Assembly: GCA_017860615.1 (NCBI GenBank) | Contig: JAGDMU010000007.1 | Location: 70,534 to 134,533, forward strand | Direction: 5' to 3' | DNA from: Pseudomonadota bacterium | GTDB taxonomy: Bacteria; Campylobacterota; Campylobacteria; Campylobacterales; Sulfurospirillaceae | DNA length: 64,000 bases | Shown: positions 1 to 64,000 of the stretch, one piece after another | Layout: every line of letters starts with the position of its first letter | Position numbering within the stretch: the stretch's first letter is position 1 | Position numbers and translations under genes: made by a program | Notes under the pieces: model-generated | Databases searched by the model: none | What the model was told of the DNA's origin: nothing | The model's input: only the letters and a program-made list of their open reading frames with translations

Positions 1-1
1 A

Positions 2-163
2 TTTCATATCAACTATGCACAAGAGGATCTATTAAGAGATATTACCAAAAAAGAAGTAGAAGATCTGCTCATGGGTAAAACGATCGAGGGCTTAATAAGC
101 CTCGATCTTGATGCTCCTAATTTCATTGCCTCAAAGGTTATTCATCTTGAATCCTACATGTAA
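2..163 (+). CDS. C-terminal end of an unrecognised protein (5' end outside window)
   Basis: The frame is open from the window edge to a TAA at 161, so 53 residues of a longer protein are visible. The tail is rich in acidic and hydrophobic residues and shows no motif I recognise. Its last 17 bases overlap the proposed TTG start of the next gene, which suggests the two are translationally coupled in one operon of the mobile island. VbhA-type antitoxins are usually paired with Fic proteins, but nothing visible here shows a Fic motif, so no function is assigned. Confidence 0.45.
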   Translation, partial: FHINYAQEDLLRDITKKEVEDLLMGKTIEGLISLDLDAPNFIASKVIHLESYM

Positions 164-371
164 AGATGACTGCATCAAAATCCTCAAAACGTATCAGGAT
201 AAATTAACACCGGATCAATATCGCAATATTGAGAAAGCGATCGGCCATTTAGCCCTCGAGGGAATGTACCCGGATCAAGTTGAGATAGAACGAGCAGTTA
301 GAGCAGAGAGAAATGAAATAACACACGAACAAGCTAAGGCTGAAATACTAAACCATCACCGCACCTCTTAA
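147..371 (+). CDS. VbhA-like antitoxin domain protein
   Basis: Small acidic/basic protein of about 74 residues. Its C-terminal half has the pattern of VbhA antitoxins: a helix ending in ALEG followed by GMYPDQ, then a second helix closing with an EITHEQAKAEIL segment. VbhA proteins inhibit Fic AMP-transferases by placing a glutamate of an (S/T)xxxE(G/N) helix in the ATP site. Here the Glu-Gly pair is present but His occupies the Ser/Thr position. I chose the TTG at 147 because AAAGG lies 9 bases upstream and the length then suits the family; a start at 108 or 111 is possible but has no nearby ribosome-binding site. No Fic toxin is visible in the window. Confidence 0.6.
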   Translation: MNPTCKDDCIKILKTYQDKLTPDQYRNIEKAIGHLALEGMYPDQVEIERAVRAERNEITHEQAKAEILNHHRTS

Positions 372-391
372 ATTCCCGTCAATGAAAAAAA

Positions 392-448
392 GACTTATAC
401 AACTTTGTATATTATGCGGATTTGTATAGTAACAAGTTTGTATAAGTC
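392..448. repeat. Inverted repeat with iterated TTGTATA motifs
   Basis: An 11-bp perfect inverted repeat (GACTTATACAA at 392-402 and its complement at 438-448) encloses two further TTGTATA copies at 405-411 and 422-428. Another copy lies at 548-554. Iterated short sites upstream of a relaxase gene are typical of accessory-protein or relaxase binding sites in an origin of transfer, or of an autoregulatory operator. The function is inferred. Confidence 0.5.
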
Positions 449-552
449 ACCCTACTCTATTTTGAGAAAATTCAATAACGTAAATAAATTCGATAGTGTT
501 TTAATTTATCTTCACCTCTCTCTTAGTGCAAACTCTCACTTGTGTTCTTGTA

Positions 553-581
553 TAAAATTATAGCCTTGTGCTATAATTTTA
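553..581. repeat. 11-bp inverted repeat (hairpin) in putative oriT
   Basis: TAAAATTATAG at 553-563 and its exact complement at 571-581 are separated by 7 bases (CCTTGTG). It sits directly before the 48-bp palindrome and upstream of the relaxase gene, so it probably belongs to the same transfer-origin or promoter structure. Confidence 0.5.
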
Positions 582-590
582 TCAACGAAA

Positions 591-638
591 TACCCTTTAG
601 GGTATGGAGTGTGTACACACTCCATACCCTAAAGGGTA
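591..638. repeat. 48-bp perfect palindrome upstream of the relaxase gene (putative oriT element)
   Basis: Every base of 591-614 is mirrored in 615-638, giving an uninterrupted 24 + 24 bp palindrome centred on GTGTGTACACAC. Each arm contains its own smaller hairpin (TACCC-N4-GGGTA at 591-604 and 625-638), so one long or two short cruciform arms could form. It ends 47 bases before the relaxase start. Hairpins of this kind next to a mobilisation gene are commonly part of oriT; an mRNA hairpin controlling relaxase translation is the alternative. Confidence 0.6.
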
Positions 639-685
639 GGAGATGTGTTTTTTCGTACCACAAGGGTACTCAAAAGGTAGAGTGC

Positions 686-2266
686 ATGGCTAAATCTAGT
701 ATCCATATCCAAAGTGCAAAACCAGGAAGTGTTGGGCATAACTCGAGAGAGCATTTTAGTTATTCGGTTGTATTCAATGATGAACAAAATGAGTGCAGCG
801 CAAAACAAGATGAAGCATATAAACTTTACAGAGATGAATTAAAAAAACGAAGTGAAGCTTATACTAGGCGTGTAGGACAGAAACTACAAAAAAGTACAGT
901 TACCCAACTTAGCTGCATTGTTAATCTCGAACAACATCATACGCTTAAAGACTTAGAAAAAATCCAAGAGTACCTGGAAAATAACTTAGGTACAAAAGTG
1001 TTTCAAATGGCTATCCATAGAGATGAAGGAAAACTTATCTCAAAACAAGATGGTACAGAATTGTATAGTGGTAAAGGTTTCTTTCTAAACAAAGACGATA
1101 ATAAATTCTATTTCGATAAAAAGTTTACTAAAGAAGTTGATATGAGCAAATATGAAATCCAAAAAAATTATCATGCTCATATTGAGATGATGGGATTAGA
1201 TGAGAACGGCCAAGCTATACGCCAAAAAATGAATAAAGTAGCTTTACAACAATTACAAACTTTTACGGCTGAAACTCTCAATATGGAACGAGGCCAAAAA
1301 AATCTTAGCTACACACAAGAGCAGATGCGAGAAATTACTTCATACGTGGGAGATAAAAAAGACTATAACAGTACAACTTTATATGCTAAAAAGTTTAATG
1401 AAGTAGCAAAAAATTTAGGCCATTTTATTGAAAAGAAAAAAAGAAAAGATACACATGATTTTAAAGATGCTGGTACAGAAAGGGAAGAAGCAAAAAGAGC
1501 AGCAATAGCCAAAGAGAGAGAAAGAGCCTTAGCAACAGAACAAAAACTCAAAGAAGAGATTGCAAGGATCCGAGAGGAGTATAAAGCAGCCGGAGCTATT
1601 AGAGCAGATTATGCGAAACTTGAACAACTTAATCGTGATCTCAAGGAGAAAATCAAAAAGAGAGAGCTAACGATCGATGAGTTTAGAAATGCTCTACAAT
1701 CAACAGAACTATACAAGGAGATGGAAGATACTCCGATAAGCGAGATTATCAATTCTAGCCCTCATCCCGTGCTTAATATGGAAAAAGAAACTGTAGAAAC
1801 AAAAAACGGTGAGATTAAAGAGTTCTACACTAACGAAAGTGTGCAGCTCCTTATCAAAAAATATACAAACCTTGAAATGAAAGCTATCACTCAAGATGAG
1901 GCAATAGACGTTCTTGAAAAAGAGATCAGTCGATTAAGTAGTTTTATCAATAAGATTAAGAGCTTTTTCAATCTTCACAATCTTGTTGAAATTTACAGAA
2001 AAATTATCAAAGAATTATCACATAAACCAACATTTACAGAAATGGACTATGCGCAACAACTCAAAAAAGAAGCTGATACGTTCCTGGAGGAACCATTAGA
2101 TACCTTTCTTACCGGAGATAACGAACAAAACAAAAAAGGAGAAGCAGCGCTCGAGGCAATGCGTGTGCGCCAAGCTGAACGTGAAAGGAAAAGAGAAGAA
2201 AGTAAAGCGCCGAAGTCAAAAGATGATGACAAGAAGGAGCAGCGCTTTACGGTAAAAAAAAGGTGA
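686..2266 (+). CDS. mob: Mob_Pre/MobV-type relaxase (mobilisation protein)
   Basis: 526 residues from the ATG at 686, which has AGGTAG 5 bases upstream; the frame is open further upstream through the palindrome but without a better start. The N-terminal 180 residues carry a relaxase pattern: a His-Arg-Asp-Glu motif at about residue 111 and a His-x-His metal motif at 163-165 (NYHAHIE), which in MobV enzymes hold the metal needed to nick the transfer origin. From about residue 240 onward the protein is highly charged and coiled coil, as in other Mob_Pre proteins. The nicking residue cannot be identified with certainty. The dense inverted repeats just upstream fit an oriT. It would mobilise the island with a conjugation apparatus supplied from elsewhere. 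Confidence 0.85.
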   Translation: MAKSSIHIQSAKPGSVGHNSREHFSYSVVFNDEQNECSAKQDEAYKLYRDELKKRSEAYTRRVGQKLQKSTVTQLSCIVNLEQHHTLKDLEKIQEYLENNLGTKVFQMAIHRDEGKLISKQDGTELYSGKGFFLNKDDNKFYFDKKFTKEVDMSKYEIQKNYHAHIEMMGLDENGQAIRQKMNKVALQQLQTFTAETLNMERGQKNLSYTQEQMREITSYVGDKKDYNSTTLYAKKFNEVAKNLGHFIEKKKRKDTHDFKDAGTEREEAKRAAIAKERERALATEQKLKEEIARIREEYKAAGAIRADYAKLEQLNRDLKEKIKKRELTIDEFRNALQSTELYKEMEDTPISEIINSSPHPVLNMEKETVETKNGEIKEFYTNESVQLLIKKYTNLEMKAITQDEAIDVLEKEISRLSSFINKIKSFFNLHNLVEIYRKIIKELSHKPTFTEMDYAQQLKKEADTFLEEPLDTFLTGDNEQNKKGEAALEAMRVRQAERERKREESKAPKSKDDDKKEQRFTVKKR

Positions 2267-2271
2267 TTTTA

Positions 2272-2628
2272 TTAAATACTGAAATAGCTAGCCAAATCAT
2301 TTGATGACCAACCGCCTCTTCCTGGTTTTCCAGGTGTACCCGATAAACCAGGTCTGCCTGGACGCCCAGAAAAACCTGGCATACCGGGAGTACCACCCAT
2401 TCCAGGATGACTAGGCAAATAGCCAGTTGCGTTTTGCAAAAAACCTATAGCTTTATTTTGTCTATCATATAGAACTCCATCTTCAAACCAACCGATATGT
2501 CTCCCTTGAAGTGAATACATATTGTCATTGTATATCCAAGCTATCACTTGCCCATTACGATTTCTAAAACAATCACTATCATGAATTAAGGTTGCTTGTC
2601 CGTTACGGTTGAATACCCAATCTGCCAT
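2272..2628 (-). CDS. 4-fold beta flower protein with collagen-like tail
   Basis: 118 residues. The N-terminal 70 residues are a repeat of short beta segments (NRNGQATLI, NRNGQVIAWI, LQGRHIGWF, RQNKAIGFL), the signature of the 4-fold beta flower domain. Residues 75-105 are Gly-x-Pro triplets like collagen (for example PGFSGRPGRPGLSGTPGKPG), followed by a short conserved-looking WSSNDLASYF end. The molecular function of this family is not known to me. It is convergent with the relaxase gene, only 5 bases apart, and is probably island cargo. Confidence 0.7.
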   Translation of the reverse strand: MADWVFNRNGQATLIHDSDCFRNRNGQVIAWIYNDNMYSLQGRHIGWFEDGVLYDRQNKAIGFLQNATGYLPSHPGMGGTPGMPGFSGRPGRPGLSGTPGKPGRGGWSSNDLASYFSI

Positions 2629-2709
2629 TTGTTGTCCTTGTATACTTAACTTTAAAAAAAAGCCAATAAATTACCATAAATAATTTATTCTCGCTAATGA
2701 TTTGTGAAT

Positions 2710-3006
2710 TCACGCAAGTGTTTTTTTCCAAAAGAAGTAATATCCGGCAGTTAATGAATAGCCCAAACCAAAACCTGATTTATTATCTCTTTCATATTGA
2801 TATAAACCACGAAGCAATGGTTGTACATTTATTAGCTCCCAACCTTGTTCTCCCATTTCAGATAAATGCCGCTTATATTGTTCATTATCATAAAGGGAAG
2901 CAGGGTTGGGAGAAACTGGCAATCTCTCTTTTTTAAAAATCCATACACCACTTTCTTCTTTTTCATAGGTAACTGGCCTAAAACTTGTATGATATTGATA
3001 CTGCAT
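2710..3006 (-). CDS. Small DUF4177-like protein
   Basis: 98 residues. The central motif MGEQGWELINV followed by an aromatic strand and the closing YYFFWKK pattern resemble DUF4177-type proteins, small alpha/beta proteins of unknown function. The glycine- and aromatic-rich C-terminus (GLGYSLTAGYYFFW) could be a short membrane-associated segment. It lies between two other minus-strand island genes but is separated from them by 80 to 180 bases, so it is probably its own unit. Confidence 0.5.
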   Translation of the reverse strand: MQYQYHTSFRPVTYEKEESGVWIFKKERLPVSPNPASLYDNEQYKRHLSEMGEQGWELINVQPLLRGLYQYERDNKSGFGLGYSLTAGYYFFWKKTLA

Positions 3007-3139
3007 GTGCCTTCCTTATATTGGATACCCTAAATACTAAGATTTGATACATTATATAAAAATATTTATACATTAGCAAAAATATTTCAATGATAAAAAA
3101 TGAAGTAAAAAATTCAGATAAAAAGAGGAACGGCTATGA

Positions 3140-3147
3140 GGGGGGGG
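3140..3147 (+). repeat. Homopolymeric tract of eight G
   Basis: Eight consecutive G bases inside ATGAGGGGGGGGTGA, a four-codon reading frame that has an AGAGG sequence upstream. Long poly-G tracts in Campylobacterota are known to change length and switch genes on and off. Here the tract is in a gap between minus-strand genes. One extra G would extend the plus-strand frame to about 20 codons. Confidence 0.5.
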
Positions 3148-3185
3148 TGAGCAGAGAGGATGAGATTTTAAATAGTTATAATGTT

Positions 3186-3629
3186 CTAACGATCCTTGCA
3201 CAATAATTTCTTAATTTTATAAGGCTCTAATAATTCTGAGTTTTCTATTGCTTTTTCAAGTCGAGTTACTAAATGCTCTTCTAATTTTCCACATAAAACC
3301 AGGAACTCATCTTCAAAAGCTTCCATCATTTTATCTTCTTCCATGATAAAAATATTCTTTAAATCAATTATAGTTTTCTCAACATTAAAATATTTGGACT
3401 CGCCTTTTTCAATAACTACACAATCAATCATATTTTTTTCTTGTTTATAATAATGCTTATCATACCGAGATGTAGTAAGTATAAGATTAATGGGAAATTC
3501 ATTAAGCTTACAATTAAGAGTAATGCAGAATTTATCTTTTTTGTCGTGTTTAAATTCATAATTAAACCATTTAAATACTGTACAACGATCAACAAGTAAA
3601 TTATTTTCAAGAAGAGCAGTAAAACTCAT
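3186..3629 (-). CDS. Unknown protein paired with Panacea antitoxin (putative toxin)
   Basis: 147 residues from the ATG at 3629, which follows the stop of the upstream gene by 6 bases. It is rich in Lys, Glu and aromatic residues, with a beta-rich first half and a helical C-terminus from about residue 90. No catalytic motif is recognisable. Its position as second gene of a tight pair with a Panacea-domain protein is the usual place of the toxin in such two-gene modules, and that is the only basis for calling it a toxin. It could instead be a second regulator. Confidence 0.5.
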   Translation of the reverse strand: MSFTALLENNLLVDRCTVFKWFNYEFKHDKKDKFCITLNCKLNEFPINLILTTSRYDKHYYKQEKNMIDCVVIEKGESKYFNVEKTIIDLKNIFIMEEDKMMEAFEDEFLVLCGKLEEHLVTRLEKAIENSELLEPYKIKKLLCKDR

Positions 3630-3635
3630 TGGCAA

Positions 3636-4232
3636 TCAACTAACTTTATTTAATTTATGCAATTTAAAACTTCTCTTAAAGCTTTCTTTTTCGTATTCTA
3701 AATAAGATACATATTCACTAGTTTTAGGATCATCTATCATTGATTCATAAGAAATTTGCTGATACAGCTCAACATTTTTCCAAGCATTTGTCTGATGAGA
3801 TTTTTCCGATATTTCAGTAGCAGTATCCAACTTAAATTCGCTAATTACTTGATCTAATATTGCCAACTGCGATTTACTGAAAAATTGTTTATCAAAATCC
3901 ATCTTTTTTATAAAAATATGCTGTTTATATTTTCCACTTTCTTCGATAGCAACATTTACATATTGATTAAAAACATTCACTTCTTCAGAAAAATCATAAT
4001 CATTATCTCCGCTGATAGAAGTTCTAATAATACTATATAACCACGTAGGAACAGGTCCTTTATCTAATTTAGTATACGTATGATTAAATATTGGTTTCCC
4101 ATATTCTTCTAAATGATATTTATCAGCATAAAAGCATAATTTCATTAGCTTTGTTGCACCTAGTGAGCAAACATTATTATCAATAAAATAAATGATTGCA
4201 TTAGCAATCTTTTTAACATCATAATATTTCAT
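3636..4232 (-). CDS. Panacea-domain (SocA-like, DUF4065) antitoxin
   Basis: 198 residues. The first 75 residues show the Panacea signature: TKLMKLCFYADKYHLEEYGKP, then a Tyr-rich stretch with KGPVPTWLYSII. Panacea proteins neutralise many unrelated toxins and are normally encoded next to them. The C-terminal 120 residues are a divergent extension that may confer partner specificity. It is the first gene of a two-gene unit with the unknown protein downstream. The 137-bp upstream region up to the integrase gene is very AT rich and must hold the promoter. Confidence 0.72.
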   Translation of the reverse strand: MKYYDVKKIANAIIYFIDNNVCSLGATKLMKLCFYADKYHLEEYGKPIFNHTYTKLDKGPVPTWLYSIIRTSISGDNDYDFSEEVNVFNQYVNVAIEESGKYKQHIFIKKMDFDKQFFSKSQLAILDQVISEFKLDTATEISEKSHQTNAWKNVELYQQISYESMIDDPKTSEYVSYLEYEKESFKRSFKLHKLNKVS

Positions 4233-4369
4233 TTTTGCCCCTTAATATTCATTTCCTTGAGCATTGAATATATAATTCAAAGTTATATCAAGAAAATTCC
4301 TTAATATGTATTATATTAAAAATAACTTAATCTATATTAAATTATATTTAAATATATTCATAAACCTCT

Positions 4370-5524
4370 TTACTTCTCATCCATATACTTCCCTAACACC
4401 CTATCCGCAGTAGCCAAATTGGTCTTAGCGTATCGCTTTGTTATCGCAACACTACTATGCCCGAATACCTTACTGAGTGCCTCAAGCGTTTCGCCCTGGT
4501 TTACCATTGTATTGCCTAATAAATGCCTGGTGTCATGGATGCGCATTTTCTTGTCAATACCGGCTAGTTGTAGCACTTTTTTCCAATGGCCTCGAAACGT
4601 ATCATCGGTTACATGTGGTGTTGTTTCACCTTCAAAAATAAATCCTTGTTTTCTAACACCATAATCAACTAAAAATGCTTCTAAAGGCTCAATCAAAGGG
4701 TACTCTTGTCTTTTTCTATTTTTGGAATACTGAACGATAATATAATACGTCTTTTGATCAAAATCGATATTTTCCCATCGAAGCGTTAACGCCTCATTCA
4801 ACCTACGACCAAAATATAAAAAGAGCATAATACCTTTGTACTTATCGATCTCATAGTTTTGTATAGCGTTGTAGAGATCCTTGCGCTTCTCATCGGTTAA
4901 ATTAAAATCCATTGTATTATCAAATGCCGGTAATGAAATTTTGGTAGCCGGATTAGTTGTAACAATGCCTAAATCAATCGCATAATTATAAACCGGTCTC
5001 AAAAGCTGCTGTATTGTTTGCGCCGTTCTTGGCTGTTTACCTTGCCTAAGGATTGTATTGATAATTGCCTGGATATCCGGTGCATAGACTTTATTAATCG
5101 CCAACTCTCCAATGGTAAATCGAATCCATTTATCATAGGTTTTTAACATTGAATAGACGTTTTTTTCTGATAGTGAGTCCCTTTTAAGCTCTATATATTC
5201 AGCCCAAAGTTCATTCAAGGACTTAAAATTTTTCTTCTTAATTTGGCCGTTTTCCTCAAGCTCTTCTTTGAGTTCCAGGCGTGTTTTAATCGCTTTTTTT
5301 ACGGCGTTTAGCCCTGATATATCGTGAAATCTTAATGTCTTTTTTATTGTCCTGGATCTATGCCAAAATTTTACAACGATAGCGAGTGGCTGATTATCAA
5401 GCTTTTTCAATTCAGCCTTACCGATCGTATCCGTATCGAAGATATTATCCTTATCCGAAAGATATAAACCGCTTGTGTCGAATCCTGGTATAATGATTTT
5501 TTTAATAACGTCGTTAAGTGGCAT
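4370..5524 (-). CDS. int: Tyrosine recombinase / integrase of the island
   Basis: 384 residues. An N-terminal DUF4102-like arm-binding region (residues 1-90) and a SAM-like core-binding helical domain (about 100-190) precede the catalytic domain. The full active site can be read: Arg241 (FGRRLNEAL), Lys268, His330 and Arg333 (IHDTRH), His356 (FGHSS) and nucleophile Tyr365 (KRYAKT). It therefore looks active. It sits 139 bases from a 3' tRNA-Leu remnant, the usual position for the integrase of an element that targets a tRNA gene. Confidence 0.92.
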   Translation of the reverse strand: MPLNDVIKKIIIPGFDTSGLYLSDKDNIFDTDTIGKAELKKLDNQPLAIVVKFWHRSRTIKKTLRFHDISGLNAVKKAIKTRLELKEELEENGQIKKKNFKSLNELWAEYIELKRDSLSEKNVYSMLKTYDKWIRFTIGELAINKVYAPDIQAIINTILRQGKQPRTAQTIQQLLRPVYNYAIDLGIVTTNPATKISLPAFDNTMDFNLTDEKRKDLYNAIQNYEIDKYKGIMLFLYFGRRLNEALTLRWENIDFDQKTYYIIVQYSKNRKRQEYPLIEPLEAFLVDYGVRKQGFIFEGETTPHVTDDTFRGHWKKVLQLAGIDKKMRIHDTRHLLGNTMVNQGETLEALSKVFGHSSVAITKRYAKTNLATADRVLGKYMDEK

Positions 5525-5663
5525 TATGATCCTTTCGTAGGGTACGTCTAGGGTACGGTAAGAGATATAAAAATATAGTAAATCATATCATAATGTTTTT
5601 TAGAAAAAGCCCTAAAATTCGAGAGAATATAACAACATATAACACCACATAAAAAGATTTGTA

Positions 5664-5720
5664 CGGACTTAGGATCTGGTGCCGAGAGGCATGGGAGTTC
5701 GAGTCTCTTTATCCGCACCA
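5664..5720 (+). other. 3' remnant of tRNA-Leu(TAG): island attachment site
   Basis: The last 57 nt of a tRNA are recognisable: the 3' half of the anticodon arm with loop CTTAGGA (anticodon TAG), a long variable arm (GGTGCCGAGAGGC), a T arm with GTTCGAG, and ATCCGCACCA. The 5' acceptor strand and D arm are absent; upstream sequence does not supply GCGGAT. This is the duplicated 3' end created when an element integrates into a tRNA-Leu gene. The intact copy should lie left of this window at the other end of the island. It is not a functional tRNA gene. Confidence 0.8.
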
Positions 5721-5744
5721 CTTACTTTTTATAAACTTCCTTTT

Positions 5745-7355
5745 TTATGACACTGTTTTAAATGCCGATAAAAAAATATTGAGGCTTTCAGATAATTTTG
5801 CCAAATGTTCTGCAGCAGCTGCAATCTCTTCTACACTGCGTGTATTGGTGTTTGAAAGTTGGCTAATGCGTCGAATGCGCTCAATAATACTCATAGCTTG
5901 CTCTTGCCCTATTTTAGCCTCTTGTGTAGTTTCTAAAGCCATATCTTTGGCATTATTCATGTTAACTACTGTACGTTTCATCAATTGTTCTGCTGACTCT
6001 GCACGTGCACCTAGGCTTTGTATCTCATGAGAACTCGTACGCATCATCTCTGTTGCTGTTGTTACAGACTGAACGATTAAGGCAACCGTGCTATTACTTT
6101 CAATGAGGCTTTTTTGAGTTCTCTCAGCTAATTTCCTTACTTCATCAGCAACGACAGCAAAACCTCTTCCGTGTTCTCCTGCACGTGCTGCTTCAATGGC
6201 AGCATTTAATGCTAGTAGATTTGTCTGTTCCGCGATATCGGATATGACAGAGAGGATTTGTTGTACCTGCCCTACTTCTTGGTCCAAATGCTCTAATCTG
6301 GTTGATAAATCGGTTTGATTCATCACCACTTTTTGCAAGCTATTGGATACAGATAAAACTTCATTAGAGGCGTTATGTAGCTCCACAGATACATTTTCAA
6401 TGACCTGCCCTGATGTCATAGAGCTTTGGGCACTTTGTCCCAATATGGAGACAACAGACTCTGTAACATTAGATGTTTCGATGGCCTCTGTTGTTGCATC
6501 TTCAATTCTATGACTAATTTGCATCGATGTATGAGCTAACTCTTCGGCTACGGTTGCATTTTCTTGTGCTGTTCTTTTAGCATTTCCTAAAGCGTTTGAA
6601 AAGTCAATAACTAACTCGTTGACACTTCTAATGATGGTTGCAATTTCATCTCTATACGTTATATCAATCGTTTGTGTAAAATCTTTAGATTGTGCAATAA
6701 AATGACATGCTTTTGAAGCGTAATTAATGGAAGCTTGAATTTTTGATATAAATAACCAGCAGAGAACACTAACAACTAAAATAATAAAAACGGCAACGGC
6801 ATATCCTAAAAATTTTGCTTTTTCAAATACCATAAACGCATTGCTCTGTATATCCTGATTGATTTTTGTCGCAATTGCTTTCATTGCTCTATGATGGTCT
6901 CTATTTTTCAGCATAATCGTCATTAATTTTTTGCCATCATCAGAAGTTTTAAATTCTGATGTATGAATTTTATCTTTAAAATTTTTTACCATGACAAATC
7001 TTTCTTGATTTGTAGCGTAATACAAGTTCAACTCGTTTTTCAAATTTTCCAAATTGAGTTTCACGTCATCGTGCTCATTAAATTGGTCTTTTAACTGCGT
7101 TGCATAGTTTTTTAAATTTTCTATGGATTCATGATAAAACTTCATATTTTCTTCATCATATGTCAGCTGATAATTTTGTGTAAATACACTAAGCATCGCA
7201 ATCTCAAATCTAGAATTGCCAATGGTTTCAACTTCAAAAACCGCTTTTCTAGCCTCTTGAATATTATAATTTAATAACGATATTAACCCTATCAAGCTTA
7301 CGATAAAAATAAAAATCATCGCAATTAATTTACTACGAATTGATTGAAAAAACAT
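5745..7355 (-). CDS. Methyl-accepting chemotaxis protein
   Basis: 536 residues. Membrane segments lie at about 10-30 and 183-204, enclosing a helical periplasmic sensor of about 150 residues of the four-helix-bundle type. A HAMP region follows (about 205-260) and then a long cytoplasmic signalling coiled coil. The hairpin tip that contacts CheA and CheW is fully conserved ([20 protein letters not shown] then [18 protein letters not shown]). The ligand is not predictable. It is the first backbone gene beside the island and was probably next to the tRNA-Leu before integration. Confidence 0.93.
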
Positions 7356-7380
7356 TGTGCATCCTTAAATCTTAGTGAAG

Positions 7381-7406
7381 GCGAGAGCAACAAACGTTAC
7401 TCTCGC
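7381..7406. terminator. Strong hairpin between porin and chemoreceptor genes
   Basis: GCGAGAG/CTCTCGC with an inner AAC/GTT stem (7381-7406), placed just after the porin stop and before the chemoreceptor start in the minus direction. There is no clear T-run after it, so it may act as an mRNA-stabilising or weakly terminating hairpin. Confidence 0.45.
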
Positions 7407-7423
7407 GATTTCAAATGGGAAAA

Positions 7424-8665
7424 TTAGAACTTATAAGTGGCTTTAAACCAAAAATCATGTCCATCAGCATCTTTACCCCAGTCCTGATACGAAATATCGG
7501 TGCTTAAGCCTTTTAGCGCCCCAGTAAATGTATAAGAGGTGTAAATATCGGTATAGGCATATTCTTTGTCATTGGCATTATCTTCAACACCTGTGTAGCG
7601 CGCACCCACTTTAAAATTAATGTTTCTAAAGAGATAGTTTGCATCAACGGAGTACGCATCGGTATCTTTGGTATAAGTTCCTGGTTTGTTTTGAAGACCT
7701 TTAGCAAAAACGGTTTGAGTGCCTCCACCAAGACCACCGCCCATAGAATTACCTTTGATATCACCATCATCGGTAATGACGGTATAAGCAACGTATGTTT
7801 TAAAGTCTCCATAGCCTAAACTAGCCTTTGCACCATACATCGTGCCGTCTTCTTCATTGAGCTTTTCAGTCGCTTTATACTCATAGTTAGCCGCTAACCC
7901 ATAGGTGAATTCACCTACTTTGGCTTCATAGGCTGCTTCTAAATAATAAAAATCACCAACTCCCGTCGCTGTATTATTGCCATTAATACCCAACCACTGC
8001 GCTGTCAATGTTGTATTTGTGAGAGATTTATTGATAGCAAGCAGCATATACGCGTGTGCACCAAGGGCAGAATCTAGATTTTGGAAATCCGCAATATCCC
8101 CTGCAAAATCTGTCCTGTCTTGATATTTTGTAATTACACCTGCTGCCAGTGTCGTTTGAGGAAGATCTTTATTGGTCAGCATTGCACCCTCAAAGGATTG
8201 CATGATAATACGTGATCCACTCCCTGCCACCAATGGTGTATTGATGTATTGGCGACCCACTTTGGCTGTGGTGTTTGCAAAGGTATATTCTAGATATGCT
8301 TCAGAGAGTTGCGCGCCTGAGCCGTACATTTCGTTTTTAAAGTCATCTTTAGCAGTACCAGCAGTACCAATAGCACCATCGGCAAACGGTGAATGACTGG
8401 ACTGCATTGTCGCACCAAATTTAAAACCATAGAATGCATCTGTATTATAATGAAGCATTATTCCCGTTGTAAAAATGTCCGAGTTAATTTTTTGCGTTGC
8501 AGCGGTACTTAAGTTAGGAGAACCTTCTCTGTCAAAATAGTATGCTTTCAACTCTCCACTGACTTGACCATTTTTAAAGGCATCGGCAAGTGTGTCTGCT
8601 GCAAATGAGCTTGTTGTTAAACCTGCCATCACGAATGTTGCTAAACTTAACTGAGATAATTTCAT
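7424..8665 (-). CDS. Outer-membrane porin (Opr/OprD-like family of Campylobacterota)
   Basis: 413 residues with a signal peptide ending near residue 22 (SSFA, then ADTL). The remainder alternates short aromatic-bounded beta strands typical of a porin barrel and ends in phenylalanine (WFKATYKF), the C-terminal signal for outer-membrane insertion. A conserved VGRQYINTPLV element after the first strands is typical of the family in this phylum. It lies 74 bases after the molybdoenzyme operon in the same direction, behind a terminator-like hairpin. It might be partly co-expressed and admit the substrate, which is inference. Confidence 0.8.
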   Translation of the reverse strand: MKLSQLSLATFVMAGLTTSSFAADTLADAFKNGQVSGELKAYYFDREGSPNLSTAATQKINSDIFTTGIMLHYNTDAFYGFKFGATMQSSHSPFADGAIGTAGTAKDDFKNEMYGSGAQLSEAYLEYTFANTTAKVGRQYINTPLVAGSGSRIIMQSFEGAMLTNKDLPQTTLAAGVITKYQDRTDFAGDIADFQNLDSALGAHAYMLLAINKSLTNTTLTAQWLGINGNNTATGVGDFYYLEAAYEAKVGEFTYGLAANYEYKATEKLNEEDGTMYGAKASLGYGDFKTYVAYTVITDDGDIKGNSMGGGLGGGTQTVFAKGLQNKPGTYTKDTDAYSVDANYLFRNINFKVGARYTGVEDNANDKEYAYTDIYTSYTFTGALKGLSTDISYQDWGKDADGHDFWFKATYKF

Positions 8666-8701
8666 AAAAATTCCTTTTTGTTGATTGATAGTAAGAAGAA
8701 A

Positions 8702-8728
8702 GCGCGGATTTAAATTTTAAACCCGCGC
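8702..8728 (-). terminator. Terminator of the molybdoenzyme operon
   Basis: GCGCGG at 8702-8707 and CCGCGC at 8723-8728 form a GC-rich stem around an AT-rich, partly self-pairing loop. On the minus strand it is followed by TTTCTTCTT, as expected of an intrinsic terminator 10 bases after the anchor-subunit stop. Confidence 0.6.
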
Positions 8729-8738
8729 AGATTGATGA

Positions 8739-9581
8739 TTAAAAGAATTGCCAAACCGTAGTACCGAGGTTAAACATGATGACCCTATAAACAGCCGCAC
8801 CCACAAAAGCACACATAAGACCAAGTGCAAAAGGGGCGTTCGAGAGAGCAACCGCGCCATCATTTTTACTTTGTGAGTAAACCAACCCAAACGGTACAAC
8901 CAAACCGATAATGACAATACCAACCCAAAAGAGCATCGCAAATCCACCAAACAGGACAGAAGAAGCCGAACGGCTTGCATCAGAATACGGTGCAGACGAT
9001 AATGCTACGAGATACGCAATGATGGCAATCGCTTGAACCACAACCAAGGCTTGAACCAGTCGTTTCATTTTTTGAATCATCAAAGCATTAGGCTCAACCA
9101 GTAGCGCTGCATACGCTAATGCACCCATTAAAAGGGCTGATGCTAGGTAGACAAACGGCAATGTTAGGGTATCCCATGCAGGGCGTGCTCCCATCACATA
9201 CGAATCGCCTACGGCAAATGCTAAAATGGCAGCGGTGATCGCACCAACCAGCGTAATGGTTTTAAGCGTTTGCTTTGAAGCATTTCGTTGTAACGCATAA
9301 AGATAAGCTATCACACAAATACCAGTAATTCCAATCATCGAAGACTCGATAAAAATACCCGAAGTTGGGTGTCCCAATGCTCCAAAAATTCTCTCTGGGT
9401 GCCCTAAGTGAAGGACACTGGAAAAACCACCTAATGCTAAAGCAACTAACGTTGCAATGGCACCTCTTTGTTTGACAGTTTCACTGAAGCTATACCATTC
9501 ATTGATCGCTAAAGCGATGAACAGACCACATCCTAAATCCACAAATGCTGTGAAAAAGACTAATGAAAATTCACTATCCAT
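8739..9581 (-). CDS. DmsC-like membrane anchor subunit of molybdoenzyme
   Basis: 280 residues with about eight hydrophobic membrane segments and almost no soluble domain. The motif HLGHPERIFGAL after the second segment, followed by an ES/IES turn, resembles DmsC-family quinol-oxidising anchors. It would pass electrons from menaquinol to the ferredoxin subunit. The start overlaps the end of the ferredoxin gene by 8 bases, so the two are coupled. It is the last gene of operon 1, followed by a terminator hairpin. NrfD/PsrC-type anchors are the alternative family. Confidence 0.8.
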   Translation of the reverse strand: MDSEFSLVFFTAFVDLGCGLFIALAINEWYSFSETVKQRGAIATLVALALGGFSSVLHLGHPERIFGALGHPTSGIFIESSMIGITGICVIAYLYALQRNASKQTLKTITLVGAITAAILAFAVGDSYVMGARPAWDTLTLPFVYLASALLMGALAYAALLVEPNALMIQKMKRLVQALVVVQAIAIIAYLVALSSAPYSDASRSASSVLFGGFAMLFWVGIVIIGLVVPFGLVYSQSKNDGAVALSNAPFALGLMCAFVGAAVYRVIMFNLGTTVWQFF

Positions 9582-10212
9582 GACGTTTTTCCTCCTTTTT
9601 TCCAGATTGATGAGGCGTTCTCCACGTCTCTTTTGGTGGTAAATCTTGCCATTGCGCCGTTTTACGATGCAAAATGTACTTCACAGAAGGGTGATTTCCA
9701 CGATCTGGAAGAGAGTGTATATTTTCAGCACCCGCCTCTTTTAAGACTTTGGCGACCTCACTGTTTGGATCATCGATATCACCAAAGAAGCGACATTTCG
9801 AGCAACATACTTTTACACATGCTGGTTTTTCGCCCACCGCTGTTAAGTGCGCACATAAGGTACATTTTTCAACAACTTTTTGCTCCGCGTTGTATGAACG
9901 AGCACCGTACGGACATGCCATCATGCAGTATTTACAGCCAATGCACAGCTCTTTATCAACCATTACTGTTCCATCAGCCGCTTTAAAAGAGGCTCCTGTT
10001 GGGCATACATCGACACAGGTAGGGTTATAACATTGCTGACAGATTGTTGGCAGTTGATACTGCTGTATATCTGGGTATGTTCCCATTGGACCTATTGTTA
10101 GGACTTTGTTATAATAAACACCGAGGGCTACATCGTTTTCCATCTTACACGCCATTTCGCAAGAATAACAACCAATGCAACGATCTAAATCTATAACCAT
10201 TGTTTTTTTCAT
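9574..10212 (-). CDS. DmsB-like four-cluster [4Fe-4S] electron-transfer subunit
   Basis: 212 residues with four cysteine groups: CIGCYSCEMAC near residue 12, CQQCYNPTCVDVCP near 57, CIGCKYCMMACP near 91, and CTLCAHL...CVKVCC near 116. This is the standard arrangement of the B subunit of DMSO-reductase-family complexes, carrying electrons from the anchor to the catalytic subunit. It has no signal peptide of its own and would be co-exported with the Tat-dependent catalytic subunit. It lies 16 bases after the catalytic gene. Confidence 0.9.
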   Translation of the reverse strand: MKKTMVIDLDRCIGCYSCEMACKMENDVALGVYYNKVLTIGPMGTYPDIQQYQLPTICQQCYNPTCVDVCPTGASFKAADGTVMVDKELCIGCKYCMMACPYGARSYNAEQKVVEKCTLCAHLTAVGEKPACVKVCCSKCRFFGDIDDPNSEVAKVLKEAGAENIHSLPDRGNHPSVKYILHRKTAQWQDLPPKETWRTPHQSGKKEEKRHG

Positions 10213-10228
10213 TGTCTATCCCTTCTCT

Positions 10229-12922
10229 TTACAATCGCACAGCAGGTGCTGCATCGGATGGCTCTGGCATCCATCGTTTAAACTCTTCTGGTTTTTCCAA
10301 GATACCTTGCGGAGCACCATCCGCTTTTGAAATTTTTACCTGATAGCCTCGTAGCGTGTACGTTCCAAACATATCATTGTATGGGGCTGTCAGTTTTGAA
10401 AGGACATTGACATTCATCTCTTGCCATCCTTTGGTTGGGCTATCGAGTGTTTCAGGATTCCAGAAACGCTCCATATACACCGTATCAGGAGGAATACCCT
10501 CAGTAACTCTAGCTTTGGCTCGAATTTTTCCACGAAGAGACTCGACCCATACCCAATCGCCTTGTGCAACACCGTATTTTTTAGCGGCAATTGGGTTGAC
10601 CCATATTTCAGCTACTGGGTAGAGTTCTCTAATGTAAGGAACATTTCGAAGCGTTCCGTGATGGTACATTGGCAAACGACCGTTCGTCATAGTTAGAGGA
10701 TACTCTTTGCCCACTTCTGTTTTTCGGTTTTCTGTTGGTTCCATATAATAGACCAATGGATCGTAATCTTTAGAGGAAGGCGGTAAGTCATACGTTGTCC
10801 ATGGACGTCCTGTGCGACCTAGCACAATGAAAGACTCTCCATACACTTCAAGTTTTTTGGAAGGTGTTCCAAACCCTTTAGGTTTGTTTGTTCTAGAATC
10901 GATCTCTTTGTAAATATAATATTTACGCCATTGGTCATAAGGGACATTATCAAATGGCACTTTGGCTATATACTCTTTCCACGTCATACCAAAGTATTTC
11001 GTCCAGCCATCCAGTTGTTCTTCATAAGTATTGAAATAAGGAAGCTCTGGTGCTGTCGCCTTAGGATCAAATGCACGTTTACACTCTTCGTGCCCCAATT
11101 CAGCGCATTTTTTAGCCAGTCTTGCCCAGAAAAATGTTTCATTGCATGTTTCCCATAAATGTGTCACCGCTTGGCGCGCAAACATTCTGTTATGGGAACT
11201 TGTAATAAAATCAGACTCTAACCATTCATTCATTGGAAGTAGATAGTCCGCATACGCTGAAAACGAGGTCGGATAGACAAAGGCGTGGACAACTAAATCA
11301 AGTTTTTTAAGTCCTTCAATCCATTTTGAAGCATCCGCAACCATGGCAAGTTTATTGCCAGAGCGTTCAATCCATGCGTGAATACCATACGGTTTTCCCG
11401 TTGTCATTGCTTCTAAAAGTGGCGCTGGTTGTGCAACCCACCATCTCAGCATTCCTTTATGTTCAATACCCCCTAAGCGTTTACGCAACTGTGCCTCAGG
11501 AAGGAATTTTTTAAGCATGGTAGAGCGTAAATCACCGATGGCACCACCTGCATAACGCTGTAATATCGTGCCTGGTTTTTCAACATTGCCCATGATCATA
11601 TCTAGGGTTGCTGTTCCCATCGGAGCTTGTGCAGAGTTAACGTTATGATCTGTCGCAACACCTAGAGCAATAGCTGAAGGCGTATTTTTAGCGTACATCT
11701 GTATCGCTTTTTCTATTTTCACAACTTCCAAACCACACTCTTCTGCTGCTTTTTCAACACTAAACGGCGCTACGCGTTCTCGCAACAGGGTAAAGCCTGT
11801 CTTATACTCAACATCTTTAATGGTATACGTACCTTCGAGTGCTGGTTCAAGAGCATCATCCCAAGGATACGTTAACCCTGCAGGAGCATTTGTTTTTGTA
11901 TCCCAAATTACAAACGTATCGGCACGTCCTCCTTCAATCAACTCATTTTCACGTAAAATCATTTTCGTTTTTGTATTGACTAAGAATGGTAAATTGGTCC
12001 ATTTCATCACAAAATCATGGTCATACCATTTTTGATCGATGATTTTTTTAATCCATGCCATCATCAAGGCAACATCCGTTCCTGGACGAATCGGTAACCA
12101 GATATCTGCTTTCGCAGCATCAGGCGTAAAGCGAGGATCAATAACAATGGTTTGAACACCGCGTGCTCTGAGTTCAACTAAGGCACGACCCGCTTGGGAT
12201 GGTCCACTGTAGGAAGGATCGGTTCCCCATAAGACGAATGTTTTCATCTTGATTTCATTATAAAAAAACGCCTCGATACAGTTGGAATCGCCTAAACTAG
12301 GGTTACCTGAAGGACCACCACCGTACGTCATTTGATAGACCATTTGGCGAGGCATATAACATTGTGATGCACCTGGCTCAAACCAGTTTGGAGAACCAAA
12401 AACATCACAGAAACGGCAACAACTCAAAAAGTTTGGATTTCCACCACCGCCTGTACTTCCCATAACAGCTTCGGCACCGTATTTTTCACGGATTTCCATG
12501 AGTTTTTGAGCAATTTCATTCAATGCTTCATCCCACGAAATACGTTTCCATTTATTTTCCCCTCGAGCGCCAACTCGCTTCATTGGGTACTTATTACGAT
12601 TAGGATGGTACAAAGCTTGAATGCCCGCTAAGCCTTTAGTACATAACGCACCCTCGCTTCGCTCAAACTCAGGATTTCCTTCGATTTTGATAACACGGCC
12701 ATCTTTGACATGTGCTAAAACACCACAATCCGCTGTACAACTGCGGCAGTTTGTTTTAACGATTTTTGTACCAGCACGCTCCTGATTGATGGGACTAGCA
12801 GCATGTGCACGCGTGACTAATCCATCGGACCACGTACCACTAAGAGCCCCAAACGCTCCAATAACAGCGGTTGTTTTCAGAAAATCTCTTCTTCCAAACG
12901 CTGATTGTTCTTGTTGTTCCAT
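10229..12922 (-). CDS. Tat-exported molybdopterin oxidoreductase, catalytic subunit
   Basis: 897 residues from the ATG at 12922, which has AAGGAG upstream. The Tat signal is FGRRDFLK near residue 10. A [4Fe-4S] motif C-x2-C-x3-C-x27-C begins at residue 59. The likely molybdenum ligand is a cysteine at residue 188 in EPGASQCYMPRQ. Bis-MGD binding elements (WGTDPSYSGPSQ, IDPRFTPDA, TNGRLPMYHH) follow in family order. A Cys ligand places it with polysulfide, thiosulfate, tetrathionate, arsenate or selenate-type reductases and not with Ser-ligated DmsA, although its partner subunits look Dms-like. The substrate cannot be named. First gene of operon 1. Confidence 0.88.
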   Translation of the reverse strand: MEQQEQSAFGRRDFLKTTAVIGAFGALSGTWSDGLVTRAHAASPINQERAGTKIVKTNCRSCTADCGVLAHVKDGRVIKIEGNPEFERSEGALCTKGLAGIQALYHPNRNKYPMKRVGARGENKWKRISWDEALNEIAQKLMEIREKYGAEAVMGSTGGGGNPNFLSCCRFCDVFGSPNWFEPGASQCYMPRQMVYQMTYGGGPSGNPSLGDSNCIEAFFYNEIKMKTFVLWGTDPSYSGPSQAGRALVELRARGVQTIVIDPRFTPDAAKADIWLPIRPGTDVALMMAWIKKIIDQKWYDHDFVMKWTNLPFLVNTKTKMILRENELIEGGRADTFVIWDTKTNAPAGLTYPWDDALEPALEGTYTIKDVEYKTGFTLLRERVAPFSVEKAAEECGLEVVKIEKAIQMYAKNTPSAIALGVATDHNVNSAQAPMGTATLDMIMGNVEKPGTILQRYAGGAIGDLRSTMLKKFLPEAQLRKRLGGIEHKGMLRWWVAQPAPLLEAMTTGKPYGIHAWIERSGNKLAMVADASKWIEGLKKLDLVVHAFVYPTSFSAYADYLLPMNEWLESDFITSSHNRMFARQAVTHLWETCNETFFWARLAKKCAELGHEECKRAFDPKATAPELPYFNTYEEQLDGWTKYFGMTWKEYIAKVPFDNVPYDQWRKYYIYKEIDSRTNKPKGFGTPSKKLEVYGESFIVLGRTGRPWTTYDLPPSSKDYDPLVYYMEPTENRKTEVGKEYPLTMTNGRLPMYHHGTLRNVPYIRELYPVAEIWVNPIAAKKYGVAQGDWVWVESLRGKIRAKARVTEGIPPDTVYMERFWNPETLDSPTKGWQEMNVNVLSKLTAPYNDMFGTYTLRGYQVKISKADGAPQGILEKPEEFKRWMPEPSDAAPAVRL

Positions 12923-13127
12923 ACAATTCTCCTTATACGGCAAAAAACAAAAAGCAAATCTCATTTAAAGTTTAGTGCTCTAAATTCTATTTGCACGATT
13001 AGATCTTATGAGGAGTCCTCATAAAACCACCAAACAATCGCTTCTCATTTATATTTTGATTCTTCTTTGGCCATTTCAGAATAAAATATAAAATTAAATT
13101 GTTTTAATAAATCGATTTATTAAGAAA
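12923..13127 (-). promoter_or_regulatory. Long untranslated leader of operon 1
   Basis: The predicted promoter at 13128-13156 implies a leader of about 200 nt before the catalytic-subunit start. The region is AT rich and contains no convincing gene. Its notable structure is a 19-bp palindrome at 13006-13024. Confidence 0.45.
13006..13024. repeat. 19-bp palindrome in leader of operon 1 (candidate operator)
   Basis: TTATGAGGA at 13006-13014 and its exact complement TCCTCATAA at 13016-13024, separated by one base. The size and symmetry suit a dimeric helix-turn-helix regulator. No equivalent is seen ahead of operon 2. Confidence 0.45.
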
Positions 13128-13159
13128 ATTATAGGATTAATGCCACTATTTGTCAATAC
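13128..13159 (-). promoter_or_regulatory. Sigma70 promoter of the molybdoenzyme operon
   Basis: On the minus strand TTGACA (13156-13151) is followed after exactly 17 bases by TATAAT (13133-13128). The 18-base block GTATTGACAAATAGTGGC is identical to that of the operon 2 promoter. Consensus -35 boxes are uncommon in this phylum, so the shared block may also be a regulator site. Confidence 0.7.
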
Positions 13160-13375
13160 TATATTTAATATATTTATATTCCATATTTTAAAACAATGAT
13201 GCTGTCGGTATCTCTTATCTATAAGTTCTATAAGAAAATTACGTCTAAAAAGAATTCATTGTGCTTTTTCTAAAAAAATTACACTTTTTAAGCAATATCT
13301 TTCTCAAAAAAGAGTGATTTTTCTTTCAAAGTTTGGTACTATTTCAGATAAGAGATTTTTGGGAGAAATTCATCG
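13160..13375. other. AT-rich intergenic region between operon 1 promoter and OrfA-like gene
   Basis: Very AT-rich, with runs of TATATTTAATATATTTATATT beside the promoter and a tandem direct repeat TCTATAAG at 13218-13225 and 13227-13234. Tandem repeats with a period near 10 bp are typical binding sites of OmpR-type regulators such as the one encoded at 19062. No gene is seen. Confidence 0.35.
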
Positions 13376-13672
13376 ATGCCTAGAAAACGTTTAATCTTTT
13401 CGCCAGAATTTAAAATGCAAGTGGTTTTTGAATCGTTTCAACCTAACACCACATTGCAACAACTCTCAGACAAGCATCAAACATCGGTTAAAAACATCAT
13501 GAATTGGAAGCAGCAATTTTTTGAAAATGCCCATCTTGCTTTTGAAAATCCTGCATCAAACGAAACACTCACTTCGCTCAAACACGAAAATGCCAAACTC
13601 GAAAAACAACTCCAACAACTTCAAATTGAACATGATTTTGTAATGCGTAAGGTTAAAGAGCTCAATCTTTAA
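13376..13672 (+). CDS. IS3 OrfA-like HTH/leucine-zipper protein, no transposase partner
   Basis: 98 residues from an ATG with GGGAG 9 bases upstream. An N-terminal IS3/IS911 OrfA-type helix-turn-helix (FSPEFKMQVVFESF, LSDKHQTSVKNIMNWKQQFF) is followed by a heptad coiled coil at about 65-98. The protein is complete but no OrfB/DDE gene follows, and no terminal repeats are visible. The next gene is a convergent ferredoxin. A close relative lies at 17855. In the OrfA family this region binds DNA. Its intact frame and position beside the operon 1 promoter suggest a transcription factor derived from a transposase; a decaying insertion-sequence remnant is the alternative. Confidence 0.75.
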   Translation: MPRKRLIFSPEFKMQVVFESFQPNTTLQQLSDKHQTSVKNIMNWKQQFFENAHLAFENPASNETLTSLKHENAKLEKQLQQLQIEHDFVMRKVKELNL

Positions 13673-13690
13673 GACGTTTCCTTCTCTTGC

Positions 13691-14725
13691 TTATGTCCTA
13701 AAGATAACGACTCGCTCTTCTTCTTGTGGTGTGACCTCATCTTTTTCAAAAAGCAAGACAGGTTCATTTTTAAACATATCATTCATTGTTTTAGGCGCAA
13801 ATGTGATGGCTTTTGCAAAACAAACATCTTCGCACATATGACACGCAATGCACGCATGTGTTGTGTAATCAACGCCAAACGCCTTCTCTTCATTCATACC
13901 TAAAGCACCCGTAGGACAAACTTTCGTGCAGATAGAACACTCTTTACACAGAAGAGGATCAATAATTGGTTTGACACCCATAATAGAATCAGAAAATACG
14001 CGATCTTGCATCAAAGCTATCAAATACCTCAAACGATCCTGCTTTTTGAAAGAACGCTGTTTGTAACGATTGTCTTTAAATACAATGGGGCGTTGCACTG
14101 TTAAAATTTCACTCTCGCTCGAAGCTGGTTTTTTACCAAAAAGAGAGAAAAGCATTCTTCGTCGTAAGTGTCCATCTCGTGTGATGCCCTCTATTGTTTC
14201 ATCTTTTTTGGCTATATATGCATCAATATTAGAGAGCTCTATCTGGGCACTGGGCTGTATATGTTTTACATCGCTGATGCTCTTTTCAAACATGTTTTTA
14301 AGAGCGCTTCCATGACACTTTTCACACGAACCATGAATGAGTTTAACAGAAACAGCGCTATTTTTAAAACAAGAAAGTAACAGCGAAGAATCCATCCTTG
14401 CTAAACACGAGATCCCCCTAAAATGCGGCTCTTTACTTTGAATCCGCTCACAACAAAAAACAATCTCCTCTGCACGCTCTTTTTGTTTCTCTTCTATAAA
14501 GCAGATGATCTCTTCATCAGAAGGATTTTTGGCTTCAAAAACATCGGTAGGACACAAGGCAACACAAGCTCCACAACCCACGCATTTTAGGCTATCAAGT
14601 TGTGGGGAGGTGGTCTTAAAATCAATCGCATGGGTTGGGCAAACATCGACACATAAAGAACATTTGGATGAGCGATGAATACTTTTTAAACACTGTTCTG
14701 GATAAAATTCAATCCCTAATGCCAT
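13691..14725 (-). CDS. Polyferredoxin-like [4Fe-4S] protein of the respiratory module
   Basis: 344 residues with two ferredoxin clusters at the N-terminus (CSLCVDVCP near 22, CVGCGACVALCP near 48) and two at the C-terminus (CKECSICTKVCP, CIACHMCEDVC). A middle section has isolated cysteines (FCCER, SCLARMD, SCFKNS, SCEKCHG) that could bind another centre. It has no signal peptide, so it is presumably cytoplasmic. Last gene of operon 2, starting 6 bases after the NapH-like stop. Such proteins accompany TorD-type chaperones and may supply electrons or help cofactor insertion; the exact role is unknown. Confidence 0.75.
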   Translation of the reverse strand: MALGIEFYPEQCLKSIHRSSKCSLCVDVCPTHAIDFKTTSPQLDSLKCVGCGACVALCPTDVFEAKNPSDEEIICFIEEKQKERAEEIVFCCERIQSKEPHFRGISCLARMDSSLLLSCFKNSAVSVKLIHGSCEKCHGSALKNMFEKSISDVKHIQPSAQIELSNIDAYIAKKDETIEGITRDGHLRRRMLFSLFGKKPASSESEILTVQRPIVFKDNRYKQRSFKKQDRLRYLIALMQDRVFSDSIMGVKPIIDPLLCKECSICTKVCPTGALGMNEEKAFGVDYTTHACIACHMCEDVCFAKAITFAPKTMNDMFKNEPVLLFEKDEVTPQEEERVVIFRT

Positions 14726-14731
14726 CTCTTC

Positions 14732-15586
14732 CTACCGTTTGGATTTGAAAAATGAAAAGGATATCGCTTGCATCGGACACGCATCGGAACAGTCCTTACA
14801 TTTCGTACAACGAGAAAGGGCTTTTTGTGTTAACGGCTCATGCAAATCAATCTCTTCATGACACGCATCTTTGCAGATACTACAATCCGCACCCTTACTT
14901 GCCTTTAAACAGCTCTTGGTATCAATGGCTGGTTTAAAAAAGATATTTGCTCGACTCATCAAAGAAATCAATGCTCCCAGTGGGCAAAATTTTCGACAGG
15001 TAAAACGAAAAAAGATCAACTCCAATGCTAACACGGCAGGAAAAACCATCAGTGACCATGTTGGCTCATTAAACTGTATCAGTCTCCACACCCCCACAAT
15101 CACCGCAAAGGTCAACCCCACAGGACAAATGAGACAAAAGACAGGAAAACCAAACAAAAATGTCGAGCCTAAAGCACCACCTAACACAAAGTAACTCGTA
15201 TCGATTTTTTTAGCAGAGGCGATCAAACCTTCTTTTGCAGAAACATCTTCAGTAACTTTAGTAGGAATATTTTGAGATGTCTCTGTTTTAGGAAACCATT
15301 TTCTAAAAAGAGGTACAGGGCACATCCATGCACAAAAGATGCGACCAAAAAGAATGGAAATAACTAAAAAAACCGCCAACGAAATAAAAACAGCTGGAAT
15401 AAACGTTTTACTCGCAATGAGTGTTTCAATAGAACCTAAAGGACAAATCGCAGAGATCGTGCTGTATCCAAACGCGCTCAGTGTTCCTGTGCCTGTGTGA
15501 AATGCTAAACCCACAAGGGCTAGGAGAATAAAGAATGAGATAGAAAGCGTACGCCATGAGGAAAATTTAATTGGTTTCATGATCAA
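14732..15586 (-). CDS. NapH-like membrane ferredoxin
   Basis: 284 residues with about four to five membrane segments and two characteristic Cys-x3-CysPro motifs after helices (FCAWMCPVP near 95 and CRKFCPLGA near 200), plus C-terminal ferredoxin motifs (CSICKDAC, CTKCKDCSDACP). This is the NapH/MauN/NosR-like architecture for quinol oxidation or transmembrane electron flow. Its start overlaps the NapG-like gene by 4 bases, as in nap operons, so the two proteins probably form a NapGH-type quinol dehydrogenase feeding the molybdoenzyme or its maturation. Confidence 0.82.
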   Translation of the reverse strand: MIMKPIKFSSWRTLSISFFILLALVGLAFHTGTGTLSAFGYSTISAICPLGSIETLIASKTFIPAVFISLAVFLVISILFGRIFCAWMCPVPLFRKWFPKTETSQNIPTKVTEDVSAKEGLIASAKKIDTSYFVLGGALGSTFLFGFPVFCLICPVGLTFAVIVGVWRLIQFNEPTWSLMVFPAVLALELIFFRFTCRKFCPLGALISLMSRANIFFKPAIDTKSCLKASKGADCSICKDACHEEIDLHEPLTQKALSRCTKCKDCSDACPMQAISFSFFKSKR

Positions 15587-16197
15587 ACTTCTTTGGAAGA
15601 GATAGGTCTAATTTCAACGCCACGTACTTTACCACCGACGTAAGAACGCATCATTAAAGCGGGACAAATGTTTTCACACACACCACACCCATTGCATTTT
15701 TGCTCATCAATGATGGGACGTTTATGCTCATCTAACGTAATGGCTTTATAAGGGCATGCGCTGTAACACAACGTACACGCACCATAATTTAAAGCAATGC
15801 ACACATCGGTTAAATATGCCATCCCGATTTTATCGCGCTGCTTATCAAAAGGCTTTAACGCTCCTGTTGGGCAGACGTCAATGCATTGATTGCAAAAATC
15901 ACACGAACCTATATGAAACTTCATCATCGGTGTGCGTGCTTGAAGAAATCCTTTTTCAATGGGGACTATACCAATAGCAGAGGTGTGGCATGCACTCCTA
16001 CAACGATCACATTTGATGCATTTTGATAAAAATGTCTCTTCATCTTGTCCACCAGGAGGTCGTAAGAGTGCCTGCCTTGGAGCAGCTTTTGCCACTGCCC
16101 CAAGACCAAACATTAACGCTAAACCAACACCAGAGGCAACAAAGGTTCGCCTTGAAAGCTTATTGTTACGTTCATCGCTTGGTGATTCATTGCTCAT
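15583..16197 (-). CDS. NapG-like Tat-exported ferredoxin
   Basis: 204 residues from the ATG at 16197. A Tat signal (SRRTFVASG, then a hydrophobic stretch to AKAA) precedes four [4Fe-4S] motifs: CIKCDRCRSAC, CDFCNQCIDVCP, CTLCYSACP and CNGCGVCENICP. Length and cluster spacing match NapG/MauM ferredoxins, which pair with NapH. It starts 14 bases after the TorD gene and overlaps the NapH-like gene. A napG label is avoided because no nitrate reductase is present here. Confidence 0.85.
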   Translation of the reverse strand: MSNESPSDERNNKLSRRTFVASGVGLALMFGLGAVAKAAPRQALLRPPGGQDEETFLSKCIKCDRCRSACHTSAIGIVPIEKGFLQARTPMMKFHIGSCDFCNQCIDVCPTGALKPFDKQRDKIGMAYLTDVCIALNYGACTLCYSACPYKAITLDEHKRPIIDEQKCNGCGVCENICPALMMRSYVGGKVRGVEIRPISSKEV

Positions 16198-16211
16198 TGA
16201 GTAACCTTTAA

Positions 16212-16943
16212 TCAGTGACAGGAACAAGCAGTCTGTTGTGAATGTTCCGCGTGCGCTTCTGCTTTGCGAGCACTAATTAACACCGAAGTTTCTAGATACT
16301 GAAGCATCTCTTCTTCAAGATGAAGATACCCACGTGTCAGTTTTGCAACCGCTTTGTAAAATTCTGTTTGCGCACACTGTAAAATGTCATCGCAAAACCG
16401 TGGAATCCAATTGAGGAGATGTTTTTGCAAAAAGTGTGATTGGGTTTGCATTAACGCTTCAGCTTTTTCATACTCGCCATTTTGAAGTGCCTCTTTACAG
16501 GCTTGGCACATATAAACCATAAATTCAAACTCAAGACTTATGTGATCTTCTGGGATGTTAAGTTTTTCATCTTTATCTAATCCAAACTCACGGTACAAGG
16601 CTAAAACTTCATCACGTGCATCTTGCATAATGAGGCGCTCACGACTGGTATAAACAGACTCATAAGGATCCGCAACCTTACCTTCAAAAATACCTGCCCC
16701 TAAAAAGACACGTGCATAATCAACGGCTAAATCGCTCAGTGGATCTAAATGTGTTTGGTGAAAATAGGCTTCAAATTGTCTGTAGCCCTCAGAGAGTTCA
16801 CCCTCATCAGACTCGCTAAAACGAAGCATTGTCAGTTGGTTAAAAAGCGCTTGATCAACCTCTTCTTTATAAATGCGCCCCAATAAACGGTACATATACA
16901 TTCTGTTGTCCATCAATAAAATATTTTCACTCATCTGTCCCAT
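16212..16943 (-). CDS. TorD/DmsD-family molybdoenzyme chaperone
   Basis: 243 residues, all helical, with the TorD-family hallmark DPYESVYTS followed by RLIMQD, and a downstream PEDHISLEFEFMVYMC motif. Such chaperones bind the Tat signal of one molybdoenzyme and hold it until the cofactor is inserted; the catalytic subunit of operon 1 is the obvious client. The C-terminal tail ends in Cys-Ser-Cys-His, unusual for the family and possibly metal binding. The ATG at 16943 is preceded by AAAGGAT. Confidence 0.85.
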   Translation of the reverse strand: MGQMSENILLMDNRMYMYRLLGRIYKEEVDQALFNQLTMLRFSESDEGELSEGYRQFEAYFHQTHLDPLSDLAVDYARVFLGAGIFEGKVADPYESVYTSRERLIMQDARDEVLALYREFGLDKDEKLNIPEDHISLEFEFMVYMCQACKEALQNGEYEKAEALMQTQSHFLQKHLLNWIPRFCDDILQCAQTEFYKAVAKLTRGYLHLEEEMLQYLETSVLISARKAEAHAEHSQQTACSCH

Positions 16944-16982
16944 GTTTTATCCTTTATTACTCATTTTCAATTTTATCAAGCA

Positions 16983-17534
16983 CTATAATTTCGCATACGC
17001 TTTTTGCGTGGTTTTCCAAGCACCATTCCAAACAAGTCCGCCTGCCCTCTCCAAGGTTTCTATAAAATAGTTTGCATAGATTTTTGGATTTTCTAAAAGA
17101 GGTTGATTTTCTAAATGGGTCTCTATTTCCATACGTGATTTTGCCTCTTTACAAAAATCAAGCACCCTTAGATAGATCGTTTTATACACAGGGTCACTTA
17201 CAAAAAGAGCTTCTAATTTATCCTCACTTGCCTCTTCTTCAAAAGCACATACACCCTCTTTTGTTGTCGCCCATAAAGAGGTCTCCCCTTGCCTTACGAT
17301 CTCTTTCATGCCGCCAAAGCCTACAAGCCACGATACAAGAACCTGTGTGGTTTGCAAAGGTACTTTCATTTCAGGCAGTGCTAAAACCTCTGCTTCTAGC
17401 GCCACAAAAGTCTTAGGCTCTTTACAGTATGAAAGTATCGTATAAAGAACCGCTTGATACGCAGGCTCTGCTGCAATTCTTTGCTGAATCCCCAAAACAG
17501 TAGACGCCATCGCTTCGTCAGATAAACACTCCAT
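16983..17534 (-). CDS. Unknown two-repeat protein, first gene of operon 2
   Basis: 183 residues. The two halves resemble each other: PAYQAVLYTILSYCKEPKTFVALEA near residue 18 and PVYKTIYLRVLDFCKEAKSRMEIET near 113, each followed by a loop and a strand-like segment with a glycine-tryptophan turn (SWLVGFGG; GGLVWNGAW). The repeats look like winged-helix folds, and a cysteine is conserved in both (YCKE, FCKE). It has no signal peptide. As the first gene before the chaperone it may help assembly or sense redox state. No function is known to me. Confidence 0.65.
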   Translation of the reverse strand: MECLSDEAMASTVLGIQQRIAAEPAYQAVLYTILSYCKEPKTFVALEAEVLALPEMKVPLQTTQVLVSWLVGFGGMKEIVRQGETSLWATTKEGVCAFEEEASEDKLEALFVSDPVYKTIYLRVLDFCKEAKSRMEIETHLENQPLLENPKIYANYFIETLERAGGLVWNGAWKTTQKAYAKL

Positions 17535-17622
17535 TTCATTCCTTTTTTTTGTTGTGTGACTAAAATCAAAACGTGAACTAAAACTAAAAATAACTGTTCT
17601 ATTTTATGAATTTCATTTTAAA

Positions 17623-17654
17623 AGTATATAACTATCGCCACTATTTGTCAATAC
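17623..17654 (-). promoter_or_regulatory. Sigma70 promoter of operon 2
   Basis: On the minus strand TTGACA (17651-17646) and TATACT (17628-17623) are separated by 17 bases. The block GTATTGACAAATAGTGGC is identical to the operon 1 promoter. The predicted leader is about 80 nt. The rest of the 320-base gap (17535-17854) is AT rich and shows no gene. Confidence 0.7.
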
Positions 17655-17854
17655 ATATATTTTTATATTTTTATTCTAATAAAACTAAAAATTTACCTAA
17701 ATTATGGGCTTTTTTGTAAAATGTATGTAATTGATTTAATTTGATATATTTTTTTCAAAAAATATAATACAATTTCATCATTATGCTTCAAATCCTACAA
17801 ACAGTCATGTGATGTAAGAAGATAGCGACAAATAGACACCAGAGGAAAACCGTG

Positions 17855-18523
17855 ATGCGTAGACAGCGAACTTCATTTTCACCCGAATTTAAAATGCAAG
17901 TTGTTCTCGAATCGTTCAATACAAACATACCAACAGCTAAGCTCGCTGAAAAATGCGGCACTTCTGTTAAAAATATTATGAATTGGAAACAGCAATTTTT
18001 CAAAAACGCTCATCTCTCCTTTGATGCAACGATCTCAATCAACAGGCTGGAAACGCTTAAAAAAGAGAACGAAAAGCTTGAAAAACGTTTGATGGAATTG
18101 CAACGTGAGAAAGATGAAGCCGTCAAAAAATTGCAAAATTTAGATATTTCTACTAAAAAACAGATCGTTGATACGGCTTCATCTTCGTTATCCATTGCGC
18201 AACAATGTAAGATTATTGGATTAAACCGTCCTTCGCTTTACTACGCGCCAAGACCCTCTAAAAAGAATGATGAAGCGATTATGGAGCGTATCGGTGAAAT
18301 TTTTCAAACCAATCAAGCGTCGTATGGATACCGCACAATGCACCAACTGTTAATCAAAGAAGGGTATAAAATCGGGGTCAATAAAGTGCATAAATTGATC
18401 AAACTCCTCGAAGAGCAAAAAGGAATCAAGCCCTCTTCCAAAAAAGTCGATGCCTCGAAGAATGAATCACTTCAGCCTTCACACATTTTGCATGATTTAG
18501 CCTTAGCCAAACCCTTTACCTAA
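17855..18523 (+). CDS. IS3-type OrfA-OrfB' fusion lacking the DDE domain
   Basis: 222 residues from the ATG at 17855 (AGAGG 9 bases upstream). An OrfA helix-turn-helix closely related to the protein at 13376 (FSPEFKMQVVLESF, GTSVKNIMNWKQQFF) is followed by a leucine zipper (about 60-95), then the HTH_21 region normally at the start of IS3 OrfB (YGYRTMHQLLIKEGYKIGVNKV). The frame stops at AKPFT, where OrfB would continue into its integrase core. OrfA and OrfB parts are joined in one frame with no slippage site. An intact DNA-binding unit without catalysis suggests domestication as a regulator; a truncated insertion sequence remains possible. Confidence 0.75.
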   Translation: MRRQRTSFSPEFKMQVVLESFNTNIPTAKLAEKCGTSVKNIMNWKQQFFKNAHLSFDATISINRLETLKKENEKLEKRLMELQREKDEAVKKLQNLDISTKKQIVDTASSSLSIAQQCKIIGLNRPSLYYAPRPSKKNDEAIMERIGEIFQTNQASYGYRTMHQLLIKEGYKIGVNKVHKLIKLLEEQKGIKPSSKKVDASKNESLQPSHILHDLALAKPFT

Positions 18524-18904
18524 CTACGATATGAGCGGTACATAACTGCTTTTTATCTGAGCATTTCTATTGGTAGGTGTTATACTGCGTTGAGATAATT
18601 CCTGTGGAACATAGTAGTGCTTGGCATTGGCATTTTTTCTCTCAATCGCATCAATTGATTTTTTAAGTGCGTCACGTTTTTTCTCAAGAAGTTTAATCTC
18701 TTTTTCATCGTTTTGAGAAGATTTTCGTTTTGAAAAGATCGTCGAAGCGCTCTGTATCATCTGCTGTTTCCACGCGTTAATGTTTTCTATACTCACTTTA
18801 TATTTTAAAGAGAGCTCTTGCAGAGAAATTCCCGATAGCAGTAATTCAAAAACCACTTTCGTTTTAAATTCAGCACTGTCAGTCAATAAAGCTCTTGTTT
18901 TCAT
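18524..18904 (-). CDS. Third IS3 OrfA-like HTH protein
   Basis: 126 residues if it starts at the ATG at 18904 (MKTRALLTD), which has GAGGCAAC upstream; an earlier ATG at 18931 is also open. It has an OrfA-type helix-turn-helix (SAEFKTKVVFELLLSG, LSLKYKVSIENINAWKQQM) and a basic coiled coil at about 65-95, then a tail with no match. It is divergent from the two other OrfA-like proteins in the window. It converges with the OrfA-OrfB' gene with no gap and faces away from the two-component system. No transposase core is nearby. Confidence 0.65.
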   Translation of the reverse strand: MKTRALLTDSAEFKTKVVFELLLSGISLQELSLKYKVSIENINAWKQQMIQSASTIFSKRKSSQNDEKEIKLLEKKRDALKKSIDAIERKNANAKHYYVPQELSQRSITPTNRNAQIKSSYVPLIS

Positions 18905-19061
18905 CGTTGCCTCTTTAAATAGAATCTTCATGTTTCAAATCATAGCACCAAGTTCACAGCAGTGTGGTAAACATTTGGTAACAAAACTTAAATGTTCCAT
19001 ATAAATTTTTTTTAAATTTTAAATTTTAATGAAAGCATGTTTCTCTGCTATACTTTCATGC

Positions 19062-19730
19062 ATGATTAAAATTTTATTGATTGAAGATGATGTTGAATTG
19101 GCAAAATTGTTGCAAAGAGTGCTTCTACTAGAAGGAATCGATACCACTCTGGCATTTCATCCCGCAGAAGGGTTAAAGATCCTTGAGCATGAGACATTTG
19201 ATGCTCTTGTTTTAGATCTTTCATTGCCTCAAATCGATGGCTTAGAAGTCTGTCGTACGGTAAGAGCACAACTCCCCGATCTTCCCATTATTATCTCCTC
19301 CGCAAGATCCGATACGGTTGATAAAATCATTGGTTTTGAACTCGGAGCCGATGATTATCTTCCCAAGCCTTATGAACCTATAGAGCTCGCTTTTAGATTA
19401 CGTGCCATTTTGCGAAGAGGCATACACGTCAAAACCTCTTCAGAAGTTTTTAGCATCGATGAAAAAACACATGTGATTAAACGCAACAACAGAGAGATAC
19501 AGCTTACCAAAGCGGAGTATGACATTATGGCTTTTATGCTTGAAAAAGAGGGGTTTGTCATCTCAAGAGAAGAGCTTTTGCTCAATATCAATTCGATTAA
19601 ATTTCAAAGCGGACTTAAAAGTATTGATGTCATTATCGGACGTATTCGTCAAAAAATAGGGGATGATCCCAAAAATCCTCATTTTATTCTCTCCGTACGG
19701 GGTGTGGGGTATAAATTTATCAATGCGTAA
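19062..19730 (+). CDS. OmpR-family response regulator
   Basis: 222 residues. The receiver domain (1-120) has the acidic pair EDD near residue 8, the phosphoacceptor Asp in LVLDLSLPQ near 52, Ser in ISSAR and Lys in LPKPYEP near 103. A winged-helix output domain follows (about 130-222) with ILSVRGVGYKF at the end. I chose the ATG at 19062 because MIKILLIEDD is the conserved N-terminus. It overlaps the kinase gene by 8 bases. The position directly after the molybdoenzyme module makes the two promoters sharing an 18-bp block its likely targets (inference). Confidence 0.9.
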   Translation: MIKILLIEDDVELAKLLQRVLLLEGIDTTLAFHPAEGLKILEHETFDALVLDLSLPQIDGLEVCRTVRAQLPDLPIIISSARSDTVDKIIGFELGADDYLPKPYEPIELAFRLRAILRRGIHVKTSSEVFSIDEKTHVIKRNNREIQLTKAEYDIMAFMLEKEGFVISREELLLNINSIKFQSGLKSIDVIIGRIRQKIGDDPKNPHFILSVRGVGYKFINA

Positions 19731-21045
19731 CCTTTCCATTATCAAACTCATTTCACTCTTTTTTATCATTGCATTACTCGTCATCAATGTCTCATTTATC
19801 ATTGAATATAAACGCCAAATTAAAGACTTGGAGTATTTTACATTTCAGCGTTTTATGATGGGCATGCGTATTATGGGGCAGAATCCTCCTGATCAAGAGG
19901 TGCTGCTGAACAAATTAGGCATTAAAGTAAGCGATGTTTCAAAAGATGAAATACGCCAAAATGGTAAAAAAATTCTTGAAGATTCTTTTTGCGATATGAT
20001 TGAATACAACCAAACACTCTACTTTGTTCAAAGAAATCCACCTCCTCCGAAAAAATCACTGGCTACGGTTATGTTGTTAGCAGGCATTTCACCCCAATCC
20101 GATGGGGATGTCATCGCTATCGAAGATAGACCCGCTATCGAAAACTTGGAAACATTTTCACTGAGTCGTTTTTGGATATTGTGGGCAACCATCGATATAG
20201 TGACGATGATTTGTTTTTTTGTCATTTTACGCAAGTTACTACGACTTCACAGTTTAAAAAGCGCTATTCGCGCTTCTGGAGACACCCCTCATTTTCAAGA
20301 AATCCCCATCGATAGTCATGACGAACTAGGGGAAATTGCAGAAGAATTTAATCTTGCAATGCACAAACTCCATCGCATGAAAGAGGCTAGAACGCTCTTT
20401 TTACGCAATATTCTCCATGAACTTCGCACACCTGTGATGAAAGGTAAAATCCTCGCTAGCATTATCAAAGATGATGAATTCAAAGACCAACTCAGGCAAA
20501 TCTTCATTCGCCAAGAGGTGCTTTTAGGCGAAATGGTTAAAGTTGAAAAGCTGGCTTCCAATGAATGGGTTTTGGCAACCAAAGAGTACCGTTTGGTGGA
20601 TATACTCGATCACGCGATCGACCTTCTTTTGATTCACGACCCCAAACGCCTTTGCATCAATGCCGAAGATACCACACCTATTCTTCTGGCTGATTTTGAG
20701 CTTCTATCCACAGCCATTAAAAACTTACTCGATAACGCACTCAAATATTCTAAAAATGACATTGTTGTTGATGTACGACCTGAGCACATCAGCATATGCA
20801 GTGATGGTGCGAAAATCCCTGAGCAACGACTGGATTTTACACGTGCATTTAACCGTGACATCGAGAGTACGAACATTGGGCTTGGACTTGGGCTTTATAT
20901 CGCCAATGCCATTATTGCAAAACACGGGTTTGATCTTAGCTATCACCATGAAGAGGGAAAAAACTATTTTCAAATCTTTTTTCAACCTATCGCGCACGAA
21001 CCTTATGAAGAAGTCGCTGAGGCGTCTGAGCATCTTACACACTAA
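19723..21045 (+). CDS. Sensor histidine kinase (ArsS-like)
   Basis: 440 residues from the ATG at 19723. Membrane segments at about 7-28 and near 155-175 flank a short periplasmic sensor of about 125 residues that contains the run NPPPPKKS. A HAMP-like segment precedes the phosphoacceptor motif LHELRTPVMKGK, characteristic of the ArsS group in Campylobacterota. The N box (KNLLDNALKYS) and a GLGLGLYIAN G box follow. It pairs with the overlapping regulator gene. The signal may be the respiratory substrate or pH, but the sequence does not say which. Confidence 0.88.
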   Translation: MRNLSIIKLISLFFIIALLVINVSFIIEYKRQIKDLEYFTFQRFMMGMRIMGQNPPDQEVLLNKLGIKVSDVSKDEIRQNGKKILEDSFCDMIEYNQTLYFVQRNPPPPKKSLATVMLLAGISPQSDGDVIAIEDRPAIENLETFSLSRFWILWATIDIVTMICFFVILRKLLRLHSLKSAIRASGDTPHFQEIPIDSHDELGEIAEEFNLAMHKLHRMKEARTLFLRNILHELRTPVMKGKILASIIKDDEFKDQLRQIFIRQEVLLGEMVKVEKLASNEWVLATKEYRLVDILDHAIDLLLIHDPKRLCINAEDTTPILLADFELLSTAIKNLLDNALKYSKNDIVVDVRPEHISICSDGAKIPEQRLDFTRAFNRDIESTNIGLGLGLYIANAIIAKHGFDLSYHHEEGKNYFQIFFQPIAHEPYEEVAEASEHLTH

Positions 21046-21062
21046 TCACATCTGGAAACATC

Positions 21063-21539
21063 ATGCAAAAAATCTACCTTGCTGGACCTGAAGTCTTTTT
21101 ACCCAATGCCCTAGAAATAGGCATTTCTCACAAACTCCTGTGTCAAAAGTATGGCTATGAGGGTCTTTTTCCGCTTGATAACACCATTACAGGCAACCAT
21201 CCTTTGGAAGTCGCAACCGCTATTCGCCTTGCCAATCAAGCGATGATATACGAATGTGACATCGTCATCGCCAATCTCTCACCCTTTCGTGGTCCTGAAC
21301 CTGACAGCGGTACGGTTTGGGAGGTAGGTTTTGCACAAGGTTTAGACAAGCAAGTCTTAGCCTACTCTACTGATATGCGCTCCCTTAAAGAAAAAACACA
21401 ATCTATCCTTCATTTAGGTGATACCGATTGTGACGCTTCAGGTATGGCGATTGAAGATTTTGGGCTGACTCACAATCTGATGTTTTCTCATAGTGTGGTG
21501 GCTTCAAGCTTTGAAGCGTGTTTAAAGCTCCTAAAATAG
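21063..21539 (+). CDS. Nucleoside 2-deoxyribosyltransferase family protein
   Basis: 158 residues covering the whole family domain. The N-terminal KIYLAGPEVF, the CDIVIANLSPFRGPEPDSGT segment containing the conserved catalytic acid region, and the WEVGFAQG motif are all present. Family members cleave or transfer the 2-deoxyribose of nucleosides or nucleotides, in salvage or in cleaning the nucleotide pool. It starts 17 bases after the kinase gene and may be read from the same transcript, but its role looks unrelated. Confidence 0.85.
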   Translation: MQKIYLAGPEVFLPNALEIGISHKLLCQKYGYEGLFPLDNTITGNHPLEVATAIRLANQAMIYECDIVIANLSPFRGPEPDSGTVWEVGFAQGLDKQVLAYSTDMRSLKEKTQSILHLGDTDCDASGMAIEDFGLTHNLMFSHSVVASSFEACLKLLK

Positions 21540-21676
21540 GACTTTTAAACAATATTTAGTTCAGCCTAAAAAAATGAGTTAGTTCCTACTTTGTCTTTGT
21601 TGTTAAAGCTTTCTGCACTAGAGTTTCTAAAGAGATAATTTTTATCTTATATAACTCTATTAAGAAAGGTGCGAAA

Positions 21677-23173
21677 ATGGCATATTCTAGACCTACATAT
21701 AAACCTCGTTATGAAAACTTTATTGGTGGCGAGTGGGTTCCGCCTCTTAGTGGCGAATATTTTGACAATCTTTCCCCAGTAGACGGTGAACTTTTAACAA
21801 AGATTCCTCGTTCATCCACAGCCGATGTCGATGCAGCTGTTGCAGCTGCTGTGAAAGCATTTGAAACGTATAAACATACAACCGTCATCGAGCGAAGCAC
21901 ACTCCTAAATAAAATCGCCGATAAAATCGAAGCAAACCTTGAAGCACTCGCTGTTGCGGAAACACTTGACAATGGTAAAGCGATTCGTGAAACGTTGAAT
22001 GCCGATGTTCCTTTAGTCATTGATCACTTTAGATACTTTGCCTCTGTCATTCGAGCAGAATCAGGAACAGTCTCAGATTTAGACGAAAACACCATTTCTC
22101 AAGAGATACATGAACCTCTCGGTGTTGTCGCGCAAATTATTCCATGGAACTTCCCTCTCTTGATGGCAGCATGGAAAATAGCTCCTGCCATTGCTGCTGG
22201 AAACTGCGTTGTTTTAAAACCAGCCAGTGCAACGCCTATGTCCATTCTTCTTTTAATGGAAACCATCCAAGATGTCCTTCCAAAGGGCGTTGTGAACATC
22301 ATCAACGGTGCAGGTGGAAAGATCGGTAAGCACCTCTCCACACACCCCGACATCAAAAAAGTGGGCTTTACGGGTGAAACCACCACAGGTCAGCTCATCA
22401 TGCAGTACGCCACCGAAAACATCATCCCTTCCACGCTGGAACTTGGAGGCAAATCGCCTAATGTTTTCTTTGAGTCTATCATGGAAAAAGACGATGAATT
22501 TTTTGATAAAGCCATTGAAGGACTCGTCCTCTTTGCCTTTAACAGCGGTGAGGTGTGCACATGCCCTTCACGCGCACTCATCCAAGAGTCCATCTATGAG
22601 CCGTTTATGAAACGTGTTTTAGAACGCGTTAAAGCGATCACTCAAGAAAATCCACTTGATCCAACGACCAAAATGGGAGCACAAGCTTCGGTCAATCAAA
22701 AAGAGAAAATCTTAGATTACATTCGCATCGGTAAAGAAGAAGGAGCAGAATGCCTTATCGGTGGAGCTGAGTATAAAAACAAAACCTTCCCAAAAGGCAA
22801 TTACATTCAACCAACTATCTTCAAAGGGCATAACAAAATGCGTATCTTCCAAGAAGAGATTTTTGGACCAGTGCTGTGTGTAACAACCTTTAAAGATGAA
22901 GCCGAAGCGCTTGCCATCGCCAATGACACCATTTATGGTCTAGGTTCAGGCGTGTGGTCAAGAGATGCACATCAACTCCACAGCATGTCACGTGGCATTG
23001 AAGCGGGACGTGTGTGGGTCAACTGCTACCATCTCTACCCATCGCACGCCTCTTTTGGCGGTTACAAAAAATCAGGCATTGGACGCGAGACGCACATGAT
23101 GATGCTTAATGCGTACCGCCATACCAAAAATATTTTGACGTCTTACAATAAAAATAAATTAGGGTTCTTTTAA
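21677..23173 (+). CDS. NAD(P)-dependent aldehyde dehydrogenase
   Basis: 498 residues, full length for the superfamily. The NAD-binding region (IIPWNFPLLMAAWKIAPA), the general-base Glu in TLELGGKSPN near residue 258, and the catalytic Cys in FNSGEVCTCPSR near 292-294 are present. The C-terminal SFGGYKKSGIGRE motif is typical of acetaldehyde or medium-chain aldehyde dehydrogenases. The following gene encodes DUF779, a frequent neighbour of acetaldehyde dehydrogenases, separated by a hairpin. Confidence 0.93.
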   Translation: MAYSRPTYKPRYENFIGGEWVPPLSGEYFDNLSPVDGELLTKIPRSSTADVDAAVAAAVKAFETYKHTTVIERSTLLNKIADKIEANLEALAVAETLDNGKAIRETLNADVPLVIDHFRYFASVIRAESGTVSDLDENTISQEIHEPLGVVAQIIPWNFPLLMAAWKIAPAIAAGNCVVLKPASATPMSILLLMETIQDVLPKGVVNIINGAGGKIGKHLSTHPDIKKVGFTGETTTGQLIMQYATENIIPSTLELGGKSPNVFFESIMEKDDEFFDKAIEGLVLFAFNSGEVCTCPSRALIQESIYEPFMKRVLERVKAITQENPLDPTTKMGAQASVNQKEKILDYIRIGKEEGAECLIGGAEYKNKTFPKGNYIQPTIFKGHNKMRIFQEEIFGPVLCVTTFKDEAEALAIANDTIYGLGSGVWSRDAHQLHSMSRGIEAGRVWVNCYHLYPSHASFGGYKKSGIGRETHMMMLNAYRHTKNILTSYNKNKLGFF

Positions 23174-23182
23174 TGGTTCCAA

Positions 23183-23208
23183 AGGGTATAGAAACTATTC
23201 TATACCCT
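23183..23208 (+). terminator. Hairpin between aldehyde dehydrogenase and DUF779 genes
   Basis: An 11-bp perfect stem (AGGGTATAGAA / TTCTATACCCT) with a 4-base loop is followed by CCTCTTTTTG. It is likely an intrinsic terminator or attenuator lowering expression of the downstream gene relative to the dehydrogenase. Confidence 0.7.
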
Positions 23209-23230
23209 CCTCTTTTTGAAAGGAGAAATT

Positions 23231-23608
23231 ATGGAAGTCAAACGACTTATAGCAACCCCCGAAGCCTTAGCTGTTATTGAAAAACTTAAAAAAGAAAATG
23301 GTGAGTTAGTTTTTAACCAAAGTGGTGGTTGTTGCGATGGCACAGCTCCCATGTGTTATGCAAAAAGCGATTTTCATGTACCCTCACGCAACATAAAAAT
23401 GGGAGATGTGGGTGGATGTGAATTTTACATCGATAAGGACCAATTTGAATACTTCCGCTACTCTCAAATTATTTTAGATGTCAAAGAGGAAAAAGCCGCT
23501 TTTGGCAACTCATTTTCGCTAGAGATCGATTTGGGGTATCAGTTTATCACACGGTCTCGCATCTTTAGTGATGCGGAGTATAACAGCCTTCCCAAAGATC
23601 AGAAGTGA
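23231..23608 (+). CDS. DUF779 protein (aldehyde dehydrogenase partner)
   Basis: 125 residues from the ATG at 23231 (AGGAG upstream). The QSGGCCDGTAPMC motif near residue 30, conserved cysteines, and the VGGCEFYID strand identify DUF779. The biochemical role is unknown; the family is consistently encoded with acetaldehyde dehydrogenases, as here. The cluster of four cysteines suggests metal binding. Confidence 0.85.
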   Translation: MEVKRLIATPEALAVIEKLKKENGELVFNQSGGCCDGTAPMCYAKSDFHVPSRNIKMGDVGGCEFYIDKDQFEYFRYSQIILDVKEEKAAFGNSFSLEIDLGYQFITRSRIFSDAEYNSLPKDQK

Positions 23609-23631
23609 CCAACGTTTTAAAGCGTTGGTCA
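23606..23631. terminator. Bidirectional terminator-like hairpin
   Basis: TGACCAACG at 23606-23614 and CGTTGGTCA at 23623-23631 form a 9-bp stem between convergent genes; it includes the stop codon of the DUF779 gene. The T-runs after it are short. Confidence 0.55.
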
Positions 23632-23638
23632 TTACGTA

Positions 23639-24073
23639 TTAAAGTTTTTCTTGAAAATTAATCGCAGTAACGCTTAGATTATCCAGTGTAATCACTGTGA
23701 ATCGATCCTCTTTTTTAGGAAAATACGCCACATCCTTTTCATTCTCCAAAAGCCCTATAGAATAGCTGTATTTTTTAAATTTTGGCATCATAAACATACT
23801 CATTACAACACCTGGTACAGAAGTAGCATCCATGAGATAAAGGGCATTGTTTTCGCTCAAATAATTTGGATTGGCTTCTAAAAAAGCTTTCATCACATCC
23901 CCTTGAGACTTAGTGTACGCGATGATAATCTGCTTGGTTTGAGGCGTAACGCTTACAGTTTTTTCAAACTGATCTTTGATGAGTGGCGCTTGGATGGGCG
24001 TTCCCTCTTTAAGCGCATCGGCAAGTAGCCCAAAAGGGAGAAGGAGCATCACTGCAAATAGTAGTTGTTTCAT
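23639..24073 (-). CDS. Exported protein of unknown function
   Basis: 144 residues with a signal peptide of about 18 residues (LLLPFGLLADA). The mature part reads like a thioredoxin-fold or YtfJ-like small periplasmic protein: QIIIAYTKSQGDVMKAFLEAN resembles the first strand-helix unit, but there is no CxxC, so it would not be an oxidoreductase. Two terminal beta segments (FTVITLDNLSVTAINF) close it. Transcribed alone, convergent with the DUF779 gene. Function not recognised. Confidence 0.65.
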   Translation of the reverse strand: MKQLLFAVMLLLPFGLLADALKEGTPIQAPLIKDQFEKTVSVTPQTKQIIIAYTKSQGDVMKAFLEANPNYLSENNALYLMDATSVPGVVMSMFMMPKFKKYSYSIGLLENEKDVAYFPKKEDRFTVITLDNLSVTAINFQEKL

Positions 24074-24222
24074 AGAATTCCTTTGTTGATAATTATTATC
24101 CTATTCTAGCTTTTATAAGTAAATAGAGTTTTAACAAAAATAAGTCAATTTGATAAGCAAAGATTGAAGAAAGAATGCTATACTTTTTTCAAATAGATGC
24201 CTTAGTATTCAAAGGAAAACGT

Positions 24223-25146
24223 ATGAAAATTGCCGTCATTACACCTCTTTTTTCACGCTCTGCCCAGCTTATGAAAGAGCTTACAAGCACATTCCCAGAT
24301 GTCAAACACAATGCCGATAATACCCTGAAAACCAAAGCCGATTTAATCGCTTTTTTACACGATGTCGATGCTGCGATAGTTGGACGTGAAGAGATAGACG
24401 ATGAGATTCTAAGCGCATGCCCAAAACTTAAAATCCTCTCACGTTATGGTGTAGGACTTGATAATCTAGACCTTGAAGCCATGAAAAAAAGAGGTGTAGA
24501 GCTTGGCTGGAGCGGCGGAACCAATAGCAACTCCGTTGCCGAAATCACCCTCAGTCTTATGCTCTCGCTCATCCGCAATCTGCATGTTGCGACCACCCTT
24601 TTAAAACAACATGTTTGGAAAGTCAACGGTGGTAGTGAACTGACTGGAAAAACCATCGGTCTTTTTGGCTTTGGAAACATCGCCAAACGTGTTGTTGAAC
24701 TTTTGGCACCTTTTCACTGCACTATTCTCGTTTACAACCGTACTCACAATGATGAAGAAGCCCTAAAATACGGCATTACGTATGCTAGTAAAGAGCGCAT
24801 TTTAGAAGAAGCAGACATTATTTCCATTCACTTACCGCTCACACCTGAGAGCAAAAATCTCTTCTCAACCTCTGCATTTAAAGCGATGAAGAAAAGTGCA
24901 TTTATCATCAATACCGCACGCGGTGGTATTATTGATGAAGCAGCGCTCAAAATAGCACTCAAAACAGGCGAAATCGCAGGAGCAGGTCTTGAAGCTTTTT
25001 TGGTGGAACCCACACACGATTGGGAACTTATCGATCTACCCAATTTAGTCTGCACACCTCATCTTGGTGGCAACTCTAAAGAGAGCATTTTGGCGATGGG
25101 TTACAGCTGCATAGGGCATCTTAAAACATTTTTTGCCCAAAAATAG
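24223..25146 (+). CDS. D-isomer 2-hydroxyacid dehydrogenase (phosphoglycerate dehydrogenase-like)
   Basis: 307 residues from the ATG at 24223 (AAAGG upstream). The NAD-binding Rossmann motif GLFGFGNIAKR lies near residue 148. Catalytic elements follow: Arg in INTARGGIIDE near 230, the Glu region, and His in CTPHLGGNSKES near 286. It lacks the C-terminal ACT domain of housekeeping SerA, so the substrate may be another 2-hydroxyacid. It stands alone between a divergent gene and an unrelated one. Confidence 0.87.
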   Translation: MKIAVITPLFSRSAQLMKELTSTFPDVKHNADNTLKTKADLIAFLHDVDAAIVGREEIDDEILSACPKLKILSRYGVGLDNLDLEAMKKRGVELGWSGGTNSNSVAEITLSLMLSLIRNLHVATTLLKQHVWKVNGGSELTGKTIGLFGFGNIAKRVVELLAPFHCTILVYNRTHNDEEALKYGITYASKERILEEADIISIHLPLTPESKNLFSTSAFKAMKKSAFIINTARGGIIDEAALKIALKTGEIAGAGLEAFLVEPTHDWELIDLPNLVCTPHLGGNSKESILAMGYSCIGHLKTFFAQK

Positions 25147-25206
25147 TCACCAAACTTTGATTCTTTTTAGATACAATAAGACCGATTTTGAGTTAATAGG
25201 GAAGTT

Positions 25207-26466
25207 ATGGAAGAGTCATCATTTAGTCACGCTGAAAAAACGATTGAAATTTTTTTAAAAGATTTTGAACCAAAAGAGTATTTATATTTAGATGTTTTGT
25301 ACCGCTTTGAAGAAGACGATATTGCAGAAATGCTCACAGCTCTCCATGGGTGTAAACTTCCTAAAAAGTATCATACGTACAAAGATGTTATACACGAAAA
25401 ATTTGCTAAAAAATTCTCACTTACAAATAATGATCTTTTCTTATATACCGAAGATGTCATTTATATCAAGCTCTTTTTTCAAGCCGAAGCACCTGAAAAC
25501 AGTACAGATCGAAGGGCATGTGGCATTCCTAAAGAGACTCTAGAAGCTTATAAAAAACAGTTTTTCCCGCAAAATGAATACAAAGCGCGTATGTTAGAGC
25601 TTCTCAACTTTGCCATTGAGAGCACGCTTAACATCAAGAAAATAAACCCATCAGAGTTTCGTTCCCTCTTTATTCCTGTGCTGGTTAACATCGCTGATAT
25701 CGTTGTGATCGAGTACAGTGAACTGGAAGATTTACGAGGTGTGCGTGGGCTGAGTTACTTTTTATTGCGTGAAATGTTTGAAGTGATGATGCTCAAAATT
25801 GCTGAAGATATTTTATTTCACTTCTCCAACCAAGAAAAAAAAGCCATTGAATTTCTAAGCCATTTTGGTATCCATGAAACTATTGATGCTAAAGGTAACC
25901 GTTATAAACCAAATCCTATTTTAGATGAGAGCAATCGTGCTTGGAACATGACAACCATTCGTTCCACCATGATTCAACACAAAAAGTCCAAACAGACACT
26001 TTATGACAAAAGACATGACCTTATTTCGATCAAAAAAAAGCTTGACACTTACCGAAATGAGCACAAAGAGCTCAGTAAACATATTGAAAAAGAGCATAAG
26101 ACATTTGAAGAAGCTGATGAAAAGCTAGACCATATCCATCAAACACTTGATAGACTTGAATACACCGATGCAAAAGAGGTCAAATTTTTAGAAGATGGCG
26201 AAGAAAAACTGTTTGATCGCAAAAGCTTGATCGCTCAACTTTTTAGAAAAGAGGACTCGCTTATCAAACAAAAAGCGAAACTGCATAAATCCAGCAAAGA
26301 GCTTGAACTCGCACTCTCCAACAAACAAAAAGAGATTTATGTTTGGGAAAAGAAACTCTCCGAAGCAGAAAAATCGCTTAGCAACCTTGAAACACAAGGG
26401 CATCCTATTGATGCGCAGTATGAGAGAATCCAGCGAGCCCTCGCCAAAACCCTCTCACAACGTTAA
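25207..26466 (+). CDS. Large cytoplasmic protein with C-terminal coiled coil, function unknown
   Basis: 419 residues, no signal peptide or membrane segment. Residues 1-245 form a mixed, mainly helical domain with many acidic and aromatic residues. Residues 255-410 are a near-continuous coiled coil with a break around 325-345 (VKFLEDGEEKLFDRKSLI), suggesting an antiparallel hairpin. I recognise no family. It ends within the stop of a convergent small gene (4-base overlap). Confidence 0.7.
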   Translation: MEESSFSHAEKTIEIFLKDFEPKEYLYLDVLYRFEEDDIAEMLTALHGCKLPKKYHTYKDVIHEKFAKKFSLTNNDLFLYTEDVIYIKLFFQAEAPENSTDRRACGIPKETLEAYKKQFFPQNEYKARMLELLNFAIESTLNIKKINPSEFRSLFIPVLVNIADIVVIEYSELEDLRGVRGLSYFLLREMFEVMMLKIAEDILFHFSNQEKKAIEFLSHFGIHETIDAKGNRYKPNPILDESNRAWNMTTIRSTMIQHKKSKQTLYDKRHDLISIKKKLDTYRNEHKELSKHIEKEHKTFEEADEKLDHIHQTLDRLEYTDAKEVKFLEDGEEKLFDRKSLIAQLFRKEDSLIKQKAKLHKSSKELELALSNKQKEIYVWEKKLSEAEKSLSNLETQGHPIDAQYERIQRALAKTLSQR

Positions 26467-26684
26467 GCACTCAATTTTTCTTTGATTTTTTCAAACGTTA
26501 CCTCATCGATTTCGCCACGAGCAAAACGCTTGCGCGCGATTTCGAGAGCGTCATCCTCCTCTTTAGAATCAGAATGACACGATTTGCCTCCTCGCATCAT
26601 CAAAAAAAGAAGCACACACACAACAGGAAACAGTATCATCCACGGCATGAAAAACCCATGTCCCATCCACTGATTAAAGTACAT
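26463..26684 (-). CDS. Small membrane protein with SHOCT domain
   Basis: 73 residues: one membrane segment at about 12-30 (FFMPWMILFPVVCVLLFLMM), then a charged linker and a C-terminal SHOCT motif (ALEIARKRFARGEIDEVTFEKIKEKL). SHOCT domains are short helical oligomerisation modules found in many membrane-linked proteins; the specific role is unknown. It overlaps a convergent gene by 4 bases. Confidence 0.8.
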   Translation of the reverse strand: MYFNQWMGHGFFMPWMILFPVVCVLLFLMMRGGKSCHSDSKEEDDALEIARKRFARGEIDEVTFEKIKEKLSA

Positions 26685-26758
26685 TTTAGACTCCTTGAAA
26701 TCACATAAGGCTATTGTAGTCCTTTTCTGTGAATCAAATGTTAATTATCCTCTACAAT

Positions 26759-28873
26759 TTAGATCTCCTTGAGGCTGAGTGCTACCTTTCCACGCTCCTT
26801 ATCCACCTCTAAAACGCGAATGCGCGTTAACTGTTGGTTGATGCTCAAAACTTCTAAGGGATGCGCGATGCGTTTGTCACTCATCTGTGAGATGTGAATC
26901 AGTCCATCGTTTTTCAGTCCAATATCCACAAATGCCCCAAAATCGGCAATGTTTCGCACCACACCCGAGACGATAGAGCCCTCACTGAGTTCACTGATAT
27001 CTGTGAGGTCTGAACGAAACGCAATCGGTGGCAATGTCTCTCTAGGGTCAAAGCCTGGTTTTAAAAGCTCTGCAATAATATCTTGTAAACTCATTTCGCC
27101 AATGCCATGATCATGGGCTAATGCAATGATCTGCTCTTTACTAAGCGCATTGAGATCTTCACGCAACAAAAGCTGCCCAGCGATGACATAGCTTTCAGGG
27201 TGAACACCTGTGTTATCAAGCACACTTTTCCCCTCGCGAATACGAAAAAATCCTGCACACTGCTCATACGCTTTTGCCCCCAAACCTTTGACATTTAAAA
27301 GCTCACTCTTACTTTGAAAAGCACCCTTACTCTCACGGTGTTCCACGATAGACTTCGCCAATTTCTCACCCACGCCAGCCACATAAGAAAGCAGTGAAAC
27401 TGATGCACTGTTAGGGTCAACCCCTATGCGATTGACCAAGTCTTCGATGACTTCATGCAGTTTTTTCTCCAACTGTTTTTGATCGACATCGTGTTGGTAC
27501 TGTCCAATGCCAAGCGATTTTGGGTCGATCTTCACAAGCGCTGCCATCGGGTCACGCAGGCGCTGTGCGATGGAGATAGCTCCACGAATCGTGACATCAA
27601 GGTTTGGATACTCTTGTGTGGCAATTTTTGAAGCCGAGTAGATAGATGCTCCCGCTTCGGAGACCACCGTATAGGCAAGATTAAGCCCTTCTTCTTTGTT
27701 TAAACGCGCAAAAAACTCTTGGCTCTCACGTGAGCCCGTACCATTGCCAATTGCCACCGCTGTGATCTGGTACTTTTGCGTAAACTCTTTGATAACTTTG
27801 GCAGATTTTTCATAGTCACTTTGCGGTGGTGTCGGGTAGATAACCGCGTGTGTCAGGTACGTGCCATGCTCATCGACAACCGCCAGTTTGCACCCTGTAC
27901 GATACGCTGGGTCAACACCTAAAATCACGCGTTTGGTGACAGGAGGCGTGTTGAGCAGTTGGGAAAGGTTTTTCCCAAATGTTGCAATAGCCTGTGTATC
28001 GGCTTTTTCTTTGATGATGGCATGAATCTCTCGCTCTAAAGAGGGAAACAGAAGCCGCTTAAACCCATCCACATACGCCTCTAAGAGAGTGCTTTTAGAA
28101 CTTTTGGCATTTCGTGGAATACGGTAACGACTGATGGCACTCTCCACGCGTTCCATCTCATAGCTTATCTTTACACTGAGCTCTTTTTCACTCACACCTC
28201 GCATCATCGCAAGGTAGCGATGCGAAGGGATGGAAGCAATGCGCTCGCTTTTACCCGCGAGCTTGGCATACAAACCATCGGCTTTGAGGCTTTTGCTAGC
28301 TTTGATCTCAAAAGAGGAGTAGTCATACAATTGCCCTCTCCAGTACTCGCGCTCTTTGGCATCATCACTGTAACGCTCCGCGATAATGTCCTGTGCCCCA
28401 GCTATCGCTTCTTTGACACTTTCCACTTTGTCATTGACAAAGCTCTGCGCCTTTTTCTCAAACGTATCTAGCTCTAACTCAGCACGTTCTAAGATGTCTG
28501 CCAACGGTGTTAAGCCCGCTGCTATCGCCAATGCCGCACGGGTGTTTTTCTTCTCTTTGTACGGTCTGTAAATATCTTCAAGTTCTTGAAGGCTTTGCGC
28601 CTTTTCAACCGCTTTTTTCACCTCATCGCTCACACTCACTTTTTCAGCAATCAGGCGTAAAATTTCCTCTTTGCGATCATGCAGTTTCTTCGCATACGCA
28701 TAAATGCTATCAAACTCCCGAAGTTGTTCGTCACTCGCCCCACCCGTCATCTCTTTACGATAACGCGCGATAAAAGGAATGGTCGAACCCTCATCTAAGA
28801 GTTTTAAAATGTTGATGATGTTTTCTTTGGCAATGCCTGTTTTTTGGACTAAAATGGGGATGAGTGGGTTCAT
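26759..28873 (-). CDS. tex: Tex-family RNA-binding transcription accessory protein
   Basis: 704 residues, slightly shorter than the usual 720-780. Order of domains: Tex N-terminal helical region with FIARYRKEMTGG near residue 33, a YqgF/RNase-H-like domain (ILGVDPAYRTGCKLAVVD near 320), helix-hairpin-helix segments (LLSYVAGVGEKLAKSIVEHR), and a C-terminal S1 domain (GSIVSGVVRNIADFGAFVDIG). Tex binds RNA and influences transcription. Single gene. Confidence 0.94.
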   Translation of the reverse strand: MNPLIPILVQKTGIAKENIINILKLLDEGSTIPFIARYRKEMTGGASDEQLREFDSIYAYAKKLHDRKEEILRLIAEKVSVSDEVKKAVEKAQSLQELEDIYRPYKEKKNTRAALAIAAGLTPLADILERAELELDTFEKKAQSFVNDKVESVKEAIAGAQDIIAERYSDDAKEREYWRGQLYDYSSFEIKASKSLKADGLYAKLAGKSERIASIPSHRYLAMMRGVSEKELSVKISYEMERVESAISRYRIPRNAKSSKSTLLEAYVDGFKRLLFPSLEREIHAIIKEKADTQAIATFGKNLSQLLNTPPVTKRVILGVDPAYRTGCKLAVVDEHGTYLTHAVIYPTPPQSDYEKSAKVIKEFTQKYQITAVAIGNGTGSRESQEFFARLNKEEGLNLAYTVVSEAGASIYSASKIATQEYPNLDVTIRGAISIAQRLRDPMAALVKIDPKSLGIGQYQHDVDQKQLEKKLHEVIEDLVNRIGVDPNSASVSLLSYVAGVGEKLAKSIVEHRESKGAFQSKSELLNVKGLGAKAYEQCAGFFRIREGKSVLDNTGVHPESYVIAGQLLLREDLNALSKEQIIALAHDHGIGEMSLQDIIAELLKPGFDPRETLPPIAFRSDLTDISELSEGSIVSGVVRNIADFGAFVDIGLKNDGLIHISQMSDKRIAHPLEVLSINQQLTRIRVLEVDKERGKVALSLKEI

Positions 28874-29025
28874 ACTTTCTGCTTTCCTAGTTTTACATGT
28901 AAAGATTTTGGAGAGGTATTGTAACTAAAATGAAGTGATAATAAGTTGGAAGTTTCCCATTCTTTTTTTGAAAACCATATAGTGTTATAATCATCAAATA
29001 TAAAAATATCTTTGTAAAGGACTTT

Positions 29026-30051
29026 ATGCGAGTTTTCAAGTATCGCGGTGGGAACAAAGAGATATTAAAAAGAGATTTGCGGTCACTAGCAAAAAGCCAA
29101 ATATATATGGCTCCCCTCCAATCATTAAATGACCCTTTTGAAGCCAAAATTATAACCGATGGTAAAACTTTTGAGGTTAACAAAATTCTTAGTTTGGTAT
29201 TCTCATGCAACGACGAAGCCAAAATTAAAGAAGCTGAAAAAGGCTTTAGCGAAATATTAAAGAAATTTATTGAAACATCCTTATCTTTCGGAATTTATTC
29301 CATGAGTAATTCATATAATGATGAACTCCTTTGGGCATATTATGCTGATGCACATCGAGGATTTTGCATTGAGTATGATTTAGAAAAACTCAAAGAGTAC
29401 AAAATGGAAACAGAACCTACTATCACGGTTAAATATAACAATAAAATGCCAATCATAACAACCTTAGATCTTTTCAATTTAGAAGAAAATAAACAACTAA
29501 TCCAAACTAAGTTGGTTGGAACAAAATCAAAACGATGGAAGCATGAGCAAGAAATACGAATAGTTACTGGTCAAACAGGTTTATATGACTATGATTATAG
29601 AGCTTTAAAAAGTATTTATTTTGGACATCGTTCAGAAGAAAAATTTCGCAAACTAACAATGCGTGTCTTAAAAGGACGAGGAATTAAATATTATTTAATG
29701 CAACCAAAAGATGGCTCTTATGAATTTGAGAAAATAGAACTAGATGACCCTTTTTTAAATACACCTCGTTATCTATATTCAATCGCACCCGTGGAAGATG
29801 GCATTCCATATTTTGATAATATTACAAAACCATATGAGGATTTAATTTTCAAAGCCATCGAAATTGTAAGGCGTGAGCCTTATTGTGAAAAAGTCATTGA
29901 TGCGTATTTGAGTTCTTCAAAAGGAACAAAAGAAAACCCTGTGATATATGTAACATATATGCGTAGTGATGGATTACCAAAAAACTTTTTTATAGCGAAA
30001 AATGAAATATTAGCTTGGAAAGAAGAGAATAAAAAAATATCCTCTTCTTGA
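29026..30051 (+). CDS. DUF2971 protein
   Basis: 341 residues. The opening FKYRG pattern, SQIYMAPLQSLNDPFEAKI, and the central SNSYNDELLWAYYADAHRGFCIEYD motif are the signature of DUF2971, a family common in accessory and defence regions and of unknown activity. The C-terminal 100 residues extend beyond the domain. Base composition is more AT rich than the flanking tex and nitroreductase genes, which suggests recent acquisition. Confidence 0.8.
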   Translation: MRVFKYRGGNKEILKRDLRSLAKSQIYMAPLQSLNDPFEAKIITDGKTFEVNKILSLVFSCNDEAKIKEAEKGFSEILKKFIETSLSFGIYSMSNSYNDELLWAYYADAHRGFCIEYDLEKLKEYKMETEPTITVKYNNKMPIITTLDLFNLEENKQLIQTKLVGTKSKRWKHEQEIRIVTGQTGLYDYDYRALKSIYFGHRSEEKFRKLTMRVLKGRGIKYYLMQPKDGSYEFEKIELDDPFLNTPRYLYSIAPVEDGIPYFDNITKPYEDLIFKAIEIVRREPYCEKVIDAYLSSSKGTKENPVIYVTYMRSDGLPKNFFIAKNEILAWKEENKKISSS

Positions 30052-30055
30052 CACA

Positions 30056-30811
30056 CTATTCGTCCTTAAACGCAAACCCTTGCGATACTAAAGTCTTTGC
30101 CGTTTTTCGGTAGTAAACATCAGCATAGTAATTTGAAGTGATCTCCGCGTAAGTAGGCATTGAACCACTGCCTGTCGCATCTCGGAAGGTTTTAAGTGTT
30201 GTTTCATACGCCAATGCACCTTTGCGAACTTTGTCACTATCGTAGCTATCTTTCATGACAAAGGTATCCAGTGCGATGCGCGGTTTTAAAGGAGCATTTT
30301 TAGCTTTTTCGGTTGGTACACCGATGGTGCAACCTACGGCTAAAAAGGTCTTTGGAGCAAGGTTGAAAAACTGTACCATCTCATCTGATTTTGAACGTAC
30401 CGCGCCAATGGCTGTTGTGCCATAGCCCAAAGCTTCCGCAGCCATTTGGAGTTGCATGAGCATGATGCCAGCATCCACAGCGCCCACCATAATGCCCTCA
30501 GCACTTTGTTCGATGATGTGGTTACGACCCACACTCTCCACAATAGCACTGGTGCGATTAAAGTCGATGACGATGCCTACAAACACATCTGCTGTAGCAA
30601 TGTGCGCTTGTTCATTGCACATCTGGGCTATCTGTTTTAATTTCTCTTTATCTCTGGTATAAACAAGGCTTATTTGTTGCCCATTGATGGAGGTTGGAGC
30701 ACGTTGCGCCGTTTTAAAGATAAGCTCTAAATCTTCTTCACTGATAGCCTCACCTGTAAACTGACGGATAGATTTTCGATTTTGCAGTTGTTTAATCGTT
30801 GGATTTTCCAT
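30056..30811 (-). CDS. NfsA-like NADPH nitroreductase / flavin reductase
   Basis: 251 residues. FMN-binding elements: RKSIRQFTGEAIS near residue 12, QRAPTSINGQQ near 36, and GYGTTAIGAVR near 130. The C-terminal extension with ALDTFV and a Tyr-rich tail (YYADVYYRKTAKTL) places it in the NfsA/FRP subgroup. It reduces nitroaromatics, quinones or flavins with NAD(P)H. It lies 8 bases after a small monooxygenase-fold gene, forming a two-gene unit for quinone or electrophile stress. Confidence 0.87.
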   Translation of the reverse strand: MENPTIKQLQNRKSIRQFTGEAISEEDLELIFKTAQRAPTSINGQQISLVYTRDKEKLKQIAQMCNEQAHIATADVFVGIVIDFNRTSAIVESVGRNHIIEQSAEGIMVGAVDAGIMLMQLQMAAEALGYGTTAIGAVRSKSDEMVQFFNLAPKTFLAVGCTIGVPTEKAKNAPLKPRIALDTFVMKDSYDSDKVRKGALAYETTLKTFRDATGSGSMPTYAEITSNYYADVYYRKTAKTLVSQGFAFKDE

Positions 30812-30819
30812 GGTCTCTC

Positions 30820-31113
30820 CTATAAAATCTTTTCTAATTTTTGAATCGTCATACTTTCAACTTTACCCGCTAATGCCGCTTGAAATGCCTTAAAATGGGC
30901 TTTTTCCATATGTTCACTCAAAAGCGCTTCACTTTTCCATGTTTCAACAAACACATACGTATTTTCTTTTTCGCTCTCTTTGTGAAGATCGTACTGCAAA
31001 CAGCCCTTATCTTCGTGGTGTGTTGCTTTATGCAACGCTTTAAGTGCTTCTACTACGCCTTCACTTTGTCCATCTTTTAAGCTCACTGTTGCCACGACAA
31101 CAACTTGTTTCAT
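30820..31113 (-). CDS. Antibiotic biosynthesis monooxygenase (ABM) family protein, YgiN-like
   Basis: 97 residues, full length for a dimeric ferredoxin-fold ABM protein. Motifs VVVVATVSLKDG, the CLQYDLHKE strand and TYVFVETWKSEALLSEHMEKAHF are typical of putative quinol monooxygenases. First gene of the pair with the nitroreductase. Confidence 0.85.
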   Translation of the reverse strand: MKQVVVVATVSLKDGQSEGVVEALKALHKATHHEDKGCLQYDLHKESEKENTYVFVETWKSEALLSEHMEKAHFKAFQAALAGKVESMTIQKLEKIL

Positions 31114-31232
31114 CTCGTTCCTTTGGTGTTAAGTTCTAAGAGAAGTATAAGAGCTATGTACTTAAAATACTCTTACGATACTTTTAGAATGTAATAGAAG
31201 AATATTATTGAAAGATTGTATGGAAAAGGAGA

Positions 31233-31260
31233 TACGAAGGAAGCTTATACTTCCCTCGTA
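31233..31260 (-). terminator. Hairpin after the small lysine-rich gene
   Basis: TACGAAGGAAG and CTTCCCTCGTA pair as an imperfect 11-bp stem (one mismatch) around a 6-base loop, 15 bases after the stop of the minus-strand small gene. There is only a weak T-run. Confidence 0.45.
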
Positions 31261-31274
31261 GTAGGGGTTTATGA

Positions 31275-31370
31275 CTAAGCTTTTTTTGCTTTTTTCTCTT
31301 CACGTTTCTCTTTTAACGACTTCTCTGGTTTCTTTTTAACTTCTTTTTTAACGTCTTTACCTTTTGCCAT
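31275..31370 (-). CDS. Very small lysine-rich protein (31 aa)
   Basis: An ATG at 31370 preceded by AGGAG at ideal spacing opens a 31-residue frame beginning MAKGKDVKKE and ending KKAKKA, with about half its residues Lys or Arg and several Glu. It has no hydrophobic segment. The clear ribosome-binding site and following hairpin support it as a real gene. It could bind RNA, DNA or ribosomes; no function is known to me. Confidence 0.6.
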   Translation of the reverse strand: MAKGKDVKKEVKKKPEKSLKEKREEKKAKKA

Positions 31371-31539
31371 GATCTCTCCTTTTTGAAGTTGGTTAATGCA
31401 CCTTCATTGTATAAGAGTTGGGCTTAAAACTCATCACAAGACTTACAAAATTTTACCTCTTGGTTTACGATATTAAGCTCGTATACTATAAAATAATTCT
31501 ATGTATCACTTGCACTAAGGCATTTAGAAAGGATTTCGT

Positions 31540-32640
31540 GTGGAAAACAACAAACATCATCTCATTGCCGAGTTTGAAAAAGAGCTCAAACAGTATGAAA
31601 ATTTTAGCGACAAGATGGATATACTCATCAAAGAACTGCTTGAGCAAGAGAACATCTCTTACCACTCCATCGAAAATCGTGTCAAAGAAAAAAACAGCTT
31701 AGCCAAAAAAATAGACGGCAAAAATAAATACCAAAACCTTAGTGAGATTACTGATATTGTGGGATGCCGCATTATCAGTTATTTTGAAATTGATGTTGAA
31801 AAAATCGTCGCGCTGCTTACCAAAGAGTTCAAAATCGATGAAGTCAATTCCATCGACAAAAAAAAGATTCTCGATCCTGACCGTTTTGGCTACCTCTCTT
31901 ACCACATCATCTGCTCCATCAACGATGAAAGAGCGCAACTAAGAGAGTATAAAAACTACAAAGATCTCAAATTTGAAATCCAAGTGCGAACCATCCTGCA
32001 ACACGCATGGGCGGAGATAGAACATGACATCGGCTACAAGTCCAACATCGCCGTTCCTAGGGAGTTTCGCAGAAAATTCTCACGTATTGCGAGTATGCTT
32101 GAAATTGCCGATGATGAATTTAGCAGGCTGAAACTCGACATCCACAACTACGTTGAAACCATTTCCAAACAGGGATTTGAAAATACCGATATTAATGCCG
32201 AAAGTCTCAAACTGTTCATCGAACAATCAAACGATTTGGAAGAGATAGAAGCCTACATTATCGACAAATTAGGGCTCACGTCGGTTGTCTTTTCAGAGCA
32301 GATGCAAGCAGCCAATATCAGCCTCTTTTTAAACATCATCAACACCTTTACAACCTATAAAGAGATACTAGAGATTCAAAACTCCATTCAAAAAAACAAA
32401 GAGCTCATCAAGCAGTTCATCGTCAAATGGGCACATGCACGAGGTAAATTGCTTGAACGTTTTCGTGAAAATTTTGAGCAAAAAGATGGCTTCATCATAG
32501 GCTATGCGCTTATGCTTGAGTTTTTAGAAACCAACCACAAAGAAGGACTCGGTGCATTTTTTCCAAGCCTTTCCGCATCCGAGAAAGAAGAAGCGGTGGC
32601 ATTGGCGATGAAACTATACAGAGAAATTACGAGTAAATAA
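31540..32640 (+). CDS. RelA/SpoT-domain (p)ppGpp synthetase-like protein
   Basis: 366 residues from a GTG. Synthetase-domain motifs are clear: KYQNLSEITDIVGCRII near 60, DRFGYLSYHIIC near 110, and FEIQVRTILQHAWAEIEH near 145 with YKSN. There is no HD hydrolase domain and no TGS/ACT region, so this is a stand-alone synthetase type. Residues 190-366 are a helical extension without recognised motif. Possible roles are alarmone production or, as in ToxSAS proteins, a toxic nucleotidyltransferase. The next gene, 7 bases on, is a pentapeptide protein. Confidence 0.82.
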   Translation: MENNKHHLIAEFEKELKQYENFSDKMDILIKELLEQENISYHSIENRVKEKNSLAKKIDGKNKYQNLSEITDIVGCRIISYFEIDVEKIVALLTKEFKIDEVNSIDKKKILDPDRFGYLSYHIICSINDERAQLREYKNYKDLKFEIQVRTILQHAWAEIEHDIGYKSNIAVPREFRRKFSRIASMLEIADDEFSRLKLDIHNYVETISKQGFENTDINAESLKLFIEQSNDLEEIEAYIIDKLGLTSVVFSEQMQAANISLFLNIINTFTTYKEILEIQNSIQKNKELIKQFIVKWAHARGKLLERFRENFEQKDGFIIGYALMLEFLETNHKEGLGAFFPSLSASEKEEAVALAMKLYREITSK

Positions 32641-32647
32641 GCTTTAA

Positions 32648-33250
32648 ATGATGACTTCTTCTATCACCGATAAAATGGACGTATTTGCAGAAAATTTCAC
32701 AGGGGTTAATCTGCACAAACAAAAGATCACCAAAGCCGAGTTTGACGACTGCACCTTTGTCTCTTGCGACTTTAGCGAAACGTTTTTTGCTTCGTGCAGA
32801 TTTATCGGCTGTCGTTTTGAAAACTGTAACCTAAGCCTTATGAAACTCACCGACACCAAAATGAACGCTGTTCAATTCTCCTCATGCAAAATGATAGGCA
32901 TCGACTGGACGATGGCAAATTGGGAGAGTCTTCTCTCTATCGAGCCACTAGCGTTTCACGACTGCCTTTTGAATGACAGCAATTTTTTTGGTTTAAAACT
33001 CAGTGAAATGGTGCTTAGAAACTGCCGTATCACCGAAGTAGATTTTCAAAACGCCACACTTGAAAAAGCAGACTTTCGAGGCTCAGACCTCAAAGGCGCA
33101 CTCTTTGGCAATACGCATCTTGAATACGCCAACTTTACCGATGCCCACAATATCAACCTTGATCTACGTACCAACCACCTCAAAGGAGCAATTTTTAGCC
33201 GATTTGAGGCACTGAGCCTTCTTGAATTTATGGGGATTGTGCTGGTGTGA
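32648..33250 (+). CDS. Qnr-like pentapeptide repeat protein
   Basis: 200 residues made of A(D/N)LXX-type repeats (DDCTFVSCDFSETFF, CRFIGCRFENCNLS, ENCNLSLMKL, EKADFRGSDLKGALFG). The break near residue 85 (GIDWTMANW) between two repeat coils and the end LKGAIFSRFEALSLLEFMGI match the layout of Qnr proteins, which mimic DNA and protect gyrase from quinolones. The length (Qnr about 218) fits. The natural role of chromosomal members is unclear. It begins 7 bases after the synthetase gene and is probably cotranscribed. Confidence 0.75.
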   Translation: MMTSSITDKMDVFAENFTGVNLHKQKITKAEFDDCTFVSCDFSETFFASCRFIGCRFENCNLSLMKLTDTKMNAVQFSSCKMIGIDWTMANWESLLSIEPLAFHDCLLNDSNFFGLKLSEMVLRNCRITEVDFQNATLEKADFRGSDLKGALFGNTHLEYANFTDAHNINLDLRTNHLKGAIFSRFEALSLLEFMGIVLV

Positions 33251-33309
33251 TAGGTAGCATGTAAAAATTTAGTATAGAATTTATTTTATTTTTTAGGAGC
33301 ATAATAATC

Positions 33310-33825
33310 ATGCAAACAAATTTAAGTTATATAGCAATTGCGATATCAATTTGTACTTTTATTTTTACAATATTAATTGATCTCAAAAGCTCAATTCAAG
33401 CTTCATTAAAGCAGAGATATTTAAATAAATTGAGTGACCTCTACTTAAAAAAAATGCTCTTAGCCTGCTACCTAAGACTAAATGATCATGAAATGAAATT
33501 CAGATTTCAGTTTGACCGTGATACTGGTTTCATAAAACTAAAAGAAGCTTTTTTTATCGAAAAACTCACTAAAATTATTGCAGATTTGAGAGAAGTTCAA
33601 TCTAAAAGAATCTTTTTTTCAAAAAGACTAGAAAAGAAAATTGAATTATTGGAAATAATTTTAAATGTCTCATCTTGCAATTTGAAATTATCTTCATTGG
33701 ATGAAATAATTTATCGAGATAATACAGCTTATTTTGAAGTGTTATATTTAGAAAAATTAATGACAGAAATTCAAATATATATGAATATAACAGATGATAG
33801 TCAAATTAAACAAATTGAAATCTAG
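33310..33825 (+). CDS. Small membrane-anchored protein of unknown function
   Basis: 171 residues. One N-terminal membrane segment (about 8-26, IAIAISICTFIFTILI), then a helical, lysine-rich cytoplasmic or periplasmic domain with heptad-like leucines. No family recognised. Its codons are much more AT rich than its neighbours, and it lies just beside a toxin-antitoxin pair, so it is probably accessory. Confidence 0.6.
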   Translation: MQTNLSYIAIAISICTFIFTILIDLKSSIQASLKQRYLNKLSDLYLKKMLLACYLRLNDHEMKFRFQFDRDTGFIKLKEAFFIEKLTKIIADLREVQSKRIFFSKRLEKKIELLEIILNVSSCNLKLSSLDEIIYRDNTAYFEVLYLEKLMTEIQIYMNITDDSQIKQIEI

Positions 33826-33834
33826 AAACTACAA

Positions 33835-33866
33835 AAGAAAGTTAGATTTTTATATTTAACTTTCTT
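33835..33866. terminator. Convergent terminator-like hairpin
   Basis: AAGAAAGTTA at 33835-33844 and its complement at 33857-33866 flank a T-rich loop between the unknown membrane protein and the convergent hepT gene. Confidence 0.5.
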
Positions 33867-34206
33867 CTGCCAACTCTTTTTTCATCACCTCTATTTGAGT
33901 TTTAAGTAGAGGAAACTGCTCTGTAATTACTTTCCAAACGATCTCTTCATCAATTTCAAAGTACCAATGAATGAGTTTATCGCGCATTTTTGCCATAAGT
34001 GACCACGGAATTTGAAAGTATTTGGAGGCTATTTCATCAGGAATTTGTTTGGTGGCTTCGCCGATGACTTCGAGTTCACGCACACAAGCACTCACCGTTT
34101 TATCATCAGCCTTGAAGCGCTCAAAGTCGTAGCCAGAGGTAAACATTTCTATCTTATGAATGCTTTTTAGGATGTCATCCAGATACAAAAGATAATTGCG
34201 TTTCAT
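33856..34206 (-). CDS. hepT: HepT-family toxin (HEPN ribonuclease)
   Basis: 116 residues, all helical. The Rx4HxY motif of HEPN toxins is present (RDKLIHWYFEID near residue 79): Arg and His are the RNase residues and the Tyr is the site AMPylated by MntA. It lies second in the pair, overlapping the antitoxin gene by 4 bases. Confidence 0.88.
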   Translation of the reverse strand: MKRNYLLYLDDILKSIHKIEMFTSGYDFERFKADDKTVSACVRELEVIGEATKQIPDEIASKYFQIPWSLMAKMRDKLIHWYFEIDEEIVWKVITEQFPLLKTQIEVMKKELAEES

Positions 34207-34496
34207 ACCGCAATCGCTTCTTGAAGGATGTTTTGAGAAAGTTCGGCACGGAGTTTTCGTTTGGGAACTAAATCAACATTTTTCCCCAGTGCGCTTTTGA
34301 GTTTTTCTTCGAGTTCAATAAACGTCAACAAATCAGGTGTTTGTGAAAAATCAACAAGCAGATCAATATCGCTTTTTTCAGTCGCTTCACCCCGTGCCAT
34401 TGAGCCAAAAAGGGCAAGTGAGGTAATGTGATAATGTCCAGAAAATTGTGCTTTTAAGGCAGATAATTTTTGCAAAATCAGCTCTTTTTCACTCAT
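34203..34496 (-). CDS. mntA: MntA-family nucleotidyltransferase antitoxin
   Basis: 97 residues. The minimal nucleotidyltransferase signature GSMARGEATEKSDIDLLVDF (GS-x10-D-x-D) lies near residue 31. MntA neutralises HepT by adding AMP to its tyrosine. Start codon at 34496 with GGAGGG upstream. Together with hepT it is a complete type VII toxin-antitoxin pair. Confidence 0.88.
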   Translation of the reverse strand: MSEKELILQKLSALKAQFSGHYHITSLALFGSMARGEATEKSDIDLLVDFSQTPDLLTFIELEEKLKSALGKNVDLVPKRKLRAELSQNILQEAIAV

Positions 34497-34562
34497 GGAA
34501 GCCCTCCTTTAATTTTGACTTTATTGTACCAAAAAAGCCTATAAGTTGGTATAATCCGCGTT

Positions 34563-35231
34563 ATGCAAACCATTTACGGCGATAGAGCAAAATGTTATCA
34601 GTGTCACAGACCCCAAAGTTCATGTATGTGTGAATACATTAGACCCATTGAGACGCAGACTAAATTCATCGTTTTGATGCACCCTAAAGAGTTTAAAAAA
34701 ACCAAAAATGGTACGGGGCATTTGACACACCTTTCACTCCCTAACTCTGAGCTTTTTATGGGTATCGACTTTAGTGACAATGCCCACATTAACGAGATCA
34801 TCGCAACACATGAGAGTTTCATTCTCTACCCTTCCAAACACGCCATTAACCTCAGTCACAAAAATCCTTTGGCTGAAAAAGCGTTACCATGCAAAAAGCC
34901 GATGGCAATTTTTCTCATCGATTCGACATGGGCGTGTTCGCTCAAAATGATGCGTGAGAGTCAAAATTTACACGCTCTTTCACACATCAGTTTTGACTCT
35001 ACCAAACGTTCAGAGTTTAAGATCAAAGAGCAACCACTCGAGTATTGCCTCTCCACCATCGAGTCCACGCTCACAGTATTAGAACTGCTCATACAATGGC
35101 AGATAGAGACGATAGAAACATCCAAACTAGATGCGTTTCTCACTCCATTTCACGCGATGATTGATTATCAACTACAGTGCATTCAAAACCCTCTACATCA
35201 AGCCGTGAGGTTCAAGCCTAGAAAATCGTAA
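34563..35231 (+). CDS. DTW-domain tRNA-uridine aminocarboxypropyltransferase
   Basis: 222 residues. An N-terminal zinc-binding cluster (CYQCHRPQSSCMC near residue 12) and the DTW-family motif IDSTWACSLKMM near 120, followed by ISFDSTKRSEFKI, identify the family that transfers the aminocarboxypropyl group of SAM to uridine in tRNA. The motif reads D-S-T-W here. Single gene. Confidence 0.82.
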   Translation: MQTIYGDRAKCYQCHRPQSSCMCEYIRPIETQTKFIVLMHPKEFKKTKNGTGHLTHLSLPNSELFMGIDFSDNAHINEIIATHESFILYPSKHAINLSHKNPLAEKALPCKKPMAIFLIDSTWACSLKMMRESQNLHALSHISFDSTKRSEFKIKEQPLEYCLSTIESTLTVLELLIQWQIETIETSKLDAFLTPFHAMIDYQLQCIQNPLHQAVRFKPRKS

Positions 35232-35267
35232 CTGCGCTATAATTTCCTAAAAACAAAAAGGATTTTT

Positions 35268-36341
35268 TTGCGTTTTCTTCTTCTTTTTTTGAGCCTTATA
35301 AGCTCTTTGCTGGCACTTCCCAACGATGCTGAACTGAAAAAAATGATAGGGCATATGCTCGTTGTTGGCTTTGAGGATGCGACCATTAACGCGCAAAGCC
35401 CTATTACAAAAGAGCTGCAAACGTATGAACTGGGTGGTGTCATTTTATTTGATCGATTTTACACAGAGAAAAACCGCACGAAAAACATTAGCTCGCCAGA
35501 ACAATTAAGAGAGCTGACTAAACAACTCAAACACTATGCCAAAAAACCACTGCTTATCTCCATCGACCAAGAAGGTGGCAGGGTTGCTAGACTTAAACCC
35601 AGTTATGGTTTTGCAGAAATTCCCTCCGCTTTGGCACTTTCCAAAACTTCACTCGAACATGCCAAAAATGTTTACACTCTCATGGCACACATGCTTTCAC
35701 AAAATGGCATCAACTGCGACTTTGGACCTGTGGTGGATTTAGCGGTTAATGATAAAAACAGCGTCATTGTGGGATTAGAACGCTCCTATGGAAAAGAGAG
35801 TGAAATCGTTGCCCAATATGCCAAAGTTTTCATCGATGCGCTTAAAAGCAAAGGTGTTATCAGCGTGCTAAAGCACTTTCCAGGGCATGGCTCTTCATTG
35901 GGCGATTCGCATCTAGGCTTTGTCGATGTGACCCAAACATGGAGCGAAAAAGAGCTAGAGCCTTACCAGAAGCTCATTGCTTCCAACAGCGTCTCCATGA
36001 TCATGTCTGCGCACGTTTTTAACGCAGAACTTGATGCAACCTACCCCGCAACCCTCTCTTATGCCATCAACACCACGTTACTCCGTGAGAAAATGCACTA
36101 TAATGGCGTATTGATTAGTGATGATTTGCAGATGGAAGCGATTGCGAAGTATTATACTCTCAAAGAAACTGTCACCCTAGCGATCAATTCTGGCATCGAT
36201 ATGCTTCTTTTTGGTAACCAGCTCTCAAAGACAAAAACCGATGAGATCATAGAGACCATTTTTTTACAAGTGAAAAACGGTGCAATCCCTCTTGATCGCA
36301 TTGTGAAGGCGAATGAGCGCATTGCAAGATTAACGTTCTAA
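35268..36341 (+). CDS. Glycoside hydrolase family 3 protein (NagZ-like beta-N-acetylhexosaminidase)
   Basis: 357 residues from a TTG start (AAAGGA upstream) that yields a proper signal peptide (LLLFLSLISSLLA). The TIM-barrel motifs LISIDQEGGRVARL near 92 and KHFPGHGSSLGDSH near 200 carry the NagZ catalytic His and Asp loop, and LISDDLQMEAI near 275 holds the nucleophile Asp. NagZ is usually cytoplasmic; the signal peptide suggests a periplasmic enzyme trimming wall muropeptides. The next gene is 25 bases downstream and may be cotranscribed. Confidence 0.87.
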   Translation: MRFLLLFLSLISSLLALPNDAELKKMIGHMLVVGFEDATINAQSPITKELQTYELGGVILFDRFYTEKNRTKNISSPEQLRELTKQLKHYAKKPLLISIDQEGGRVARLKPSYGFAEIPSALALSKTSLEHAKNVYTLMAHMLSQNGINCDFGPVVDLAVNDKNSVIVGLERSYGKESEIVAQYAKVFIDALKSKGVISVLKHFPGHGSSLGDSHLGFVDVTQTWSEKELEPYQKLIASNSVSMIMSAHVFNAELDATYPATLSYAINTTLLREKMHYNGVLISDDLQMEAIAKYYTLKETVTLAINSGIDMLLFGNQLSKTKTDEIIETIFLQVKNGAIPLDRIVKANERIARLTF

Positions 36342-36366
36342 AACGTTTTACAGGTAAGGAGTCATC

Positions 36367-37845
36367 ATGCGTTACCTTAAACAGTTAAGCCTCTTTCTAC
36401 TTCTCGGATTTTTAGTGGGTTGCACCACGCCAAATCTGCCTCAAAGTGGCAATGAAGGCGCAACCTCAGCACTCTATGAGCGCTCTTTTGAGTCTAATGT
36501 GCCCAATGTCGCACTGCTCAAACTTTTTTTCACCCAAATGCCCAAAGGTGGGGACTTGCACCATCACTACTCAGGCTCCATTTATGCGGAGACATACCTT
36601 GAATGGGTGAAAAACAAACACTGGTTTATCGATACCTGCACCTATAAAATTGTCAAAAACAAGGGAAACGATGCCTGCAAAAGTGTAAGTGTGGATGAAC
36701 TCATCGCCAATGACACGCTTTATCGTAAACTGCTCACACTGTGGTCAGACAAAGACTTTTCAAATCACAGCCATGACCAATTACCACCCGATAGCAACTT
36801 TTTCAACACCTTTGGCTACTTTTCACCTATTTCGGATCAATACATGGATGTAGGACTAAACCTCATCAAAGAGCGAGCGCTTAGTGAAAATGTCTCCTAT
36901 ATCGAAAGTATGCTCGCACGCGTAGGCATCAACAGCTCAGATTTTTTCAACACCGATGAAGTCAAAATGTTTAACAACGAACTGCGCAATGCTACTACGC
37001 AACAAGAGGTCAATGCTTTATTAGAGCGCATCAATACGGTTTATGAACGTAACCAAACCTTTAGTACAAAAGTACAAAATTTTGTCACGGAGCTAGAACG
37101 CAGGCATCAAGGCATCGACACTGAAAACTTTACGATGCGCTACCAAACGTATGCGGTCAGAACACTTGATCCTTTGCAAGTCTACACTGACCTACTCTCG
37201 GGTTATAAAGCAGCCCTTAGCTCTCCGCTTGTTGTAGGAGTGAACATCGTAGCGCCTGAAAACAACACCGTGGCTATTAATGATTACACGCTCCATATGC
37301 GTATGTTCAACTACCTTATGAGCAAATACCCACACGTGCTTCATTCGCTTCATGCAGGAGAGCTTACCATCGGTATGGTTGAGCCAAAAGAGCTTCTCTT
37401 TCACATCACGCAAGCTCAAAATATCGCAAAAGCAGAACGCATCGGTCATGGGGTCGATCTGCCGTATGAAAAAAATTCCATTGTCCTCCTTCAAAACCTC
37501 AAAACAAACAACGTTGCTATTGAGATCAACCTTACAAGCAATGAATTTATCTTAGGCGTTGCTGGCAAAGATCACCCCTACTCCATCTATGCCGCTTATG
37601 GCGTGCCTCTTGTTATCTCTACCGATGATTCAGGCGTTTCAAGAAACAACCTGAGCCACGAGTACGTCCTGCTCGCCAGTCGTTATCATCCAAGCTATCA
37701 AACCATCAAAACCTATGTCTACAACAGCATCAGCTATTCGTTTTTAACACCAAAAGAGAAAGATGCGTTAAAAAAACAACTGGATCAAAAATTTCTAACG
37801 TTTGAGAAAGAAATGAGTGAGTTAGCCAAAATTTTGAAGTTCTAA
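36367..37845 (+). CDS. Adenosine deaminase-like lipoprotein
   Basis: 492 residues. A lipoprotein signal peptide (LLGFLVGC, Cys near residue 19) precedes a metal-dependent deaminase fold: GGDLHHHYSGS (first His pair) near 58, SLHAGEL near 325, RIGHGVDL near 358, and VISTDDSGVSRN near 417 with the zinc-binding Asp. These are the catalytic elements of adenosine deaminase; the 120-residue insertion after the first motif and secretion resemble the ADGF group. It would deaminate purine nucleosides outside the cytoplasmic membrane. Confidence 0.8.
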   Translation: MRYLKQLSLFLLLGFLVGCTTPNLPQSGNEGATSALYERSFESNVPNVALLKLFFTQMPKGGDLHHHYSGSIYAETYLEWVKNKHWFIDTCTYKIVKNKGNDACKSVSVDELIANDTLYRKLLTLWSDKDFSNHSHDQLPPDSNFFNTFGYFSPISDQYMDVGLNLIKERALSENVSYIESMLARVGINSSDFFNTDEVKMFNNELRNATTQQEVNALLERINTVYERNQTFSTKVQNFVTELERRHQGIDTENFTMRYQTYAVRTLDPLQVYTDLLSGYKAALSSPLVVGVNIVAPENNTVAINDYTLHMRMFNYLMSKYPHVLHSLHAGELTIGMVEPKELLFHITQAQNIAKAERIGHGVDLPYEKNSIVLLQNLKTNNVAIEINLTSNEFILGVAGKDHPYSIYAAYGVPLVISTDDSGVSRNNLSHEYVLLASRYHPSYQTIKTYVYNSISYSFLTPKEKDALKKQLDQKFLTFEKEMSELAKILKF

Positions 37846-37857
37846 ATATAAATCAAA

Positions 37858-37882
37858 GCATGTAAGGATTTTCCTTACATGC
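37858..37882 (+). terminator. Terminator after the deaminase gene
   Basis: GCATGTAAGGA and its complement (11-bp stem, 3-base loop) start 13 bases after the stop. The arms resemble the TTACATGTAA repeat scattered through the window. Confidence 0.6.
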
Positions 37883-38169
37883 AGACCACTTAAACCCTCT
37901 TTTAGACCACTTTGGTTATAACTTCACGGTTTATTTTTTAAAGATATTTAAAAATTTCAAAGTAATTTTATAGATAATCACAATGCTTTTGTAACGTTTC
38001 TTTACACTAAAATGTGTAAAAAAGAAACTGTGTAACTTTTATTTACATATACATGTGTAATATAGATACATTTCACCCACAACTGACGTCGTTTTTTTCA
38101 AAAAAGTCGCTTTGGAGTCGCTTTGTGTCTTTAAAATCATTTTATCTTATAATTAAAAAGGAATAACAC
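37883..38169. promoter_or_regulatory. Regulatory region ahead of the dicarboxylate symporter gene
   Basis: About 290 bases with no gene. It contains TTTACAC-N6-GTGTAAA at 38003-38022 and two further TGTGTAA copies at 38031 and 38054, spaced 16 and 23 bases apart. This is a plausible cluster of regulator sites for a transport gene, but no regulator is identified. Confidence 0.4.
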
Positions 38170-39402
38170 ATGATGTTATGGTGGAGAGGCTTAGCGTTAT
38201 GGAAAAAGATCTTTATCGGTCTTTGTTTAGGTTTAGTTGTCGGACTTCTGTTTAAAGATGTCGCGTTGATGCTCAAACCTGTAGGTACACTGTTTATCAA
38301 TATGATTAAAATGTTGATCGTGCCTTTGGTTTTTGTAACGTTGGTTACGGGTATCACGTCGATGGAAGACTTGAGCAAAATGCGCCGTATTGGTATTAAA
38401 ACGTTTTCAATTTACTTGGTTACTACAGCGATTGCCGTAGCTATCGGCTTGGCGTTTGGTATTATCTTTGAGCCAGGTGCAGGTGTTGCACTGAGCAATA
38501 CAGCAGCTGTTGCAGCAAAAAATGCACCACCATTGGTTGATACGCTTCTAGCGCTTATCCCAACCAATCCTATGGACAGCTTAGTTAAAGGTGATATTTT
38601 ACAAATTATCGTTTTTGCTATTTTCTTGGGTATTGCTATCAGTATGGCAGGTGAAAAAGGCAAACCTGTTGCAGCCTTCTTTGAATCCTTTTCAGAAGTC
38701 ATGTTCAAATTGACAGAAATCGTCATCTCTTTCGCACCTATCGGTGTTTTTGGTTTGATGGCATGGGTTTCCGCATCATACGGTGTGGACGTGCTTATAA
38801 GCCTTGCAAAAGTCATCGGTTGTGTGTACATCGCATGTTTATTTCATATGGCTCTTACCATGGGTGGCGGTATCGCGATTTTTGCGCGCCTCAATCCGAT
38901 CAAGTTTTTCAAAGGTGTCGCTTCAGCGCAAACGGTTGCATTTACAACCACCAGTAGCTCAGGAACACTGCCTGTTACTACCAGTAATACCATTCACAAC
39001 TTAGGTGTTTCCAAACCAATTGCGAGCTTCGTACTGCCTTTGGGTGCGACTATCAACATGGATGGAACAGCGATTTATCAAGGTATTTGTGCGGTATTTG
39101 TTGCACAAGCATTTGGGGTTGATCTTACGTTTGCTAACTATATGACCATTATTTTGACGGCTACTTTAGCATCTATCGGTACGGCGGGCGTTCCAGGTGC
39201 GGGACTTATTATGCTTTCATTGGTTTTAACTTCCGTTAACTTACCGTTAGAGGGTATCGCTATCATCGCGGGAATTGACAGAATCTTAGATATGGCACGA
39301 ACCACCGTTAACATCACAGGTGATGCTATGACTGCGGTCATCGTCGCTAAAGGTGAAGGCGAACTTGACGAGAAAATCTACAACCAAGACAACGTCGAAT
39401 AA
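38170..39402 (+). CDS. Dicarboxylate/amino acid:cation symporter (DAACS family)
   Basis: 410 residues with about eight membrane helices and two re-entrant hairpins. Family motifs are intact: the serine-rich TTTSSSGTLPVT hairpin near 257, LPLGATINMDGTAIYQ near 285 with the NMDGT cation site, and GVPGAGLIMLSLVL near 338. It imports acidic amino acids or C4-dicarboxylates with protons or sodium. Monocistronic, preceded by a long regulatory region. Confidence 0.92.
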   Translation: MMLWWRGLALWKKIFIGLCLGLVVGLLFKDVALMLKPVGTLFINMIKMLIVPLVFVTLVTGITSMEDLSKMRRIGIKTFSIYLVTTAIAVAIGLAFGIIFEPGAGVALSNTAAVAAKNAPPLVDTLLALIPTNPMDSLVKGDILQIIVFAIFLGIAISMAGEKGKPVAAFFESFSEVMFKLTEIVISFAPIGVFGLMAWVSASYGVDVLISLAKVIGCVYIACLFHMALTMGGGIAIFARLNPIKFFKGVASAQTVAFTTTSSSGTLPVTTSNTIHNLGVSKPIASFVLPLGATINMDGTAIYQGICAVFVAQAFGVDLTFANYMTIILTATLASIGTAGVPGAGLIMLSLVLTSVNLPLEGIAIIAGIDRILDMARTTVNITGDAMTAVIVAKGEGELDEKIYNQDNVE

Positions 39403-39415
39403 AATATACTCTACC

Positions 39416-39448
39416 CTTTACATGTAAGGTTTTTCCTTACATGTAAAG
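39416..39448. terminator. Bidirectional terminator built from TTACATGTAA repeats
   Basis: A 14-bp perfect stem (CTTTACATGTAAGG / CCTTACATGTAAAG) with loop TTTTT lies between the convergent symporter and LysE-type genes. Each arm contains one exact TTACATGTAA. Confidence 0.7.
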
Positions 39449-39450
39449 AC

Positions 39451-40080
39451 TCACCCAAATGCCAACCACACCCCAACACCCAGCATCAACGTTCCTGCGA
39501 TGCGGTTCATGAGCCTTACATTGTCACCTTTTTGCAAAAAAATGCGCAAGGTATTGCCACCACTGGCGTAGATGATCATACAGATAAATTCCAGCGTTAA
39601 AATGATGGCTAATAGCACCGAAATTTGAGGAACAAGCGGTTTTGCTTGGTTGATAAAAGGCGGTAAAAGTGCAATAAAAAATGCCCAGCCTTTGGGGTTG
39701 GCAATGGCAGTTACAAAGCCTTGAAGTGCTAACGATGTTGCGGAGATATTTACCGAACATTCCGTATTGGAGAGTGCCATTTTCCCGCGATTGAGCCAGA
39801 GTTGTACCCCTAAAAACCCTAGATATAATCCACCCGCATACTTAAAAATGGTAAAGATGTCAGGATGATTTATCATAATCGCCGCCACACCAACCACCGA
39901 AGAGAGCGCTACGATGCCAACACCGATGAGCTCACCGATCATCATGTAAAACGTACGCTTAAGCCCGATGCTCATGCCCAAACTCATCGCAAGGGTCATG
40001 CACATACCAGGGGTTACGGAGACAAAAAAGAAGGTGGGAAGAAAAATCGCCATAATAGAAAAATCAACTGCGGAAGCCAC
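39451..40080 (-). CDS. LysE/RhtB-family amino acid exporter
   Basis: 209 residues from the GTG at 40080, which has AAAGGA at good spacing; an ATG 33 bases upstream is less well placed. About six membrane segments. Family features: PGMCMTLAMSLGMSIGLKRT near residue 23 and ANPKGWAFFIALLPPF near 130. Exports amino acids or derivatives such as lysine, threonine or homoserine lactone; the exact substrate is unknown. Confidence 0.87.
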   Translation of the reverse strand: MASAVDFSIMAIFLPTFFFVSVTPGMCMTLAMSLGMSIGLKRTFYMMIGELIGVGIVALSSVVGVAAIMINHPDIFTIFKYAGGLYLGFLGVQLWLNRGKMALSNTECSVNISATSLALQGFVTAIANPKGWAFFIALLPPFINQAKPLVPQISVLLAIILTLEFICMIIYASGGNTLRIFLQKGDNVRLMNRIAGTLMLGVGVWLAFG

Positions 40081-40210
40081 GTTACATCCTTTCAACAAAA
40101 AAGAATTATACATGAAGGTTTCTTTCTAAAAAATAGAAGTTAATTTTAAGCTGTTTCATTTAATTTCAAGAAAGTTTCGTACAATACATAAAACACGAAA
40201 AGGCTACATT

Positions 40211-40876
40211 ATGACCGTATCGGAAGCACTCAAAGAGCGAAAATCCACCCGCGCTTTTTTACCCAAAGCAGTACCGCAAGCGCTTATAGAAGAAGTCCTT
40301 GAAGATGCCAAATATGCACCCTCTGGCGTTAACATGCAACCATGGCATGTGTGTGTTGTGAGTGGCGAGAAAAAACACACGCTGGAACAAAAAGTCATCG
40401 AAGCCTTTGAGAGCGGACACAAAGGGGTGATGGACTATGCCTATTACCCTTCCACATGGGAAGAGCCTTATAAAAGCAGGCGCAAGGAGACGGGGCTTTT
40501 GATGTACAGCATGCTTGGCATTGCCAAAGAGGACAAACAAAGGCAGATGGAGCAGTGGAAGCTCAACTACCGCGCTTTTGATGCGCCCGTCGTACTTTAC
40601 TTTTTTATCGATGCGCGTTTAGAGAAAGGCTCTTACCTCGACTATGGTATGTTTTTGCAGTCCATTATGCTGAGCGCCACCGAAAAAGGGTTAGCAACCT
40701 GCCCGCAAGCTGCCTTGGCTGAGTTTCCAAGCATCGTTAAAGAAGAACTAGCCATCGAAGCCAATAAGCTTCTGCTCTGCGGCATCGCCATGGGATATGA
40801 AGGCAAAGAAGCGCTTATCAACAGCTACCGAACACCGCGCATTGCCCTTCATGAGTTTACAACGTTTTACCATTAA
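40211..40876 (+). CDS. Nitroreductase family protein
   Basis: 221 residues. FMN-binding motifs RKSTRAFLPKAVP near 10, DAKYAPSGVNMQPWHV near 36, and GLATCPQAALAEFP near 160 are typical of NfsB/NfnB-like nitroreductases. It differs from the NfsA-like gene at 30056, so the genome holds both subtypes. It is followed by a YccF-domain membrane gene 40 bases downstream. Confidence 0.88.
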   Translation: MTVSEALKERKSTRAFLPKAVPQALIEEVLEDAKYAPSGVNMQPWHVCVVSGEKKHTLEQKVIEAFESGHKGVMDYAYYPSTWEEPYKSRRKETGLLMYSMLGIAKEDKQRQMEQWKLNYRAFDAPVVLYFFIDARLEKGSYLDYGMFLQSIMLSATEKGLATCPQAALAEFPSIVKEELAIEANKLLLCGIAMGYEGKEALINSYRTPRIALHEFTTFYH

Positions 40877-40916
40877 CCATTTTCCAGTACAATACTCAAA
40901 AAGAGAAGGATGGCAT

Positions 40917-41333
40917 ATGAGGCTGCTTGGTAATATCATTTGGTTTTTGTTTGGCGGTATTTTCATGGGGTTAGCGTGGTGGTTTTTTGGACTCATCGCC
41001 CTTGTGAGCATCATCGGCATTCCTTGGGCAAAAGCGTGCTTCGTCATCGGTCAATTTACATTTTTTCCCTTCGGAAAAGAGGCGATTAGCCGAAAATCTC
41101 TGAACAAGCAAGACGACATCGGAACGGGAACGCTAGGACTTATCGGTAACATTGTGTGGTTTATCTTCGCGGGATTTTGGCTGGCTATCGGGCACATCAT
41201 GTCTGCGTTTGCGTGCGCCATCACTATCATCGGCATCCCTTTTGCGATTCAGCACCTTAAACTGGCTGTTATCTCACTCGCGCCTATCGGTCAAACGATT
41301 GTTGATAAAGAGGTGGCACAAAATCTGCGTTGA
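40917..41333 (+). CDS. YccF-domain inner membrane protein
   Basis: 138 residues from the ATG at 40917 with AGAAGGA upstream. Two copies of the YccF motif: NIIWFLFGGIFMGLAWWFFG ... ITIIGIPWA-type near the start, and NIVWFIFAGFWLAIGHI ... IIGIPFAIQHLKLA near the end, each with paired membrane helices. The family function is unknown. Confidence 0.85.
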   Translation: MRLLGNIIWFLFGGIFMGLAWWFFGLIALVSIIGIPWAKACFVIGQFTFFPFGKEAISRKSLNKQDDIGTGTLGLIGNIVWFIFAGFWLAIGHIMSAFACAITIIGIPFAIQHLKLAVISLAPIGQTIVDKEVAQNLR

Positions 41334-41438
41334 AAAGAAGCGGAGAATTTTGTGGATAGCGCGCAAAGAAAGTCATGAGAAAGCAGTAACATTTTACATA
41401 TAAAAAACTACCCAAATTTATCTTAATAAGGATGGATC

Positions 41439-41948
41439 ATGTATTTAATATTAGTCGCAAGTCTCAATGAAAATATGAAGTTGGCAGGAAGAATAGAAAA
41501 GTGCCTAGAAAAAATGGGAATTAATAGTCAAATCATCAATCTAGTTGATTTAAACATCACCCTGTACGACTCTTCAAAAGAGACAAATGATGGCATCCCA
41601 AGCAACATTACAGAACTTTCAAACACCATGAAAAATTCCTCAGGATACATCGTTGTAGCCCCTGAGTACAACTACTCCATTCCCCCTGTTTTAACCAATG
41701 TCATCGCATGGATATCCAGAAGCAATGAAAATTTCAGGGAACTGTTCACCTTAAAATGCGTCCAACTCGCAACACACTCTGGAATCACTGGAACTGACGT
41801 GTGCAATGCGATGCGTTTACAGTTTTCAAAATTAGGCGCGGTCGTTGCCCCCAGAGAGATTTTAACAACCGCCCAAAACAAGATTGAAGAGGGCAGTTTG
41901 CAGAGAATTTTAACGCAATTTGTGAGTATATCTCAAAAGCCATTGTAA
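41439..41948 (+). CDS. NADPH-dependent FMN reductase-like flavoprotein
   Basis: 169 residues of flavodoxin-like fold. The segment VVAPEYNYSIPPVLTNVIAWIS near residue 70 is the conserved flavin-loop motif, and LATHSGITG near 108 matches the second. It reduces FMN, quinones or similar acceptors. Residues 1-45 are more divergent than usual at the phosphate-binding loop, so the donor and acceptor are uncertain. Confidence 0.8.
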   Translation: MYLILVASLNENMKLAGRIEKCLEKMGINSQIINLVDLNITLYDSSKETNDGIPSNITELSNTMKNSSGYIVVAPEYNYSIPPVLTNVIAWISRSNENFRELFTLKCVQLATHSGITGTDVCNAMRLQFSKLGAVVAPREILTTAQNKIEEGSLQRILTQFVSISQKPL

Positions 41949-41954
41949 TTATTT

Positions 41955-42548
41955 TTAGCCATTGAAAACGTCACTCTCAATTTTTTGAGCTTCTTTTTGT
42001 AAGGAAATGTCACTTAGCGTGAGATGCAATGTTACGACGCCATGCACATCATGCTGGATAGATACATCCAAATGTGCCCAAAAGAGTGTACCATCTCCTT
42101 TTATCATCTGCAACTCACATGGCTCTGTTTTGTGTGTTTTAAGGAGTTTTTGGAGGTATAAATACCACATGTCTTGACTTTCACGAGCGATAAATGTTTT
42201 GATAGACCGACCCAACAGTTTACTCTTAGGTAAAATGAGTAATGTCGCCATAGTGAGGTTTGTTTGAAAAATTTTTTCCTCTTCGCTGAGCGTGCAATAC
42301 CCAATGGGAGCTTGTTCATACAGATTAAAATAGCGTTCTTTTACAAGGTAAAGCTCTTCTTTACTCTGTAGTAACTCCTCATTTTGTATTTCAAGTTCGA
42401 TTTGATGAATGCATAATTCTTGAAGAACTTTTTGAATCATTTCAAGTGAGTTTTCTTTTTTTTGTAAATTGACCTTCTTAAAAAAAAGATATTCTGCCTT
42501 TTCGCGTAATGTGGGTTGTAACGCTTCTAGATTACTTATTTCTTTCAT
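41955..42548 (-). CDS. PAS-domain signalling protein
   Basis: 197 residues: an N-terminal coiled coil (about 1-75, with QIELEIQNEELLQSKEELYL) and a PAS domain (about 75-185, YFNLYEQAPIGYC, GDGTLFWAHLDV). There is no kinase or output domain. Its start overlaps the CheB-CheR gene by 17 bases, so the two are probably translated together and act in one pathway, possibly as sensor input to the fusion protein. Confidence 0.8.
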   Translation of the reverse strand: MKEISNLEALQPTLREKAEYLFFKKVNLQKKENSLEMIQKVLQELCIHQIELEIQNEELLQSKEELYLVKERYFNLYEQAPIGYCTLSEEEKIFQTNLTMATLLILPKSKLLGRSIKTFIARESQDMWYLYLQKLLKTHKTEPCELQMIKGDGTLFWAHLDVSIQHDVHGVVTLHLTLSDISLQKEAQKIESDVFNG

Positions 42549-45096
42549 TGGGCACTCCTAAGGTAGGATCAACCAAGCGCTCTGTGGTCGCTACTGCATA
42601 CATTTTACCCGTCTCATCAATCAGTGCCGTTGCGGTAATCCAAACATCTTTTATCGATCCATTTTTGGCGAGGCGCTGTGTAAGATAGGGCGCTAAAACC
42701 TCATGACGACTGAGCTGAATGATTTTTTTCAGCGCTTCTTTGCGTGTGGATTGCGGAACATGGTCGTTCATCGTTAGCTTTAACGCCTCTGTTTCGCTCC
42801 AACCATACATCTGCGTTGCACTTTTATTCCAAGCGAGGATATTTCCCTCTAAATCATGCATAATGATGGCATCATTGGCATCATTCACAATCACCGCCAA
42901 ACGGCGCAAGGCTTTAATCTCCGTGATATCCACAAAACTCACCACCACACCTTCAACAACATTTTCAAGGGTTCGATAGGGAATGATATGCATCATATAC
43001 CACTTATCGGTCGTCGAGCATACGCGTATCTCTGTGGGGATGAGCGTATCAAGTACGCCTTGGGCATCGGCTTGTAACGTGGTGTAATTAACGAGGTTGG
43101 GGACGATATGCCCTATGGGTCGTCCGATATCACCCGTAATAAGATTGATGATGAGCGAACACGAGGGGGTAAAGCGCATCACATTAAGCTTTTTGTCCAA
43201 AAAGAGTGTTGCAACACCTGTGCCTGAGAGTAAGTTATTCATATCATTGTTGGCTTGAGAAAGCGCGATAATTTTTGTTTGAAGTTCAGAATTTACCGTG
43301 GAAAGCTCTTCATTGAGGGATTGCATCTCTTCTTTGGAGGTTTCGAGTTCTTCGTTGGTTGATTGAAGCTCTTCGTTGATGGATTGTAACTCTTCATTGA
43401 GCGATTGCAACTCTTCTATGGCTGTCTCTTCATTTTTTAAAGGAGAACTTTTTGCCTGTAAGCCAGCTTCGCTGTAGAGATAAAGCTTATCACCTCCAGC
43501 GTTAACAAACACGTTGGCTAAAGGTTGCTTATTTGGTTCACGCACCAAGGGGATGTTAGCGGAAGAAAAACGCCTGCTTTCCAAAGTAGGAAGAGGAAGA
43601 ACATGCTCCATCAGCTTTCGTCTTGAATCATCTGGATTGACAACACAGCGATAGAGTTTTGCTTTTTGATCCATGACGGAGAAAAGATGTTCAAATTCTC
43701 CGACACCCTCAGAATTACCTAAAAAAAGAACCCCATTAGGATTGAGGGCATACTGAAATAAAGGGATGATCTTTTTCTGCAAAGAGGGGTTCATATAAAT
43801 CAAAAGATTGCGACAGCAGATGAGATCAAGTTTGGAAAAAGGAGGGTCTCTGGTGATGTTTTGTTCAGAAAAGATGACCATATCGCGGATATTTTTATTG
43901 ATGCGGTATGTTTTAGCATCAGACCCTAGCGTGAAATAAGACGCTAGTCGTTTGGGCGAAACATCCTCTACGATATCCGAAGTATAAAGACCTGAACGCG
44001 CGTTTGCAATGGCTCGCTCATCAATGTCAGTCGCAAATATTTGAATCGAAAAAGAGAGTTTGGATGCCTCTTTGTATTCGGCTAAAAGTATCGCCAAAGA
44101 ATACGCCTCTTCGCCACTCGAACAGCCACAAGACCACGCTCGAAAGGGATTGCTCATAGACTTGCTCCTTAAAAGTTCAGGAATGATTTTCTCCAATGCC
44201 TCAAAGGCACTTTTGTCACGAAAAAAGTGCGTGACCCCTATAAGGACATCCCGAAACAACGCCTCAATTTCATCAGGTGTTGTTTTCAAATAAGTCGCAT
44301 ACTTTTCCAATGACTCAATACCTACAACATCCATCCTTCTCGCAATGCGACGATGAATAGTATTGGGTTTGTACTGTGAAAAATCATGACCTGTTTGTTC
44401 ACGAAGAAGGATAAAAATCTTTTTAAGAACATTTTCATGTTTGAGTGCAAAATCTAAAGGAGGCTCCGTTAAAAGCGTGTCCCATGTAGACGTGATGTAA
44501 TTCATCAGTGCAACACCCATCTCTTCTGGTGGTAGGCTATGATCAACCAAACCCGTTCCTATAGCACTACTTGGCATACCGTCATATTGGGCAGAAGCGA
44601 TACTTTGCGCCATAACCATACCGCCATTTTCCTTGATACTTAAAATGCCTTTTGTGCCATCACTTCCTGTACCTGAGAGTATGATACCAATGGCATTTTG
44701 GTGTTGGTCTTTGGCTAACGCGTTAAAAAAGAAGTTGATGGGAAGGTGTAGGCCTTTTTTTTTGGTGCGATTTAACAGCTCAAATGCCCCCTTCACCAGT
44801 GAGATATCGTGCGCTGGGGGGATGATATAAACGCAATTGGGTTCCACCACCATGCCGTCCGTTATCTCAAAAACGCTCATGGGGGTATAGTTTCCGATAA
44901 TCTCGACAAGGCTACTTTTAAAATCAGGGGAGAGATGCTGAATTAACACAAAAGCACACGGAACTGGATACTGAGGCATACGAGAAAAAAAAGCTTCAAA
45001 TGCCGCCAATCCACCAGCAGAAGCCCCAATACTAACAATGGGAAACGCTTTTGTGTGTGTCTCTTTTGGCAGAGTATGGTTTTTCTTTTGTGGCAT
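42532..45096 (-). CDS. CheB-CheR fusion with coiled coil and PAS domains
   Basis: 854 residues. A CheB methylesterase domain (about 18-205) has the Ser-His-Asp triad in GASAGGL, IQHLSPDF and LSGTGSDGTKG. A CheR methyltransferase domain (about 215-480) has RAWSCGCSSGEEAYSLAILL and DLICCRNLLIYM. A glutamate-rich heptad coiled coil (ELQSLNEELQSINEELQSTN region, about 570-640) and two PAS domains follow. It has no receiver domain and no histidine kinase. Such fusions adjust chemoreceptor methylation or other signalling. It overlaps the PAS gene downstream. Confidence 0.9.
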   Translation of the reverse strand: MPQKKNHTLPKETHTKAFPIVSIGASAGGLAAFEAFFSRMPQYPVPCAFVLIQHLSPDFKSSLVEIIGNYTPMSVFEITDGMVVEPNCVYIIPPAHDISLVKGAFELLNRTKKKGLHLPINFFFNALAKDQHQNAIGIILSGTGSDGTKGILSIKENGGMVMAQSIASAQYDGMPSSAIGTGLVDHSLPPEEMGVALMNYITSTWDTLLTEPPLDFALKHENVLKKIFILLREQTGHDFSQYKPNTIHRRIARRMDVVGIESLEKYATYLKTTPDEIEALFRDVLIGVTHFFRDKSAFEALEKIIPELLRSKSMSNPFRAWSCGCSSGEEAYSLAILLAEYKEASKLSFSIQIFATDIDERAIANARSGLYTSDIVEDVSPKRLASYFTLGSDAKTYRINKNIRDMVIFSEQNITRDPPFSKLDLICCRNLLIYMNPSLQKKIIPLFQYALNPNGVLFLGNSEGVGEFEHLFSVMDQKAKLYRCVVNPDDSRRKLMEHVLPLPTLESRRFSSANIPLVREPNKQPLANVFVNAGGDKLYLYSEAGLQAKSSPLKNEETAIEELQSLNEELQSINEELQSTNEELETSKEEMQSLNEELSTVNSELQTKIIALSQANNDMNNLLSGTGVATLFLDKKLNVMRFTPSCSLIINLITGDIGRPIGHIVPNLVNYTTLQADAQGVLDTLIPTEIRVCSTTDKWYMMHIIPYRTLENVVEGVVVSFVDITEIKALRRLAVIVNDANDAIIMHDLEGNILAWNKSATQMYGWSETEALKLTMNDHVPQSTRKEALKKIIQLSRHEVLAPYLTQRLAKNGSIKDVWITATALIDETGKMYAVATTERLVDPTLGVPNERNK

Positions 45097-45209
45097 CAGG
45101 GTATCTCCAATGTAAAAATCTAAGTACTACACTAGAGTATACTCCGATATACCCTCTAAAGAGGGAGGTGTTATAAAATCGCGCGAAATTTCAACAATAG
45201 ATAACCCTC

Positions 45210-48200
45210 TCACTCCTCAATCTTCTGCATCCGATAATACAATACAGGTATCACCAAAAGCGTTAAAATAGCCGAACTTACCACTCCGCCAATCATCGGG
45301 GCGGCGATGCGTTGCATCACTTCACTTCCCACACCATCCAGCCACATAATGGGTAAAAGTCCTCCAAGGATGGCAAAAACGGTCATCAGTTTAGGGCGAA
45401 CACGAAGTACCGCACCTTCGAAGATGGCTTCTTGAATGTTTTTGGCTGTTCGCTCTTTCACATGAGCCATCGCTTCTTCAAGGTAGATAATCATAACAAT
45501 CGCCGTCTCCACCGCAATGCCAATCAGCGCTAAAAAGCCCACGATGACGGCAATGGAGAGGTTGAAGTTGAGATAATCCACATACAAAAACCCACCCACA
45601 GCAGCGAGTGGCAAGGTCAAAAAGACCAAAAGCGCATTTTTAAACGAGCCAAGCCCTAAGTAAATGAGCATAAACGTGATAAGCAGAGTCAGTGGCAAGA
45701 TGAACTGCAAACGCTCCATGGCACTCTCTAAATATTCGCTCTCCCCTGCCCAACCGATGTAAAAACCTGTTGGAAGTTCCACACTCTCTTTTAAAATTTT
45801 GGTCGCTTCGTCTTTATACGTTTTAGACGAAAAGCCCTCTTTTAGGGTAATGTAGATGTAGTTCACTTTCTTGCCCATTTCAGACTTTAGTTCACTGGCA
45901 CCCACGTCGTAACCCAGTTCTACAAAATGCCCTAAACGCTGGAACCCATACGCTGTTTTTATGGTGAGTTCACTAATGGCATTTAGGTCTTTTCTACTCT
46001 CTTCTTCCAGTCTCAACGTGATCGCATAACGCTCGATGCCTTGGTAAAAAGTGCTCACTTTTGAGCCACCGATGGCATTGTCCACGAAGTTAAGGATTTC
46101 TTCTTTGGTGAGTCCATAAGAGGCGATATTTTCAGGTTTGAGCGTTAGATTTAGGTAGTAACCACTGTTCGCCTTGTCTGCAAAAATGCTTTTAGTTCCT
46201 TCGTAGTTGGCAAGCACACTGGCGATTTTGTTCGCACTCTCTTCCAACGCTTGGTCATTGTCACCGTAGAGTTTGATGCCAAGTGGTGTTCGTATGCCTG
46301 TGATGAGCATGTCGATGCGCCCACGAATCGGGTATGTCCATGAGTTAACAAGTCCCGTCATTTGAAGCTGTTCGTTCATCTCGTCTCGAAGTTTCTCATA
46401 GCTCATGCCTGAACGCCACTGCTCTTTGGGTTTAAGTTGTATGATCGTCTCGATCATCGAAAGTGGCGCTGGGTCTGTCGCACTCTCAGCGCGCCCTGCT
46501 TTGGCAAACGTGCTTTCAACCTCTGGGAAGCTTTTGATGACTTCATTGCTCTTTTGCGCGTACTCTTTGGCGAGCTCGATGCTGATGCCAAACGGTGTGA
46601 CGGGCATGTACATAAACGTCTGCTCATTCAGAGGTGGCATAAACTCCCAACGCTGTTTGGTATAGGTGTGATACCCTAGCACTAAAAAGCCCATAAATAG
46701 GGCTATAGCAACATACCAAAAACGCATATGTATTCGTAAAAGTGGTGCATACAGCCAGATAAAAAAGTTGTTGAGTGGATTTTTATGTTCTTCAAGGATT
46801 TTGCCTTTAACAAAATAAATCATCAAAAGCGGAACAAGAGTAATGGAAAGCACCGCACCAATGAGCATTGCAAAGGTTTTCGTGTACGCCAACGGCTTAA
46901 AGAGTGCGCCTTCTTGCCCGCTGAGTGCGAAGATAGGCAAGAAACTGACCACGATAAGTAAAAGGGCAAAAAAGATCGGGCGACCGACTTGTTTGGATGA
47001 AGCGATGATGATGGCTTTGCGCTCTTCCTCGCTTTTTATCTCACCATGTGAAAGCTTTTTATGCACATTTTCGATCATCACGATACACGCATCGACCATC
47101 GCACCAATAGCAATGGCAATGCCACCCAAACTCATGATGTTGGACTCCAACCCAAAAAGCTTCATACACAAAAAGGTTAGAGCAATGGTGAGTGGTAAAA
47201 CGATGATGACGACAAGTGCGCTTCTAAAGTGAAGCAAGAAAAGCATAACCACTGCCAACACAACGATGCTCTCTTCCAAAAGGGCACGCTTGAGGTTGTT
47301 GATTGCTTTGGTAATGAGATCGCTTCTATCGTACGTTGTCACCACCTCTACGTCATTTACATGTAAAGATTCGAGCTTCTCTTTGACTGCTTGGATGACC
47401 TTGTAAGCATTCTCTTTGTGACGCACAACCACAACGCCTCCAACCACTTCACCCTCACCATTCAGCTCTGCCATTCCACTTCGGTAGGTGGGAACCACAC
47501 GCACATCGGCGATGTCAGAGAGTTTGAGCGGTATGCCATTCACCGTTTTGATGGTAATGTTTGAAAGGTCATCTAACGAAGCGGCAAAACCTCTGGCTTG
47601 GATGATCTGCTCAAAGCCATTTTCAAGCACCACTCGCCCACCCAAATCGCTGTTGTTTTTGGAAAGTGCGCTCATAAGATCGTCGATGCTTAGGTCATAT
47701 TTGTAGAGTGCGTCCGCTCGAAGGGTGACTTCATAGTCCTTCACAAAACCGCCCACACTCGCCACTTCACTCACGCCCTCGACACCCAAAAGGGCATAGC
47801 GGTAGAGGTAATCTTGAATGCTTCGAAGCTCATCAAGACTGCGATTTTGTGATGTTAGTGCATACTCAAACGCCCAACCAATACCCGTGGCATCAGGACC
47901 TAATTTAATGGTCGCATTTTTAGGGGCATTTTTAGAGACATTTTGGATGACTTCATTGACCCTATCGCGCGCCCAATAGAGGTCGGTGCCATCTTCAAAG
48001 ATGATGTAAACGATGGCGTTTTCATACGAGGTAAACGCACGCACGGTTTTGGTTTTTGCAACCGATAACAACGCATTGGTCAGCTCATACACAAGCTGAT
48101 CTTGGATGATCTTAGGCGATTGCCCTAGATACTTCACATTCACGATGACCTGTGGAGGCGTGAGGTCTGGCAAAGCATCCAATGGTGTTTGCTTAATCGC

Positions 48201-48287
48201 CCAAAAAGAGAGAAATGCGGCGATAATCAGAGTTAAGAGAAGAAGCGCCTTATTTTTGACACTTTTTTCAATGATAGATTCTATCAT
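45210..48287 (-). CDS. cusA: CusA/CzcA-family heavy-metal RND efflux pump
   Basis: 1025 residues, full length, 12 membrane segments in the RND pattern (helix 1 near 15, block of helices around 340-530, second block 850-1015). The CusA-type motif RGRIDMLITGIRTPLGIKLYG near 665 and methionine-containing periplasmic loops point to Cu(I)/Ag(I) and not Zn/Co. Proton-relay acidic residues occur in helix 4 (GAMVDACIVMIEN). It is the last gene of a four-gene operon and overlaps the adaptor gene by 4 bases. Confidence 0.9.
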   Translation of the reverse strand: MIESIIEKSVKNKALLLLTLIIAAFLSFWAIKQTPLDALPDLTPPQVIVNVKYLGQSPKIIQDQLVYELTNALLSVAKTKTVRAFTSYENAIVYIIFEDGTDLYWARDRVNEVIQNVSKNAPKNATIKLGPDATGIGWAFEYALTSQNRSLDELRSIQDYLYRYALLGVEGVSEVASVGGFVKDYEVTLRADALYKYDLSIDDLMSALSKNNSDLGGRVVLENGFEQIIQARGFAASLDDLSNITIKTVNGIPLKLSDIADVRVVPTYRSGMAELNGEGEVVGGVVVVRHKENAYKVIQAVKEKLESLHVNDVEVVTTYDRSDLITKAINNLKRALLEESIVVLAVVMLFLLHFRSALVVIIVLPLTIALTFLCMKLFGLESNIMSLGGIAIAIGAMVDACIVMIENVHKKLSHGEIKSEEERKAIIIASSKQVGRPIFFALLLIVVSFLPIFALSGQEGALFKPLAYTKTFAMLIGAVLSITLVPLLMIYFVKGKILEEHKNPLNNFFIWLYAPLLRIHMRFWYVAIALFMGFLVLGYHTYTKQRWEFMPPLNEQTFMYMPVTPFGISIELAKEYAQKSNEVIKSFPEVESTFAKAGRAESATDPAPLSMIETIIQLKPKEQWRSGMSYEKLRDEMNEQLQMTGLVNSWTYPIRGRIDMLITGIRTPLGIKLYGDNDQALEESANKIASVLANYEGTKSIFADKANSGYYLNLTLKPENIASYGLTKEEILNFVDNAIGGSKVSTFYQGIERYAITLRLEEESRKDLNAISELTIKTAYGFQRLGHFVELGYDVGASELKSEMGKKVNYIYITLKEGFSSKTYKDEATKILKESVELPTGFYIGWAGESEYLESAMERLQFILPLTLLITFMLIYLGLGSFKNALLVFLTLPLAAVGGFLYVDYLNFNLSIAVIVGFLALIGIAVETAIVMIIYLEEAMAHVKERTAKNIQEAIFEGAVLRVRPKLMTVFAILGGLLPIMWLDGVGSEVMQRIAAPMIGGVVSSAILTLLVIPVLYYRMQKIEE

Positions 48288-49270
48288 TGCATTGCCCCTC
48301 CGTTATTTTGGGCATCGGCATCAAACATAAAGAGCGCATTGGCTACGACCACATCGCCCTCTTTTAGCCCTTTGATGATCTCAAAAGTGTCATTGTTAAG
48401 ACGTTTTGCTTCGATCTCTCTTGGCTCATACTCACCCTCAAACTCACCTTTGACAAAAACACTCGTCTTAGCACCTTTGGTCATCACCGCACTTTTTGGA
48501 AGGGCGAGGTACTCTCGTTTGGCAGTACCAAAACGTGCTTTGGCGAATGCGTTTTCATAAATCTCAAGGTCTTTGTTTTCAATGACCAAACGCACATCCA
48601 CACTTTTCGTTTGCGGATCAACTTTGGGGTAGATAAAATCGATTTTAGCTTTATACGGTTTTGAATGCATATCAAAAAAGATGTCGGCATTTTGCGCTTT
48701 CTTTACAAACTCAAGGTCTTTTTCATAAACTTTTACGATAAGCCATAGATTGGTATAGTCGCTGATCTCATAGAGTTTTGCACCTTTAGGAACGAATGAG
48801 CCTTGATTGATAGCTTTTGCTGTCACAATGCCATTGTAAGGCGAAACGATGGTGATATTTTCAGGGACATTTTTCTCAGCAATAATCTTCGCGATGGTTT
48901 TCTCATCGACCCCTAAAAGTTTGAGCTTTTGGGTAATGCTTTGTACCATGCTGTCACTTTTAATGCGTAGCGCGTTGATGAGTTCTAGCTCTGCGGTGTA
49001 AATCTCTTGCGAATAGAGCTTCGCTAAAGGCTCACCTTTTTTTACATGTAAGAAGTTTTTGTTGACATAGAGTTGCTCGATAAACGCGTCATAACGCAAG
49101 CTTACCTCTTTGACACTCTCTTCATTCGCTTTGGTATAACCGTAAAACTCTTTAGCAGAACCTTCTAAGACTTTTTTTACTTCGATGGTTTTGACATTGA
49201 AAATCTGCTTGGCGTCAAGCTGAACACTTAAGAGTAAAAGTGCTGTTAAAATGAGATGGGTGACTTTCAT
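48284..49270 (-). CDS. cusB: Periplasmic adaptor of the RND efflux system
   Basis: 328 residues, shorter than E. coli CusB because it lacks the N-terminal metal-binding extension. A signal peptide (LILTALLLLSVQLDA) precedes the helical hairpin (YSQEIYTAELELINALRIKSDSM) and barrel-sandwich region (NITIVSPYNGIVTAKAINQGSFVPKGAKLYEIS). It links the pump to the outer-membrane channel. Overlaps both neighbours by 4 bases. Confidence 0.87.
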   Translation of the reverse strand: MKVTHLILTALLLLSVQLDAKQIFNVKTIEVKKVLEGSAKEFYGYTKANEESVKEVSLRYDAFIEQLYVNKNFLHVKKGEPLAKLYSQEIYTAELELINALRIKSDSMVQSITQKLKLLGVDEKTIAKIIAEKNVPENITIVSPYNGIVTAKAINQGSFVPKGAKLYEISDYTNLWLIVKVYEKDLEFVKKAQNADIFFDMHSKPYKAKIDFIYPKVDPQTKSVDVRLVIENKDLEIYENAFAKARFGTAKREYLALPKSAVMTKGAKTSVFVKGEFEGEYEPREIEAKRLNNDTFEIIKGLKEGDVVVANALFMFDADAQNNGGAMQ

Positions 49271-50448
49271 AGCTCGACTCCTAAAAGGGTGTAGATTTTG
49301 ATGATAGACTCGTTATAAGCGAATGTGTTAGCATTGATCTGTTTTTGTGCCTCAAGCATTTGGCTAAGGACATTTAAAAGACTCAAAAGAGCGTCATTTT
49401 GAGAAAGTGCGGTACTTTGAAGCACTTCATACATTTTCTCATTTTCATGCAAGACTTCTTTAGAAAGAGCGATTTTGTCGTACTGCAACTCTTTATTTAA
49501 CAGTTCATCTTTAAGCTCAAAAAGAAGCTGTTTTTGGGTATTTAAAACACTTTGCTCCGAAGCAGAATGGGTAAGTTTTGCTTTTTGAATGGAGAGGTTT
49601 TCTTTGCCATAGATGGGCAGTGGTATCTCAAAACCTAAAAAGGCGTAGTCATCTCGTCCTTGTCTTCGGTTGTAACCTAAACTGATCGTAACATCAGGGA
49701 TTTTGGTCGCTTTTTCATAACGTAAATTCAAAAGCTCTTTCGTACTTTGAAGGTTTTGAAGCTGTAATTTAGGCGCTTTTTCCAAGCGCTTCTCTTCATC
49801 ACTCAACCCATAGCTCAAAAGCCCCTCTTTTGCGTACCATTCAGGCATAGAAATTGCCAAAATGCTCTCTAATTTTCGATCAATCGAAGCCTTCTCTTTA
49901 AGCAGTGTTTTTTTCTCGATAGAAAGGTTTTTCTGCAAAATCGTGTTGTTCAGCGTATCGACATAATGTGCACTCGTGGTATTGTAAGCAAGGTGAGCGT
50001 TTTTAAGATCTTCCAAGATTTTCTCATACTTAGCCACTAATGCTAAATCTTGGTTGATGCGCACATACGTTTGCTCTAGCGTAGCGATTTCTTGCTGCAT
50101 CTCTAGCTTTTTGGTTTGAAGTTCCAGCCTTTTGATGGCAACATCTTGCAGAGCAATCGACTCTTTAATGTCTAGCTTTCCACCCAATGGAATTTTTTGT
50201 GAAAGAGAAATCGCCTCATTTTGCATCTCTTGATTTCGTGTTAGAGGCTCACTTAAAAAGATGTCGTTGACCCCAAGAGAGAGCATAGGGTTTTCCCAAA
50301 TCTTGCTTAGATCAACCTCTTTTTCAATCGCTAGTATCTCATTTTCCAGTGCCTTAAGCTCATGGTTATGGCTGTATGCCAAAGAGACAAGCTCACTCTG
50401 CGCCCATGCGTAGCCCGCTAGGGCTACGACTAAAAGAGCTCGTTTCAT
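49267..50448 (-). CDS. cusC: TolC-family outer-membrane efflux protein
   Basis: 393 residues with a signal peptide (ALLVVALAGYAWA). Two long-helix repeats of the outer-membrane efflux fold can be seen, with IPLGGKLDIKESIALQDVAIKRLELQTKKLEMQQEI-type segments (around 90-130 and again at 290-330). It is short of a lipoprotein cysteine, unlike E. coli CusC. Forms the exit duct for the pump. Confidence 0.85.
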   Translation of the reverse strand: MKRALLVVALAGYAWAQSELVSLAYSHNHELKALENEILAIEKEVDLSKIWENPMLSLGVNDIFLSEPLTRNQEMQNEAISLSQKIPLGGKLDIKESIALQDVAIKRLELQTKKLEMQQEIATLEQTYVRINQDLALVAKYEKILEDLKNAHLAYNTTSAHYVDTLNNTILQKNLSIEKKTLLKEKASIDRKLESILAISMPEWYAKEGLLSYGLSDEEKRLEKAPKLQLQNLQSTKELLNLRYEKATKIPDVTISLGYNRRQGRDDYAFLGFEIPLPIYGKENLSIQKAKLTHSASEQSVLNTQKQLLFELKDELLNKELQYDKIALSKEVLHENEKMYEVLQSTALSQNDALLSLLNVLSQMLEAQKQINANTFAYNESIIKIYTLLGVEL

Positions 50449-50837
50449 TAGAGGTTCACGCTTGATTTTAAGCGTTGTTTTTTACCATCAGCAGTTTCCA
50501 CCACGATGCTAAGCTGCCATGTACCGTTCATAGAGAAGATAACATTGGCTTCATAGGCACCATTGGTGTATTTTGCATCGGCTTTTTCTTCCATCGCGTG
50601 CATTCCAGGCATCGCTGGCATCGCTGCAATGATGCTCACTTTGGCATCTTTAACCTCTTTCGTGCCATCCATAACTTTGACTTTGATGAGATTCATCCCC
50701 TGAGAGATAGGCTTTAGCGTACTGTACTCGACCTCTAATGGACCTGCCATTCCCTTTTTAGAAAGTGCTTCTGCACCAAAAGCACTCCCAAGGCTTAACG
50801 CCACCGCTAGGAACATTCCTAAAATCTTCTTCATCAC
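50448..50837 (-). CDS. FixH/YtkA-like periplasmic protein, first gene of efflux operon
   Basis: 129 residues with a signal peptide (GMFLAVALSLGSAFGA). The mature part is a beta-sandwich with KVMDGTKEVKDAKVSI and the methionine-rich loop MPAMPGMHAMEE near residue 75, followed by GTWQLSIVVETADGK. This is the YtkA/FixH-like fold; the Met-His loop suggests it binds Cu(I) or Ag(I) and delivers it to the pump. It is the first gene of the efflux operon, and its stop overlaps the next start by one base. Confidence 0.8.
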   Translation of the reverse strand: MMKKILGMFLAVALSLGSAFGAEALSKKGMAGPLEVEYSTLKPISQGMNLIKVKVMDGTKEVKDAKVSIIAAMPAMPGMHAMEEKADAKYTNGAYEANVIFSMNGTWQLSIVVETADGKKQRLKSSVNL

Positions 50838-50860
50838 TTACTCCTTGTAAAAATATAATG

Positions 50861-50896
50861 ACAGTATAAAAGGCGTGTGTGTACTATTTGTGGAAT
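50861..50896 (-). promoter_or_regulatory. 36-bp promoter/operator element, copy 1 (efflux operon)
   Basis: ACAGTATAAAA, 13 variable bases and TATTTGTGGAAT occur with identical spacing here and at 51442-51477. On the minus strand the element supplies a TATACT -10 box about 25 bases before the operon start. The conserved arms probably bind the adjacent two-component regulator. Confidence 0.6.
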
Positions 50897-50918
50897 AACT
50901 CTCATGAAAACAATCATA

Positions 50919-51413
50919 CTACTTTATAACAATCGTGTGGTGCATTCCCGCTTCAAAATGCTCTGGGATATTGCACGCAAACATCACTGTGTCTCTTTTG
51001 GTAAATTTCCATGTAAGCTCTTTGGTTTCATTGGGTTTAACGGTTATGGTACTGCCATCACTGTGCACCATGTTTGGCATCTGTTTCATCATTTCAAGAT
51101 GCGCTTTTTGCTCTTTCTCACTCCCAATGGAAAACTCATGGTCAATCACACCTTTATTGGTCACGACAAGTCGAACAATATCTCCTGCTTTAATGTTCAT
51201 TTTGCTATGAAATTCAAACTTCATAGAGTCTAATAAATCCACTTTAATGGTTTTAGTAGCTTTAGAGGCATCGGAGGGCTTCCCAACGGTTGACATCATC
51301 GTGTGATTATGTGTTGAATGGTCGTGCGCGGAATGCCCTTCCATCGCAAAAGCTGGACTTGAAAGAGCAGAAGCAAGGATGAGTGCTGTAATTGCTTTTG
51401 AGTGGTGTAACAT
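50919..51413 (-). CDS. Periplasmic cupredoxin-domain copper protein
   Basis: 164 residues with a signal peptide (ALILASALSSPAFA). A His-rich N-terminal stretch (EGHSAHDHSTHNHTMM) precedes a cupredoxin fold; the C-terminal loop CNIPEHFEAGMH supplies Cys, His and Met ligands of a type 1 copper site. Transcribed alone, divergent from the two-component genes, and preceded by copy 2 of the 36-bp element. Likely copper carrier or buffer. Confidence 0.87.
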   Translation of the reverse strand: MLHHSKAITALILASALSSPAFAMEGHSAHDHSTHNHTMMSTVGKPSDASKATKTIKVDLLDSMKFEFHSKMNIKAGDIVRLVVTNKGVIDHEFSIGSEKEQKAHLEMMKQMPNMVHSDGSTITVKPNETKELTWKFTKRDTVMFACNIPEHFEAGMHHTIVIK

Positions 51414-51441
51414 GTGTTTCCTTTAATAGTAATAGTTTTTT

Positions 51442-51477
51442 ACAGTATAAAAAACATCTGTGCAATATTTGTGGAAT
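51442..51477 (-). promoter_or_regulatory. 36-bp promoter/operator element, copy 2 (cupredoxin and regulator genes)
   Basis: Same arms and same 13-base spacing as the copy at 50861-50896. It lies between the divergent cupredoxin and response-regulator genes, so one site could control both. A TATAAT sequence at 51483-51488 may serve the plus-strand gene. Confidence 0.6.
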
Positions 51478-51495
51478 GTTTGTATAATGCCTTTT

Positions 51496-52158
51496 ATGAA
51501 AATCCTACTCTTAGAAGATGACCCCATTCTTAGCGAAATTATTGAAGAGTTTTTAGTCGAACATGGCTTACATGTCACACTCTTCTACGATGGGAAAGAA
51601 GCGCTTGATGCCATTTTTGAAGACAAGTTTGACATCTTGGTTTTGGACATCAATGTTCCAAGCCTGAGCGGCTTTGAGTTGTTAAAAACACTTAAAGAGG
51701 CGAACATCACGACTCCTACCATCTTCATTACCTCGCTCGACCAAATCAGCGATGTGAAAAAAGGCTTTGCACTAGGAGCGGAGGATTACCTCAAAAAACC
51801 CTTTGAGCTTGAAGAGCTTTTAGTGCGCATCGAACGCACTAAAAAATTGCATCATATCGAAGAAACTACCCTTGTGCATCTAGCATCACAGGTCAGCTAC
51901 GATCCACAAAACTATCAGATCATCACACCTGAACAAACCTACAATCTTCGTAAAAAAGAAGCACAGCTTTTGGAGTATTTTTTAGCGCATCAAAATCGCC
52001 TTCTTAGCTTTGAAGAGATCATCGAAGAGGTGTGGCGTTTTGATGAAGTACCTACACATTCAACGCTTCGTACTTACATCAAAAACTTGCGCAGTTTTGG
52101 GCTTGAGAGTCTTATAGAGAACATCAAAGGAGTGGGATATCGCTTTAAGTGCTTATGA
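51496..52158 (+). CDS. cusR: OmpR-family response regulator of the metal-efflux cluster
   Basis: 220 residues from the ATG at 51496. Receiver residues: EDD near 7, phosphoacceptor Asp in LVLDINVPS near 51, Thr in ITSLD and Lys in YLKKPFELEE near 102. The winged-helix DNA-binding domain ends in NIKGVGYRFKCL. It is divergent from the cupredoxin gene and directly precedes its kinase. Named by analogy to CusR because of its context; the metal is inferred. Confidence 0.88.
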   Translation: MKILLLEDDPILSEIIEEFLVEHGLHVTLFYDGKEALDAIFEDKFDILVLDINVPSLSGFELLKTLKEANITTPTIFITSLDQISDVKKGFALGAEDYLKKPFELEELLVRIERTKKLHHIEETTLVHLASQVSYDPQNYQIITPEQTYNLRKKEAQLLEYFLAHQNRLLSFEEIIEEVWRFDEVPTHSTLRTYIKNLRSFGLESLIENIKGVGYRFKCL

Positions 52159-52171
52159 AAAACGCTCACTT

Positions 52172-53314
52172 TTGAGGTTTTTACTCATCTATCTTGGCTC
52201 TATTTACGCCTTTATCTGCCTACTTGCATGGATGTTTTACACCATCGAGATTAAAAACTTGCATGAAAACTATGCCCTAAAAATGCGAGCCACCGCTTCT
52301 AGCATCGCGCACAAAATCGTCACCGCACACATGATGGAAGACGAGACGCTTCAAAAATGCCTTGCTAAAAACGCTCCTGAGAAATGTTTTGGTTTAGAAA
52401 AAGAGTACCAGCTCGGACTCTTTGGCGAAGGTAACGCTCCTTTGCATGTGAGCTTTTCGGAACCTATAGATTTTAGCAAAACGTTTTACCTCGAAAATGA
52501 CAGCTTTTATGCTCTTGATGAGAGCACACAAGGGCATCTTGGCATTCATACCATTGTGCTTAAGCACATCCATATCTCAAGTGCCGTGAATGCGCTACGT
52601 TCACAAGTTTTGCTCTATTTTGTACTCAGTCTTGCTTTTGCAACTCTCTTAGGCTACGTGCTTGCTAAACAATTTCTCAAACCTATCCAAGAAGAGATCA
52701 ACCATCTGGATACCTTTATCAAAGACTCAACGCATGAGCTTAATACGCCTATTACAGCGATTTTGATGAGCATTGGAACACTCAAAAATGTGGATGAAAA
52801 GAAACGTAAACGCATCGAACTCAGTGCCAAACGCATCGCAACGTTGTATGGAAATCTGAGCTACATGCTCTTGCACGACAAACAAAATGAAGAGAAAAGC
52901 GATGTCGATGTGAAAAAACTAATCTTTGAGAGAGTTGAATATTTTGCCGATTTAATGGCGAGTAAACGCATCGACCTAAGCCTTAAGCTCGAAGAAAAAA
53001 CTCTGCATATCAATGAAGAGAGCCTTATCAAACTCATCGACAACCTACTTTCAAACGCTATCAAATACAATCGTTTAGGTGGAACTATCGAAGTCTTACT
53101 CGACGTTGAAAAACTGAGCGTCAAAGACAATGGCATCGGCATAACAAGCTCCAAACTTGGCGACATCACCAAACGCTACAAACGTGCCAACTCCGATAAA
53201 GGCGGTTTTGGCATCGGTTTAGACATCGTCAATACCATCTGCAAAACCAATGGTTTTAGACTCGAAATAGACTCAAAAGAAAATGAAGGCTCAACCTTTA
53301 GTATCTACTTTTAA
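52172..53314 (+). CDS. cusS: Sensor histidine kinase of the metal-efflux cluster
   Basis: 380 residues from the TTG at 52172; no in-frame ATG lies nearer the regulator stop and this start gives a proper first membrane helix (LLIYLGSIYAFICLLAWMF). The second helix is near 145-165. Phosphoacceptor His in STHELNTPITAIL near 190, N box LIDNLLSNAIKYN near 290, and G box KGGFGIGLDIVN near 348. The sensor loop is about 105 residues. Confidence 0.87.
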   Translation: MRFLLIYLGSIYAFICLLAWMFYTIEIKNLHENYALKMRATASSIAHKIVTAHMMEDETLQKCLAKNAPEKCFGLEKEYQLGLFGEGNAPLHVSFSEPIDFSKTFYLENDSFYALDESTQGHLGIHTIVLKHIHISSAVNALRSQVLLYFVLSLAFATLLGYVLAKQFLKPIQEEINHLDTFIKDSTHELNTPITAILMSIGTLKNVDEKKRKRIELSAKRIATLYGNLSYMLLHDKQNEEKSDVDVKKLIFERVEYFADLMASKRIDLSLKLEEKTLHINEESLIKLIDNLLSNAIKYNRLGGTIEVLLDVEKLSVKDNGIGITSSKLGDITKRYKRANSDKGGFGIGLDIVNTICKTNGFRLEIDSKENEGSTFSIYF

Positions 53315-54270
53315 ACAAAACGTATCAGCCGATTTGCATCAATCTCAAAACCTATCAAATCGCCTACATTGAGGCTATCATCAAAGCTATATGCCATTAA
53401 TGTCTCATTTTCACATTCCAATGTGACTTCGTAAAAATTACCATAAAAGACTATCTCGATAATCCGTGCTTTGTGCTCAAAGTCTCTTCCTAACCGCACC
53501 GCATCCAAACGGCAATAGACCTCTTTTTCACCCTGCATAAAGCGTTTTGGCAACAGATTCATTTTTCCTAAAAAATTAGCGCAGTAGAGTGAGTTTGGAT
53601 GATTGTAAACCTCTTTGGGTGTGCCGATTTGCAAAATATCTCCACCATCCATAATGGCAATGCGATCAGAGAGGTAAAACGCGTCTTCTTTGTCATGGGT
53701 GATGAAAAGCGCTGTGATGCCAAAGAGTTTGATCATCTCTTTAAGCTCTGCCCTTAAAATGGCTCTTAGCTCGGTGTCGATGTTACTCAGTGGCTCATCC
53801 AAGAGGAGAATTTTGGGCTTATCCAAAATGGCGCGAGCAAGGGCGACACGTTGTTGTTGACCACCGCTGATTTCATGCGGGTACTTAGAAGAGAGCGTTT
53901 CTATCTTGGTTTTTTGCATTACATGTAAAAGCTCTTCTTGACTCGCTTTGCTTCCAAAAGCAATGTTTTGAGCAATGCTCAGATGGGGTAAAAGCGCGTA
54001 GTTTTGGAAAACAATGGCGATTTCTCGCTGATTGGGTGGAAGATTGGTTTTGGCGTCATAGACGACCTTGTTGCCAATGCAAATCGTTCCACTATCAGGA
54101 TTTTCAAGACCTGATAGCATACGCAAAAGAGTGGTTTTACCACTACCGCTTCTGCCTAAAATGGTAAAAATTTCACCCTCGTTGATGGAAAAGCTAATGT
54201 CATTGGCAACACAAACACTTCCTTTGCAAAAACGTTTGTGTAAATCTTCGATGCTGACGATAGGTTTCAT
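53311..54270 (-). CDS. fbpC: Iron(III) ABC transporter ATP-binding protein (FbpC-like)
   Basis: 319 residues. Walker A GRSGSGKTT near 39, Q-loop FQNYALLPH, signature SGGQQQRVALARA near 135, and Walker B ILLLDEPLSN near 157 are all intact. The C-terminal 90 residues form the regulatory TOBE-like domain (CRLDAVRLG). Last gene of the iron-import operon; overlaps the permease by 4 bases and converges with the kinase gene by 4 bases. Confidence 0.9.
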   Translation of the reverse strand: MKPIVSIEDLHKRFCKGSVCVANDISFSINEGEIFTILGRSGSGKTTLLRMLSGLENPDSGTICIGNKVVYDAKTNLPPNQREIAIVFQNYALLPHLSIAQNIAFGSKASQEELLHVMQKTKIETLSSKYPHEISGGQQQRVALARAILDKPKILLLDEPLSNIDTELRAILRAELKEMIKLFGITALFITHDKEDAFYLSDRIAIMDGGDILQIGTPKEVYNHPNSLYCANFLGKMNLLPKRFMQGEKEVYCRLDAVRLGRDFEHKARIIEIVFYGNFYEVTLECENETLMAYSFDDSLNVGDLIGFEIDANRLIRFV

Positions 54271-55829
54271 CTTCTACCTCGTACAAATTTTGAATTGAGT
54301 AATAAAACGGCAATGGCGGTTGTGCCCACCAATAAAAGCGATGGGAAGGCACTTTTATAGAGTATCTCGTTGCTCGCTAATTCGTAAATGCGAATGGCGA
54401 TAGTGTCATAGTTAAAAGGTCTTAGAAGCAAGGTTGCGGGAAGCTCTTTGGCAAGGTCGATGTAGAGTATCAAAAAACCACTGAGCAAATAAGGTCGCAT
54501 CAAAGGCAGATAGACCCTAAAAATACGCTCAAATTCATCTGTTCCAAAAACCTTTGTCGCATCGTCAATACTTTTATCTATCTTACTAAATCCGTTTTCA
54601 ACCGAGCCTATGCTTGCAGCAAAATAACGCGTCAAATAAGCAAAAACCAGCGCAACAAAAGAGCCACCAAGGAGTACTTTCCCCACACTTTGGTCGATAA
54701 AATTGGTGAGAAGCAAAATGCCAATGCCCACAATTGCCCCTGGAATGGAGTAACCCAGCATGGAGAGTTTTTGACTCAGCACGCCAAGCCTGCTTGGGTA
54801 AAACCGTGAAGCATAGACCATCATAAACGCTAAAGCGATAATCGCCAAAGATGAGAAAATATTGAGACTAAGGGTGCGGTAAAGATAGCTCAAAGCGCCC
54901 CAATCAAGGGTATTAAAATCGAGATAAAACCAGTATAAAAGTACCCCTATAGGGATAAAGAGCGTAAAGGTGCTTATGACAAAAGAAACCCCGAAAGCTA
55001 GTGCGTTGCGCCAACCTTGAAGGCGAATTTTAGGCGCTTTATTACTGCTGTGCGTTGAACTGATAAAACGAAATTTGGCTCTAAACCTAGACTCTGCAAA
55101 CATGATAGTAAAAACCATGATGAGCATAATAATCGAAAGGTTAATCGCTTCACTCAAATTGCCATACCCAAACCAACTTTTAAAAATGCCCACACTAAAG
55201 GTATCGACACCAAAGTACGCCACTGTTCCATAGTCACTGAGCACTTCCATCACGGCAAGCACAAGCCCCGCAAAAATGGCAGGGTACGCCAAAGGCAGAT
55301 AGACGGTGAAAAAGGCTTTGCAAAACGAGAGCTGTTTGAGAGAAACCAGTTCAACCACCGTTGAAGAGATGGAGGCAAATGAGACACGTGCCAAAATGAA
55401 GACATAGGGAAACATTGCAAAAGAGAGAATTGCCGTAACGCCGTAAATATTTAAGATGTCAAGTTTAACTTTGGGCTGAGAGAGAAGGGTGGCTAAGATG
55501 CCATGAAACTCAAAAAACCCCACATAACTGTACCCTAAGATGTAGGCAGGAAATGCCAAAGGAAGTACAAATGTTAGGCTAAAAAATCGACTTCCAAAAT
55601 ACTCAAATCGCGCACTCATAAACGCTGTGCTGATGCCTAAAAAAAGCACTAAAAATGCTGTTCCAAACAGCACAAAAGCCGTATTTTTAAAGTAGAGTAC
55701 TAGCTCGGAAAGGTTGATCGAAGTCACCCCAAAATCGTTCTGTACGATAAAGTAGATGACAAGCGATAAAATGGGAAGAGAGATTACCAGCCCCAAAAGA
55801 GGGGCTAGTAAGTGTTTAAACTTTTGCAT
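54267..55829 (-). CDS. fbpB: Iron(III) ABC transporter permease (FbpB-like, fused double permease)
   Basis: 520 residues with about 12 membrane segments, corresponding to two permease cores in tandem. An EAA-like loop appears in each half (SFCKAFFTVYLPLAYPAIFAG near 165 and EFERIFRVYLPLMRPYLLSG near 440), where the ATPase docks. Its first codon overlaps the last base of the binding-protein gene. Confidence 0.9.
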   Translation of the reverse strand: MQKFKHLLAPLLGLVISLPILSLVIYFIVQNDFGVTSINLSELVLYFKNTAFVLFGTAFLVLFLGISTAFMSARFEYFGSRFFSLTFVLPLAFPAYILGYSYVGFFEFHGILATLLSQPKVKLDILNIYGVTAILSFAMFPYVFILARVSFASISSTVVELVSLKQLSFCKAFFTVYLPLAYPAIFAGLVLAVMEVLSDYGTVAYFGVDTFSVGIFKSWFGYGNLSEAINLSIIMLIMVFTIMFAESRFRAKFRFISSTHSSNKAPKIRLQGWRNALAFGVSFVISTFTLFIPIGVLLYWFYLDFNTLDWGALSYLYRTLSLNIFSSLAIIALAFMMVYASRFYPSRLGVLSQKLSMLGYSIPGAIVGIGILLLTNFIDQSVGKVLLGGSFVALVFAYLTRYFAASIGSVENGFSKIDKSIDDATKVFGTDEFERIFRVYLPLMRPYLLSGFLILYIDLAKELPATLLLRPFNYDTIAIRIYELASNEILYKSAFPSLLLVGTTAIAVLLLNSKFVRGRR

Positions 55830-56848
55830 TATCTCCAGTTTGCCTTTGTCGCGATTTCAACCGCTTTTTTGGTGTATTTGCCTACTTCTGAAAGAGGTAG
55901 TGTGTCCTCTTTAAATGTTCCAAACGTTGCTACTGTTCCAGAAGCTTTAACAGCAGGGTTCGCTGGATACTCGTGGTTAGCTTCGGCAAAGAGTGTTTGT
56001 GCCTCAACGCTACTTAAAAACTCGATCAATTTAATGGCATTCTCTTTGTTTTTAGCATACTTTGTCACACCTGCACCACTGATGTTGATGTGCGTACCTT
56101 CTGCTTTTTGTGCAGGGAAGAACAGCTTAACACTTTTAGCGATTTCAACATCTTTTGGATCTTTACTGTTCAGCATTATGCCTAAATAATAAGTATTGAC
56201 AATCGCTAAGTCACCCTCTCCACTTGCCACTGCTTTGATTTGATCTCTATCGTTTCCTTTTGGATCTCTGGCAAAATTGGCGACCAACCCTTTAGCAAAT
56301 TCTAGCGCTTTAGCTTCACCATGATTGGCGATAATAGACGCTAAAAGCGATTTATTGTACGAATTAGAAGAGGTACGGGTAAGAAGCTTACCTTTAAATT
56401 TAGGATCGCTCAGATCAAGGTAGCTTCCCAGCTCTTTTTCAGAAAGTTTCTCTGGATTGTACACAAAAATACGCGCACGTTTTGTAAGACCAAACCATTC
56501 ACTGTCATTGTCTCGTAAATGCGCTGGAATGTTTGCATTTAACGTTTTGGAGTCAATTTTTTGAAGTAAACCCTCCTCTTTGGCTTCATATAAATTGCCA
56601 ATATCTGAAGTAATGAGCATATCAGCAGGGCTGTTTGCTCCTTCTATTTTCAGCTTTGAGACCAGCTCTTCCGCTTTGGCGGTAATGACATTGACTTTAA
56701 TGCCACTTTTTTCTTCAAATGCCTTAAATAGGGCTTTATCACTATCGTAATGGCGGTGTGAATAGACGTTTATTTCGCTTGCAAGTGCAAAACTAGAAGC
56801 GATGCTAAGTCCCAAAAATGCTTTTAAAAGCGTAGATGAAATCCTCAT
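55829..56848 (-). CDS. fbpA: Iron(III)-binding periplasmic protein (FbpA-like)
   Basis: 339 residues with a signal peptide (FLGLSIASSFALA). The mature start EINVYSHRHYDSD, the hinge region DMLITSDIGNLY and the iron-ligand tyrosine pair in VNTYYLGIM near 222 are typical of FbpA/FutA. First gene of the operon. A candidate Fur box lies about 60 bases upstream. Confidence 0.9.
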   Translation of the reverse strand: MRISSTLLKAFLGLSIASSFALASEINVYSHRHYDSDKALFKAFEEKSGIKVNVITAKAEELVSKLKIEGANSPADMLITSDIGNLYEAKEEGLLQKIDSKTLNANIPAHLRDNDSEWFGLTKRARIFVYNPEKLSEKELGSYLDLSDPKFKGKLLTRTSSNSYNKSLLASIIANHGEAKALEFAKGLVANFARDPKGNDRDQIKAVASGEGDLAIVNTYYLGIMLNSKDPKDVEIAKSVKLFFPAQKAEGTHINISGAGVTKYAKNKENAIKLIEFLSSVEAQTLFAEANHEYPANPAVKASGTVATFGTFKEDTLPLSEVGKYTKKAVEIATKANWR

Positions 56849-56908
56849 AATACTTGTCCTTGTACTTAATTTTGTGACGGAAGCATAGTATAAAACTCTT
56901 TAACAAGT

Positions 56909-56929
56909 CATAATAACCATTATCAATTA
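56909..56929. promoter_or_regulatory. Candidate Fur box upstream of fbpABC
   Basis: CATAATAACCATTATCAATTA resembles the Fur consensus (alternating GATAAT / ATTATC), with an AATAACCATTATC core. The position between the divergent fbpA and sodC genes fits iron repression of the importer and possibly an effect on sodC. Confidence 0.5.
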
Positions 56930-57107
56930 AAAAGTTAAAGTTTATTTTATTTTTTCGTCATATTTCTCAATACTAAATTTTAGGTCATACCTTTTTTGAT
57001 CCAAACCAAGCACAGACTTAGCCTACGCAACTACTCTTAAATTGTTAAATAAACCTTAAATACCTTGGAGTAGAATGGGTACAATTTCAAATCTTTAGGA
57101 GGAACTC

Positions 57108-57638
57108 ATGATTAAAAAGCTCTCTTTAGCACTTATCGTAGCGACGCTTCCCCTCTCCCTTTTTGCCGCTGAAACGAAAGTAACCCTCAACCTTGCAACA
57201 GCCAATGGCGCTGGTGAAAAAATTGGTGAAGTTACCATTTCTGAAACAAAATACGGTCTGGTATTTACCCCTTCTTTAAAAGGTGTTCCTACGGGAATCC
57301 ACGGTTTTCACGTCCATGCAAATCCTAGTTGTGAACCCTCAAAAGCGACCGATGGAAAAGTCACACCCGCAGGCGCGGCAGGTGGGCATTTTGACCCAAA
57401 AGCAACCAATGCACACAAAGGTCCTTACAGTGATGAAGGTCATCTAGGCGATCTTCCTGCGCTTTATGCCGATGCAAATGGTGACATTACAACGCCTGTT
57501 CTTGCTCCAAGACTCACCTCACTGGATCAAATCAAAGAACACGCTTTGATGCTTCACGCAGGAGGAGACAACCACTCTGACCATCCAGCAATGCTTGGCG
57601 GTGGTGGCGCTCGTGTCGCATGTGGTGTTATCAAATAA
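57108..57638 (+). CDS. sodC: Periplasmic Cu/Zn superoxide dismutase
   Basis: 176 residues with a signal peptide ([12 protein letters not shown]). Copper ligands in [11 protein letters not shown] near 65, zinc-loop histidines and Asp in [26 protein letters not shown] near 88-112, and [15 protein letters not shown] near 148 are all conserved; cysteines for the structural disulfide are present. Converts superoxide to peroxide in the periplasm. Monocistronic with a terminator. Confidence 0.94.
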
Positions 57639-57651
57639 CTTCACTCTCAAA

Positions 57652-57671
57652 GGGAGGAGAAAGCTCCTCTC
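57652..57671 (+). terminator. Terminator of sodC
   Basis: An 8-bp stem with one G-T pair (GGGAGGAG / CTCCTCTC) and loop AAAG, 14 bases after the stop, followed by TTTACTCTCTTTT. Confidence 0.65.
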
Positions 57672-57814
57672 TTTACTCTCTTTTACTCCCACTTTTCCTT
57701 ATACTCTTATCGTACAATCATTACATTTTTTTCGTCTATATTCCTTTTCTTAAAATGATCTTTCCTTCAAAAATAAACTTCAAATTTTATACATTACTAT
57801 TTTTATAAACTTAC

Positions 57815-57843
57815 TTGACAATACACTACTAAAATGCTATTAT
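57815..57843 (+). promoter_or_regulatory. Sigma70 promoter of the sulfate-assimilation operon
   Basis: TTGACA at 57815-57820 and TATTAT at 57838-57843 with exactly 17 bases between. Predicted leader is about 18 nt, just enough for the AAAGGAGG ribosome-binding site. The stretch 57672-57814 is AT rich and shows no gene. Confidence 0.7.
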
Positions 57844-57867
57844 TCTCAAAATTAAAAAGGAGGCAAC

Positions 57868-58095
57868 ATGGTAGAGCACAAAAAACGTAGCATCGCTAAA
57901 GCGATCTCATGGAGAACACTCGGAACGGTTGACACCATGTTGATCAGTTTTATCGTCACAGGAAGTCCACTTGCTGCCGTTTCTATCGGTGCATTTGAGC
58001 TTATCACCAAAACATTGCTATACTATTTCCATGAAAGAGCATGGAATAAGATCGATTTCGGTCGTGAGAAAAAAGAGCCAGAGTATCAAATATGA
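57868..58095 (+). CDS. DUF2061 membrane protein
   Basis: 75 residues. Two membrane segments (LGTVDTMLISFIVTGSPLAAVSI, then the FELITKTLLYYFHER motif) and a basic start (KKRSIAKAISWR) match DUF2061. The family is found next to sulfate-assimilation genes, and here it starts the operon, overlapping cysH by 4 bases. Its biochemical role is not known to me; help with sulfate or sulfite movement is a guess from position. Confidence 0.85.
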   Translation: MVEHKKRSIAKAISWRTLGTVDTMLISFIVTGSPLAAVSIGAFELITKTLLYYFHERAWNKIDFGREKKEPEYQI

Positions 58096-58787
58096 GCCAA
58101 ACATACGAAATTAAGGTCGCAGAAGCGATCAACACACTGAAAGAACTCGTCGGAGCCAAAGCGCTTAAAGTCACATTGGCATTTAGCCATCAAAGTGAAG
58201 ATGCCATCAATATCTCACTGGCGCAAAAAGCGGGGATTTATTTTGATGTGTTTACACTTGAAACCCATAAGCTTTTTGATGAATCATTAGCGTATGAAAA
58301 AGAGATTGAAACGTTTTTTGGCGTAGAGATCAAACGCTTTAGCGCAAGCGATGAACAGATCAAAGACTTGGAAGAAAAAGTCGGAGAATACGGCATTTTT
58401 GATGACATTAACCTTCGCAAAGAGTGCTGTCATGTTCGCAAACTCATCCCTTTAGCCCATGCACTTAAGGGGTATGATGGCTGGATCAGCGGTATTCGCA
58501 TCGCACAGTCCATCACAAGAAGCGACACCAAATTGGTCGAGTTTGATGGTAAGTTTGAACTATTAAAATTCAACCCACTTGCCTACTTTAGCGATGAAGA
58601 GGTTGAACGTTATATGCGTGAAAACAGCATTCCTCAAAATGCTTTATACGCTAAAGGCTTTAAAAGCATCGGCTGTAAACCCTGTACACGCGCCATCAAA
58701 GAAGGCGAAGATATCAGAGCGGGCAGATGGTGGTGGGAGAACCCAGAACATAAAGAGTGCGGATTGCATCTGCATAAAAAGGATTAA
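58092..58787 (+). CDS. cysH: Adenylyl-sulfate reductase (assimilatory)
   Basis: 231 residues. The PAPS/APS reductase fold includes [10 protein letters not shown] near 37. The cysteine pairs CC (KECCHVRK near 113) and CxxC (GCKPCTRA near 194) bind a [4Fe-4S] cluster, which marks an APS-using rather than a PAPS-using enzyme. The catalytic C-terminal Cys is in HKECGLHLH. Makes sulfite from APS. Second gene of the operon. Confidence 0.91.
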
Positions 58788-58791
58788 TCTA

Positions 58792-59670
58792 ATGGATCAT
58801 TTAGACAGACTTGAAGCTCAGAGTATCTATATTTTGCGAGAAGCGTATCGAAGCTTCCCAAACCTTGCCATGCTTTGGAGCATCGGTAAAGATAGCACGG
58901 TACTGTTGTGGCTCACACGAAAAGCATTTTTTGGACATGTACCTTACCCATTGGTACACATTGACACAGCGTTTAAAATCCCTGAAATGATCAAATACCG
59001 CGATGAAATTGCCGTACAGTGGGATTTAAACCTTGTGGTTGGACAAAATAAAGAAGCCTTGGCGAAGGGTGAAACCTTTGTGAATGGGTTGGATAGACTG
59101 AGTTGTTGTAAAAAGCTCAAAAGTGATGCGCTCAAATATACACTTGATGGTACATGGGCACGTCGCAAATGGAACCCTTATAAAAAAGTATGGGAAGATG
59201 AGTTAAACGGAGCACCTTATACAGGCGTTATCGTGGGTGTTAGGGCTGATGAAGAGGGAAGCCGCTCAAAAGAGCGCGTCTTTTCTGCACGTGATGAAAA
59301 GAGCGAATGGGATGCCAGTACGCAACCACCAGAGCTGTGGAACCAGTACAAAACAGACTTTGCGCCAGGTACACATGTGCGCATTCATCCACTTTTGGAG
59401 TGGACGGAGCTAAACATTTGGGAGTACATTGAGAGGGAAAATATTCCTATCATTTCACTCTACTTTAATAACGGCAATGGCAAACGCTACCGTTCTTTAG
59501 GATGTTTTCCATGTACAGCGCCTGTGGATTCAGAAGCGCGTAACCCAAAAGAGATTATTGAAGAACTAACCTCTGGAAAGTTCAAAGACATTGCAGAACG
59601 CTCAGGTCGTGCCCAAGATAAAGATGGCGGCGGAACGTTAGAGGCACTAAGAAAAGAAGGATATATGTAA
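58792..59670 (+). CDS. cysD: Sulfate adenylyltransferase subunit 2
   Basis: 292 residues from the ATG at 58792. PP-loop ATP pyrophosphatase motif [13 protein letters not shown] near 28 and the conserved [18 protein letters not shown] region near 145; the CFPCTAPV motif near 240 is typical. Joins ATP and sulfate to APS together with CysN. Its last base is the first base of cysN. Confidence 0.93.
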
Positions 59671-61043
59671 TGCAAAGACTCAATATTGTCATCACAGGAC
59701 ACGTCGATCACGGTAAAAGTACGCTCATCGGGCGTCTGCTTGCCGATACCGACTCATTGCCACAAGGAAAACTAGAGAGTGTGAAAAAGATGTGTGAAAA
59801 CAACGCACGTCCCTTTGAGTATGCCTTCTTGCTTGACGCACTTGCCGATGAGCAAAAGCAAGGCATTACGATTGATAGCGCGCGTGTCTTTTTTCAAAGT
59901 AAAAAACGAGAGTACATCATCATTGATGCCCCTGGTCACATCGAATTTTTGAAAAACATGATCAGTGGAGCGTCTCGCGCTGAGGCGGCTTTGCTTCTTA
60001 TCGATGCCAAAGAGGGTGTGGCGGAGAACTCCAAACGGCACGGTATGTTGCTTTCACTTTTAGGCATCAAACAAGTAGCTATCGTGGTCAATAAAATGGA
60101 CTTGGTCAACTTTAGTGAAATCGCCTTTAACAAATTGAAAATCGAGTACAGCGAATACTTAGCAACATTGGGTATTAAGAGCGATATTTTCATTCCTATC
60201 AGTGCTAGAGAAGGTGTGAATCTCATCGAACATTCCAGTTCAACGCCTTGGTATAAAGGACCAACCGTTTTAGAAATTTTAGACAGTTTCAAAAGTGTCG
60301 AAGAAAAAGAGAATGACGACTTTAGAATGCCATTGCAAGACGTGTACAAGTTTACACGTGACAACGACGATAGACGCATTTATGCAGGAACCGTAACGAG
60401 TGGTGAGCTCAATGTGGGCGATGAAGTGGTTTTTTACCCTTCGCTCAAGCGCTCTAAAGTCGCCAGTATCGAGAGTTTTAACACACCTGTTAAAACCAGT
60501 GTTAAAGAGAGTGAAGCCGTTGGGTTTACACTTCAAACGCAAATTTACGTACGAAACGGTGACGTGGTCGCTCGTGCAGACCAAAGCGCTCCAAAAGTGA
60601 GTAATCGTTTTGAAGCCAACCTCTTTTGGTTGGGCGCAAAGCCGTTGGAACTTGATAAACCGTACAAGATCAAAATCGGTTCGGCACAAAGCACCATCTA
60701 TCTTGAAGAGATTAAACGCGTCATCGATGGCGATACGTTGGATCGCGCCGATGAGCCAAGTGTAGGACGTCATGAAGCAGCGTGCGTCATCTTTAGAGTG
60801 CACGACCTTTTGGCGATGGAGCTTTTTGCTGAGAACCAAAAGTTAGGTCGTTTTGTCATCGTTGATGAGTTTGATATCGCTGGTGGAGGTATCATCACCG
60901 AAGTGTTAGAGCAGTACACCAACCGTCGTACGAAAAGTTCAAGTGTTGGCAACGTGCTGGTTGACAAAGCAAGCAGTAGTGCAGATTTTGAAGAAGAGCT
61001 ATTTGCCCTACTTCGTAAACATTTTCCACATCAATTTAACTAA
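59670..61043 (+). CDS. cysN: Sulfate adenylyltransferase subunit 1 (GTPase)
   Basis: 457 residues. GTPase motifs: P-loop [12 protein letters not shown] near 8, IDAPGHIEF near 85, and NKMDLVNF near 145, followed by EF-Tu-like beta-barrel domains. No C-terminal APS-kinase (CysC) domain is fused, in agreement with the APS-type reductase next to it. Hydrolyses GTP to drive APS synthesis. Confidence 0.93.
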
Positions 61044-61052
61044 GGATAGTCT

Positions 61053-61259
61053 ATGAAATTAACAATAAACGGCGATACAAAAGAACTTAAAGACGGGATT
61101 AGCTTACCAGAGCTACTGATTATTGAAAACGTGGAACAACCCGATATGGTTTCTGTTCAAATCAATGACGAGTTTATAAGACAAGATGAACACACAAACG
61201 TTGTCTTAAAAGATGGCGATGAGATCAACTTTTTATATTTCATGGGAGGTGGCGCGTGA
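61053..61259 (+). CDS. hcyS: Sulfur-carrier protein for homocysteine synthesis (HcyS-like)
   Basis: 68 residues, ThiS-like ubiquitin fold. The C-terminus is Met-Gly-Gly-Gly-Ala: the diglycine that becomes a thiocarboxylate is covered by a terminal alanine. In Wolinella succinogenes HcyS the extra residue is removed by the HcyD protease before activation. Gene order with a ThiF-like enzyme and a JAMM protease supports HcyS over ThiS. Its stop overlaps the next start by 4 bases. Confidence 0.82.
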   Translation: MKLTINGDTKELKDGISLPELLIIENVEQPDMVSVQINDEFIRQDEHTNVVLKDGDEINFLYFMGGGA

Positions 61260-62062
61260 GAGATTTTAGCGATGAGGAATTAGAGCGTTATTCACGCCAC
61301 ATTATCCTTCAAGACGTGGGCATCGAAGGGCAAGAGAAGATTGCCAATTCTAAAGTTTTGGTTATCGGTGCAGGGGGACTAGGATCACCTGTAGCACTTT
61401 ACTTAGCAGCAGCAGGTGTGGGTGAGATCGGCATCGTCGATGGTGACGTGGTTGATTTAAGTAATCTTCAACGCCAAGTCATTCACACAACCGCTGATGT
61501 GAGCGTTCCTAAAGTGCTCTCTGCCAAAGCAAAGATGGAAGCGATTAACCCTAATGTCAAAGTGACCGTGTATCAGAAGTTTTTGGATGCGTCGAACATC
61601 TTAGACATCGTTAAAGGGTATGATTTTGTCATCGATGGAACGGATAATTTTTCATCCAAATTCTTGATTAACGATGCGTGTGTTTTAGCCAATGTACCTT
61701 ATTCACACGGCGGCATTTTGCGTTTTGGTGGTCAAACCATGACGATTAAACCACACGAGAGTGCATGTTACGCGTGTGTGTTTGACAGCCCTCCACCTGC
61801 GAATGCGATTCCTACCTGCTCAAGTGCGGGCATTTTAGGTGCGGTTGCAGGAATGCTAGGAACCATTCAAGCAGCAGAAGCACTCAAATACATCGTTGGT
61901 GTGGGTGACCCCCTTTACAACAGACTCTTAACCTTTGATGCGAAAAGCATGAACTTTAGAAATGTGAATTTTAAGAAAAACCCTAAGTGCCGTGTATGCG
62001 GAGGGGAAGGCATCAAAGAGATTAGAGATTACGAAGCCGTTGTATGTGAGGCAAAACTATGA
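61256..62062 (+). CDS. hcyF: ThiF/MoeB-type adenylyltransferase for the sulfur carrier (HcyF-like)
   Basis: 268 residues from a GTG overlapping the carrier stop. ATP-binding GAGGLGSPVALYLAAAGVG near 39, adenylation Asp in DGTDNFSSKFLIND near 125, active-site Cys in IPTCSSAGILG near 185, and zinc-type CRVCG near the end. Adenylates the carrier C-terminus so that sulfide can be added. Moebius MoeB function in molybdopterin synthesis is the alternative, but the neighbours favour homocysteine synthesis. Confidence 0.85.
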   Translation: MRDFSDEELERYSRHIILQDVGIEGQEKIANSKVLVIGAGGLGSPVALYLAAAGVGEIGIVDGDVVDLSNLQRQVIHTTADVSVPKVLSAKAKMEAINPNVKVTVYQKFLDASNILDIVKGYDFVIDGTDNFSSKFLINDACVLANVPYSHGGILRFGGQTMTIKPHESACYACVFDSPPPANAIPTCSSAGILGAVAGMLGTIQAAEALKYIVGVGDPLYNRLLTFDAKSMNFRNVNFKKNPKCRVCGGEGIKEIRDYEAVVCEAKL

Positions 62063-62454
62063 TAAAAATGCCCCAAAGCGTGTACGATGAAATCGTCGCA
62101 CACGCCTTAAAAGATACACCCATTGAAGCGTGTGGTTATCTTGCTGGGATCAATGGCGAAGTGAAGTATGCCATCCCTATGAAAAATACGGATGCAAGCA
62201 ATGAGCACTTCAGCTTTGATCCGCAAGAGCAGTTTGATGCGTTTAAAAAGACGCAAAAAGAGGGGTTGAGACTTATTTCTGTTTATCACTCTCACCCAGA
62301 AACACCTGCTCGTCCGAGCGAAGAGGACATTCGTTTAGCGTATGACCCCAATGTGAGTTATGTTATTGTTTCATTAGCAGGAGAAACGCCTGATATGAAG
62401 TCATTTATTATTAAAAATAAAACGGTTGAAAAAGAAGAAATTGAAATTATTTAA
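62059..62454 (+). CDS. hcyD: JAMM/Mov34 metalloprotease for the sulfur carrier (HcyD-like)
   Basis: 131 residues. The JAMM zinc motif is complete: Glu in PIEACGYLAG near 23, then VYHSHPETPARPSEED near 75 (H-x-H-x7-S-x2-D). In W. succinogenes this protease removes the extra residue of HcyS and later frees homocysteine from the carrier. Overlaps hcyF by 4 bases. Confidence 0.86.
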   Translation: MIKMPQSVYDEIVAHALKDTPIEACGYLAGINGEVKYAIPMKNTDASNEHFSFDPQEQFDAFKKTQKEGLRLISVYHSHPETPARPSEEDIRLAYDPNVSYVIVSLAGETPDMKSFIIKNKTVEKEEIEII

Positions 62455-62459
62455 AGTCC

Positions 62460-62576
62460 TGAAGAAGGCAGCTTCAAAATAAATCCTCTTGCAACACGGT
62501 TGAGACACGATGGGAGCCCGAAACGCTCCGCTTATTCGTCCCATCGGCTCAAAGTGTTTTATTCGGATTTTTTCTA
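62460..62576 (+). ncRNA. Structured leader ahead of the sulfite reductase gene, class unknown
   Basis: Two hairpins are visible. A small one is TGAAG/CTTCA (62460-62464 / 62472-62476). A larger one has an outer TTGAG/CTCAA stem (62500-62504 / 62548-62552) and an inner 8-bp perfect stem CGATGGGA/TCCCATCG (62508-62515 / 62539-62546) with a GC-containing 23-base loop. GC content is higher than in the surrounding intergenic DNA. This could be a riboswitch or attenuator for sulfur metabolism. I do not recognise a known class (not SAM-I, not TPP). No strong T-run follows, so a simple terminator is less likely. Confidence 0.5.
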
Positions 62577-62626
62577 CGCGCCCTCTTCATCAAAACGTTT
62601 ACCTGTAACAACAAGGAGTTACGATT

Positions 62627-64000
62627 ATGAGCAGATATGAAATCCCCCAAATGGTCTATGATGACCTTGAAACATTTAAAAAAAACCATGCCGATTTTTT
62701 AGCGGGAACTTTAGATGAGCTTACCTTTAAAACGATGCGTGTTCCTTTTGGTGTGTATGAACAACGCGAAGCCAACACCTTTATGGTGCGCATCAAACTC
62801 GCTGGTGGTATTGTCACCCCAAAACAGCTTTTAACATTGGCTGATTTAGCGCAGAAGTACGCGCATGAAGCGATTCATATCACCACGCGCGGTGGCGCAC
62901 AGCTTCACTATGTCAAAATTGAAGACATCATCGACATTATCACAACCTTGCACAGCATCGACCTTAGTGGTCGTGGTGGTGGTGGCAATACTGTCCGTAA
63001 CGTCATGGCTGACCCACTGGCTGGCACAGCACAAGATGAAGTGTTTGATGTTTCCCCCTATGCCCTAGCCATCACCTCTAAAATGTTAGAGCAAAAAGAC
63101 TCATTTGCGCTGCCTCGCAAATTCAAAATTACCTTTAGTGGCTCAGAAGCCGATCGTGGTTATGCAACCATTCACGATGTGGGCTTTATCGCTAAGATTC
63201 AAGATGGCGTTAAAGGCTTTAAACTCTTTACCGCTGGTGGTATGGGTGCGAAGTCTCGTTTGGGAACCTTGTTGCGTGACTTTGTACCAGACACCGAAGT
63301 CTTTTTATACTCACAAGCCATCAAACAAGTGTTCGATAAATACGGCAACCGTAAAAACAAACATGCCGCACGCCTTCGTTTCTTGTTTGAAGATTTAGGT
63401 CTGGAAGAGTTTAACAAACTCCTTGAGGTTGAGCTTGAAGCGGTCAAAGCCAAAGGTGACTGGGAGATGCCAATCACTGAGATTGAAAGAGCACAAGGCG
63501 ACACAACACATGAACCTTTTACTGTTCCAGAGAACATAAAAAAATGGTGGAACCGTTATGTATACGCCCAAAAACAAGAGGGTCTTTACGGATGTAAAGT
63601 GCCTGTACATTTAGGTGACATTCATTTTGAAAACGCTCGCGCTCTTGCCAATGCCCTACTTCCATATGGAGAAGATGTCATTCGCTTTACAGGTGATCAA
63701 AACCTTTACATCAGAAACCTAACAGCACCTCAAATGGCAAGTTTACACGACATCTTGCAAAAATTTTCTGTGGAAGTCTCTAAACCAACGCTCTTTGGTG
63801 ACATGGTTGCGTGTACAGGTGCGGCAACATGTCAGCTCGGCATCGCGCGTCCTCGTGGGGCAGTCGATGCGATTCAAAAACGTCTCAATAAACTCATCGA
63901 TGAACGTGACTATGACGCCCTTCAAGGCTTTAAAATCCATTTATCGGGTTGTCCAAACAGTTGTGGTAAACACCTCATCGGCGACCTTGGTTTCTTTGGA
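62627..64000 (+). CDS. sir: Siroheme-dependent sulfite reductase (3' end outside window)
   Basis: 458 residues visible from the ATG at 62627 (AAGGAG upstream); the frame is still open at the end. Layout is that of nitrite/sulfite reductase hemoproteins: a ferredoxin-like half domain (FMVRIKLAGGIVTPKQL, HITTRGGAQLHYV), then the siroheme region with NTVRNVMADP. The iron-sulfur/siroheme ligands are in ACTGAATCQLG near 63812 and SGCPNSCGKH near 63950. In this operon it would reduce sulfite to sulfide for the HcyS thiocarboxylate. Confidence 0.9.
   Translation, partial: MSRYEIPQMVYDDLETFKKNHADFLAGTLDELTFKTMRVPFGVYEQREANTFMVRIKLAGGIVTPKQLLTLADLAQKYAHEAIHITTRGGAQLHYVKIEDIIDIITTLHSIDLSGRGGGGNTVRNVMADPLAGTAQDEVFDVSPYALAITSKMLEQKDSFALPRKFKITFSGSEADRGYATIHDVGFIAKIQDGVKGFKLFTAGGMGAKSRLGTLLRDFVPDTEVFLYSQAIKQVFDKYGNRKNKHAARLRFLFEDLGLEEFNKLLEVELEAVKAKGDWEMPITEIERAQGDTTHEPFTVPENIKKWWNRYVYAQKQEGLYGCKVPVHLGDIHFENARALANALLPYGEDVIRFTGDQNLYIRNLTAPQMASLHDILQKFSVEVSKPTLFGDMVACTGAATCQLGIARPRGAVDAIQKRLNKLIDERDYDALQGFKIHLSGCPNSCGKHLIGDLGFFG

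Follow-up and report, generated by a model that had tools for sequence, protein, structure and literature searches.

Core-less IS3-type transposase relatives as putative regulators of two transposon-end promoters at a Sulfurospirillum molybdoenzyme module

Described systems and the present locus

Transcription factors that descend from transposases are familiar from plants and animals, and the bacterial cases come mostly from other mobile-element proteins, i.e., antitoxins, phage repressors and TnpB, from which TldR derives. FHY3/FAR1 and ZBED are eukaryotic transcription factors originating from the DNA-binding part of DNA-transposon transposases (PMC13306707, PMC3606216), and the TldR family consists of RNA-guided transcription factors (PMC13418256). 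In bacteria, a mobile-element DNA-binding protein was recruited to host operons in the case of Ner of phage Mu/SfsB, and the review of prokaryotic mobile-element recruitment names Xre-type and antitoxin regulators (PMC8987985).

With regard to insertion sequences, OrfA of IS2 acts as a repressor by binding close to the promoter of the element itself; when abutted, the IS2 ends create a promoter in which a 17-nt spacer is mandatory (PMC3299598). According to the same paper, IS911 OrfA has no repressor role (PMC3299598). The IS911 construct OrfAB[1-149], devoid of the catalytic domain, is a dimer on the ends, to which it binds better than the intact protein does, and brings two of them together (PMC2909936). 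In the open-licence papers searched, transposase-derived factors were otherwise eukaryotic or TldR. Nothing matching was found there for this Sulfurospirillum locus or for IS3-derived regulators, and no account came up of a bacterial regulator–operator pair that combines an IS3-type transposase with its own end.

The locus analyzed here lies in a 64-kb stretch of DNA, hereafter the window, and comprises the following genes, three of which encode OrfA-like proteins (A1, A2 and A3):

7424..8665, minus strand: porin adjoining mopC (NCBIfam Opr porin model, under its curated cut-off; gene orders)
8739..12964, minus strand: mopC, mopB and mopA, a membrane-anchored molybdoenzyme (Pfam, NCBIfam and PDB sequence matches)
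13376..13672, plus strand: A1, OrfA-like protein of 98 aa with helix-turn-helix (HTH) and coiled coil (HTH_Tnp_1; orthologs in three species)
13691..17534, minus strand: accessory operon under promoter P2 (Pfam, ORFs)
17855..18523, plus strand: A2, truncated OrfAB of 222 aa with HTH, coiled coil and HTH_21 (HTH_Tnp_1, HTH_21; alignment)
18524..18931, minus strand: A3, divergent OrfA-like protein of 135 aa (NCBIfam IS3 transposase; positional orthologs in three species)
19062..21045, plus strand: conserved two-component pair next to A3, an OmpR-type response regulator with an ArsS-family sensor kinase (NCBIfam NF038389, 330 bits, above the cut-off of 250)

Like OrfA/OrfAB of IS911 and IS2, A2 has HTH, coiled coil and HTH_21 in the same order, and the candidate sites of A1 and A2 are of the same sequence type as the terminal repeat targeted by those transposases. 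By this analogy, A2 appears to be the natural counterpart of the IS911 transposase construct lacking the catalytic domain. Unlike IS911 and IS2, A1 and A2 lack a DDE core, mobility and a second end on the other side of the gene, and their candidate targets are promoters of host respiratory operons. The locus shares with TldR the exaptation of a transposon-encoded protein as a (here putative) bacterial transcription factor; however, TldR has a nuclease origin and a guide RNA, in contrast with the DNA-binding half of a DDE transposase and a transposon end found here. Reuse of a transposase DNA-binding part as a transcription factor, putative here, is also a feature of FHY3/FAR1 and ZBED, which are eukaryotic and belong to other transposase superfamilies. 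A1 and A2 resemble Ner/SfsB as mobile-element DNA-binding proteins at bacterial host operons, Ner being an Xre-type phage regulator rather than a transposase fragment. Here, both parts of a DDE transposon recognition system, the protein and the end, were apparently retained as a regulator–operator pair for an anaerobic respiratory module. Since multi-copy full-length relatives survive for comparison, this would be a directly testable example of how a mobile element supplies a bacterial operon with a regulator of its own, and further cases could be sought among core-less transposases divergent from promoters with a matching end.

Three OrfA-like proteins and their linkage to the molybdoenzyme module

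The three ORFs at 13376, 17855 and 18524, previously noted in a sequence-only reading of this DNA, were borne out on translation; an internal ATG at 18904 would give a 126-aa version of A3. That reading had also considered the OrfA HTH to be intact in all three proteins. A1 (36.6 bits) and A2 (40.8 bits) were both above the Pfam HTH_Tnp_1 cut-off of 24.1 bits; the weaker match of A3 (14.1 bits) fell under it. A3 matched the NCBIfam IS3 transposase model with E=3e-6, yet under the curated cut-off of that model. A1 and A2 were 56% identical across the A1 length, and A2 did retain HTH_21 in frame (38.9 bits, cut-off 28.1) and stop, as claimed, where the DDE core would begin. In an alignment with full-length relatives, the A2 C-terminus of the four species carrying these proteins lies 1–3 residues ahead of W-x-x-D-I-T-Y-I, which in the relatives is the start of the catalytic core with the first catalytic Asp, and the OrfB DDE catalytic core was absent from A2 in all four species. 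A programmed frameshift into OrfB was ruled out, as the DDE part is missing downstream in all four species. The A1 end position, identical in the four species, coincides with the OrfA end. Since the end points of both A1 and A2 are common to the four species, the truncation is therefore old and shared. A low-confidence predicted model of A2 (mean pLDDT 68, pTM 0.30, built from a two-sequence alignment) comprised a helical HTH, a single long helix (38–94), a second helical domain and a poorly predicted tail. Judged by homology, A1, A2 and A3 evidently descend from the N-terminus of IS3-family transposases.

The molybdoenzyme is composed of a PhsA/acetylene-hydratase-like catalytic subunit, a 4Fe-4S subunit and a DmsC/NrfD anchor, and the accessory operon encodes a conserved unknown protein, a TorD-like chaperone, NapG- and NapH-like Fe-S proteins and a ferredoxin-type protein. 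From the porin through A1, the operon(s), A2 and A3 to the response regulator and kinase, gene order is kept in four genomes, namely the own genome (G000), G006, G008 and G020. In the latter three, the P2 operon consists of the unknown gene, mopABC, torD, the napG/H-like and the ferredoxin genes, and P1 faces the porin gene, which lies directly under it. In the window, unlike in the other three species, mopABC is under P1; thus, genes have moved from one to the other of two like promoters.

A search with A2 of the own genome (2.79 Mb, 31 contigs, 99.97% complete) retrieved A1, A2 and A3 only and no full-length IS copy. All three proteins were present in 4 of the 24 genus genomes searched, at a fixed locus, and exactly the same four harbour the molybdoenzyme large subunit. 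Across the 397 phylum genomes drawn, which included three of these four, the large subunit was found only in those three. Hence, the two checks set by the sequence-only reading, for full-length copies elsewhere in the genome and for relatives keeping the operon without the ORFs, both came out in its favour: the proteins occur in every operon-bearing genus genome and, as a set, are absent from the others. A profile search at the contig level recovered one known locus plus two weak matches.

The closest full-length relative found was an IS3 element of G238, present in seven identical copies and encoding a 396-aa transposase, which the A2 profile matched with E=5e-73. Related full-length elements also occur inside the genus (two copies in G008). 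Transposases deprived of the catalytic core can still bind ends and multimerise (PMC2909936). Together with the full-length elements of the genus, this would be compatible with A1–A3 being dominant-negative inhibitors that protect the host from IS3 relatives, either by occupying the ends of such elements or by poisoning transposase multimers. We regard this explanation as very unlikely, given the strict linkage of A1–A3 to one metabolic module, their absence from the 20 other genus genomes and the lack of a detectable full-length relative in the own genome.

The three proteins in the four species amounted to 12 of 12 intact ORFs, with no frameshift or internal stop. Pairwise dN/dS values among G006, G008 and G020 were 0.08–0.15 for A1, 0.08–0.12 for A2 and 0.20–0.45 for A3, compared to 0.04–0.05 for mopA. 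Thus, when orthologs were inspected for the frameshifts and neutral decay that would have contradicted the sequence-only reading, strong purifying selection was observed instead, and neutral decay was ruled out by dN/dS and the intact ORFs. That A1–A3 are functionless, decaying IS fragments hitch-hiking with the module could draw on the decayed pieces of the same IS group seen in other Campylobacterota; against the intact ORFs, the dN/dS values far below 1 for A1 and A2 and the common end points, its probability is next to nil. Other core-less matches in Campylobacterota were considered as further domestications and rejected, as those examined were contig-end cuts or decayed IS pieces and not near respiratory operons. 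A 192-aa frame in G273 (L082) is also among the core-less matches.

Transposon-end sequence in the two leftward promoters

The two operons of the window read leftward from promoters that overlap the following candidate sites:

13128..13156, minus strand: P1 core promoter of the mopABC-porin operon, TTGACA - 17 nt - TATAAT (sequence; four-species alignment)
13141..13159, plus strand: candidate P1 operator, IS3-type terminal repeat TGCCACTATTTGTCAATAC, tip to inside (IS-end matrix)
17623..17651, minus strand: P2 core promoter of the accessory operon, TTGACA - 17 nt - TATACT (sequence; four-species alignment)
17636..17654, plus strand: candidate P2 operator, IS3-type terminal repeat CGCCACTATTTGTCAATAC (IS-end matrix)

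The sequence-only reading had seen no terminal inverted repeats. This part of it was not sustained, as an IS3-type repeat is located at 13141–13159 and at 17636–17654, inside the operon promoters. The leftward −35 box falls within the repeat both at P1 (TTGACA, 13151–13156) and at P2 (17646–17651), and the −35/−10 spacer is 17 nt in the window and 18 nt in the other three species. Both leftward promoters have GCCACTATTTGTCAATAC in common, with an exact copy nowhere else in the own genome, where the exact 18-bp core occurs only within the P1 repeat and at 17637. The version of the other three species is GCCACC(T/A)TTTGTCAAGAC, with one change in P1 of G008. Within the genus, the mismatch-free core motif was found only at these promoters.

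The IS-end position weight matrix was derived from eight right ends (seven from other genera and one from G008), read from loci around the transposase genes of full-length relatives. When both strands were scanned, P1 and P2 were the best two sites in the window and in the corresponding loci L033, L034 and L035; within the 64-kb window, the P1 site ranked first and the P2 site second. With the −35 hexamer masked and no other condition imposed, the matrix no longer recovered all sites. Because −35 hexamers are common, a flank-only ranking was used, in which 486 TGTCAA/TATCAA sites in 210 kb were compared with the hexamer excluded from the score. The eight P sites ranked 1, 2, 4, 5, 6, 7, 8 and 10, and rank 3 was a second copy of one P site. 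The flank-only ranking also placed P1 first and P2 second among the window's 42 TGTCAA sites. In a later, independent check, the right end (IRR) of the G238 element, TGCCACCATTTGTCAAGAC, matched P1 of G006 exactly across 19 bp, and its left end begins TGCCACTA, the same as P1 of the window. P2 of the window was the weakest match to the IS end.

TTGACA is a generic hexamer and IS3 ends often carry outward −35 boxes, so a shared host promoter might come to look like an IS end by chance or convergence. Considering the flank-only ranking, the top-two ranks in four loci and the exact 19-bp match to an end of the multi-copy element that is the closest relative, we judge such a coincidence to be extremely improbable.

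A1 and A2 each have one end-like site upstream; the two sites are in the same orientation and lie 200–350 bp from the A1/A2 start, a greater distance than in the IS. No partner end that would complete a flanking inverted-repeat pair was present among the top matches in the scanned loci, and no end-like site was found for A3. The palindromes AATAAATCGATTTATT and TTATGAGGAGTCCTCATAA, located downstream of P1, were also considered as a common operator and discarded, as they are present at P1 and missing at P2 of the window.

A candidate regulator–operator pair

In phylogenetic analyses, A1 and A2 of all species formed one clade separate from the sampled elements (98.9/100 support). Inside it, A1 of the window grouped with A2 of the window, and A1 and A2 of the other three species were likewise together. 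Constraining A1 and A2 to orthology was rejected for the HTH (AU p=0.0025) and was not rejected for the coiled coil (AU p=0.12). In line with this, the HTHs of A1 and A2 of the window are 66% identical vs. 48% among A1 orthologs, and the corresponding values for the coiled coil are 42% and 40%. In G006, G008 and G020, the P1-A1 and P2-A2 cassettes are most alike in promoter/leader and HTH codons, and the DNA between is less alike. Concerted evolution of the HTH fits two proteins needing to read one operator, and gene conversion confined to the HTH and promoter/leader parts could be an alternative source of the pattern.

IS-end sequence at both promoters provides a direct link of the protein to its presumed target. 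Taken together, we consider it probable that the transposase-derived A1 and A2 bind and regulate two promoters built on transposon ends. An IS3-family element, whose relatives have OrfA and OrfB fused in one frame, would have been captured in an ancestor of these Sulfurospirillum. Its DNA-binding half would have been retained in A1, which consists of OrfA only, and in A2, where OrfA is followed by the OrfB start without a catalytic core, and its terminal repeat as the operator. The A1 gene diverges from P1 and the A2 gene from P2, the −35 and spacer of each promoter lying inside a relic transposon end. Dimerising via the coiled coil, each with itself or with the other, A1 and A2 are presumed to bind the ends like the ancestral transposase and to control RNA polymerase access, most likely as repressors covering the −35. 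Consequently, the molybdoenzyme, the maturation/electron-transfer genes and the porin would be expressed together once a signal releases the promoters; the ArsS-type kinase and OmpR-type regulator of the adjacent two-component system are candidates for conveying it. Binding, repression, dimerisation and signal release are all inferred for A1 and A2.

The sequence-only reading had envisaged a domesticated transposase unit serving as three transcription factors. Its domestication part was strengthened by the failure of the refutation tests and by the IS ends at the promoters; the case for a regulatory role is stronger with A1 and A2 than with A3, for which no such site was found.

One could suppose instead that the end was captured only as a promoter (an outward −35 joined to a host −10), with the two-component system alone regulating and A1–A3 kept for another role. 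Outward −35 boxes in IS ends are generally known to drive neighbouring genes, and the OmpR/ArsS-type pair beside A3 is conserved in four genomes. However, A1 and A2 diverge from precisely the two promoters with end sequence, their HTHs evolve in concert and their coiled coils not detectably so, and the end sequence is kept past the −35 hexamer at both promoters, which makes promoter capture alone unlikely.

Regarding the mode of regulation by A1 and A2, repression by IS2 OrfA, end binding by core-less IS911 transposase and the end-derived-promoter layout of P1 and P2 together lead us to propose, by analogy, repression through −35 occupation, perhaps with pairing of P1 and P2. As IS911 OrfA has no repressor role, regulation by A1/A2 could have either sign. 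Pairing of the relic ends at P1 and P2 by A2 (and A1), as in IS911, with the promoters looped and switched jointly, is a tentative and rather doubtful extension of this scheme. The P1–P2 spacing is 4.5 kb in the window and about 9 kb in the relatives.

Molybdoenzyme catalytic subunit and its genomic setting

10229-12964, molybdoenzyme catalytic subunit
19062-21045, response regulator and ArsS-family sensor kinase

Among solved structures, the closest relatives of the catalytic subunit were acetylene hydratase and 2vpw, a reductase of the thiosulfate/polysulfide type. Within the genus, its occurrence was limited to four genomes, and it was absent from all other genomes sampled across the phylum. 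In one of the four, G006, the 3' part of mopB and the start of mopC are duplicated around an assembly gap marked by N runs (L033:9739-11507), a duplication that is probably an assembly artefact. Paralogues of the ArsS-family kinase, about 50-58% identical, were found elsewhere in the genome of the window and in most other genus genomes.

A phage-type integrase (4370-5524) adjoins the porin end of the module; a different integrase (L034:2593-3729) occupies the corresponding flank in genome G008. The presence of unlike integrases on one flank suggests that this end is an integration hot spot.

Repeats downstream of the promoters

13003-13030, inverted repeat TTATGAGGAGTCCTCATAA, downstream of the leftward promoter P1
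near 13107-13122, palindrome AATAAATCGATTTATT, downstream of P1

In the other species with the module, an ATCGAT-centred element with the motif GATGAATCGATAAATC follows both P1 and P2, the second leftward promoter; this element is missing at P2 of the window.

A full-length IS3 relative

The nearest full-length relative found for A1 and A2, the predicted DNA-binding proteins derived from IS3 transposases, was an IS3 element present in seven identical copies in genome G238 (L077-L079). This element is probably active, and it offers a good comparison for binding studies of A1 and A2.
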